DNA of 53,575 nt from Spirogloea muscicola. Lineage: Eukaryota; Streptophyta; Zygnematophyceae; Spirogloeales; Spirogloeaceae. Position 1 is the stretch's first letter. Every line of letters starts with the position of its first letter. Under the pieces are notes generated by a model. It saw only the letters and a program-made list of their open reading frames with translations. It did not search any database and was not told where the DNA came from. Positions 1-53,575 of this stretch are shown here, in pieces. The stretch spans positions 244,545-298,119 of the forward strand of contig WELB01000156.1 of the NCBI GenBank assembly GCA_009602725.1. Reading direction: 5' to 3'. The translations under genes and the position numbers were made by a program.

Positions 1-109
1 TGCGGCGGCGGTCGCGGGAGCAGCTCTGGTGGCGCCGGCTGGTGTTGGCTTGCGGCATCACCGGCGGCGCCCGTTGCCCGGGAGGGCCCCGGCTTCGGCA
101 GCCAGCGCC

Positions 110-141
<32 letters not shown>

Positions 142-147
142 CGCGCG
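1..147 (+). promoter_or_regulatory. Promoter/5' leader of XPD with CGG triplet run
   Basis: Very GC-rich sequence directly upstream of the XPD ATG. An uninterrupted CGG run at about 112-140 ends a few bases before the start codon, so it is probably transcribed as 5' leader. No TATA-like box is seen. The window edge cuts off the rest. Confidence 0.4.
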
Positions 148-3100
148 ATGAAGTTCAAGCTGGAGGGGCTGACGGTGTACTTTCCCTACGAGTTTATCTA
201 CCCAGAGCAGCATGCGTACATGCTGGAGCTCAAGCGCGCGCTGGACGCGCGCGGGCACTGCCTGCTGGAGATGCCGACGGGCACCGGCAAGACCATCACG
301 CTCCTCTCCCTCATCACCTCCTACCAGGTGACACGCCCTCTGAGTCCCTCCACGATCAAACCCCACACCCCTTCACATGGTTATCCTCTTGAAGCCTTTG
401 GGTTCTTCGGCTCTGACCTGAACCACGATATGGACACGGTTTCTCCTACCGACGTTAATAGTCAGATATAGTAACAACTACTCCTACATTGAGGTCCGGC
501 CCCCGACGGTCGAGGCTTTGGCTGTGACTTAGGGGTGATGGGTTCAGGGTTTTAAGGCCGACTTAGCACCTTCACTTTCCCTCAGAGATGCCAAAATACC
601 AGAGATCGCAATCGGAGTGTGTGGCTCCAAGCCCTTGATTTACGTCCCTTCCCATTGCACAAGAAACGTTGCAGAAGGCACCAATAGCAAGTCCTTCATG
701 CCAGCCCGCCCGTCAGCCGTCAACAACGGCAGTCTGGCTGGGCTTGGCCTGCCTGCTCTGCAGACAGCAAGCAGCGGGTGACCTCCTACGCTCACGAGGC
801 TTTCAAACTGACGTCTTTCTGCACACTGTGCCCTGGCGGTGTCACGCAGCTCGCAAACCCGGGCATGGGAAAGCTGATATATGCCACGCGCACTGTCCAC
901 GAGATGGAGAAGGTTGGCAGTGCAGAGCGCAGTTGGCCGGCTGTGGCAGACTCAGTTGCAATTGTCTGCAGCGTGCGCATGTCAGATAAGGAAGCCTGAC
1001 ACAGGGCTCAAGCTCAAGGAAAGCCCATTTCAAGCCTGAAGCCCCTACTAATAAAACCGTTATTGGTAACCATAAGCCCTTGATCTGGACCGTGCAACAC
1101 TGAAGACATACCCTGCGAGCTGGCAACAGGTCCTGGCGGAATTGCGCCAGTTGCAAGCGTACCAGGAGAAGGAGATTGGCAAGGCAGCACAGATCCTGGC
1201 GCTGGGCCTGAGCTCGCGCAAGAACCTCTGCGTCCACCCCCGCGTTGGGGGCGAGGGCTCGCGCGACAGCGTCGATAGTGGCTGCCGCAAGCTGACCGCG
1301 TCGTGGGTGCGCGCCGCTGCAATGGAGAGTCACGCCGACATTGAGCTCTGCGACTTCTTCGAGGGCTATGAGAAGAAGGGTGCTGATGCGCTGCTGCCAG
1401 CCGGCGTGTACACGCTCGCTGAACTGCGCCGCTTTGGGCGTGAGAAGGGCTGGTGCCCGTACTTCCTCGCACGCCACATGATTACCTTTGCTAATGTTGT
1501 TGTTTACAACTACCAGGTGTGCAAACCCACCCCTCCCTTTACTCACACACCGCAAGCTGCTCATAACCCCTCCACCAGCTGCTATACATTTACGACAGCC
1601 TCCTGGATCAGAGGTTGTGGTGTACTGTATCTTTGAAGGAGTTTGAGTACTGCTGAGGGTCTTGTTTTGGATCTCTTGCTGGATGCAAGCTGGCCGCAAC
1701 CCTTCTGTCAGCCCGTTGCAGTGACTGGGAGGACTGGGGCTTGCTAACTCGCAAAGACATTCAGTTGTACAATATAGAAACTATGCCTTGATTCTTGACA
1801 CTCAAACCTGGAATGTTGAATATTGATGTGGGCTGAAGCGTAGTTCTTTTCTGCAGTATCTGCTTGACCCCAAGGTGTCGGGCATCATTTCACGGGAGCT
1901 GGAGAAGGAGTGCGTGGTCGTCTTCGACGAAGCTCACAACATCGACAATGTGTGCATTGAGGCGCTTAGTGTGAACCTCCGCCAGCAGACGCTGGATGGC
2001 GCCTCGCGCAATCTGGCCAAGCTCAATACCACAATTGAGAAGTAGGGTCTCCTGTCTCCCGCCTTGGCCATTCCCACCTCCCCACCTATACTGCACTCTC
2101 ATGGTTACACGGAACGACGTAGTCCTGCAATGACGTAGCCCTTCTGCCCTCTTCCCTGGCTCTTCAGCTTCTGTCTTGATTGAACGTGGCAATCGAGCTT
2201 ACAATGTGCCACAGCATGGATCTGGACAGATGGGTCCACTTTGACAAGCAGGTGCCAATGTTGTCACCAACCTGGGCACCTGCCCTGATGCCACAGGCAG
2301 CTTCCTTTCATTCATAGTAATGAGTTACCCGATAAGCAATGTTGCTATTGCCAGATTCAAGGAGACTGATGCTACGCGGCTGCGGGCAGAGTACAATCGG
2401 CTAGTCGAGGGCTTGGCGCAGCGCGGCAACCTTCCTGGTCAGCCTCTGTCCAGCATCCACTCCGCAAGAAGCCAGCCATGATTCAAGGCACTGATGGTGC
2501 TCTGCTCCATCAGTGCTTGGCAAGCACTCTGGCGGTGCTTGCCAAGTCAAGAGCTGAGTTCTCACTCGCCACTCAGCTGCTGGCTCCTGCTGCAGCATCA
2601 GACACGTGGTTCGCAAACCCCGTGCTTCCAGCCGACATCCTCAAGGAGGCCGTTCCAGGCAACATCCGGCGCGCCGAGCACTTTGTAGCCTTCCTGCGCC
2701 GCTTCATCGAGTACCTCAAGAGTCGCATGAAGGCCGATCAGGTTGAGCCAGCACACTCAAACTCAGGGACTGCAGCTAAGCGACATCATATGCTGTATAC
2801 ATAGCTGAGCGCTTGCTTAGGTCAAAATTCTTGTACGTTCGGATCTGCTTTAGGGTTCAGGTTCGAGTCCTAGACCATGGATTGCTAAGTAGGACATTGA
2901 ATCCTATATCTAAAAAGGCCTACCATTGCTTGTGCTCGCTGGCAGGTGGAGAGCGAGGGGCCCACGTCTTTCCTCGCATCGCTGCAGTCGGTCGTTGGCA
3001 TCGACCAGAAGACGCTCCGCTTTTGCTATGATCGACTGCAGTCGCTGCTCCTCACGCTGGAGGTCACCAACACGGACGAGTTCATGTACCTCCAGAGTGT

Positions 3101-5711
3101 CTGTGACTTTGCTACACTCATTGGGACGTATCAGCGCGGCTTTGCTGTCATCATGGAGCCCTTTGACGAGCGCATGCCCCACATCCCCGACCCTGTCCTG
3201 CAGGTCAGCCAGCCCGTTTCCAATCCATTATTTAGTATCTCATGTGAAATATGAATTAATGAGAGGCTAAGGGTCTGATCACTTTTACATGAGGATGGAC
3301 AGAGAATAGCAGTGCCCTATGGCAGGGTTTAGATCTTATAACAAGCACCTTATGCCCATCTGGCATGCTGAGGAGTATTGTATCGTAGTGGCTACGACTT
3401 CAGCTTAGCTCCTGCAATGTCATAGCACTAGGCATCTTCTTACTGATTGAAGTGATTTCTTTTCACGTCATTGACTTCAAACCCTGCATTAGCATTTTGC
3501 CTGCATGTGAGTTGTTCTCCGGATTGTTACTCATGACTCAACCTGAATCAATTGGCTTGACATGCAGCTTTGCTGCCTGGACGCTTCGCTGGCAGTCAAG
3601 CCGGTGTTTGAGCACTTCCAGTCAGTAGTCATCACGTCCGGCACACTGAGCCCCATTGACTTGTACCCACGTCTCCTCAACTTCAACCCGGTGTCCATTC
3701 AGAGCTTCTCAATGTCGCTCTCTCGCGACTGCCTGTGCCCTATGGTCCTTACTCGGGGCAGGTGAGAAAGTGCTAGCTTGCCAGTCAGTAAGTCACATGC
3801 AGCAGCCTTGTGTTGACCACGTGCTGGTGTGCATATAACATCGTCAGAAATCTATTATATGTACTAGCAGATGTGTGAACATGTCTGCGGGAATTCTTGT
3901 TGCAGTGACCATTTGCCAGTCAGTACCAAATTCGACATGCGGAGCGACCCCGGCGTCGTTCGCAACTATGGGCGCCTGCTAGTGGAGATGGTTGCGGCTG
4001 TGCCAGACGGCATAGTTTGCTTCTTTGTCTCCTACTCTTACATGGATGGCATCATCAACACCTGGAATGAGATGGGAGTCCTCAAGGTTTCACACACACA
4101 TTTGCCGGTCTATATGGAGATCAGGTTATAGAAGTAGGAGCATTTGATGAAATTCTGCAGAAAGAGCTCCACTATCTTGCCTTGCACGACCTTGTGTGCC
4201 TATCCACCTGATGCTAAACCCAATCTTGAGGGCGTGGACCTTAGCTCCACAGTAGAAGAGTATTACTATTTGACTCTGCTGAGAAGCACTGCTATCCTTT
4301 TATAGGATTGTCATCCACTACTCTCGGCTGTGAGCAGGAGGTTATGCAGCACAAGCTGGTCTTCATTGAAACGCAAGACGTGGTCGAGACGACCCTGGCG
4401 CTTGACAATTATCGCCGCGCCTGCGATTGTGGGCGTGGCGCTGTCTTCTTCTCCATTGCTCGGTGAGCATGTCCAGAGGCCGATCTTGACAACCCTGTAC
4501 ACCACACCAACCTGCTATTGCATCATCGTGGTTGTTATTGACTGCTGGCTTAATGTTCATGCCTATCTCCAGAGGAAAGGTGGCAGAGGGTATTGATTTT
4601 GACCGTCACTATGGCCGCTTGGTTATCATGTATGGCGTACCCTTTCAGTACACGCTGAGTCGGTGAGTGGGTCAGCTGTCACTGCACCCCCTTTCACATC
4701 TCCCACTTCATGCTAAGCATTCGGATAAGATGGCATCCACCAATGGAGCTCTCATAAGTAGTGCTCTGTTGCGGCAGAATATTGCGGGCACGCTTGGAGT
4801 ACCTCAGAGAGACGTTCCAGATAAAGGAGAATGACTTCTTGACATTTGATGCTGTGGTATGAGATCTTGCATCGCTTGAATCTTCGAATCCATCAGTTAT
4901 GCTGCTAGGATAGGAAGTTGGCGGTGCAAGCTGTTGCAGCTTGTGAATGTTGCTGCATTGCAAATGGTGGCAACATGCACCATGCAACATGCTGGCTTGC
5001 CATGCCTATGGCCCAATGTCCTTGAGTGCTTTCAGAGGCAAGCGGCTCAGTGTGTGGGGCGCGTCATCCGCTCCAAGGCCGACTATGGCATGATGATTTT
5101 TGCGGACAAGCGGTGAGATCCAAGCACGAGCACTGGCTGCTGATAAGTAAAGTGATTGGACATGCTCTAGGTGTGCCGAAGTCCTTTGGGGTGTTAAAGA
5201 CATTTTCCGGATGCTGCAAAAGGAGTGTGTGAGATTCTATGTATGATGGAAGAATGTTGCTGGCTATTGTAATCGAGTTGTGAATAAATATGTGGAGCTG
5301 CGCCGGCGCAGCATGCAACGCCCACATCACCTTCACTTGTGTTCAATGTGCAGCTATAATCGACACGATAAGAAGTCGAAGCTGCCAGCGTGGATACTGA
5401 CCCACTTGAAGGACGCGCACCTCAATCTGAGCACCGACATGGCCCTGCACATTGCTCGGGAGGTCTGCCCTGGCAGCTATATGCATAGTCCCTTGTCATC
5501 TGCAATGGTGCCGGAGCAAGTCTGCGTTGTTAAAATGTAAAAGAATGCAAATAAGGGTTACTGCACTCCCTCATAGCTACTCATGGCTATGAATTTGGCT
5601 GTCCTCCGCGTGTCTCAGTTTCTGAGGAGGATGGCACAGCCATATGACCGTATGAGTACGCGAAATGGCACGCTGCTCTCAGAGGCGGACGTGGCCGCCA
5701 TGGAGCTTTAG
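148..5711 (+). CDS. XPD: TFIIH helicase subunit XPD (ERCC2/RAD3), complete, 15 exons
   Basis: 5'-3' DNA helicase of TFIIH, acting in nucleotide excision repair and transcription initiation in the nucleus. Exons: 148-327, 850-912, 1130-1516, 1857-2041, 2355-2437, 2596-2741, 2946-3203, 3568-3761, 3906-4086, 4338-4462, 4573-4662, 4778-4856, 5036-5112, 5354-5462, 5619-5711. All introns are GT-AG and the phases close to 749 residues, close to the human length of 760. Walker A MPTGTGKT lies at residues 42-49 and the DEAH box at 234-237. The four Fe-S cluster cysteines fall at 115, 133, 155 and 190, almost exactly the human spacing. Motif VI ([10 protein letters not shown]) is in exon 13. The start is the first ATG and gives the family's conserved N-terminus. 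Nothing is missing, so this looks functional. The family assignment is certain; single splice sites could be off by a few bases. Confidence 0.97.
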
Positions 5712-7599
5712 GGCCTTCCAGTCAGCCGCGACAAGCACACCTTTGTGCGGCAGCTTGCAGCAGCCCCACCTTCTGCAGCAGCCCATCCGAGCATCATGCA
5801 GGTGGGCTCTGAGTGGGCTCTGAGCAGACCATTGCAGGCCACAGGTATCTTACACAGGTGCCTTACAGTGTCGCTCAACAAACCCCTCTGGAAGCTGACA
5901 AAGTCTGGTTTTCCCCAGGGCCTTGGCATTAGTGCAGCTGGCCGCTTAGCAATCTTGGTGGTTGGAGCTCCGCGGACGCGCTAGTGGTCTCATGGGAGCT
6001 CCATGTCCAGTGGCAAAGCTGCAGGTTTCTGCATGGGGCTAATTCCTGCTTCAGTTACCCTGCTATCAGGCACATCTGCTTTGTATAGGACCTCTGTCAG
6101 CATAGCGTCACTGGGAAGCAGCAGCCAGATATCTGCGAGAGGGCGCACCTCTGGGGACTTTGGCTGCTACTCGGAATAGGATCCATGCTGAAGGAGGTCG
6201 TGTGTCATCCTTGCGGCTCTCAAAGGCGATCGTGGGCCCGTGTTTACAACAAAGAAAAGCACGGAGTGGCAGCGGGGGCTTGCCACTCGGCCAGAAAGAA
6301 TGCAAGAGGTATGTCAGCAGCCTGTAATTCTGGATGATAGGGGTGGCAGCAGCAGACCATAGGCTGAACAGGGAAGGGCACGACAATGTGCACATGAAGA
6401 CTGGGCTGCAATACCTGCTCCCATTGCTGCTAGCTTCAATTTGTTATCTGCAGCTTTGTGCGTGCTATTTCACATCTTCTGCTGCCTTGGTGATATTGCT
6501 GCTTCTATTGGCGCTGTGGCAGGCATTGCTGCAGTGGCACCTTGGCCATGTGTCAGCTACTCGGGTCAGCATGCAGGGCCAGCCACCAGAGTACAAGGTC
6601 GGCTCGTGTAGTAATCTGGTGATGTAAGTGCCGACTGCTCTCGGTCTCAGGCTCTGGGCCTAGGGGTTGTTGATGCCAGACTCACCAGGGGGCGTGGCAT
6701 AAACTTGGGGCCACCAAAGCTTGTCTGGGGTAGTAAGGAACAATCGCGCTCGCTGTCTAGCACTCTCCTGGCACTTCAGAATAACACTTTGAGCTTCCAG
6801 TGGTCATCTGGACTGCAAGTAGTGAATGCTGGACGGACAATGTGACAATGCATTGGGCAGCCTCACCTAGGCTGGCCAGGCAGCGTGCGGGACTCATGGG
6901 GCGGGGAGGCACTTCTAGACGTGTCACTCCGTGTGATGTGTGCCCAGAGTGCTCTTGGTCCTGGACCAGTCCACCAACAAGAATGTAAGGCTGTCATATT
7001 CATACAGACCATTGTTGTCATGGGGTTGGTGCATATGGCAAGCGGTGCCTAGACTGAAGTCTGGCGCAGTGGACTGATGAGACCTCAGAGGGCTTGGAGG
7101 AGAAGAGGCTCTTGCAAGGGGGTTCAATGGTTATGACAGGCCAGCCGAATATAAAGGTCAAGAGGAAGGTTAGAGTGGCTTTCCAAAGGGGCCTTGGCCC
7201 AGGACGGAAGAGGAGCCCCGGAGCCCAGGAGAGGCTGGTCTACCACGGAAGAAGCAGCACACAGTTGAAAGCTGAGCCCATAAGGCAGGCAGGACTAGCT
7301 AATGGCGTCCGTGCCAGAGAGTGGGTGACTGATAGACCAGCCCGAGAAAAAGAAGCCCTCTCCGGAGGGGGAAGAGTGTGGTCGTATGGTGCTCCCAGGA
7401 ACTGGCCATCCATCAGCCTGCTGGGCGAGCACTAAGCCACGCAGTGTGGCAATACTTGGCTGACAAAGGTAGCCTGTCGATTCTGTCTGTGCTCAATCGG
7501 GGGTACTGAAGTCCCTCTGCACTTGTGCATTCGCCTTCAGCTATCACTTTCGCCTGAACAGATACTAGCTCTGCTTGGCCTGCCTTTAACTCGATGAGC
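5712..7599. other. Gene-poor stretch after XPD, no recognised gene
   Basis: No known protein family was recognised. Two open stretches on the plus strand could be exons of an unrecognised gene: about 6097-6311, ending before a GTATGT donor-like site, and 6334-6627, which encodes a strongly hydrophobic segment (rich in Leu, Ala, Ile) with two possible membrane helices. Neither can be joined to flanking exons with confidence. A third plus-strand open frame (7094-7435) is Arg/Gly-rich and has no recognised similarity. The XPD 3' UTR must lie at the left end. Confidence 0.3.
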
Positions 7600-8460
7600 A
7601 CCGTCTGCCTTCTTTCTATCTTGATGAGGACGAACGACAAGCTCTTTCATTCTTCTTTCAGGGGGTGAAAGCTTCTCGACCACTGTGCAGCGTATGTTGG
7701 CCGTGCACTTACGGGCAGGCCGCCCTTTGGCTGCTGTTTCCGAACTTTGACAGGGCGACGCTTTTCCGCCCTCCAGTTTCGGCCATTTCAGACCTTGTTC
7801 AAGTCTTTTGCTCACTCGCGGGTACTGAGCTTCCCTCTGCATCGTCTTGTGTTTTGTAGTGTAGTCCTTTTCCGGCTCCTTTCTTTGGCTTTGGACATTG
7901 TCCATTCTTTTTGGGCTGGCTTTGCCAGCCCCTCTTCTCTATGGGCGAGCACTTTCTTTGGGCTTTTCCCGGCAGCTAGCCTTTCTGATGTGCGGCTCCT
8001 CACTCGTAGTTGTTGAGTGCTTCGTCCTACCCCAGTCCTGAGATAGCGCTTTTGGCCCCTTCGTAGTTTGGCCCCTTCAAACCTTGTAAATTTCTTTCGG
8101 GCTGGCTTTTCACAGCCATTGCCTGCCGTGGGAAAGCCACTTCTTCTCTTTGGGCTTGGCCTCTCATTGTCCGTGTTTTTGAAACTGGCTTTGCCAGCTC
8201 CTCTTCTCTATGGGCGAGCACTTTCTTCTCACAGCCACTGCCTTGCAAGGAAAGGGCTGTTTCTACTTCCTCCGATCTGCATATGTAGACTAGAGGTTAC
8301 TGTGCGTCCATTTGCAAAAACACCGGGGAAAGTTTCGTATTTCAGCCCTCCCGTCTCCGGACCTTGGTTACTCCTTCTGGGCTGGCCACTCGCAGGCATC
8401 GCCTTACTTAATAGTTGTTCCTTCTCTCTGAAAAGGGCCGATGGCTGTGAATACATCTGA
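7600..8460 (+). mobile_element. 5'-truncated retrotransposon tails, family A (hairpin type)
   Basis: Contains at least two degenerate 3' ends of the non-LTR element seen in full at 32706-36500. Around 7680-7790 the peptide reads like the element's C-terminus (LRAGR...), with frame breaks, followed by the 3' untranslated tail. The tail carries an 8-bp stem-loop at 7913-7931 (GGGCTGGC, loop TTT, GCCAGCCC), a shorter version at 8184-8198, and decayed ones near 8098 and 8380. The shared flank 'tctatgggcgagcac' follows two of them. No coding capacity is left. Confidence 0.75.
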
Positions 8461-8679
8461 CAGTCCTTGCTGTGAATGGCCAGCCAGAAGGACAGGCATG
8501 GACGGGTCCAGAAGGGCCAGAATGCGCAATAAGGCCCCAGGCAAAGCCAACTGAAACTCTTCGAGAAAGAAAGAGCTCTTCAAGAAAGGTGTCCACGTGT
8601 GGCCCACAGGAGCGAGAAAGCCGTCCCAATGAGACGGTTGCTCTGAAGTATGGAGTGTGTGTCAAGTGATGGAGGGCCT

Positions 8680-9060
8680 GTGTGGCCAAGTACAAAGGCA
8701 AGCACATTGACAAATGTACATCACATGCTGCCAAGCTGACCCGCTCAGTAACCACGAATCAGCACATAGAGGTCGGTAACTGATGCCCGAATACCGGACG
8801 GCAGTCGACCAGCCACCAACTAGGTCTCGACTAGCTTTTGATGCAAAGCTTAAGCCTGAGCTCGCTGCAGACAGGCTGACGCTCGACGTCGCAAAAAAGA
8901 CCAGTAGGCTGCCGGCATGCCCATCTGGGCTGGAAGCATATCCTTGCGTCGTGCGTATCCCAGACTCGCGATGTTCTCAAGTAGAGTATGGAAGCGAGGA
9001 CCCATGCAGCCGAAGTTGTCAACTGCGGCTGGTGGGAGGTATTCACTGCGGGGTTAGTCA
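8680..9060 (-). mobile_element. 5'-truncated retrotransposon tail, family B
   Basis: Minus-strand fragment homologous to 9276-9720, 10017-10436 and 43990-44400. In element orientation it holds a decayed C-terminal coding piece, the stop region next to the hallmark 'acccgctcagtaaccacg' (plus-strand reading), and a 3' tail running to the 'ggccaagtacaaaggcaagcac' stretch. Several frameshifts and stops make it non-coding. Confidence 0.7.
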
Positions 9061-9275
9061 GAAAAGTGTTGCACCTCCATTGAATGGCCAGCAATGTGAG
9101 TGGAAGGAATAGAGAATGACGCTTCCAGGAGAGGGCGGTCGCTGTGAGAGGCCAGCCCAGAAAGAAGAATGAACAGCTCGTTCAATGTGAGGCAATGGCT
9201 GTGAGAGTAAATGGCTGTGAGACGCCAGCCCAAAAGAAACGAATAGGGTCTGCAAGGGGCGGAAGGCGCAAGAAG
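9060..9275 (-). mobile_element. Family A tail fragments, minus orientation
   Basis: Two short pieces in which the reverse complement of the 'gggctggc' hairpin arm recurs (about 9149-9160 and 9221-9231) among purine-rich sequence. They lie between two family B tails, so this locus is a stack of independent insertions. Confidence 0.55.
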
Positions 9276-9720
9276 ACTCTTCCAGTACAAGGCAAGCACA
9301 TTGACAAATGTACGTCACCTGCTGCTAAGCTGACCCGCTCAGTAACCACGAGTCAGCACATAGAGGTCGCTAACTGATGCCCGAACTCCGGACGGCAATC
9401 GACAAGCTCTTGAGCTACCAGCTAAGGCTCGACCAGCTTCCTGATGCAGCGCATGAGCCTGAGCTCGCTACAGACAAGCTGACACTCGATGTCGCAAGAA
9501 TGACAAGTAGGCTGCCGGCATGCCCATCTGAGCTGGAAGCATATCCTCACGTCGAGTATATCCCAAACTTGCAATATTCTCCAGTAGGGTATGGAAGCGA
9601 GGACCCATGCAGCCGAAAGTTCAATTGCCGCCGGTAGGAGGTGATCGCTGCAGGGGTACTTAGTAGTGTAGGAGCTTTCTCTGCTCCTCCCACTGCGTGG
9701 CCAGCAATGTGCGTCCATGC
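9276..9720 (-). mobile_element. 5'-truncated retrotransposon tail, family B
   Basis: Second family B copy, colinear with the copies at 8680-9060 and 9860-10436. Decayed peptide pieces (LLPAAIEL, then a run matching the GYARRADVFPA segment of other copies in a different frame) show frameshifts. The 3' tail at 9276-9380 is nearly identical to that at 8690-8780. Confidence 0.7.
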
Positions 9721-9859
9721 GGAACTCTTGTACGCCTCCGTCACCACCACATCAACCAAGGCTCGTGGCACTCCGGCTCCTTTAGACCGTTCGCCCGAAG
9801 GGGCCCGAAAGCGCTTTCCCAAAATGCGCGCTTTTCTTTCTTTTCTTGCATTCCCAAGC

Positions 9860-10436
9860 TTTTCCTGTAGGACGATTACTTAATCATGTAAGCATGAGCC
9901 CGAGCACAAGGTGCAAAAGGGAAAATTTCGTGTATTTGAAACAAACGAAGGCCAAATGGCCAAGTACAATGCAAGCACATCTTAAGACCTACATAACCTA
10001 CAGTAGATTTACCCGCTCAGTAACCACGGGTCAAAACATGAAGGTCGCTAACTGATGCCTGAATATTAGATGGCAGATACGAAGCCCTTCTGCCACCAAC
10101 TAGAGCTCGCCCAGCTTTCTGGTGCAAAGCATTAGCCTGAGCACGCTGCAAACAGGCCGGAACTCGTTGTCGCAAGAACGACAGACATGCAGCTGGCAAG
10201 CCCATCTCAGCAGGAACCACATCTGCATGTCGTGTGTAGCCTAGATTGGCTATGTTTTGAAGGAGAGAAAGGAAACGAGGACCTAAGCAGCCAACGATGT
10301 CGATTGCCGCTGGCAGGAGCTGATCACATGGGGGGTAGTCGGAGTAGTGCTGCAACTCTCTTTCTCTGTTTAGCACTGCCCACTGCGTGGCCATGTGTGT
10401 CGATGCTGGACCTTTATAGGCCTCCGTAAACCACAA
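9860..10436 (-). mobile_element. Retrotransposon tail, family B, best-preserved C-terminal ORF
   Basis: The minus frame 10436-10017 is open for 139 codons. It reads LLPAAIDIVGCLGPRF..., then ...VPACLQRAQANALHQKAGRAL..., and ends SDLHVLTRGY-stop. The same order of blocks (FIPLAVDVHGAFG, SLQRSLAFAVHLRAGRAL, SDLHLLTRGY-stop) closes the full-length element at 36090-36408, so this is the C-terminus of a related reverse-transcriptase protein. The 3' tail continues to about 9915 and ends near 'gaaacaaacgaaggcc'. The left end is where the insertion was truncated during reverse transcription or has decayed. Confidence 0.8.
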
Positions 10437-11357
10437 CGGTGGTTACGGAGGGGGGGTCCGCCGCGTATGCAAGTCAAATCGCGCCCCCCACAGTCTGCCC
10501 GTCGGGACATGGCTGGGCGGAATCGCGAGGGTGCTTCCTGGGAGAGCCTCCCGCGCGCGTGCGCCACGCGGCGCGCCCGCGATGCCCCGTTCGTGCCACG
10601 CGGCGGGTGGTGGGCGCGGCAAGGGGATTTCGGGCCGCGGCCCGCACGAGGACCTGGTGACGCGAAGATGCGGGCACCCTGCGTGGGCAGACGGCGACGA
10701 TCGCGCGGAGCGGTGCTGATCGGACGGCTCCGGGCCGCGCTCGAGGGCCCCGGAAGCCCTAAAAGCGGCTCGGAGGGTTCGAATCCAGGGCGCGCGCGCA
10801 GGGGGCGGGATGCCCATTTACTGGCCACGGTTGATTGGCGCATCAAACGGACCGGCCGCCCCAATATTCGCTCCTACCCCTTCCCGCCCGGCCCAGAGTT
10901 CCTGATGTCTAATTCAACGACTTCTCATTTTCCGCCAACCTCAAGAAAGAAAGTGGTCTTCCAAAAAAAAGCCTCTGCCAAATAGACAGCTTCCGCGGCC
11001 GCGCTCGCTGTTTGGCGCCGTTTCCCGCCGCCTGGCAAGGAAGAAGGGAGAAGAAGTTCTGGGGGGACCTGGGACGGGGATAAGTAAGCTCATTCAGTTT
11101 ATTCAAAGGGGGGAACGATGAATCTGGCTCGCGGAGCCGGGAATACCGAAATGCTACGTCATTTGCCCACGGGAACGATTGACGGCCAGGACGCCAAACT
11201 TGGTCAGCCGGGGCGGCGCGCGAGAGCGCGGTATCTGGCTGGGAAGGGTGACCCCGGTCACACGACCATTCCGATCACGCCCGGGGGGGGCTGACCAGGA
11301 CCCCTTGCCTGCCTCCACCCGCCACCCACCCGAGCCCCACGCCTCCGCAGCCCGCTT

Positions 11358-11391
<34 letters not shown>

Positions 11392-11540
11392 TGTTTGCTG
11401 CCTCTGCGCGACGACGACGACATGGCTTGACTACCTTGCTGCGGCTCGGCGGAGCGCACTTGCTGCTGCCGGCCGCAGAGACGAGAACGGCGGCGGCCGC
11501 GGCGGCTGCGGAGACGGGCGGGCGGCGCCGTCGTGCCGGG
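10437..11540. other. GC-rich stretch and cyclin upstream region
   Basis: Bases 10440-10900 are extremely GC-rich and open in several frames on both strands, which is expected from composition alone; no family is recognised. A perfect tRNA B-box-like string (ggttcgaatcc, about 10776-10786) has no matching T-stem. Bases 11000-11540 should hold the cyclin promoter and 5' leader, including a CGC triplet run at about 11357-11391. A short upstream ATG (11422) opens a two-codon frame only. Confidence 0.35.
11357..11391. repeat. CGC trinucleotide microsatellite
   Basis: About a dozen tandem cgc units in the presumed 5' leader of the cyclin gene. It resembles the triplet run in front of XPD. Confidence 0.85.
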
Positions 11541-13656
11541 ATGACCAGCGTGCCCCCTTGCAGTGCAGTGGCGAAGCGTCGCGTGGCAGCCGTCACCCCT
11601 GCCGGCCCTGATGGCTACGCGCTGCCGTCGCTCTGGCGACGCAAGCGCCTGGCGCCTGCCTGCTGCGACGACATCACGGCGGCTTCGGCGCTTGCCGAGG
11701 GCTGCGCTGACAGCACCGACCTGGCGCAAGGCGACGGCAGCGGCAAGACCTCTGCCGGTGGTCACAGCAGTGCGCTGACGTGCCCCCTCGACGCAGCCGA
11801 CGCCACGACCCGCCGAGCCGGGCCCCCGCCCCGTCGTCGCCAGCGCCACGCTGCCGCAGAGCCGCTCGTTCTGCAGGATGCATATACCAAGGGCAACGCT
11901 CGTTGGCCACCGCCTGTGGTGTCATCGCCAGCCCCAGCCCCAGTGGACTCTGCTGGCAGCGACGCTGAGGCCACCGACTGGATCGATAACGACGATGGCA
12001 CGCTCTCGTCGGAGGCGAACATCGGTGCCGGAAGCTCCCAGTCAGCAAGCATGGCCTCTGGACAGAGGCCGTCGTGCAGTGACGAGGAGTCTGATGCTGA
12101 GAGCCCTGTGCCAGTTGGCAATTTCAGCAAGCCGCTGGCATCCTCCGTTCAGGCGCTTCAGCTCCCACCGGTGGCAGCCGATGACTGCCGCGCAGTCCTC
12201 ATCAACTGGCTCACTGAGGTAAGCTCCTGTTGTGTGTTGCATACAGATCGTTGCAGAGACCCTACCCTACTTTTCATGGTGCTGTGATTGTCGCTTCTGA
12301 TGTTTACAACAGGCTGTCGAGGTTATGCTGATCAGAACACTGGTGATCAGAACATCCCCCATCCTTCCTCAGGACCTTGACCTTCTTCTGCAGTGAGCTG
12401 CTAGGAGCAGACGATTAGTAAGACTTACTAGTGGTGCAACTTGAGGTGGGGTCTTAGTCGGCTACTTAGTTGGCTGTTACTTATCTCGACTTAAGTTCGA
12501 CTTAGTTGTTACTTGGTTGTTACTTAGTCGGCTTAAGGTGGGGTCTAAGTCGGACTATTGGCTGTTACTCAGGCGATGCTGAAGCTGCAAGTCGGTGTCT
12601 CGGAGCTTTACCTGGCTGTGCTACTCCTGGACATCTGCCGCGAGGACGCGCGTCGGCAGGGCCGTCGCAGGCTGGACTGCGTGCAGCTTGAGGTCCTTGG
12701 CCTCACCTGCCTTTTCCTGGCCACCAACCGCGGCCGCACCTTGCCAAGGTACGACTGATGATCCGCTTTGGCTGTTAAAGTAAGGTACATGTGCCAAATA
12801 GATGTCAAGCTTGGTTCTTGTTTGCTTGGGCAAAGGCATGTGCAGTTTGCCTACAGTACCGTGCTGTGATTGTGCAAAATTGAGCATATCGTCCAAATAG
12901 ACAGCCACATCCTAACATGTCTACAAGGGCAGCCCTCACTGACTCTTAACATGCATACTCTTTTATCCCTGCAGGACGCCTGATCAATTTTGTGAAGCTG
13001 TTGGGCTCGCTGAGGGCGCCGTCAAAGGCTGCATGATCTTGGTGCAGCAGGCCATGGTGGAGCGTGTACTCGGCGGAGCAGAGAGCCCGAGGGATGCCTC
13101 GGCTCGCAGCCTGTGGGGCCGCCTCCAGCCATCGCTTCTATGCTCTGAGGCGGAGTACATGGCCGACTTCGTCCTCCGCGTGGCCAAAGTTCGCCCAGCC
13201 AGGGCGCTCCTCAGGCGCAGTGCTGCAGCAGCTGCGCTTTGCCTTGTTGGCCGATCTGTGCCCGTCGGACCTGGCGCCTCTGCAGACTTCCCTCAGGTTG
13301 ACAAAGCTTCTGCTACAGCAGGCATTGTGATCTTACGGCGATTAGTCAACCTCACGTATTTTTTGCCGCATCCTGAAACTTGCCTGAATCGACTGAACCA
13401 ACTCTGACGAAGATTGGCGTGCCGTCTCTTGCCTCAGATCCTGAGCGACTTCCTCTGCCCAACTGAGCGCGGGTCCGTTGCGACGGGGTCCCCACCTGCT
13501 GTTGGTGGCCCAGATCTACGGCAGAAGAAGGTCATTGTCCTCCTCAGGCGCAGCAGCACTCAGCAGCACGACAGCACCGGCAAAGAGTTTGCGGTTGAAG
13601 CCAGCTCCAAGAGGCAGCTGCCTGTCCTTCTCCGCAAGCCCGTGGCATGCCAGTGA
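11541..13656 (+). CDS. Divergent cyclin (cyclin-box protein), 4 exons
   Basis: Probable regulatory subunit of a cyclin-dependent kinase. Exons 11541-12218, 12573-12748, 12975-13296 and 13438-13656 join in phase to 464 residues. Residues 1-210 are low-complexity, Ala/Ser/Pro-rich and acidic near the end. The cyclin box starts at about residue 216 with DCRAVLINWLTE, the RxxLxxWLxEV helix of mitotic cyclins. It continues with a YLAVLLLD helix and LEVLGLTCLFLATN, where most A/B cyclins have LxASKYEE. A C-terminal SAAAAALCLV helix resembles the second cyclin fold. The usual YEEIYPP segment is replaced by NRGRTLPR, so the subtype cannot be assigned. ATG 11541 was chosen because the upstream in-frame start is only TTG. 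A TGTAA signal lies near 13817. Confidence 0.75.
12440..12572. repeat. Degenerate short tandem repeats in cyclin intron 1
   Basis: Imperfect units built on 'acttagtcggct' and 'gttacttagt' recur about six times up to the splice acceptor, giving an intron end with repeated pyrimidine-rich blocks. Confidence 0.5.
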
Positions 13657-16600
13657 GCTGCGATGTCACGCTGCGGCTACGACCTGAACGGCATCGAGCA
13701 CCCATTGCGGACGATCATTTGTGCTCTTGACTACACTTATGCAGTGAGCAGGTTGTGCTCAAGGTTGCAGCTAAGATTGTGGCAAGCAATCTCAGGCGCC
13801 CATCATGGATGTACATACTGTAACAAGCGCTGGCAGTAGCGGGTGGCAGCCCCCAATGTCAGAGGAGAGGCACCTGTCTTCAATCGACTGCCTTCGATTG
13901 GCCCCACTGTTGGAGCATGCTTCCTATTGCTGAAGGAGCGTGGCAGCTTCTCCTTTGAGCCGCGCAGGCTACCAGCAAGTTGATCCCAACAAGGTCACAT
14001 TACAAGTACAGCATCAGACTGGAGCACATTGGCTGCACAGACTTCCACCTCTCTCGCACCCACCCTCCCGGAGTTTCAGCTCTTTGTAATATCCAACATT
14101 GGCAGGTGTTAGACACTGACGTGTCAAGAAGGCTTGCTTTTAAGCTAGGAGGTAGGTAACCTGGAGAAGATGCTTCTCTGCCTCATCTCCCCCCACCCCC
14201 CCCCTCTCTTTTTTGGGCTGTAGGACCAACTTCAGCTTTATTACAACGAGTTAGATGGCAGCAATTCTTTCAAATGTTGAGGGCAATGAGAGGTCTGCAC
14301 TTGGCGATTAGCTAGGCAAGGCCACCCTTGCGAGTGCAGGAGGCTGTTGCCTGCTAAGTGTTCGTGCGTCCTGTAATTACCTTCTGCGCACCTGCGCTGA
14401 TTGTACATAGCTGTACTTTTGACTTTTCAAGGAGCTTCTTTATGCCTCATGAGGTGGTCTGCTTTTCGAGCTGTACAGTGTTGCCTACTATTTATGATGG
14501 ACTTGGCAACTTCCTAACATGCAAACGGTCCAACCTCACTTACTCATCAGCACTCATGTGATGACGGTATTCACTATAATCATGTAGGTCGGAGCTGTAG
14601 GTTAGCCATCTTGTGTACAGCGTGGACTATGCTAAATTGCAGAGCTGGCCTACATATGGTGGTTCTACCAGTCTGCCAGTCGACTGTCAGTGACAACCGG
14701 TGGGACTGAAGGCCTTATGTGATCTGGGAGGCTCTTGCAATGGAGGTGCTCAAGTGGTCAGAGATCACTTACTAAATGCTGGACAACTTATTAGTGTGGG
14801 CGCAGTGCGGCAGTCTGTCAGCCGACTCTCATTATTTGTATGTCTTGAGGTGTTGCAGGAAGCAACGAGGTACTGGTGGAGCTCAGGAATGGGCTTATGT
14901 CCACAATGATGGGATTCCACACAACCGCGCCGGCTGTTCACTGCCGCCCCACGATCAACTGTGAGAGCCCCAGCCTGTGAGACACTCTGTTGACGGAGAT
15001 TCGAGCGAGCTTCTGACCGCCGACTGTCAGCCCTTTTTGAGATTCCCTCAAACGCTAACGGTGTCCAGATTCCGGAAGCATCAGTGACAATGCCATTGTC
15101 CTCTTTAAAATCATCAGAATTGCATGCAGGTGATGATTCACCTCTTCCATGTCTTCCATTCTCTTTACAGCTAGGTAGGGGTGAAGACTACCAAGCATGT
15201 CTTAAGACATGGACGCTACCGCTGCACGGACTGGATTAGCACATCTCTCTCCTATATTCCTCCGCACAGCTGATTGTGCAAGTCTTCGCTGCCACGCCAG
15301 CATCCAAGCCACAACGGGTGTTGTGCAACAAAGCTCATCTTGAAACCACCACAGTGGAGCATTTGAAGCAACTAGCAAGCACTCGCGCATTGCATGCCCT
15401 TGCAGTATCTTGTGCTGAGCATACGTGAGAAGAAGCTCGTCCAGAGGTGGCAATGGCTTTGGAAGGCCAGCCTATAAGGACTGACAAGGTCCACAGGGCC
15501 GGAAGCCATCACTTAGCCAAGCAAGTGGCTACAACGGATGGCCACTAAAAGACCTCTAGTCACCAGCTGCAAGTTGAAGCAGTATTGGAGCACATATAAG
15601 CCACAGGAGCTTAGGATGCTCAGAATGTGATCAGAGCTTGTCCTTGCTGTAGGAACGACCTGATTGCGATGTATTGCACATCGATCTTCACCATGAAGCA
15701 CCTGAACGTGGAAAGTCATGGAGCTGCCACCACGTCTTAAGTGTTACGATGGCCGCCAGATCAGTAGAGCATTTCAGTCTTGAAGTCGGACTTCAAAACC
15801 TTCAATAAGCAGATTATGAGTTCATTCACACACCGTACTGGCAAGCAACAACACTGTGAAGGAACCTATTGCTTCTCTATTGGGTGCAGTGCACGGTATC
15901 CCTGCTCAATGCAGAGTCACAACAGAAGATGAAGTCATTTCTGTCAGTGTCCTCTATGGCCTTGCATATACACTGCCACATTTGCAGTGACTGCTAATCA
16001 TTGGGTGCTCCTGTGACTCATTCAGCGTTCCTGCTTTAGCAGGACCAGTGCATTTTGATGCCTGCAGGACCAGTGCATTTTGATGCCTGCATATGGTAGA
16101 GCATTATCTCTGATCGCATTCCTCCAGTCTGCACGCATGAAGCTTTAGGTACCAGATGTGCCTGCGCAATCTGTTCTTGGCTAGTACAGCAAGAAGCTTC
16201 GAGATCGACATCCGCGTGCTGACAGAGTTGCACTGTGTTGTGCCATTCTCGCAATTACTCCATCAAAGCGTGTGCGCGTCTTTGCCCTTGGCCTTGACAG
16301 GGAGCTGCGTAGTACAGAAGCGACCGGCTAAGAACTGCAGATAATGCTTGAACCTCCACATGCACGTGCTCACGATTTAGAGTAGAAATAAGAAGGCTTG
16401 CAAACCATCTTCATTAGCCCGTGAAGCTCTCTGAGCAGCAAGAGTACAGCAAGACCCGCTTACTGCATCTTCAAGCAAGCTGTCACCGACAAGATAAAGC
16501 TCTACATTTGAGAAGCCTTTTCTGCAGCCACTAGCAATGTTAGCCTGTATATTAAGGGCCTCACGACTGCACCTCTGCCAAGCATAAGGCTCACAGTAGG

Positions 16601-17291
16601 TAATTTTCACAAGCAAAAGCTAACCACTCCTCATGTAGACCTTCAAATGGCAAGGCACCCGAGATAGTCGACAGGACTTCTTGAGGTCCGCAATGCTGCT
16701 ATGGCTGAGCGTCATTGTTGGCAGTGGATGGGAGGCAGGGAGCCATGAGGCTCGAGTGAGCACATGAGGCAACAGCGTGCTGAGATTCGTACTCACTGTC
16801 CTGCTCAGTCAACATTGAAATAGGCATCCTGGTACTACAGGACAGCAATTTGGAGATCCCAATTTGCAACCCAGCAATGCATTTTGTGGCATGTCATGGC
16901 TATCCTTATGGAGAAAATCAACTCACGCCCTCTCCTTACTGGCTGGCAGTGAAATCGATACACTCTCGGAGAATGGATGTTGAACCTGCTCAGTCTCCTT
17001 GCATAACACCGTCAGACTGAGGGCGTCCAGTGTAACAAGCAACCTAGCTCTCATGTGCCTACTTTGCTGGCTTGGTGTTCAGCTAGTGCAGGTCTGGTCT
17101 TGCTCTCTTGTGATAAGTACTTCAGCTGCCAGGCTCAAGGCTTGCGCATGTGCCAGTCCGCCAGAGCTCTCGTGACTGCCCAGCATCAACTGAGCTTAGA
17201 AAGGAGCTGTTTGCTTCAGTATGAGGCTCAAGGAGCACTAGATCTTCTTCATCGCCTGGCTGAATGCTCGACAGACTAATAATTACAAGAA
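13657..17291. other. Intergenic region without recognised gene
   Basis: Holds the convergent 3' ends of the cyclin (+) and METTL25-like (-) genes. All open frames are under about 85 codons and match no family I recognise. No tRNA or rRNA signature was seen. The METTL25-like gene has a TGTAA on its sense strand within about 10 bases of its stop (plus-strand ttaca near 17283), a candidate polyadenylation signal. Confidence 0.5.
16041..16090. repeat. 25-bp perfect tandem duplication
   Basis: A 25-bp unit beginning aggaccagtgcattttgatg occurs twice head to tail without mismatch (16041-16065 and 16066-16090). It lies in non-coding DNA and is probably a recent slippage or repair event. Confidence 0.9.
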
Positions 17292-20200
17292 TTAGAAGCT
17301 TTTGGTGGCTATTAGGGCCATGTTCCGAGGAGAAAGGGAGGGGTCAAATATAGCAACCAGCTTTGAGCTGGTCACAACTCCCGCACCCACGTCCTCCGCT
17401 CTGGCATTATGTCCTGCCGCGGCAGCCGCTTCCTCCAGGAACAGCAGCCGGTCCAGTAGGATGAGGGACTCAAGTGGGCTTGCCAGCACCGCGCGCAGCG
17501 CCCACATCACGCCCACAAGCCACTGAAGCGGGCATTTCGTCTTTCAGGATGTTGGCTTAGGCTTAGAGGTCAGGGCTACATAGCTTCAAGTGCTTATGGG
17601 CCACAGAAATGCAGCGAAGTCGACGTCAGCTTTGTCTAGCAATGGCTGCTCTGACAGATATTGGCAGTACCTGATGCGGCGCAACTTCCAACCACGTCTG
17701 GTGGAGGTCCTCCACGGGCACCGATGGCAGGCCAAGGCGCTCCAGCGCAGCCTGCGCGTAGGCCACGAAGTCCGTCGCCATTGCGTCGTCGTCCTCACTG
17801 CAGAGGTCGGCCGCATCTTGGTCGCCTTCTCTTGACTTGCAGGTGTCAGCAACGGGGCTGCTCATGGGCAGCGCAGGAGGGAGGCCCTGCTGCCTCTGGA
17901 GCGCAAGCCGGCGTCGGCGTGCGGCCTTGCCCTGCCGCCCCACCACTGGCCTCGCCGCAGCCACCGCCGGATACCATCGCTGCAGCACCTGCACATCTCA
18001 ACATGTGCATCACACAAGATAGATACAAAGTCATGGCCACTCACTATCACTCACAACAGATAGAAGCAACTGCTGACAGTTCCGTCAGGATATTCAGCAA
18101 CTGCAGAAACGTCGTACCAGCTGCAGAGCTGCTCGGCAGGCGTGGACATAGAAATTGGACTGTGCCTCGTCGTCTTGCAACGCCCTCCACCTTTCGGCGC
18201 TCTGCTGCCCTACGAATTGATGAGTTGGGGATGCAGGTTCGTGCAAGTTGAAGGACCCCATGAACATGCAATGAAGGCGCCAAGATCCTCCCAACATTTG
18301 CACTGTTGACAGGTATGCGAGCTTGGCAGCACATCTGATGCGAGCAAGTACATTTGCTTGACTTATACCTGAGGCTCTTGGTATACATGGAGAAAATCTA
18401 GCAGAATGGCAAATAGGGCCTCACCTGACAAGCAAGGTCTCTACCGCTCCGGCCAATATGGAGGCATGCGTCCCCCATGCGGCGGCTCATGGGGTAACCT
18501 ACGGTTGTGAGCTCCTGTCGCCCCAGGATGCCAGCCACTTGATCCCCGTCATTGACTTCCGCGCCAAACTCTTGCTCGCTCAACAGGTTGTAGCAGCAGC
18601 CGACACTGACCACCGCTGCCACCTCTGGGAGTGCCAGGAATGTGCTGCTCAACCTCCAACATGTGCACACAAGCTTGAATGATCACTTCAATGAGTTCAG
18701 CGAAGTCTATTAGAGGGCAACAATCAGGAATTAAAGAGGGATTCTCAGAGTTAAAAGAGTAGAGACAATGGAATGCACTTTATATATATATGCACTTTGG
18801 TGTGATCCTGCAGAATCTCTCACCGCAGCATCGTTGGCGATAGGTTTCCGCAGGCATGCAGGCCCACCAGAATTGCTCGAGACTGGCTGACTGAGGGTAC
18901 GGCACCTTTGCACCCCTTTGGGCAGTCTGCCAGACGGAGGCTAGACAAGAAGCTCGCGAGGGTTGCGGTGCCGGTGTCGGTTGGAATGTGTAGGGGCACA
19001 GCAATGGGGGCAGCGACCAAATAATCAGCTCCATTGTCATCACCTGCTAGATCTCAAGAATTGGCACTACCTTAGAGAATGTACTATCAATGTATAATAC
19101 GTGTCACTTATTCAGAAGGCTGAATGTCAGAAGGCTGAGTGGTCAACGAATGGCTGCAAGGTAAGTAGTGTTGTGAAACTTGCGAGTGCGTGAGAAGCCA
19201 TGTGTGTGAAGCTCTGGGCTCAGAATTTCGTGTTTTGTACCTGCTCGGCGCTCGCGAGCCAGGTGCTTAGCAATGCGAGCTGCACGAGCGCAGGTGACAT
19301 CCGCATATGCCGCAACAGCGTCGAGGGCATAGACCCTGAGGTTGTGCCGGAAGGTGAGGACCTGGGCCAGATGGCCCTGGCCGGCCCCCCAGTCGATCAC
19401 GCAGTCGGCTCCCGAGCTGCGCGCCAGGTCTGCGACGACCTTCGCCAGGCGCTCTGCCTGCAGGACAGCCGATGGCTCTGAGAGGCCTCCCGAGCTGCCT
19501 TGCCTGAACTCTCAGGATCTCAGTGTTAAAGGTTTGCTTCTTTAGCTATTGTGGAAGGTACTGAAGCAACTCCAAACGCATAGACTACAGGCAGCTGGAC
19601 ATGCAGTTTTGACTCTCGAGAGAGACCCTCATGCTCGACATGTGGCAGCCTGCGTGAGTACCGTCAATGGCGATGCAGAGCAGGTAGGGGGCGCCCACCT
19701 CGTGCTGCTTCTTGGGTGTCATACCCTGTGACAGCACGGTCCCGAGAGGTGTGCTCTCACTTGTCCCCTCCTGCAGGCAGTCCCTCAATGTGCAAGTAAT
19801 CGTTTGACAGCGCTTGGTGCGACTGGCTGGGCATTCATCCAACAATCCCGACCTAGCACGGCGACGTGATGGGCACAAAAGGCTGGCTTGCCTCAGAGGA
19901 TGAGGCTCACGGGCAATGTTCGTTGCAATGACAGCTCTCGCGCCGTGCGTACGAAGTCACGTAGTGAGTCTGGCCAGCTTTCCTGCATGCGATGCAAGTC
20001 TTGGCCTTTAATGCGGCGCAGCAGGCAAGGAGGCTGCAGCTTGTGCTTATCCTATGTGGCTCCTGTTGTTATTGCACAGTGGAGCTGCAGGCCTGGCATT
20101 GAGGACTTGGTTGTAGATTAGGCAGCAGGGCCTGGAGCTGCAACTTATTCTTCATGATTAAGGGCATGGTCAGGGAGATGGAGGTTAATTAATCTGTTAC

Positions 20201-20825
20201 TGTTAGTAGACTACTTGTTCAACCCATTTGGTAGGTTGCAGAGGAGCTAGCTGGCAGTGGGGCCCTGCCTGGTGGACGCCAGCCGGCATGAGGAGTAGAT
20301 GGCGCACAGGCGTGCGGCGCAGGTGGGGCAGCCATGCGGGGTCGAGCTTCTCCCAGTACCTCTGCTGCAGCAGCACCGGCGCACTGCGGCATCAGGCCTC
20401 TCACCTCCAGGGCCTCACCCATGGCCCATGGACGAGCGCCACGCCGCGCCCATGTGGTCACCCATACTGATAAGTTCTAATTCGAAGATGTTGGATTATT
20501 GACTAAACCCTGAACCCTAACCCTAACCCTAAACCCCTAATCCTAAACTCTAAACCCTAAGCAATTCATTACCCTAAACCTTAACCCTTAAGAACGGATT
20601 GTAGTGGGCAGAAGGCAGCGAAGCACGTCAGCAGGAAGCAGTGGAAGCACTCGACACTGCGGAGGCGATGCACGGCGGAACAGCAGCGCTCACAGTAAAG
20701 AAGTCCACGAGGTGGATCCGCCACAACCATTTATGCGGCCGCAGGAACGCCACCAGCACCGCCGCGCGCTCGGCCGCCCCACTCGGAGCTGCTGCCGCGT
20801 CCGTCGCCGCCGCCGCTGTGGCCAT
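17292..20825 (-). CDS. METTL25/RRNAD1-family methyltransferase-like protein, 10 exons
   Basis: Putative SAM-dependent methyltransferase (Methyltransf_32 type); the substrate is unknown to me. Exons in coding order: 20825-20694, 20361-20278, 20033-19911, 19770-19699, 19457-19241, 19043-18824, 18644-18425, 18204-18118, 17988-17671, 17522-17292. Phases close to 567 residues. Diagnostic blocks: N-terminal HLVDFFT; GMTPKKQHE just before the catalytic fold; SAM motif I VIDWGAGQGHL at about residues 157-167; LVGLHACGNLSP; VVSVGCCYNLL; and the family C-terminus ESLILLDRLLFLEE...FDPSLSPRNMALIATK. The exon 2 boundaries are the least certain (the acceptor may be 20364, and the donor is weak). Intron 1 holds a telomere-like tract. 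The protein could correspond to either METTL25 or METTL25B; the motifs do not decide. Confidence 0.87.
20502..20592 (-). repeat. Telomere-like (TTTAGGG)n tract in METTL25-like intron 1
   Basis: About 90 bp of perfect and decayed CCCTAAA-type units on the plus strand (aaccctaaccctaaacccc and similar). Because the host gene is on the minus strand, the transcript carries the G-rich TTTAGGG strand. The tract lies wholly between exon 1 (ending 20694) and exon 2 (starting 20361). Confidence 0.85.
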
Positions 20826-21299
20826 GGCCGTGGCTCACCGCGATGCAGCACCCACAAACTCCTGCGCTGATAATTCTTCGCCCTGCTTCTCTTCTACGTC
20901 CTGTTGTGCTGCAGTGCCGTTTGCACCAAGACTTTCTCAGCGAAACCGATAGCACGATGGCAGCACTTGTCGCCCAGATTCAGAAAAGTGCAGGCCTCCA
21001 GCACACTGAGCTCTGAGCCAAGAGCCTCGAGCCGTGAGCCTTGAGCCGTGAGCCTTGCGCCCTGCATGGCGCGCCTGTACACTTGAAGCCCTGTGGTCTG
21101 CATCTATGACAACTTTCAACGGTGGCATGCTTGGCGTCCTGGCTCTCGAGAGTCCCGCCGCTGGCGTAGCCCGAAGTCCTGTGCCCCGGGTGCCGCCGCT
21201 GAACCAGGCGCAAAACTAGCTAAGCTCGGCTATAAGGAACTCCACGGGCGCCTGCCATGCAGCTGCTGTTGCAGAAGTACGCGCCGGTGTAAGGGATTA
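20826..21299. other. Upstream region of METTL25-like gene
   Basis: Presumed promoter and 5' leader for the minus-strand gene. It contains a small tandem array at about 21006-21056 built from 'agccgtgagccttg' units. No other gene is recognised. Confidence 0.35.
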
Positions 21300-21870
21300 G
21301 ACTGCAATGCTGTCAGCCAAACCAGGCTATCCACTGGGTCGCCATAGGGGCCGCTTGAGTCGCTGCGTGCTTTCGCGCATTTCTGGCCCCTTCAGAATGT
21401 GTTCGTGCTTGCTTTTGGGCTGGCCGCTCTCAGCTATCGCCCTTTGCTGGAAGAGTCTTTACTCTGCTATGTATGTGCTCACTCATATGCATGTGCTCAC
21501 TCGGGGATATTAGTGTCCCCTTTAGCCAGCTCATTACCCACTTAACAGGTCATTTGTAAGGATTGAATTGGCCTCCCTCTCAATTTCATGCGCACCGCGC
21601 GCCTTCTCTCTGCAAATGCATCTGGGTCTCGACGGAGTACCTCTTTCTCTGCAGCGAGTTACTCGGACTTGATGTAGCTCACTCGCGGGTACTGAGCTTC
21701 CATCTGCATCGTCTCGTGTCTAGCTGTGTTGCTATCTTTTCGGCACCTTGTTTTTCGGCTTTTGGATATTGTCCTTATTTCTGGGCTGGCTTTGCCAGCC
21801 CCTCCTCTATGGGCGAGCAATTTCTTCTTCTTTGCATATTAGCCCAATAGAGCAAGCTAGGTCTTGCACG
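21300..21870 (+). mobile_element. Family A retrotransposon tail fragments
   Basis: At least two degenerate 3' ends. One has a decayed hairpin near 21416 followed by a frame ending ...VLTRGY-stop at about 21511. The second has the stop region (actcgcgggtactgagcttcc) and then a perfect 8-bp hairpin at 21783-21801 with the 'tctatgggcgagcaa' flank. Organisation is the same as at 7600-8460. Confidence 0.75.
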
Positions 21871-22110
21871 TCTTTGCATAAGCATTAAAGCATACTAGCG
21901 ACTCTTGCTTCCCCCACAAGAATTGCCACAGTGACCAGAGCTTGGTGCAGCTTGCACTGGGCACGGGCATGCGCGCTGACAAATCTAAATATTTCTCTTG
22001 CAGCACGACAAGGACAAAAACGTATCACCAATGCATGATGCTGGACTTCGTATTTGGGCGTTGCAGTGCTTTGATGTCAATAATCTAGGTGCATAAAGTC
22101 ATGCTTAAGG

Positions 22111-25100
22111 TTATGAAAGTGAGTCAAAGTGGCCGTGGAGGGCCGCATCCACAATTCCCCGCATCTCTTCCTGGTGCTGCTCGAAGCTGCCCGTGGCCGT
22201 TGCAGCGGACGGGCTCCTACCCACGAATCTTACTCTCCTATGACCAGTAGCTGCCTCTGGGGTGGGGGGCAGAAGCTGCTGTAGCGTCGTCGCCAGTCTT
22301 GTCTGTACATAAGGCCATGCACCTGCGTTCTTTGGCTCCTCCTGCCCAGGCCAAGAGTGCACCAACATCACAATACATCAGCACAAATTGAACCCTTGGG
22401 CAGGGTGCACGGCAGTTCATGCAGGCCACTCTCAATTGTAACAATTTACTCAAATATTGTCAATTTACTCAAATATTGTGCTGCTGACCTGGACCCAAAG
22501 GATGTTTGCTGTTCGGTCATATCGCCGCAGGACCACTGCGACACGGTCGTAAGGAAAAGGCGCGAGTTGCTCCAGCCTGACGAGGGCTACGTCATTCAAC
22601 TTGTGCGCCCTCCTAGCATGAGCCAAGACATAATAGATCTGCACTGAATGCCCTGCAGTGTCTCAGAGGCGGGGCTTTGTAACTTCTGTGCATAGGACGT
22701 ATGGAATTGAGAATTACATAACAAAAACAACAAGCCTTCGCAAATTTTAATCTTGACAAAGCAAGTGCTGCCCGACAGACTTCCACAGAACCAGACTCAC
22801 CTTTCCAGAGCACAGAATGATGCGCCTCATCTGTTGCCGCGGAAGCAGGAATTCTTGGGTCTGGCGAAGATTGTCAGCCCTCTCACCATCAGCTATCACT
22901 CTCCTAAGTACAGAAGAGTAGAGCAGCCGACTTTCAGTGACAATCAGGCCCCTGAGGAGCATCAGGAGCTGCAAAGTGGCAACAAATGAAAACGCTGTGC
23001 CATGTGACACAGATTTGACCCGAACATGTAAAAGCAGCAATGCTGACCTGAAGTATGTACCCTCGGTCATGTCCGAAAGGCTCGAAACGCAAGCTTTGTG
23101 GTGAAGCAAGTACTGCAATGCGAAGCAGCAGCATCCGTATAGCATGCCTTGAGTCAAGCTGATGCTGCAAAGCTGTACTCCGGCCAGTGTGCTGGTAGTA
23201 TACCTTGAAGGCAGGCCTAGACCATGTAAAAGATGCAGACAAGAAAAGGTGCACTGTATAGGGTCAACCAGAAAGCTCATGACTCATACCTTTGGACTCA
23301 TCACCACGAGGGGTTTCGAGAAGGGTCTGTACATCTGGAAGGCAAGTCCACTAAGCACAGTTGAGTGGGATGCTCAGCATGTAAATGAAGATGCATGTAG
23401 GACTGCTGCACATAAGAATCATGCTGCAGGCAGCCTACATGGTTCCGTCTCGTCGAAGATGCTTACAGATTGTATTCATACCTGCCGGCGGAGGACGTGG
23501 AAGTAATTTGCAGGGTTGGTAACATTCACAATGGATCTGCAAAACATGTTGAGCCATTCGTCTCAAGCAGAGAGCCTCAAGTTGCTGCCCACAACATGCC
23601 TACATGCTATAAAACAACAATGCATACCAGCAATGGCAAATACAGCTGCAATCATGACATGAGGGTCGCTAAGTGAATGCACTAGTACAGGTTGTGCTCC
23701 TTCTCCATATTGCGCCGCATCCAATTTATCATTGCTATTGACCAATCTTGTCTGCAAATCAATCGAGGTGCCAGTATGTCATTCAATTAAGATTAGCGCC
23801 TGCAAGCGGAACTGGTCAGACACATAACAAGCATAAGGTACCATAGAAGCATATGCAGCCAGCGCTCCTACAGAATAAGGCACAAAATGTGCTCACTGGT
23901 TGATGCGCTCTGACTTGCCCAGGTCATTGTTCTGCAACAGCTCTTCTGCCTTTTTCGTGCTCATCTTCCCGGTTCCTGATAGGAAGGAGATCAAATCCTG
24001 TCTTTCTAAGAAGCCCTTGTTTCCCTTGTCTGCTGCCAAGAACCCCTCCTGGATCTCAGCTTCATGACGAGGGTCTCGTCCAGGTTGGTAGTCTGGGTCG
24101 TCGTTGCAGAGCTGCTCAAGCAGGCCCAGCTCAGTACCAAAAGTCTCACATATTTGCTATTTACATTGTAGTAGTGCCCAGCTATTTAGAGAACATCCTC
24201 TGTTCTGCTTCCATAACAGCTTCACTTCCCTGCCTTTACTAAGTATGAGATTGCCAAGACTTGAAACTGCGTGGCATTTCGGCAAAGATGCGGACCCTCC
24301 CGTACTATGGACAGCACACAAAAGGTAATTGCATGCAGAAGCACTCACTGCTTATTGTCCCAGAATGCTAGCACTGGAGAAGAAGTAACTAGCATGAGTC
24401 TAGGGCAGCTTGAATGCGTGGCTTTGTTAAGGGTCTCATCAATGTCATTGTTACCTGGAGGAACCTCTCCAGCCTGGCAGAGCTATGGTCAGGCCCTTGC
24501 CCGTCATATCCATGTGGCAGCAAGAGGACCATGTTGGTTGGTGTCATCCACTTCTCTTCCCCGCTTGCTATGAAGTTGTCAATTATCTGCTGTGCATTGT
24601 TTGCAAAGTCCCCAAACTGCAGCAGTATGGAAGCAGCATTAGGCAGACTGTGCCACACTAATTGCATGTTTGGAATGTGGACATACCCTGTGCCCCATAG
24701 TTCACCACCTGACATTCACATCCAAGGCTGCAGTCGAAATTGACTGTGGCAGGCTAATGACTTTTCCTCCATCACAATGTGTACACAACTGTCTGCAGAG
24801 ATACATGGGGCACACCTGTGCTTCCCAGATGACAAGGGCATTCTCATTCTCCAAGCTGAAGCCGTACTCAAAGCCCAGGACCCCAGCCTCAGAAAGGTTG
24901 GAGTTACAGATGATGAACTGCGCTTGATTACCTGGAGCAATGTTCTTCAGTGGCACGTACCTGCAGACATTCGCCACAGAGCAACATTTGGGCAAATAAA
25001 AGAGATGACAACAGTCACACGCAGCAAATGCTGTGGCATGAAAATAGACGCTCTTAAGTAGAACAGTATATCGCAACACTGCAGTTGTGGACAACGGATC

Positions 25101-28100
25101 AGGCACTTTCCGAGTAACAGCCTGACAAAGTGATTAAAACGCATCCACAGGGGCCATTAATGAAAGCCTATCAAACGCACGCACAAGGATGCAAGTGGTG
25201 TGGTCGCATCATTTCCACCTCTCTGCAGTCATCTGGTCGTGAAGCACTGCATGCCTCTGGTTGAAGGTGCCCCTCTCAGAGTCCTGCCCCGACAGTCGAA
25301 CTGGGAAATGCGGGTGGCTCTGAGGCGTTTGAGAGATTGATGCATCTGCATGGAGCATCAGTGTCCTGCACCCCAGTGGCACCATCAGAAGGTACTTATC
25401 AGCAGTATATTATGAAAACTTAGTCAATAGCTCACAATTCTTAGTGGATTTCTGGCTCACATGATATCTACACAGCTATCTGGTAGCTCACAATGACAAG
25501 GCGCAACAGCATGATCTAGAGAAGCACAAGTGCTACAAGAACAAATGACTTGAACACCGACAAGAAAGACACATGGGAGACAGATGCTTTTTATCATCCT
25601 GCTTTTTTATCCTTGACATACTTCCACTTGCTGTGGTACATGAAAAGCTCTTACCCAAATGCTAGCGCCTCTGCCATGGCAAAGTCTATCTGCTTTCCGG
25701 TCTCTACCATTTTCGACCTTGATTTCAGTAACCGAGCCACCTGAAAATAGGGCAATGTTGCACAGAGAAAATGTTGTGACCTATGAGACTGACCTGATGT
25801 CAATGTTGAGCTGTGTTGCTTACATCTGACCTCCTCAGAGAACAATGCTGTGGTGAACCCAAAGAGCAGATGATCATGCAACCTCTGCTTGATGTGACAA
25901 TGTGAGGGGAGAATCTCACATCTGGGTGCAGGTTGAATCCTTCAGGCACCACGCAAATGGCCCTTCCCTGCAACATTGTGGTAGCGCCACTTGTAAGGCA
26001 ACTGGCGCATCACAAATACAGCAACCGGATTGTCCTTGTAGGACAGATCTCGGTTCTACAGCACTGGCATCCTGTCGCAAGTGGCCTCGAGAGTTCTCAG
26101 GCCAAGCAATTTTGAGCAAAGGTGGGCTGCATGAGCCCTTGCTTGCATGCATGCCATACAATGTTACAGTATTGCAAAGGCAGACCCACAGATGTACGAC
26201 AATCATAGACTAATGGAAGGACAAGACACCTTGCTGAGCCTGTGCAGAGTGTAGGGTCACGCAGAGGGGCTGACCACTCGTTGGAGGGTCACTTCTGGCA
26301 GGCCAGTCGGCTGTACCACCCGATCTTTGGTCAGCGACCCCAATGCCTGCCCTGTGTCACGGCATCAACATGCTGTGAAGCGAGCACCTCGCCTGCTGCC
26401 ATGCAGTCTATGGATTCATTTCATGAGAAGTTGCAGTCGTGTTAAGCTGCCTGTTGGGTTCCTTCTGAAGCTTATGGTTGCCAGCGCTTGCACCTTGCCA
26501 GTTGCTAGCTAGCCAGTCCTGGGGCGTGGGAGAGTGCTCCTCGACCCGAGCATACTCATCCTCAAAATTTGCCAGCATGCCTGTCGTCCAGTTGTCGATC
26601 ATCTGTTGACAAAATGTCAAAAGTATGGGTTTTGGTTCTTCATGTCCGGAACACTGACCCCTTGCATGTCCAGGTCACTCACCAACCGCTATACCTTGAA
26701 ATATAAGTTCATATAAGCGAGCCTATATGAAGAATATTCCTGGCTATAGAGAATAGTACAGCGAAGCAGTCACGGTATTGAGAAAACGATCTTTTAGGCC
26801 TAGCCTATTGCTATATACAAGATTACAATCCTCAACTGCACCAGGTTAGAGTGGCCAGAGAGAAGAGAAATCCAATCACATACTTCTTGGCTTATGATGC
26901 CTTCATCCAATAGTTGTTGCGAGTATTGCTGCAGCACAGTGGGATGCTCTGCTATTCTCCTGTAGGACAGTGGCTGTGTCACTCTGGGATCATCCTGTAT
27001 AGGTAGAAGCGCTTTGGATGAAAGTCAGAGGAGAAAGCAAGGAATCAGCAAAGAACTCAGTAGCACGATAAAAGCAGACATGACTTTCAAGTGAAGTGCC
27101 AGTCCTTCTGTCATTGTAAAATACAATAAGCAATGTGAGTGCCTGCACTCTCCATGATACAGTCCCCCAAGATGTGGAAAGGACCAGTATCCACAACAAA
27201 AAGGAAAGCTCTCCTTGTCAGGCAGCAGATTTTCTTCATGTCTTACTCATGACATGTGCATTAAACTAGCAAAGCATAAGCTCTGCAAAGAAACCAGAAC
27301 TGCTAGGAAGGTAAGACCTGCTCATTGTGGCCATGTCGCCTGTAGCAAACTAGGTCAATTACAACATCATGGTGAAACAACTGCGAAATGGCAACAAGCA
27401 AGGCAAGCGCTTCAATATAGGCCAACACAGCTGCCCAAGGATAACATTGCAAGTGCAATAATGCTTGGCAACACAGGAGCTTGCATGTACGACTTATCCT
27501 GCGTTCTTGAGATTGGGGTTGATGTACCACACTACCTGTCGGAAATCGACGGCCAACTGGCAGGCGCGAACGACTGCCTCAGGGTCGTCGCCATTCACGT
27601 GGAATATGGGTGCTCCGACTGCCTGTACTAGCAGCTTGTGAGTTGGTCGCACACTGCTCAGAGCCATGGATGCATAATTAGTACAGCTCCATCAAAAGAA
27701 TCAAGAAAGATTGTGGTGTCAAGGTGCTCACCTTGGCCACGTCGCTTGGATGGGGGGTGGATCTGGCAAGCTTGGGATCTGTTGTGAAACCAATCTGGTT
27801 GTTTATGATCACATGCACGGTCCCCCCCGTGTGGTACTCGGGCAAGTTCGATAGCTGCATCGCAAGTATACAGATTAAGCAGGTGAATGGCATCGCTGCC
27901 TTCATTACACCCCTTGAAAGTACGGTAACACAGAAATAGCTTATGATATTTCGTGCTAAATCTTTTTCCAAGGGTGAAAAATTGTAACACCTCCGTAATG
28001 CAAGAGCCATAGTGCAAGAAGGATATGCACACAAGGATACAGTGCTCCTTAATTATTTGGTTCTCTAAGCAGCAGCATTTCGGATGACAACAATCCTGAC

Positions 28101-30821
28101 CTGGAGCACCTCTGACACAATGCCAAGCCCGGCAAAAGCAGCATCTCCATGCAGCAGCAGACCCTGCAGCCATGGGGGAAATAGCAGCATGGAAAAACAG
28201 TCAACTCCAGGCGAACTGCGACATAGTCCACATCAGACATGCAGTCGTGAAAATAAGAATTAGGACTTGGGTTTAGGCAGTCAGCCTAAATTGTAAAGTA
28301 AACTTCACATGCTGCAGACATGATTGAAGTAGCTACAATACTTGCTATTTGACTGGCATAGCTTAGAATACTGAGGAAGTGGTGGCAAAGGCTAGAGGCT
28401 TCTCAACATTGGCTAATTGAGTAATCAAGTAATAGCACGTCCTTTTGCGTGCTTCTTTGCAACAAGTCTACAGTTTTCTTGATTAGTAGAGGTGAAGTGT
28501 AGCTAACAAGCAAACCCCCTGTGAGTTAGGGAAACTTCTTCATGCAATAAAGGTTGTCAAGGTGACTCTCTTAAGCACAAGCTTGTGACGACGAGATCCT
28601 ATTGTTTGATCTCCAAGACACTGCCAGAAAAGGAGAATGGAACATCTACCCCACTAAAGCACAATGTTCAGAGGGACGACATTGACCTGCAAGAAGAAGC
28701 AACATTGTGGCTCTCACCATGACCCTTGTCCGATTGTTGTCCTCCAAGAAGACTTGCTTGGCCCTCACTTTGCCTACGACCACAGAGTCCACCGACTCAA
28801 GGTGGCTTGGATTAGGTGACAACGACAACTGTACCTGCGAGCCAAGACAAGAGCTACTGTGCATTTGTGGTGACAACAAGCTCAAATTTCCAACTTATCG
28901 TTCCCATTTAATTGTGGAGCCTGTGGGGACTTGGTGATACTTTGCGTGCATGGGAATCCTTCGTGCATTGCAAGCATGTACTTGGTGTAAGACGTAAGAG
29001 GTGTAAAGCTGTCATAAACCCTTGCATTAAGCTGCTTGCAGATCACGCCTCAGTGGCATGAGCTCAATGTCTAGACATGTGGAGGCGAGACATACCGCGG
29101 CAAATCAAGACAAATTGCACAGATTGTTACACCTACCTCCTTGCCACTGACTTTAAGCAACCCGCGGGTGCCTAGGTGGTATTTCACATCGCCTACATTT
29201 GAGTATTTGGCCTTGCTGTGCAAGCGGAACTCGGCAGTAATTGCGCCTAGCGGCTTGGATAGGAGGGAGTGAAGGACATTCAATCGGCCCCTGCACAGAG
29301 GCACCAATTGGCAAATGTGACTACCAGATTGAGAATTTTGGTGGGCCGACTGTTAATCTCTTTCTCCTATCAAGAGCAAGTATGTAGGACTAGATACAAG
29401 GACAAAAGAATCAAACCCAGCACCTTCAAGTACATTGCTGCAGCTTGACACCGTGTAAGCCTCATACATTTCCTCTACCAAGCAAGCATCTCAGCAGATG
29501 TATAGATGCTTGACTTGTTGCCAAGAAAACTACTTACCTGTGTGCCATTCCCAGCTCAATGCTCTCCACCCCTGTTTGTACTGCCCTCTGTGCGGACATC
29601 AATGCCCCTAGGCTCCAAGAATCAGTGGAGCGAACACATCTCGCATGCCAAAGCATGCAGCTACTTATAGGCAAGAGAAGTTCATGGGTGCATGGCCATC
29701 AAGAGCTGATCTCTGAGGCAGTGAGCAACGCTGCTGACTTTCATGGGAAGGCACTGGTCCTACGACAGTAGGTGCTCTGGTGGTCAGACAGCCACGACCT
29801 CTGTGAGGGACCAGAGCCCAGGGATGAGACTCTCGCAGCCCTCGATGCCAAAGCGTTTGGATGACGGAAACTTTTTGGCGAGGAAGCGCTCAAAGTGGTC
29901 TGCCGCAACAGGGGGCCACGGAGAGGACATGAAGGGGGACCCACGGATAGCTGTAAAAGGGAAATGATGGGTCTGCAATGGGGCAGCAAGCTGGTCATAC
30001 CCAGTGCCCGACCTGCATAGAGGAGCCTGCGGAAGAGCGCCTGCCGCTGCGGCGGCGTGAAGCGGCTGCGACCGGGCGGGACCTCGAGGTGGCGCTGCAG
30101 CCAGGCCTTCTGGTCCGGCGACGGCAGGTGGGCGTACTCCGCTGTCAGGGTGCCACAGTAGGCGGCGCGCAGGAGCGCCACGAGCTCGCGCACCGTCCAG
30201 AAGAGCTGCGGCGCCCGCGCGATCTTGAGCTGGTCGCCCAGATAGTAGCTGCGCTCGCGGCGGCGGCGGCGGCGGCGGTGGGCATCAACGCCCTAATCTT
30301 TAACCCTAACCCAAACCCTAATGCAACCTCGCACTCTACAGGATTCTTCCAAACCCTAAACACCTCACACCTAAACCCTACCTTAAACCCTAAATGGCAA
30401 TGAGCCTGCCAGCCGAGGTCAAGGGCCTGCACATATCGCAAAGACGACAGTCTGGAGGCCCAGTGGCTGCTATAAGAGCTCACCGCCGGTCAGGGTCGAC
30501 GCCAGCGAGGCCGACGGCGGCGAGGTCGAGGTCGGGGAAGCGGCGCAGCAGCGCGAAGAGGTCGCGCGCGTCGGCGGGCTCGCCGGCGGCCGCGTCGTTG
30601 CCGTCGCGCAGCGGGCCCAGAGTGCGTCCCAGCGGGTCTGCGGCGGCCCGTCGCCGCCGCGAGCCATTCAGGCCAAGCTCGCCGGCGGCGGCCAGGGAGC
30701 GGCTGCCCCGCCGGTGGCGCCGCCAGGGCTCAGGCGGCGTCGCGATGGGCTCACCGAGAGTGGCGGCGAAGTGGCCGCGGTTTCGGAAGGCGCGCACGAG
30801 CGATGCGATGCGCANCGCCAT
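22111..30821 (-). CDS. OGDH: 2-oxoglutarate dehydrogenase E1 component (OGDH), 24 exons
   Basis: Thiamine-diphosphate decarboxylase subunit of the mitochondrial 2-oxoglutarate dehydrogenase complex (TCA cycle). Exons from 5': 30821-30484, 30248-30013, 29899-29812, 29612-29538, 29290-29137, 28834-28718, 28163-28101, 27854-27732, 27622-27536, 27380-27318, 26994-26884, 26602-26494, 26351-26278, 25740-25655, 25365-25219, 24960-24816, 24616-24455, 24111-23897, 23536-23482, 23334-23290, 23112-23048, 22903-22801, 22638-22489, 22341-22111. They join in phase to 1013 residues. Hallmarks: [23 protein letters not shown], the ThDP motif [11 protein letters not shown]...[50 protein letters not shown]. The ATG at 30821 leaves no transit peptide and no N-terminal E2/E3-binding segment, so a 5' exon may be missing. 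Codon 3 contains the ambiguous base 30815. A 55-residue insertion lies at about 740-796. Confidence 0.95.
22442..22479. repeat. 19-bp tandem duplication in last OGDH intron
   Basis: The unit caatttactcaaatattgt is repeated twice without mismatch, just 3' of the penultimate exon's donor in the sense direction. Confidence 0.85.
30290..30394 (-). repeat. Telomere-like (TTTAGGG)n tract in OGDH intron 1
   Basis: Plus-strand ccctaa/aaaccctaa units, partly decayed and interrupted, fill roughly the left half of the intron between the exons ending at 30484 and starting at 30248. The transcribed strand is the G-rich one, as in the METTL25-like gene. Confidence 0.85.
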
Positions 30822-30884
30822 GGCGGCAGGGCCGGCGGCCGCGCCGCGCTCGGCGGCGGCGCCCCGGAGGAGCACAACCGCAGC

Positions 30885-30920
30885 CTAATTCCCTGAACCC
30901 TAACCTCAAGCCCTAACCTG
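30885..30920 (-). repeat. Short telomere-like tract just upstream of OGDH exon 1
   Basis: Plus-strand 'ccctgaaccctaacc' followed by 'gccctaacctg', 65-100 bp upstream of the ATG at 30821. In the sense direction it ends in ttag followed by coding-like sequence, so it may be the end of a further intron rather than promoter. A single opposite-orientation unit (gggttagggt) lies at about 31002. Confidence 0.7.
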
Positions 30921-31009
30921 TCAGATTTCAATCCAATACATTGTTCAGGCAAAAGCTCGTGCAAGAAATGAGGCTACATAAAACGAAGCCCAATGTCAAG
31001 GGTTAGGGT

Positions 31010-31600
31010 GGCTAAGGTGAACATTTGACGTTAGTACCCACGAGTGAGCACATACAGAGTCGACAAGCTAACAAAAGCAAGCTAACAAGTACGTGGGGAG
31101 CCGGTACACCAATAAATAACGAAGTGCTCGCCCATAGAGAAGAGGACCTGGCAAAGCCAGCCCAAAAACAAGAATGGACAATGTCCAAAGCCAAAAGAAT
31201 AAGGTGCCGAAAAAAGGACTACACTACAAAACACAAGACGATGCAGAGGGAAGCAAGCGCGGCCAGATTAACTGGTGGCTGGGAGAGGCCAGCCCAAAGG
31301 AAGAGAAGTGCGCGCCCATAGAGAAGAGAGAGAGAGAGAAGTGCGCGCCCATAGAGGAGGGGCTGGCAAAGCCAGCCCAAAAAATGAATGGACAATGTCT
31401 GAAGCCAAAGAAAGAGGAGCCGGAAAAAGGACTACACTACAAAACACTGCAGAACACATAGACGATGCAGAAAGAAGCTCAGTACCCACGAGCTCAGTAC
31501 CCAACATCAGGTCTGAGTAGCTCGCTGCAGGGAAAGAGGCACTCCGCCGAGACCCAGAGGCGGCGGCCATAGCACTGGCCTGCTCGCGTGTGGACGGCGT
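31010..31600 (-). mobile_element. Family A retrotransposon tails, minus orientation
   Basis: Reverse-complement copies of the hairpin tail. The perfect stem-loop is at 31360-31378 with loop AAA on the plus strand, and others lie at about 31147-31165 and 31286. Flanks match: 'gtgctcgcccatagagaagag', and the family's 'ccagattaactggtggctggg' string at about 31262. The minus frame around 31500-31630 reads like the element's decayed C-terminus (FPAASYSDL...). Confidence 0.7.
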
Positions 31601-31603
31601 GGG

Positions 31604-31812
31604 CAAGGGAATTTCTTGTATTTGAAACAAACGAAGGCCAAATGGCCAAGTACAAAGGCAAGCACATCTTAAGACCTACATAACCTACAGTAGATTGACC
31701 CGCTCAGTAACCACGGGTCAAAATATAAAGGTCGCCAACCGATGCCTGGATACTAGATGGCAGATACGAAGCCCTTCTGCTACCAACTACAGCTCGCCCA
31801 GCTTTCTGGTGC
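31604..31812 (-). mobile_element. Family B retrotransposon tail
   Basis: Near-identical to 9915-10140: the 'tatttgaaacaaacgaaggcc' end, then 'acccgctcagtaaccacggg', then the start of the decayed C-terminal coding part. It is cut at 31813-31819 by a family A fragment. Confidence 0.75.
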
Positions 31813-31935
31813 AAAGCATGTTGTTTTGTAGTGTAGTCCTTTTCCGGCTCCTCTTTCTTTGGCTTTGGACATTGTCCATTCGTTTTTGGGCTGGCTTTGG
31901 CAGCCCCTCTTCTTTCTTTCTATGGGCGCGCACGC
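31813..31935 (+). mobile_element. Family A tail nested in a family B tail
   Basis: The segment from 'ttgttttgtagtgtagtcc' through a hairpin at about 31888-31906 to 'tctatgggcgcgcacg' is a plus-strand family A tail. Family B sequence ends at 'gtgcaaagcat' before it and resumes with 'gaagcattagcctgagcacg' after it. The short repeated string at both edges looks like a target-site duplication of about 7 bp. Confidence 0.6.
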
Positions 31936-31943
31936 TTGAAGCA

Positions 31944-32159
31944 TTAGCCTGAGCACGCTGCAAACAGACCGAAACTCGTCGTCGCAAGGGAGCGTTGAAG
32001 CGATACGGCCAGGCGCATGCGGAAGACTTGGGCGAGCGAACCGGCGGCGTTGAAGCCGGGCATCGCCCCTGGCAGACCCGGCCGCCGGTCAATGGCCTGG
32101 CGGGCAAGCCGCTGAATGAGATCCAGCCAGCGGCTGCCGAAAGCCCCTTGAGACCGCAT
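31944..32159 (-). pseudogene. Truncated reverse-transcriptase protein C-terminus, second copy
   Basis: A minus-strand frame of 71 codons reads GAFGSRWLDLIQRLARQA...NAAGSLAQVFRMRLAVSLQRSLA, clearly homologous to the C-terminus of the full-length element at 36120-36290 (GAFGAKWLELLHRLARRA...). It then shifts into family B-like sequence. It lies head to head with the full-length copy and is a 5'-truncated, decayed relative. Confidence 0.75.
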
Positions 32160-32705
32160 GCGCTTGGCCGCCTCGCTGCAGAGGTCTATGGCCCGCGCGC
32201 TGCACCTGCGTGCAGGCAGAGCCCTCGCTGCTGCCTCTGGCTCTGGCCAGGGGACCCGCTCCCAGTCTCTCTGACCTGAGGCTGCTTAGCAGGGGTTACT
32301 GAGTGCTTCGTAGCTGCTTCGTTTCTTTTCTGTGCTTGTTGTTCTTCGTACTTCCCCTGGCCCCTTCTCGTCCTTTGTTCATTCTTTTCTGGGCTGGCTT
32401 TTTCCAGCCCCTATCCTCAATGGGCGAGCCCTTCCCCTTGAGAGGTTACTGAGAGTTCGCTTACTGCTGTCTCAGTCCTTAGCACTCCAACTCCTTCAGA
32501 CCTTGTCCATTCTTTTGGGTTGGCCTCTCCCAGCCGTGCTCTCGCTGCGGCCTCCGGCTTTCGTCAGGGGGATAGTTTACCGGCAGCTAGTCTGTCGGAT
32601 GTGAGGCTCCTCACTCGTAACTACTAAGCGGTCCATCCTCCCCCGTTCTGCCATAGCCTCTTCAGGCCCCGCAGTCGCTGCTTAGCTCGTACTTTGGCCC
32701 CTTCG
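32160..32705 (+). mobile_element. Two tandem family A tails in front of the full-length element
   Basis: The first ends its frame SDLRLLSRGY-stop at about 32290 and has a hairpin at 32391-32410. The second ends SDVRLLTRNY-stop at about 32624, preceded by a hairpin-like segment at 32515-32533 in which a C-to-T change still allows a G-U pair. They are followed directly by the start of the long open frame, giving a head-to-tail series. Confidence 0.7.
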
Positions 32706-35700
32706 AACCTTGTCAATTCTTTTCGGGCTGGCTTCTCACAGCCCTTGCCCCCATTGGGAGAGCCACTTCTCCCAGCCACCAGTTAATCTGGCCGCTTGCT
32801 CTTGTTCTGTTGCTTCTGTCCGGGCCGATTCAGCTTCGGAGCCAATCCCGGAGGAGCACATATCGCCTCCCGCCCATGAGAAGCAATGGGCACCCGCTCT
32901 CCCACCTCCGCCCTTGACATGTGAAGGGCCCCCAGAGGTGCACCCGCTCATTCCACAGGATACCCTGTCCATCGGGCGTGATGCTGGCTTTGATTTTCCT
33001 GTGTGTGCGCCTCCCGTGGCAGAAGGGCCGCAGCTGCAACAACCCGCCGAGCCGCCGCCCCCCCTACCATCCTCTTCTCCTATGCCGTCTACACCCGCTC
33101 CGCCGTCGTCACCACCCTTACCCTCCCCGCCGACGCCTTGCCCGCCGCCGTCGCCGACGCCAGCGTCACCTCCGTCGCCGCCGTGGCCGCCACCGCCTCC
33201 CCCACGCCCACCTCCGCCGAGCCAGCCATCTGCCCCGTCCTCGCCGCCGCTTCCTCCGCCTGAGCCTCTCCGATGCCGGCACTGTCAGCGCCCCTGGCCA
33301 TCTCGGCGTGGTCGGACCTTGCATGAGCGCGCCTGCAAGCAGCACGCCAATCGTGCTGCGCAGACGCGGGCCGCGTCTGCAGCGGGCGGCCGCGGCCGCG
33401 GGGGCAGCGAAGGCCGGCGTGTCCCACCAGGGCCGACCCCACCAGGTCCCCACCACTGGCAATGGGCGGCGGACCTTGACCTGGATGCGGTCCACCGGCA
33501 GGAGGCTCTCCCACTCCTGCGCCACGTGCCGCGGTGGGCGCGCCCACACCTGCGCCGCGCCCTTCGCCCTGTTCTGCAGCGAATTGTGGACGACCACAGG
33601 GACTCCGCCGCCTGGAAAGGGTTCATCCTCTTCCCCAGGCTGCTGCTCGGGCGTGCACCCCCCCAGGGCCACGGCCAAGGCCGTCAGCTGCTCCTGGACC
33701 GCATCTACCTCTTTCAGTGTGGGCGATGGGAGGAGCTTCTGGCGCGGCATGACACTGCCGTGGCTGCGGCCACAGCCGGCCGCCGCACTTCGCAGACAGG
33801 GCCATCGCCTGACAGGGCGGCCAGTGTCCGCCGCGCTCTCCGGTATGGCCATGCCGGGGAGCTCTCGAGAGCAGTCCAGGCACTGGATGATTCGGCGTTG
33901 GCGCCGGCGACTGAGGACACGCGGCAAGCCCTCTCGTCCATCCACCCCCCGGCACGCTCTCCCTTGCCTTCGTGGTTGGCTTCCTACGTCCCGCCGGAGG
34001 AGGTGGCCCTGGATGCGGCAGCCCTCCGCAAGGCCCTGCAGAGCAGCCGGCGCGCAGCTGCAGGTGGCCCCTCGCGCATGGTTACGGAGCATTTGAGAGA
34101 GCTCTTTCTCGAGGGGGACGAGGCGGACTTTCGGGTGCTGCACCAGGTGTGCCAACACATGGCCAGGGATCACGTCCCTGCCAGCATCCGCGGTGTGCTC
34201 TGTGCCAGTACCCTGCTGGCCCTCAGCAAGGTCAACGGCGGCGTCCGCCCCATTGCCATCGGCGAGGTCCTGTACCGCCTGGTGGGTAGGGCACTTTGGC
34301 AACAGCACGCTGATGCGGCCCAGACACACCTGGTGCCACACCAGTACGGCGCAGGCCTGCGGAGCGGCGGCGAGGCGGTTGTCCACGGGGTGCGGGCTTC
34401 CCTCGACTTGCACCCCGAGTGGCTCGTGCTGGCGGTGGACGTCCGCAATGCCTTTAACTGCGTCGACCGCGCCACAGTCGCCGAGGAGCTCCGTGCGGCC
34501 TTCCCCACCCTGCTGCCGTTTTTTCGGCTGGGCTACGGCCAGCCCAGTGATCTCCTATGGCGGCATGGAGCCGGAGGGGTGGAGGTCCTTCAGTCTTCCA
34601 CGGGCACGCGTCAGGGGGACCCGCTGGCGGGGTTTTTCTACGCGCTGGCCCATGACCGCGCCCTGAAGGCCACGGCAGCTGCTCACCCGGGCGTCCTCAT
34701 GCCAACGTATGCCGACGACACCTCCCTGGTCGGGCAACCAGACGAGGTCTTGGCTGCCTTCGCCACGCTCGAGGAGCAGCTGAAGGAGATCGGCCTGGAC
34801 ATCCGAGGGTCGAAGTGCAGCGCCTGGTCCCCCCAAGGGTTGCCAGCTCTCCTCCGCCTTCCCTCCGGCTGTCAGACACCTGCCGGGGCCTCACCCTCCT
34901 CGGGGTTCCATTGGGCTCACCTGCCTTCGTGGACGAGCAGCTGCGCAGCAAGCTGCAGGAGCACCTCCAGCCGGCGGCCCGCCTCCCTGAGCTGCACGAT
35001 ATGCAGCTGGGGCTTGCCATGCTGACGCGCAGCATAGCCCACCGTCCCCTGTACCTGGCTCGAGCCCTCCCCCCCTCCCCGGCGACGCAGGCCGCCTATG
35101 CAACTTTCGCTGCAGGTATCCTGGCCTGCACAGCGGCCCTGGTCCAACACCCGGCCTTCCTGGAGACGCTGGCTGCTGTGCACCAGGCCTCCCTGCCTGT
35201 GAGCCGAGGGGGTCTGGGCTGCCGCCCGCTGGCTCGTGCCTGCCGGGCAGCACACCTGGGGAGTTGGGCGCAGGTTGCGGCTTCGGTGACCCAGCGTTTC
35301 ATCCGGCATGGGGGTCGCCTCCTGGAGCAGGCGGCCGCGGACGTGGAGACTGGCACGCTGCCTTTCCAGACGGCTCTCCGCTCACCCCGGGATGAGCTGC
35401 TTGCGGATCACCCCACCCTGGTGCCACGGGCCGTCCCGTTCGCTCACCTCGCGCGCACGGCCGACCTGCGGGCCCAAGCTCGCTGCATGGCGGAGGTAGA
35501 TGCGGCGTCTTTCTCCACGGCGCTGGGGCTTTTGCCTCCAGCCGACCTCCGAGGGCGCGCGCGTCTGCTCTCGGCGTCCTCACCAGGGGCGGCTGCTTGG
35601 CTGTCGGCTCTGCCGATCCACGACGCGCTCCGGATGCCGGACGACGCATTCCGAACGGCGGTGCACCGCCTCCTCGGCCTCCACCCACCATGCCTAGGTG

Positions 35701-36500
35701 GAGTACAACAATGCGAGTGCGGCGAGCGCAGCCCGGACGCGGCGTCACTAGCAGCTCACATGCTCCGATGCGCACGGGGAGGGGAGCGGACCGGCACACA
35801 CGACCTGCTCCGAAACGCGATGTTCGGCATATTTGTCGAAGCCGGTTACACTGTGGCGCTGGAGAACTCCAGCATCATGCCTCTGACTGCTGGGGCGGAC
35901 GGCCGCCTCCACACCCGGCGCGCCGATCTCGTCGCTAGCGCGTTCGGCGGGGGGCCTCGGCTCGTTGCCGACGTCGTCACAACGGACTCCTTGGATTCCA
36001 GGAGCACAACACGCTCGGCGGCGGAGGCGGGCTACGCCGTCCGCCAAGCGGCCGCCGCAAAGGAGCGCAAGTACTCAGATCACCAGGGAGGCGACGAGTT
36101 TATCCCACTCGCCCGTCGACGTCCACGGCGCCTTTGGCGCCAAATGGCTGGAACTCCTTCACCGCCTTGCGCGGCGAGCAGCAGCCCGCCGCGACGGGCA
36201 GCAGGGCGAGCAGCCTGGCTTCCATGTCGCCGGGTCCCTCGCCCAAGTTTACCGGATGCGCCTGGCCGTCTCTTTGCAGCGGTCCCTAGCTTTTGCGGTC
36301 CACTTGCGCGCAGGCCGCGCTCTGGCGGCGGCCTCCGGCTTCCGTCAGGGCGACGTCTTTCCGCCTGCTAGCTACTCAGATTTGCATCTACTGACGAGAG
36401 GTTACTAAGAGTTCGCTAACTGCTGTCTCAGTCCTTAGCACTCCGACTCGTTCAGACCTTGTCCATTCTTTTGGGCTGGCCTCTCCCAGCCTTCAGTTAA
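32706..36500 (+). mobile_element. Near full-length RLE-type non-LTR retrotransposon
   Basis: The long single-ORF structure plus 3' tail identify a target-primed retrotransposon with a restriction-like endonuclease at the C-terminus, in the general style of R2/NeSL elements. Coding occupies about 32710-36408. The 3' tail holds the hairpin (GGGCTGG, loop CCTCT, CCAGCC at 36474-36491) and then 'cagttaatctggccgc'. That same string also occurs at about 32780 and 36708, so tails abut one another head to tail. No poly-A was seen. The exact 5' end cannot be fixed because the upstream DNA is itself retrotransposon tail. Confidence 0.88.
32710..36408 (+). pseudogene. Retrotransposon protein: zinc finger, reverse transcriptase, RLE; two frame breaks
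   Basis: Frame 1 is open 32710-35025 but the first ATG is at 33082. Domains in order: proline-rich linker (about 33030-33260); CCHC-like zinc finger CRHC...HERAC at 33275-33333; reverse transcriptase from about 34000, with TRQGDPLAGF and the catalytic YADD at 34708-34719. Near 34850-34880 the homology moves to another frame (34815-36371), which carries a CxC...HxxxC knuckle at 35712-35772 and the nuclease core (RRADLV, VADVV, KERKY) at 35917-36075. Near 36110 it returns to the first frame and ends SDLHLLTRGY-stop. The two shifts cancel. They may be decay, assembly errors, or, less likely, recoding. Confidence 0.85.
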
Positions 36501-36895
36501 TCTGGCCGCGCTTGCTCTTGTACATCCATCGCCAGGGCCGCGAATTCATCCCCAACCGGGTGATCAGCATATTTTCGCTCCTTGCCCCGGGCCGCCTGGC
36601 CGACCGCGTGCCCTGCAAACGACGCCGATCTGGTGGGATTGGCGGTTTTAGGGTTTAGGAATCAGACCTTGTCCATTCTTTTGGGCTGGCCTCTCCCAGC
36701 CACCAGTTAATCTGGCCGCGCTTGCTTGCTTAGGAGTGGACAAGGTCTGAAGGAGCCGGAGTGCTAAGGACTGAGACAGCAGCACGCGGACTGTCAGTAA
36801 CAGCAGAGGGAAGCTCAGTACCCGCGAGTGAGTAACATCAAATCAGAGTAGCTCGTTGCAGGCGAGCGGCGCGCATAAAAGAAGGCGCGCGGCGC
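36501..36895. mobile_element. Further family A tail fragments
   Basis: A plus-strand hairpin tail recurs at about 36663-36720, preceded by a short telomere-like 'ttttagggtttagg' (36646-36659). A minus-strand tail occupies about 36760-36850, whose reverse complement reads SPATSYSDLMLLTRGY-stop. The two are in opposite orientation and close together. Confidence 0.6.
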
Positions 36896-37295
36896 GCATG
36901 AAATAAGCCAATAGTATTGAAAGCCCAGAGTCAAGCCAAAGGCCCTCAAGCTGCTGTATGGTGCGGAGGAGTCGAAGTTGCCGAGCCCCACAGTTGACCC
37001 AAACCTGGGCGTCGGTTGCGGGTCAGGCAAACCCATGCCCGCTCGAGCGCTCTAAGCCTCAGCCTGCCACTGCGAGGACGAGGGTTCGACTCCGTGCCCG
37101 ACCTCAGCCTGCCGTCGCAACCTCTCTCGCACACCCAGCTCGCGTCCTCGCTGCGGTCTTCGTTCTGCGTTTCGTGAAGAGAGCTCAGCGTCCGGCGTTG
37201 TACTACGTGTGCTCGGACGTCTTGCCAGCGCCAGCCAGCCGCTCGAGCACAGCACTTCGATGGGCAGGGCCCGCAATTGAGGCTCGGCACTGGGC
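36896..37295 (+). promoter_or_regulatory. Upstream region of ZNHIT3-like gene, with Pol III B-box-like motif
   Basis: No gene recognised. Around 37085-37096, ggttcgactcc matches the internal B box of tRNA genes, with an A-box-like 'gctcgagcgctctaag' about 45 bp before it. The flanking arms do not pair into a tRNA, so at most this is a tRNA-derived relic. Confidence 0.3.
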
Positions 37296-37424
37296 ATGGG
37301 AGGCGCCTGCCAAGTGTGTGAGGCCGTCGAGGCCCGCTACAAGTGCCCCACATGCCGCCTGCCGTAGTGAGCAGATGCACCCCAGGCTCTGACTCATGCC
37401 ATTTCGTCCTCCCTCATCTCCCCC

Positions 37425-37481
<57 letters not shown>

Positions 37482-39348
37482 ACTTTACGACATTAAGCAC
37501 AGCTGAGGAAGCCTGCGATCGCTGGGCTCGGGCAGGTGTCAGGCCCAATCCTCCAGCTCGGGCGAAGCCCAGAACCCTGCTCCCGCNTTGCGCCCCCTCG
37601 CTTCCTCTCCATATACACCTCTCCCTCTCTCCTCCTCTCCTTCCCTTCCTCTCCTTTGCTTGTACTTTTTGCTCGTACTTGTCCCCTTCTTGTTCCCCCC
37701 CCCACCAGTTGTCCACAGTTGTCCACGCCCATCACTTAGTGGCCTCCGCCCACCCTGCAATCAACCTTGGCCTTCATTCACAGTACCTCCTACATCTCGA
37801 CCAGCCAGCGACTACAACTGGGATCAGCCGACCGGTCCTCGAGCCCTGACTAGATGTGTTGGCATGCCTGTTCCCCGCAGCTGCTCCGTGCTCTGTTACC
37901 GCAAGCACAAGGGTGAGCTCCACTCACTGTTTTCAACCTCACACCCATGGCTGCGTCACCTGGCTTGTATCTTCATATCGTGAGCTGACTTCAACATCGA
38001 GCTGCGTACAAGGCTGGATCTTAAGCCCTTGCCTAGCCACCAGCTTGGCAGCTCTCTCCATCAGCCGCAGCTGCCTAAATGAAGGCCAAAACAAACATGA
38101 AAGACATAAGTATTTGGGTTGTAGTACTATCACATCAATCCAAGTACTTCTCACGTATCCGCTTGACTCACTGTGACCAAACCTTGCGGCTGCAGAGGTC
38201 GTCTGCGCAGCTGCGCCCCCTGCTGTCCCTCTGCTCCCCAATGGTGAGCTCGTCAGTGGTGGCTCCTCCTCAGCTACCCCATCCAAAGACCTGATGCTAA
38301 ATGCGAGATGACCTTATAACAATCAGTCTGGCTAACAACCTCTTGGCCCCTGAAGCCGCAGCTTGTGCCACCGTTCAGGAGCCCACGCAGTTGGCGAACT
38401 GCCGCTGGCGACGGCGGCAATTGTAGACGGCACTGCTGGCGAGCAAGTTGTGTCAGCATCGCCGCCGCGCCAGCAGCCCCCGCGGGCGTTTGAGGACGGC
38501 CACAACGAGGCTGCCCGGTGGCGCCTACGGCGGCCACAGCTCGAGGCCCTAGGTGCGCTCGCTGCCATTTGATCTTTGCAATATTCGCAAATGTCAACCT
38601 TCAGCTCTCAAACTCATTGTTAGCGTAATACTGAGCCCCAGAACTCATCAAGAAAGTCAAAATTGCTGATTGACATCCGCCGGCAACCGTGAAATGTAGC
38701 CATTATTTGTAGATCAACTATTCAGCTTGGTCTGAACCCGAGACTTAGCAGGATTGCAAAAGCGTTGATGATCTCGTCCGCTCTCACGCGGTCCCCCTCT
38801 CTGTATTGGCAGCGGCGTCAGAGCTGGTGCAACGTGCCCTCCAGAGCACCGAGCTGCAGAACATAGTTCGCACAATCGACGGCGCCGTTGATGGGGACAA
38901 GGTTGCCCCCCAAGCTCTCCGTGTCGCATGGCTGCTGGTGACAAGTCTGAAAGTGTATATGTTGTTGAGCTGCGTGTTTAGATTTTGAGACGCAGTTCTC
39001 AACCTGCAACCCTAAAACCGAGGAGCCCACTTCAAGTGAGACATTCCAGGAGATACTGAGAAGCTAGTAACCCGGAAGCTAGCCGCGCACGCAGGAGCTT
39101 GCACGAGCGGAGGAGAGCCCGCTCTTCCGCAATTTCTGCCAGAAGGTGTTGGCCACCCCTGCCTCTCGCTATTGCCACCACTTATCCATTATAAGCAGAA
39201 CTTGGATAATGGGTTCTGCAGTTTGCAGCTCTCTAACTTCAGTGTTGCCTTTTTGCAGGTCCTGGCTATTGTGAACCCAGATGTACATGCAGCACCTGCG
39301 CTGCTCGTGCCGGAGGCAATTGTAGCCACTCATCTAACACTTCCGTAG
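37296..39348 (+). CDS. HIT zinc-finger protein, ZNHIT3-like, 7 exons
   Basis: Small nuclear zinc-finger protein. In other eukaryotes ZNHIT3 (yeast Hit1) helps assemble box C/D snoRNPs. Exons 37296-37366, 37881-37912, 38196-38243, 38379-38552, 38813-38901, 39095-39145 and 39259-39348 join in phase to 184 residues, against about 155 in human ZNHIT3. The zf-HIT ligands are all present: C5, C8, C17, C20, C25, C29, H33, C38. The last ligand appears only when exon 3 is joined, which supports the splice. A C-terminal helical part (LEALAASELVQRALQSTELQNIVRTID, split across two exons, then AEESPLFRNFCQK) matches the ZNHIT3 C-terminal domain. The exon 4 acceptor has an in-phase alternative a few codons downstream. 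Intron 1 contains the CT repeat and an ambiguous base. Confidence 0.85.
37428..37475. repeat. CT dinucleotide microsatellite
   Basis: An almost pure (CT)n run of over 40 bp inside intron 1 of the ZNHIT3-like gene, followed by further pyrimidine-rich sequence (37600-37700). The ambiguous base 37587 lies nearby, typical of a hard-to-assemble stretch. Confidence 0.9.
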
Positions 39349-40809
39349 GCTGTGCGCAGTAGTGCTAGAAGGCACGCTTGCAATCACGCGAGAAAAGCGG
39401 CTGTTTTTGCCCCAAAATGGAGAAACGAGGGGTGGCCAAAAAACTTGGAGTCAGATTTAATCTTTCAGCATCATCAGCCTTGCAATACGTGCAAGGCCAA
39501 TGGTGGCTGTGCAGTCGCAACCGGAGACACAAGATGCAACCGACCAAGCAACCGCCCTGCAGCAAGTGGAGTCCAAGTAAGACACAGAAGGATTCAGGAC
39601 TTTCGTCACATTGCAAATTTGGACCCATCTTGCTAGCGGCATTTGAGCTTACAAATGACGGCTGTGAGTGGTAGTGGTCCTTGGCAATTAATCACGTGAA
39701 ACAATGTGTATCCAATTGCATATTTATATGTAAAGGTTGCCCCTTTCAATCAGTTGTCCTTCGTCTTTGCTAGCCCGCTGCCCATTGAATCTGATCAACC
39801 CAGCATCAGCTTGCATGGTGCAGGTCCTGGCATCTTGAGGCCCTCGCTTGGCTCTCAGATGAAAGACCTGGGAGCTTGAGATTGAAGGACTCTCTGCATG
39901 TACCATCTGATTTTGCACAGGTTGTTGAGGAGTTGGCCAACAAGCAAGTGTAGCAACTTCTTAGTGCGGGGTTGCTGGGGGCCTAGCAAAAATGCATGAC
40001 AGCCTATCACTTGTAGTGGACGGGCTCGTGGAAGGACTGCATTGGGTGTTCAAATCTGGTGGCAAGGACGTTAATGAGAAGACGTGACTGGACCAGAAAT
40101 TGCTGCTGCTGCTGGCGGCGTACAGCTGTGGACTGTAAGGTCTTCAGCATGTCACCCTTGGGATTAGTAAGTCCCTGTCCTGGACCTGTTGCCCGTCCCT
40201 TGCTTAGGGCTGCGGATGGATGTGCACCTTCATATCGCCTCTGTCACTTGGCTGGCTTCACAGCGGTTTGACAGTATCAGCAGTTGTTCTTCTGATTTGG
40301 CTACTCTCAGGCTCTGACCTCTCTTGCTGGCACTTCCGTCCTTAGTTGTCGCTACATGGCATTCGCCTTTGTTGCCAGTGGCAATACAGCCGTCTCCACT
40401 AGTCGTACCCGGTCTGCAATTTATATATTGAATACCTGCTTCAGTCAAGTCACACCGTAGTTGGTCGTCGCGCTACATTGTGTAGCAGCTGGAGAGTGTT
40501 ATAACACCAGTTGGAGTTCTGTGCCCAGGCAACTAAAATTGGAGTTTAGTCTTTGTAGGGTCCTCAAGCTTGTCGAGTGGGTGATGTTGTCAATAAGTAG
40601 CACCAACTATGGAGGTCTGTTTAAGAGAAAAGTGTGACATTTTGGACGGAGGTTTGCCACAGGGTAGGATGGTTGCTTAGTAACTCCCAAGTCACCTTTG
40701 GCTGCATGGGTCCTCGTTTTTGATACCCTCCTTGAGAACATGGCAAGTCTAGGATACGCACCACGTGAGGGTATGCTTCGAGCCGAGATGAGCATGCCGA
40801 CAGCGTGTT
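39349..40809. other. Stretch without recognised gene
   Basis: Starts with the 3' UTR of the ZNHIT3-like gene. Short open frames on both strands match nothing recognised. A possible terminal exon (VVEELANKQV-stop, after a cag acceptor at about 39918) could not be linked to upstream exons. No repeats of the two retrotransposon families were seen. Confidence 0.35.
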
Positions 40810-41060
40810 CCTGGTTTTAGCAACGCCGTGTGGCAGCCTGTTTGCAGCAAGCTCAGGCTCACGCTTTGCATCAGAAAGCTGGTCGAGACACAGCTGTTGG
40901 CTTGACAGTTGCCGTCCGATTTTCGGGCACCAGTCAGTGACCTCTATGTGCTGACTCGTGTTAACTGAGCCGGGTTAGCTTAGCAGCAGATAATGTACGT
41001 CTGTCAATGTGCTCGCCTTTGTACTTGGCCACACAGGCTCTCCATCACTCAGTGCACACC
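40810..41060 (+). mobile_element. Family B retrotransposon tail
   Basis: The plus-strand copy reads (A)CLQQAQAHALHQKAGRDTA..., then SDLYVLTRV near its end and a decayed 'gagccgggttagc' instead of 'gagcgggtcaatc'. It continues with 'aatgtgctcgcctttgtacttggccacacaggc', the reverse complement of the tail at 8680-8720. Confidence 0.65.
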
Positions 41061-41560
41061 ATACACACTCCATTCACTCCACTCCATACAACACGGTCCA
41101 AAGAACCGAAAGCCGAACTGCGCTTAAACCACATACTGTGCACGAGACTACAGTGGAGGGGAGCTTAGTAACCCCGGGTTAGCAGCAGCAAGTCGGAGTA
41201 GCTTGCAGCTGCGACCTCCATACACACCCAACTTACACTCCTTTGGAAGACCTCACCTATCTTCGTTACTTGGCAACTCAGGCCCTCTCCATCACTCTCA
41301 CTGAGCTCCAATTTACACTTGGTCGGTCGGTCGCGCCGATGGGTACGTGTCGCGCGTGGTGTGTGGAACGACCGGCTTTACAACCTTGCGGGCCCGGTCG
41401 TGGTCGCCCGCCACGTAGGCGCCACATCGGACGCTGACCAGGACGCCTTTGACCCCGTTGAAGGGAGAACGGCGCTGTTTTGCCACGAGGGCGGACGGAC
41501 CTGGGCCCTCTTCCCGAGGAGGCGGCCCGGCCTGCCCGAAAAGGGAGTGCCGGCAGAGCC
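41061..41560. other. Unassigned stretch between mobile elements
   Basis: An open plus-strand frame at about 41319-41560 (containing GPVVVARHVGATSDADQDAFDP) looks protein-like in composition but belongs to no family I recognise. It runs straight into family A tail sequence, so it may be the 5' part of another broken element. Confidence 0.3.
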
Positions 41561-41945
41561 CTTGCTGCTGCCTCTGGCTCTGGCCAGGAAGATGTGGCTC
41601 TCCCAATGGGGGCAAGGGCTGTGAGAAGCCAGCCCGTAAAGAATTGACAAGGTTCGAAGGGGCCAGACTACGAGCTAAGCAGCAACTACGGGGCCAGGGG
41701 ACCCACTTCCAGGAGCCTAGCTTCTCTGACCTGAGGCTGCTTAGCAGGGGTTACTGAGTAATACGTAGCTGCTATGTTTCTTGAAGAAAAGTCTCGCCCA
41801 TTGAGGATTCAGACCTTGTCCATTCCTTTGGGCTGGCCTCTCCCAGCCACCAGTTAATCTGGCCGCGCTTGCTTCTTCGCCCATTGAGGATAGGGGCTGG
41901 AAAAGCCAGCTCAAAAAAGAAGGAACAAAGTACGAGAAGGGGGCC
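41561..41945. mobile_element. Family A tails in both orientations
   Basis: Plus: an AGRALAAASGSGQ-like segment at 41563-41600 and a separate end SDLRLLSRGY-stop at about 41756. Plus-strand hairpin at 41831-41848, followed by 'cagttaatctggccgcgctt'. A minus-strand hairpin tail (ggggctggaaaagccagctc) follows at about 41891. A minus hairpin relic lies at about 41616-41634. Confidence 0.65.
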
Positions 41946-42272
41946 AGCCTCTCCCCTCGCATGCAGATGTGTTTCCGGCTGCGATGGGCTTGCCAGCTGC
42001 ATATCTGCCGTTCTTGCGACGACGAGTTTTGGCCTTGTTGCAGCGTGCTCGGGCTAATGCTTTGCACTAGAAAGCTGGGCGAGCTCTAGTTGGTAGCAGA
42101 AGGGCTTCGAATCTGCCATCTGGTAGTCAGGCATCGATTAGCGACCCTTATGTACTGACCCGTGGTTACTGAGCGGGTCAATCTACTGTAGGTTATGTTG
42201 GTCTTAAGATGTGCTTGCCTTTGTACTTGGCCATTGGGCCTTCGTTTGTTTCAAATACACGATATTCCTTGC
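41946..42272 (+). mobile_element. Family B retrotransposon tail, well preserved
   Basis: The plus strand reads FPAAMGLPAAYLPFLRRRVLALLQRARANALH-stop, then continues in frame to DPYVLTRGY-stop at about 42170. The 3' tail to 'tttcaaatacacgatattcc' matches the reverse complement of 31604-31700 and 43995-44100. One stop codon interrupts the coding part. Confidence 0.78.
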
Positions 42273-42361
42273 CCTTGCCTCCCTCCTCCCCCGCGGCAGC
42301 GGCAACAGTGCCTCGTCGCCTATGCCAGCGCTACCAGCGCCAACAGCGCCAGCCGGCGGGG

Positions 42362-42801
42362 TCACTCCGGCGCGCGGGGGCATGGAGCCGATGCCCATCC
42401 TCGACCTCAACGTGGATGTCTGAGAGCAGCAATTGCGGGACAGTGGTGGAGGCGCCAGGCCGGCGGCAGCCCCGGCGATGACGGCAGGGGCTCGTGGAGA
42501 CTTGAGTGGGTAGTCTCGCTCTTATAGGCTAAAGGAGCCGCCGATCTGGCCAGCGAGTAGCTTGTGTGTTCATGACCCTTCCGATCCTGCGGAAGGATCA
42601 TTGCCACGCTGCTCTTCTTGGCCAGCTCAGCGGCTCCTTAGCGTGTATGAGCGTGACTACCCACTCATGTCTTCATGCGCCCCTGCCGTCATCGCCGGGG
42701 CTGCTGCCTGCGACTCCACCACTGTCCCGCACTTGCTGCTCCCGGACGTCCACGTTGAGGTCGAGGATGCGCATTGCCCCCGCGCGCCGGAGTGGCTGAA
42801 G
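42362..42801. repeat. Large foldback: inverted repeat with about 190-bp arms
   Basis: The left arm (about 42362-42553) and right arm (about 42607-42801) are reverse complements with scattered mismatches; shared blocks include cactccggcgcgcgggggca and cctcgacctcaacgtgga. The spacer is about 53 bp and contains a second small palindrome, gatcct/aggatc (about 42583-42599). A transcript would fold into a long hairpin. Both arms encode the same short peptide (ILDLNVDV) on opposite strands. It could be a foldback/MITE-type element or an inverted duplication of part of the neighbouring transposon. Confidence 0.8.
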
Positions 42802-42849
42802 CAACAGCAACAACAGCAACAGCAAGCGGACTCGCGGAACTTCAAGTCC

Positions 42850-43100
42850 CTGCTCAGCAGGCTGATTGAGAAGCTGTAGTAAGGGTCGGCAGCCTTCTGG
42901 ATGCAAAGCGTCGGTGTACAAATACTTTTCAGACTGTCAACCAATCTGTCACTTTCAAGAATCTTCGCAGGATTTCGAGATTCTGCTTAGCAGGATGATC
43001 AATAAGCTGTAATAGGGGCCGGCAGGGCACTGATCGCCAACGTTGATGTACAGATAACTTGCAAATAGTCATTTCGATCTGTCTCTTTCAAAGATCTTCA
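42850..43100. repeat. Two diverged tandem copies, about 130 bp each
   Basis: Segments starting 'ctgctcagcaggctgattg' (about 42850) and 'ctgcttagcaggatgatca' (about 42981) share the order: aagctgta, cggcag, gttgatgtaca/gtcggtgtaca, tctgtc, ctttca. The first continues an open frame ending SLLSRLIEKL-stop; the second ends likewise in a stop. They abut the right arm of the foldback. Confidence 0.6.
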
Positions 43101-43204
43101 CAGTCCATGCAATCGTCACAGTCCCACGAGTCCAGCACCACATCTTGCTGTGCATAAAGGGTGCGTGCGAGTGCATCCCTCCTCTGAGCCCCTTGAGCCG
43201 CTTC

Positions 43205-43912
43205 TTAGATATTGCAGTGGTTTATATTGTTCTCGTCGGCCGCAGGCTCGCAGTCTGGCATCCAGTCGGCATCGACCGCATTGTTGTCGTCAGTGCACAT
43301 GTTGTGCAAGACGATGCACGCCCCGACATGGAGGGGCACATTCTCGAGCGGGACGTTCACCCGCTTCTGAAGTAGTCTGAACCGCCCCTTGAGATGTTCC
43401 AAAGCCTGCTCGACCACCATTCTGGAGCTTGACTGCCCGTAGTTCCTGTCCCTTTGGAACCGCCCTGCTCCGCTCCATTTTTCTTTCCCAGCTTCGAGTT
43501 GTACTGACTTGCTGTTGCTCACCCGTGGATACTGAGCTTCCGTCTGCATCATTTCGTGTCCAGCTGTGTAATTTATCCTTTTCGGCACCCGTTTTGCGGC
43601 CTTTTGGCCTTTTCTGGGCTGGCTTTGCTAGCCCCTCTTCTTCCATGGGCGGGCAATTTCTTCTATTCTTTCCTTTCCTTTTGGTGGGCTGACAACCCCT
43701 CCCGGCCTCTGTAAGGACTGACTCATCATGTAGCCGCGCGGCGGACAGGCTGCATCCCCAAGCAAAAAGTAGTCTCCGGGTCTCCCTTCCGCGCACGCCA
43801 GGCCGATCCTGCTCTGCGAGTTGCTCTCTCCTCCTCCCCGTGCAGCATCATCATGGCCACGACAGCCATAATTTTGAGCTGCAGCAAATCCGCCGCCGCC
43901 TCCGCCGGGCAC
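43205..43912 (-). pseudogene. PIF/Harbinger-like transposase fragment, interrupted
   Basis: Minus strand. The upstream part (43912-43700) reads ...RIGLACAEGRPGDYFLLGDAACPP.GYMM, resembling the second-aspartate region of DDE_Tnp_4 transposases. The downstream part (43495-43205) reads SRMVVEQALEHLKGRFRLL...ACIVLHNMC, the typical VExxxxxLKxRFRxL...LHN end with the last catalytic acidic residue. Between them lies an unrelated plus-strand retrotransposon tail, and the frames do not join. The N-terminal half of a normal transposase is not found, so the copy is inactive. Confidence 0.7.
43495..43695 (+). mobile_element. Family A tail nested inside the transposase
   Basis: From 'ttgctcacccgtggatactg' through a hairpin at 43616-43634 (one mismatch in the stem: gctagccc) to 'ccatgggcgggcaatttctt'. 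It splits the Harbinger-like frame, so it inserted after that element. Confidence 0.7.
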
Positions 43913-43984
43913 AGCTATGCCAGCAGGCCAGGACTGTCATCATGATGCAGCAGATCCGCCTCCGCTCGGGCCCATGCCTGTAAG

Positions 43985-44400
43985 CCTTGTCGGCAGCGGC
44001 GGAAGATTTCCGTGTATTTGTAACTCACGAAGGCCAAAATGGCCAAGTACGAGGGCAAGCACATCTAATGACATACGTCACAGCAGATTGACCCGCTCAG
44101 TAACCACGGGTCAGTACATAAGGGTCGCTAATCGATGCCTGACTACCAGACGGCAGATTCGAAGCCTTCTGCTACCAACTAGAGCTCGCCCAGCTTTCTA
44201 GTGCAAAGCATTAGCCCGAGCACGCTGCAACAAGGCCGAAACTCGTCGTCGCAAGAACGGCAGATATGCAGCTGGCAAGCCCATCGCAGCCGGAAACACA
44301 TCTGCACGTCGTGCATAGCCTGGATTGGGAATAATCTTAAGCAGAGCGTGGAAACGAGGACCTAAACAGCCAATTATATCGATTGCAGCTGGCAGGAGGT
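43985..44400 (-). mobile_element. Family B retrotransposon tail just upstream of the phosphorylase gene
   Basis: The minus frame includes LLPAAIDIIGCLGPRFHALLKII...YARRADVFPAAMGLPAAYLPFLRRRV, then a stop and the family B tail to about 43995. It ends about 200 bp before the phosphorylase start, within the likely promoter. Confidence 0.78.
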
Positions 44401-44607
44401 GAGCATGAGGAGGGGGGAGCTTGCGCCTGCGGGGGGCGCTCGACCAGGCTGCAGGAGCGCGGCGCTGCTGCTGGGGGTTTGGAGCTGCTGCCCGGGCGCG
44501 CCGGGCAGCCAATCCGACCTGGCGAGGCGCGGGGGGGGGGGTGCCGAGGCGCTCCCTGCTCGCGAGGCGAGGGGAGCTGGATGTGACGTCCGGCGAGGTC
44601 GTGGGAT

Positions 44608-47600
44608 ATGGCGGCCGCAGCGCCCGCCCGGCCCGCGGCGCCGTGGCACCACCGGCAGCGGACTGGCGGCGGCGGTGGCGACGAGCCGAGCTCTAGCGCG
44701 CGAGGCGGCGCTACTGGCGCTGCGCTGCCGAGGAGCAGCTTCCTGCGGGGCAGCAACGAGCGGCTCATTGCCGCCTCGGCGGCGGCCGCTCATGGCGCCA
44801 CGCCTCGGCGGAGGTGCTTGCAGGCTGTCCGAGCCACTCTGGATGTGCTGCCGTCGCCCCAGGTGCTGCCGGCGACCGTTGACGTCGACAACGACTCGGA
44901 CGACGGCTACACTATCATCACTGTCACTGCGGGCAACCGCCCGGGCCTCCTCCAGACGATCACCGCCACGTTCCGCGACCTTGGGCTGGACATCGGCAAG
45001 GCGGTGGTGGACATGGACAAGGAGGGCCTGATCGCCGACAAGTTCTACATATCGGACACGGACGGGTCCAAGATTGAGGACAAGAGCGACCTGAAGCACA
45101 TTCGCACGTGCATCCTCAACGTGCTGAATCAGGACCAGAAGCGCCGGAGCGGCAAGAACCGCAGCCAGGTCAGGCCGGTGACGTTCCACTACGAGCGAGC
45201 CCACGGGCCCGACGGCTCGGTCGAGGCTCGCCGCCGCACCGACCTCCTCTACGGTCTTATGGACCAGTACATCCGGAACGACGTGATCTCTATACAGAAG
45301 AGCATCGTCGATCATGTGGAGTACACAGTTGCTCGCTCTCGCTACAAATTTGACGACTTCGAGGCCTATCAGGTCAGGCTTGCTGACTTTGAGGAACGGC
45401 CAACAGCTTGCTTGATGTTGACCTGGCTCAGTTGCAGGCGGCTAACCTGTCTCGTAAATCCTCCTGGGTGGTTCACCTTGCAGGCGACTGCATACAGTGT
45501 GCGAGATCGCCTCATCGAGAGCTGGAATGACACGCAGCAATTCTTCAAGGACCAGGATCAGAAGCGCGTGTACTACCTCTCCATGGAGTTTCTTATGGGT
45601 GATTGCTCTGAAAATTAGAGTTTTGAGAGTTTAAGCAGGTCTATGATTTCTATAGTCCAATTAGAAGAGTGGCTGATTTCAGACACGCTTCAGCGGTCTA
45701 TTGCACATGCAACAGATTCTTGCTAATTAGCTGGCAATTCGTCACCTAAGCAAAGTGTGGTGACTTCTCGTGCAGGTCGCTCCTTGCTCAACAGCATCTT
45801 CAACCTGGGCGTGAAAGACCAATATGTAGAAGCCTTGAGCCAGCTTGGTTATGACCTGGAGGTCCTTGTGGAGCAGGAGCGAGATGCAGCACTTGGCAAT
45901 GGGGGCCTTGGTCGACTTGCTGCGTGCTTCTTAGACAGCCTTGCAACACTGAACTACCCTGCCTGGGGGTAAGAAGCCCCCGGTCCAGGGGCCTTTCAAG
46001 TTTTACATTATGCGTCCTTTCAAGTTTTCGATTATGCGTGACTCGGCAGTTGCATACCGATTGCTTCAGCGAATGCCTGGCTCTACTACCATGGTGTAGT
46101 AGCACAAGCATCAATTAGAAGAATTTACTTGTCAGTGCGCGTGACCAGATTGTATTCTTTTGTTGTGCTTGGCCGAGCAGGTATGGCATCCGGTATCAGT
46201 ATGGCATGTTCCGTCAGACCATACAGGATGGTTTTCAGCACGAGCAGCCTGACTACTGGCTTACATTCGGTAACCCTTGGGAGATAGAGCGCATTCATGT
46301 GTCATATGGTGTGCGGGTAAGAGCCCGCGAGCTCATGTCCAGCTTGCAGACAGACTCTATCAAATGCTCCAGTCGACTACCTTGGCTACCTTCAGAAATA
46401 GAATAACTCAATGGTGTCAAGAAGGCCGTCTGCAGACATTGAAGTATTGAGCATAGGTTGTCGTTGCGGTTTCTCCAGTTCTACGGAGAAGTGGAGGAAT
46501 TCCAAGAGGGTAGCAGGCGGATGCGACGCTGGACAGGCGGTGATACAGTATGTCCTGATCTTATGTGCCTGGACTCTGCATTGCTAAGTTCCCCCTCACC
46601 TTGTGTGTGAGATCAATGTGGCTACCCAGGAGTTGAGCATGACGATCCTGGTCAGGTTGATTTTGCTCTTCAATGTCTGTCTGGCTTCATCTCAAGTGCT
46701 TATGCTGATAATTTGCGCCCCATCTAGGTAGAAGCTGTTGCTTATGACAACCCAATACCCGGTTTTAACACTGCCAACACAATTAACATGCGATTATGGG
46801 GTGCCAAGCCCAGTGGAGAATTTGACCTGGTTAGACTCTCTCTAGTGACTCAATAGTGACATTGCTATTTCTGCTGGTTCTTGTACTGTGCTGGCCGCTC
46901 CCAGCCATTGCCGCATTGCAAGGAGCAACCTCAATGAAAGCCGTGTTGTCCTTTCATTGTTGTCCCGTACATTCCATCGCTACGCTCCAAGGCAATTTAG
47001 TGGACTTGCATCATTGAGTCAACGGCCTCACAGCTAATGAAGCAATGGACCTATGAACCCAACGTTCTTAATTATGCAGCAATCGTTCAACACTGGCGAC
47101 TATGTTACAGCCATCCTTAGCAAGCAGCGAGCTGAGACCATCAGCAGTGTGCTGTACCCAGATGACCGCACTTACCAGGTACGAGGAGCTGCACTAATCT
47201 TGCACATTGATGTATATATCTGATCTGTGGGTGCACAGATAGCAGTGCACAGATTTATTGGATTCATCTTGTTTCTTTGAGGTCTGTGCAGGGAAAGGAG
47301 TTACGCTTGAAGCAACAGCACTTCTTTGTCTCTGCGACGCTGCAAGATGTTGTCAGGCGCTACAAAGACCAGCATACGACCTTTGACGAGTTCCCAGAGA
47401 AGGTTCGCTAAAATGGCCACTGATCTGGCGTTAGATCAATGGCATTGCGAGGCCAGCCGCTTCTACCAGTTTTAACAGGCGCCTTTGACATCCATGCTTA
47501 TTCAGCTGGAGCACCGCTTACGATGTGGGATTTGTGCTGGTTACAGGTGGCGCTTCATCTCAATGATACTCACCCTACAATGGGCATTGTTGAGCTGATG

Positions 47601-50600
47601 AGGCTCCTGGTGGACAAGGAGGGCTTGGAGTGGACACAGGCTTGGGGAATAGTTACAAGTGTCTTCTCCTTCACAAACCACGCCGTTCTGCCACAGTTTC
47701 TGGAGCGCTGCCCTGTTGAGCTTCTTGAGAATGTGTTGCCCCGTCACTTACAGGTAAAGTCTATGCCAGCTGGCTACATGAAGGCTTTGGGTGTCACAGT
47801 AGCTTGCCTGACAGTAGTGGTATTGAACACAAAAGGCATGATCCAACACGATTATGCCTTCATGTACAGAGCGCAGACTGCTAATGACATCAAGATATTT
47901 TGATGTTGCAGATCATCTATGACATCAACTTCAACTTTTTAGAGGAGCTGAAGGGGAAGTTTGGCAACGATTACAGTCGCTTAGCTCGAATGTCAATTGT
48001 GGAGGAAGGCGAGCACAAGGTGTTTATTGCACCTTTGGACCTCTCTAGTGCTTCTAAGCTTAAATCTGCTGTTGCACAAAGGAGGGCTGAGCAAGAGCAT
48101 GCCATAACACAAACAAATCTGCTTGATGTGCCACAATTCACTAGTAGTCACTGTGCTGCAGAATATTCGGATGGCCTGGTTAGCTGTAGTGGCAAGTCAT
48201 ACAATCAACGGTGTCGCTGCCATCCATTCAGATCTGATCAAAGATAAAATATTCAAGGTACATTCTGCAGAATTGGGGCCGGGAGAAACTGACCAGTAGC
48301 CCGCAGATTGCCATGTCTTTCATTGACAACTCCATTTGATTGCCACAGAGAGCCAATGTTGTAGCAGTTAGTGAGAGCCTGCAATTGAGCTGTTGGCATG
48401 AGCAAGATTGTAGCGAGACAATAGACTTTGTCAAGAAGTCAAGAGCAGCAGCCTTTCAACTTGGTATCTGACTTCGACTGCAGGACTTTTACGAGCTCTG
48501 GCCGCACAAGTTCCAGAACAAAACAAACGGTGTGACTCAGGTGAGAGTGCCTGCATGAGATCCCACTGCAACGACGTGGAGGACGTAGCTTCCACAGCAG
48601 CTGGAGGACAAACTGAGAGTGCAACTTAAGACAAGCGGACCTGCTTCTCATTTTCTGACTTGATATCACACTTTTACTTTCTCTGTGGAGACAGAGGCGG
48701 TGGCTGGCTTTCTGCAACCCGGGCTTGAAGGAGTTGCTCACGAAGTGGTTGGGGACAGAAGCCTGGATCACTGACCTGGACCTCCTCTCCAGCTTGCGCA
48801 AGCACGCTGATGACCCAGATCTCCAAGAACAATGGCACAAGGTGAGGACAAGTTTGCAGCTTTTAAGGCCTTTTCTCATCTTGTGACTGCTACCTCTCTT
48901 TTCCTGAGCATGTGGACTCCATCCTTATTAGCTTCTTCATGGCAGCAACTCTGAGGAAAGTATTTCACGTGGCTGCTCCTCATGCCACAAAAAACGGGTA
49001 TTTGGCACCCGTTATACAAGTCTTTGACTGATCTGAAGAAGATCTCAAGTAGTCTTGCTTGCAATATGGTGTTGATTGCAGGTAAGGAGGGTAAATAAGG
49101 CACGCCTTGCTGAATACGTTGAGATGAGCACGGGTGTGAAGGTGATTGGCGCCTTCCTATCTGTTCCTGCTTCTTCTACTCCCAGCCTCCGTTGCACTTG
49201 GAATGCTTATACCCGTCATATTTGGCTTCCTATTACCATTTGGGATACTGAGCTCAGCAGAGGAGAACTCTGAGCTTGGCTGATCGAACAAACATACGGT
49301 TCTCTTTGATTGCAGGTTAGCATTGATGCAATGTTTGACATCCAGGTGAAGCGCATCCATGAATACAAGCGCCAGCTTCTCAACATCCTTTCCATCATCC
49401 ACAGATACGACTGTGTCAAAGTATGGCCTGACTTGGCTCGTTACTGAGCCCCCTTGTCATATGTGGTTCTTTTCTTTGGTGAGAGATTGTCCATTTACAA
49501 GGAGACTTTTGCTCATTGACTTGCTGCATTCACCATTGTCTGTGCACCAGCACATGTCTGCCGAGGAAAAGAGGAGAGTTGTGCCTCGAGTATGCATCTT
49601 CGGCGGCAAGGGCGCACCTGGCTACGACATGGCCATGAAGATTATCAAGCTCGTGAGCTGCGTGGGTGAGAAGGTCAACAACGACCCTGACATTGGAAAC
49701 CTCCTAAAGATTGTGAGTGGCTGCAGCATACTCCGTCCTCTTTCATGATCTCAGCTTTGAGTGGGATATGACAGGTACTTTGTCCATGTGCAATCTCAGC
49801 CCCAATGACAGGGATAGACAGCTGTCTGTTCATCTCCGTCTATTCTTGGATCTTTTATGTGCTTTGGAAAGTCCATAGTTTGACTATGGTCAGATGACAA
49901 TTTTGTACTGGCCAGGTTTTCCTGCCCGATTACAATGTGTCAGCAGCAGAGGTTATCATCCCTGGCAGTGACCTTTCTCAGCATATCAGGTGGGAAGTTC
50001 TTTCTCAACGTTCTGGTTCCTCAGAAGTCGCGAATGGATTGACCCATCATTCTACATCGTCAGCTCTGCAAGGGCTCTCTCTATTGCTCTTGGGCGACTG
50101 GAAATGCACAATGTTGCTGGTTGGGTGGATCCATCCTCTTTCCTGAAGTTGCCGCTTGAATGTGTCTTGCAGCACGGCTGGGAATGAGGCATCTGGCACA
50201 GGCAACATGAAGTTTGCGATGAATGGTTGCCTTATTCTGGGCACGCTGGATGGCGCAAACGTGGAGATCCGGGAAGAGATTGGCGAAGGAAACATGGTCC
50301 GAATGCTCAGAGCACCGTCATGCGCGTCTGACTGACCTTTCATGCGCATCTGACTGAGCTTTTGTGGCTTGATCTAGGCTTTGGCTACACAATGCACTGG
50401 TGGGAGACCTTGATCCGCTTGGTCATGTTCTAAGCCCTAATTTATATGTATGACTCCCCAGTTCCTCTTTGGCGCGGAGGCGCACGAGGTACCACAGTTG
50501 CAGGAGGAGCGGCCGCGATTCATACCCTGCCGAGAATTTTCACGCGTCATCGGGTGTGCATTGTCCCCTGGCTGCGCATGGCTAGTACTCATCAAGCAGC

Positions 50601-51194
50601 AGCAGGGACGCACTACCTTGCTGTCTCGCCTGCTCTCACAAGCCTTGCTGGACGAGCTCAAGCTGCCTTGCCTGCCTTGCTGCGGCTTCCAGCTCCCCCT
50701 CCTTGCGGTGGCCTTCAGGTCACACTGCTCCCAGAGTCTTGCTTAGCATGTCCAACTTACCATTATACTCTGTGCAAGCAGGATGATCCGCAACGGCGAG
50801 TTCGGTTGGCCCGAGTACTTTGCGCCACTGTGCGAGGCGCTGGAGCAGAAGGACTTCTACCTGCTGGCCAATGACTTCCCGAGCTACCTCAAGGCGCAGG
50901 TTTTGCTGCACACTGTTGCCCATCCTCTCCACTGTCTGAGACTATCCTCAATGAGGCTTCAGTATCTGCCCCCTTCTTCCGTCTCTGTGCATGCTTGCAA
51001 GGCCAGAGCTCATCGGCTCTTGACTGCGGGTCTGGCTGCAGGCGGCTGTTGACGCGGCATACGTCGACCGCAAGCGGTGGTGGCGCATGAGCATCCTCAG
51101 CACCGCAGGCTCGGGCAAGTTCTCGTCAGACCGGACCATCCACGAGTATGCAAAGGAGATCTGGGGCGTCCGCCCGCTCAAGCGGCCTATCTGA
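44608..51194 (+). CDS. Alpha-glucan (starch) phosphorylase with N-terminal ACT domain, 21 exons
   Basis: Releases glucose-1-phosphate from alpha-1,4-glucan, using PLP. Exons: 44608-45372, 45484-45598, 45776-45968, 46181-46316, 46479-46547, 46728-46829, 47080-47178, 47292-47402, 47547-47753, 47912-48019, 48162-48257, 48484-48540, 48695-48841, 49082-49141, 49316-49420, 49551-49712, 49916-49989, 50173-50296, 50462-50553, 50782-50899, 51042-51194; in phase to 1030 residues. Residues 1-80 are Ala/Arg/Ser-rich (probable plastid transit peptide). Residues 89-175 form an ACT domain resembling plant ACR11/ACR12. The catalytic part runs from about 195 to the end. The PLP lysine is K882 in [13 protein letters not shown]. 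The long insertion of land-plant PHO1 is absent. ACT and the phosphorylase start share exon 1, so the fusion is not a splicing assumption. Confidence 0.96.
46884..46935 (+). mobile_element. Family A hairpin relic inside a phosphorylase intron
   Basis: 'gtgctggccgctcccagcc' plus the following 'attgccgcattgcaaggagc' resembles the family A tail pieces at 8230-8250 and 21416-21440. It is a short solo fragment in intron 6, shared only over about 50 bp. Confidence 0.45.
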
Positions 51195-52120
51195 TGTTCA
51201 GCCACCATCATAGAAGGACTGCCCCATTTATTGGCTTGCCAAGAGGCGAGGCGTATCGCAGGAGAGCACTGTTCTGCTTGACAGGCTGAGAGGCTGTGCG
51301 ATCTTGACCATGGCAACGGGCTGCAGACAGCACTGTATAGGGAGCTCTGACCAGAGCTGACACGCAGAGATAGTTCTGTGCGGTCATGTACACACGCATC
51401 GTCAGCAAGCGTGTCTAGGAGCGTGCTGACAGCCGCAAGGAGCGTCAGAGGGCCTCTCGCTGCTGGCAAGACTTTGAAGAACGGCCATAAGCGAGTTATT
51501 GAAAGGTGGGAGTACACGTGCAGCTTGTCCTCGGCTGCTTGCGCACCCTGGAGGCTGGCGCAACCAGCCGCGGTGTTGGAATGCGCCTTGCTTGCTGAAG
51601 TGCAGTCGCAATCACCCCGTCTCTGCCAAAGTGGCTGCGCCTTGGTGCCGACGGTGCCCCTACTGGCGGCTCGTCAGTACAAGTACCAGTTGTTCCTGCA
51701 GAGTGCAGCGCAGAGTGCCAGGCCCTGCACAGACGCCCGAGGAAGCCCTGTGAGTGGCTTGGTCTTTGGAATGTAGCGCTGGCCACAAGGTGAGTAGCGT
51801 GGCCGTGGCTTCACAGTAATTCAATTTGGGGGCAAGAGAGAGGAAGGTACCACTCTGAGTCTCGAGTGGCTGGGCAAAGCTGGACACGGCAGTGGGCCAA
51901 AGCGGAGGACGGATATGAGAGAAGGGGCAAGGCAAGGTAGGCGGCAGGAAGCAGGTCCAAGGAGCGCAGTGCAGAGCGAAGAGGGAAGGGACTCTGACAG
52001 GACGTGATGGCCAAGATGCGGAGGAGGGATGGATGAGGCCGGGAGGAGCAATGGGAGGAGCAAGAGACGGCAAGGAGTGGTGAGGCCAGGAGGAAGGAGG
52101 AGGACGGAGCAGCAGCACCC
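51195..52120. other. Region between phosphorylase and DUF1639-like gene
   Basis: Contains the phosphorylase 3' UTR at the left. Open frames on both strands are compositional. The missing downstream exon(s) of the minus-strand DUF1639-like gene should lie here, but the family's FPGLWL motif was not found. Confidence 0.35.
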
Positions 52121-52214
52121 TGAACCCTAAAGCCTAACCCTAAACCCCAAAACTTAGTCCCTATACCCTACACCCTAAACACTAACCTTAAACCCACAAA
52201 CATAAACCCTGCAT
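52121..52214 (-). repeat. Telomere-like (TTTAGGG)n tract downstream of DUF1639-like exon
   Basis: Plus-strand 'ctgaaccctaaagcctaacc' and further decayed ccctaaa units over about 90 bp. In the minus-strand gene model this lies in the intron after the exon that ends at 52330, so again the G-rich strand is the sense strand. Confidence 0.85.
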
Positions 52215-52329
52215 AAGTGGGAGCCAGGGCAGCATCTGGGGGGCAAGCAGGGAGGGAGGAGGGGTGTAGTGATTGACTTTTGAGCAAGTTGATGCTCATG
52301 GGTTCGAAGCAAAGCAGGCGCTCACGCAC

Positions 52330-52620
52330 CTTGGCTGAGATGGTGGACTTCTTGACCTTGGCAGGGCAACGCTTGCCCGAGATGGCCACGAAGTCGTCGT
52401 TGATCTCGTTGCGAGACAGCACGAGCGCGAGCAGCGGCGCGTCCCAGGGCTTGGTGGGGAGCCCGCGCTGGCCGCCGCCGCGGCCCGCCGCAGCAGCTGC
52501 TGCCGCCTGCGCCTGCTCCGCACGTTCCAGCACGCGGCGCGAGCGTATCTGGCGGCGCGCTGCCCCGCTGATGGCCAACCGAGGGGTTGCCGCATCCCTG
52601 CCCGGCGAGCTTCGGCGCCT
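52330..52620 (-). CDS. DUF1639-like protein, one exon (partial model)
   Basis: The minus-strand exon ends at a good donor (AAG|gtgcgt at 52330). The peptide contains APLLALVLSRNEINDDFVAI, then SGKRCPAKVKK, which follows the plant DUF1639 signature (FSxxLSxxEIxxDFxAxxGxRPxRRxKKR). Upstream it is Ala/Arg-rich (VLERAEQAQ, a poly-Ala run). No in-frame ATG is visible before about 52620, so a further 5' exon is likely; the downstream exon is not found either. Function of the family is unknown to me. It could also be chance similarity in one exon. Confidence 0.5.
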
Positions 52621-52744
52621 GCATGAGCTGGACCAACACCGCCAGAGCGCATCGGTGAGTAGCGAAGGTCAGAGCGGAAGAGTACGTGAGGATGGAGAGA
52701 GGCAGCAAGCGAGGATGGCAAGGTCGGAGCTCGAGCTGAATTGA

Positions 52745-53443
52745 AGGGAGGGGGAGGTCATGGACCTGGCGCGGCGCGCAGTGCCGGGGGACAGCCGTGC
52801 CTCCGGCGCCCGCCGCCGCTTGCCCGCCGGCGAGCGCGTTGCGGCGCTGCCCACAACCGCCGGCTTGTGCCGCTGCAGCTGGCCCAGCAGCAACTCCCTC
52901 CTCAGGAATGCTGCCGGGCCGCCCTCATCTCTGGGCTTGACAGCGCCCGCCTCTGCCTCCGCCACGGCTGCCGCCGCTCCCGCTCGGCAGCCGTCAGCGT
53001 CGCGGAGGCCCTGCCGCGTTGGCGGCGGCGGCTCGGTCGCCGACGGCAGCCACTCCCAGCAGCCGCGCTGCCGCGGGCGCTGCCACACGCGCCTCCGCCG
53101 TGACTCGCAAGTGAGCCATTCCGTGCTTGCCTCCCCCCAGCCCCAGCCAGCAGCTAGCAGCAGCAATACATTCATTGCGATGCAACTTGGCCTTGACCCA
53201 AGGCCCTGGCATATGATTTGGGCTCCTGCCAAAGACTGCAGTGGGGTAAAGGCACCACCAGCGCGAAAATTGCTGCCCCTCTGGACTGCTGCTCGCTGCA
53301 AAAGTGGCCGATGGTGCCTGGTGAAGGAGTGCCCTGGCCACCCCACCAGGGCGAGCTTGCAGCCACGCTGACGAGACAGACCCCTTGTGCCCCGGTGCTC
53401 GGCGACCGCGCCTGATGGGGCCCCTTGGTGGCGGCATGCACAG
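52745..53443. other. GC-rich stretch before the MYB exon
   Basis: Open in most frames on both strands owing to composition. A plus-strand frame from ATG 52760, ending at a donor-like site near 53109, could be the 5' exon of the MYB gene, but no first-repeat tryptophans are seen between it and 53443. Confidence 0.3.
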
Positions 53444-53575
53444 AGCTGTCGCCTGAGGTGGTTCAGCTACCTGGACCCATCAGTGAAGCGGGACCCGTTC
53501 AGCCCAGAGGAGGACAGCCTGCTCATGGAGATGGTGTCGTGGGACAAGGGCACCAAGTGGACCGCCCTCGCCGCC
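53444..53575 (+). CDS. MYB DNA-binding protein, internal exon, cut by the window edge
   Basis: After a cag acceptor the frame reads SCRLRWFSYLDPSVKRDPF, then SPEEDSLLMEMVSWDKGTKW. This is the end of one MYB repeat (recognition helix SCRLRWFxxLDP) and the start of the next (PFSPEED...W), the R2-R3 junction of R2R3-type or three-repeat MYB transcription factors. The reading stays open to the end of the window. The first half of the preceding repeat was not found upstream and is probably on a more distant exon. Confidence 0.82.

Follow-up and report, generated by a model that had tools for sequence, protein, structure and literature searches.

The window analysed here, a stretch of 53,575 nucleotides from Spirogloea muscicola (contig WELB01000156.1, positions 244,545 to 298,119), contains on its forward strand a gene that joins an ACT domain to an alpha-glucan phosphorylase. 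The open frame extends from 44587 to 45618 (+), with the first methionine codon at 44608. Exon 1 (44608-45372, +) codes in a single frame for 255 amino acids, which comprise a transit-like N-terminus, the ACT domain and the first 32 phosphorylase residues. The complete gene model, spliced by hand from genomic DNA, contains 21 exons, ends at 51194 and gives one frame of 1030 amino acids; its 20 introns are all of the GT-AG type. The main features are as follows.

44608..44868, + strand: N-terminal region of about 87 residues, rich in Ala, Arg, Gly and Ser and transit-peptide-like (translation)
44905..45195, + strand: ACT domain, residues about 100-196, assigned to the GlnD C-terminal type (Pfam, NCBIfam GlnD models, AlphaFold2, fold searches, dN/dS)
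45277..45372, + strand: start of the phosphorylase homology, residues 224-255, within exon 1 (alignment to solved phosphorylases)
44608..45372, + strand: exon 1 (translation, splicing; GT donor retained in three of three genomic copies)
45484..51194, + strand: phosphorylase exons 2-21 overall (hand splicing, PF00343)
45484-45598, 45776-45968, 46181-46316, 46479-46547, 46728-46829, 47080-47178, + strand: exons 2-7 (hand-spliced)
47292-47402, 47547-47753, 47912-48019, 48162-48257, 48484-48540, 48695-48841, + strand: exons 8-13 (hand-spliced)
49082-49141, 49316-49420, 49551-49712, 49916-49989, 50173-50296, + strand: exons 14-18 (hand-spliced)
50462-50553, 50782-50899, 51042-51194, + strand: exons 19-21 (hand-spliced)
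50173..50296, + strand: exon 18, with a 10-residue motif containing the lysine of the pyridoxal-phosphate (PLP) site (translation aligned to 4bqe)

Gene structure and the phosphorylase part

A sequence-only reading of this DNA had proposed the fusion within exon 1, and the single open frame, the Pfam, NCBIfam and TIGR02093 matches and the phosphorylase alignment all bear it out. The transit-like start that it described is likewise seen in the translation; this region is less conserved across three genomic copies than the remainder of exon 1, and from its composition we infer a plastid location of the protein. The limits of the ACT domain, given there as residues 89-175, are close to those found here. 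As the join between the ACT domain and the phosphorylase lies within one exon, two separate transcripts are very unlikely, and a reading as two adjacent genes is rejected. Intron 1 is 111 bases long, a multiple of three, and free of stop codons; its inferred removal is supported by the solved phosphorylases, which align over the join of exons 1 and 2 without an insertion.

The spliced protein matches PF00343 with 1034 bits over the whole model (positions 1-713 of 713) and TIGR02093 with 1126 bits from residue 228 or so to near the protein end, and residues 224-255, encoded by exon 1, can already be aligned to solved phosphorylases. With 4bqe, the cytosolic phosphorylase 2, which we take to be Arabidopsis PHS2, the phosphorylase part shares 54% identity. 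The active-site and PLP-lysine motifs, whose roles we assume to be those of the aligned enzymes, are intact in alignments to 4bqe and to 8r48, an L-1 isozyme and presumably the potato enzyme; the lysine of the exon 18 motif is taken to be the pyridoxal-phosphate site of known phosphorylases. By its full-length family match and its catalytic and PLP motifs the predicted enzyme is a GT35 alpha-glucan phosphorylase. The L78/L80 insertion is absent before KNIRMA in the alignment to solved phosphorylases, and the alignments of the plastid-type chains 8r48 and 9lpw to the gene break at this KNIRMA/L78 place. Chains of muscle glycogen phosphorylase can be aligned only from about residue 24 of 2pyd onward; thus the ACT domain occupies the place of their approximately 23 N-terminal residues, which include Ser14. 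Animal glycogen phosphorylase belongs to the same family and is matched over the whole enzyme, and it is not known to have an ACT domain. Its control, as described in excerpts of a 2025 review, is by phosphorylation of Ser14 (in a passage on the liver form) and by AMP (PMC12267944).

A dispersed repeat lies just upstream of the gene (44001-44398), with at least 40 nearly full-length matches including its own among the 40 of 2682 candidates that were scored. DNA similar to this repeat also precedes phosphorylase genes on contigs C75, C77, C7 and C109. The region 40001-42000 is likewise rich in dispersed repeats; scoring of 40 out of 7497 candidates showed its segment at about 40693-41059 to match sequence on many contigs at 74-83%. 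A fragment of a DDE_Tnp_4 transposase (43205-43627, - strand, E 9.4e-10) lies upstream of the gene. Further downstream, degenerate CCCTAAA-like repeats of the telomere type were noticed by eye within the contig (52120-52210), and a Myb-type DNA-binding domain (53372-53575, + strand, PF13921, E 2e-6) runs off the window end.

Sequence and predicted fold of the ACT domain

Two Pfam models match the ACT part of exon 1, both just below their curated cut-off of 27 bits: ACT_ACR9_3rd (PF24931) at residues 91-169 (7.7e-6, 26.3 bits) and ACT (PF01842) at residues 102-152 (1.5e-4, 21.9 bits). Of the pair of domains by which the sequence-only reading would recognize the fusion, PF00343 is matched in full length and PF01842 falls under its cut-off. 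In the genome-wide search PF24931 scored 28.3 bits for the ACT part, against the cut-off of 27. With PF01842 the genome search gave sub-threshold rows for the C75 and C77 copies; the window copy and those on C281 and C109 were not among its matches. Two ACR9-like ACT genes elsewhere in the genome (C12:213162-213680 and C230:179542-180058) lie above the PF24931 cut-off.

The NCBIfam search is more specific. All eight families matched by residues 89-175 at E<=0.1 are GlnD models, the best at 1.2e-13. In six of the eight the match falls at the extreme C-terminus of the model, where the last ACT domain lies; for PRK01759 and PRK05007, both weak (0.0014), it lies approximately 100 positions before the model end. 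The nucleotide transferase and hydrolase domains of GlnD were not matched in NCBIfam, whose whole-protein cut-offs are far off, and the linker (residues 176-255) matched no NCBIfam family. On these profile matches we assign the ACT part to the GlnD C-terminal type. The sequence-only reading had noted a resemblance to plant ACR proteins, and the likeness to a plant ACR/GlnD-type ACT domain holds. Its choice of ACR11/ACR12 as the closest resemblance is not borne out by these searches, in which the nearest profiles were those of GlnD and ACR9; no ACR11 or ACR12 profile was among the Pfam and NCBIfam matches. The motif NRPGLL sits in the beta1-alpha1 loop of the domain and is identical in all five ACT copies of the genome, described below. 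According to excerpts of one paper, the glycine-bearing loop of ACT domains falls where PGDH has its serine site (PMC3173338).

The AlphaFold2 model, computed from the single sequence of residues 89-255, contains a short strand (90-94), a strand (102-107), a helix (112-124), two strands (128-136 and 142-149), a helix (159-181) and a strand (192-194). After the short extra strand this gives the order strand-helix-strand-strand-helix-strand, so the ACT-like fold suggested by the sequence-only reading is recovered at moderate confidence. Up to model residue 90 the pLDDT blocks lie at 65-78; from residue 102 on, the last strand included, they fall below 50, and the fourth ACT strand (about residues 192-194) is thus weakly predicted. 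Foldseek against the PDB placed ACT domains in the top rows, although only one of 1570 rows reached E<=0.001: the first four belong to the ACT-like domain of GL3, which we take to be a plant bHLH factor (best 5.9e-4), followed by D-3-phosphoglycerate dehydrogenase and aspartate kinase. VIA-align gave Z scores up to 8.4 for regulatory domains of aspartokinases and 8.3 for GL3, in third place; some non-ACT folds (a permutant of ribosomal protein S6 and a viral RNA polymerase) reached 8.0. The predicted fold is therefore supportive of an ACT domain, not decisive.

Searches against PDB sequences were less informative. Exon 1 gave a single chance row in phmmer (E 0.46). A profile of the five ACT sequences matched calmodulins with E-values of 0.0074 and upward; ACT proteins were absent from the best 60 of its 138 rows. 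We regard the calmodulin matches as chance, since the loop spacing of EF-hands is absent from the ACT stretch and no Pfam EF-hand model matched exon 1 at E<=1; an EF-hand reading was rejected on the same grounds. A scan of the genome_contigs set with the ACT-plus-linker alignment yielded 43 pattern matches, none of them confirmed; the patterns lay in the linker and the phosphorylase start, so that the scan says little on prokaryotic ACT domains.

Two types of ACT-phosphorylase in one genome

The assembly (153 Mb) contains PF00343 matches on at least 11 contigs (C4, C7, C27, C35, C75, C77, C106, C109, C156, C281 and C352), a lower bound, as 63 of 123 candidates were scored. According to local profiles an ACT domain is present in five of the 11 loci. 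In the other six these profiles detected none, and a very diverged ACT domain could escape them; one of the six, L011, gave a single weak row (E 0.9) on the strand opposite the gene. For another of the six, the C27 locus (L009), the negative result is provisional, because a 405-base assembly gap immediately precedes its phosphorylase part.

Contigs C75 and C77 carry near-copies of the window gene, which together with it form type A. Their ACT-plus-linker parts are 98% identical to that of the window gene and their introns 83 and 89%, and the three genomic copies retain the frame as well as every one of the 20 splice-site pairs. Over the final 168 codons of exon 1, pairwise dN/dS among the three was 0.036, 0.047 and 0.010; it was 0.031, 0.030 and 0.019 for exons 2-21, and 0.043, 0.102 and 0.020 for the ACT domain (residues 101-175), the last set being rough since it rests on so few amino-acid changes (2.5, 3.5 and 1). 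With an intact frame under purifying selection, a pseudogene is rejected. Copy L006 (1313-1400) has no in-frame methionine ahead of the ACT domain; an ambiguous base close to a run of Gs may mask the frame. Comparison of the segment 40001-51700 with C75 and C77 gives three matching regions, mostly at 83-91% DNA identity, with the surroundings of the gene matched too. The other phosphorylase types also come as two or three copies, 98.5-99.2% identical in protein sequence over the compared columns, and several haplotypes or subgenomes may be present in the assembly.

The loci on C281 (L008, 1044-2066) and C109 (L007, minus strand) encode a second, diverged ACT-phosphorylase, termed type B, in which the ACT domain is interrupted by an intron. 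Types A and B are 33-35% identical over 76 ACT columns and share NRPGLL. The type B domain is easily missed: a protein search gave its linker only, and tblastn recovered part of it in both L007 and L008; local profiles of each type find the ACT domain of the other. Both type B copies matched GlnD in NCBIfam (3.1e-14 and 6.4e-15), and all eight families at E<=0.1 are again GlnD models. The fourth ACT strand was not found in type B.

A FastTree phylogeny was built from the 11 loci with 4bqe and 8r48 as anchors (807 columns). The rows L007-L014 were put together from the best match to each exon and span 483-725 of these columns; as one best piece was kept per exon, the ACT columns of L007 are empty. 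Types A and B group together (0.996) and are joined by the C27 gene (1.000). The genes on C4 and C7 fall with 4bqe (0.958) and those on C35, C106 and C352 on the 8r48 side (0.980), so that within this genome the ACT genes stand apart from the PHO1-like and PHO2-like ones. From this grouping, three kinds of enzyme appear to occur side by side in the alga: PHO1-like, PHO2-like and ACT-bearing PHO3-like. Membership of the window gene in PHO1 or PHO2 is rejected on the tree and the absent L78.

Relation to known enzymes and possible regulation

The sequence-only reading knew of no earlier description of this architecture for plant or animal phosphorylases. That view has to be abandoned, as in the open-licence literature Qin et al. 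2016 clearly report an ACT domain in a phosphorylase, together with the same amino-acid idea; we draw on excerpts of that paper (PMC5005325). Among the papers listed by full-text searches it is the one clear report, the others that name both an ACT domain and a phosphorylase doing so once or twice each. PHO3 of Lotus japonicus has an N-terminal ACT domain, lacks L78 and is located in the chloroplast; PHOB/STA4 of Chlamydomonas reinhardtii, also reported from the plastid, is said to carry the same ACT domain, and a PHO3 isoform in some dicots is noted with reference to Wu et al. 2015 (PMC5005325). Like these enzymes, the window gene combines an ACT domain at the N-terminus with a phosphorylase that lacks L78, and it groups outside both PHO1 and PHO2, a likeness drawn from their published descriptions. 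Their ACT domain is named there as superfamily cl09141, not as a GlnD type (PMC5005325). The fusion itself is therefore not new; new here are the GlnD-type assignment of its ACT domain, the second diverged type of ACT-phosphorylase, and the presence of the domain in five of 11 loci.

In crude E. coli extracts full-length Lotus PHO3 gave 2.5-fold more phosphorolysis activity than controls, and the purified protein had no detectable activity; Qin et al. argue that PHO3 activity needs an extra factor and suggest that PHOB might be regulated by one or more amino acids (PMC5005325). The starch effect of PHO3 overexpression was unchanged by nitrogen supply, and growth was worse under nitrogen deficiency (PMC5005325). 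In Chlamydomonas the loss of PhoB lowers starch, an effect reportedly confined to nitrogen starvation (PMC4919380, in excerpt), so the sequence-only proposal that starch breakdown responds to a nitrogen signal was too narrow in speaking of breakdown. In the excerpts of the 2025 review of plastidial phosphorylases, no amino acid is seen in the effector table; the review as a whole names PhoB and PHO3 once each (PMC12267944).

GlnD is the best NCBIfam match for both ACT types. Excerpts describe it as a glutamine sensor, possibly via its C-terminal ACT domains (PMC3173338). It is a bacterial nucleotide transferase/hydrolase with two such domains at the C-terminus (PMC3173338), whereas here one ACT domain precedes a phosphorylase. 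The plastid ACT-repeat proteins ACR11 and ACR12 (PMC3173338, PMC4944146, both in excerpt) share with the window gene a GlnD-like ACT domain and would also share its predicted plastid location and nitrogen context. They contain two ACT domains and no enzyme part, unlike the single ACT stretch followed by a phosphorylase in the window gene, and ACR11 acts as a separate protein on Fd-GOGAT (PMC4944146).

We conclude that the gene very probably encodes a plastid alpha-glucan phosphorylase of the PHO3/PHOB type. If so, the odds that its ACT domain is a ligand switch are balanced or marginally favourable; taken together, PHO3/PHOB-type identity and an allosteric ligand switch stand at an even chance. 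Phosphorylases are dimers, and pairing and amino-acid binding are common among ACT domains, so that a ligand on the paired ACT domains could shift activity. The ACT domain stands directly before the first phosphorylase helices, where the animal enzyme has a short regulatory N-terminal tail. A small nitrogen metabolite, with glutamine as the best guess because the domain matches GlnD, would bind at the ACT-ACT interface of the phosphorylase dimer and shift its activity as an allosteric switch, and carbon flow via starch would thereby track nitrogen status. The ligand, the dimer arrangement and the direction of the effect are supposed here. The purified Fd-GOGAT-ACR11 complex, in which no bound amino acid was found, advises caution about any ACT ligand (PMC4944146, in excerpt). 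The inactivity of purified Lotus PHO3 and the nitrogen-independent starch effect of its overexpression (PMC5005325) also weigh against the switch, as do the sub-threshold Pfam scores, the calmodulin rows of the ACT profile, the moderate fold model and the fourth strand not found in type B.

The main alternative is that the ACT domain binds no metabolite and is an interaction or dimerisation module that docks a partner, for example a branching enzyme or another starch enzyme. We consider it less probable than the switch and still a serious candidate. It draws on the GL3 domain in the leading rows of both fold searches, on the best Pfam row of type B, which is a plant bHLH ACT-like model (1.6e-5), and on the suggestion cited by Qin et al. 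that PHOB is part of a multienzyme complex, along with the extra factor argued for PHO3 (PMC5005325). Against docking, GlnD profiles far outscore the bHLH ACT-like model in both types, and the loop said to coincide with the PGDH serine site (PMC3173338) is invariant in all five copies. It is very unlikely that the ACT domain is a functionless relic, be it decayed or neutral: the fourth strand is seemingly missing in type B, but the domain is retained in two diverged gene types, and its dN/dS of 0.02-0.10 in three pairs is near that of the enzyme, albeit with few changes. An artefact, by which two genes were joined in reading or by misassembly, could appeal to the stop-free intron 1 and is nearly negligible given a join that sits inside a single exon on three contigs, with introns 11-17% different from those of the window, the same domain order in type B, and the uninterrupted alignment over exons 1 and 2.

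Returning to the ligand switch, a stronger form of it is tentative and, in our judgement, somewhat unlikely: a GlnD-type sensor built into two diverged versions of a plastid phosphorylase, through which glutamine would set starch turnover directly, without PII or kinases. The ACT domains of types A and B may read different ligands or different ranges. If the domain does bind glutamine, a one-protein link would lead from nitrogen status to plastid starch, which could help to explain why the effect of PhoB loss in Chlamydomonas is reported as limited to nitrogen starvation (PMC4919380). The GlnD match would narrow the "one or more amino acids" suggested by Qin et al. to a testable ligand.
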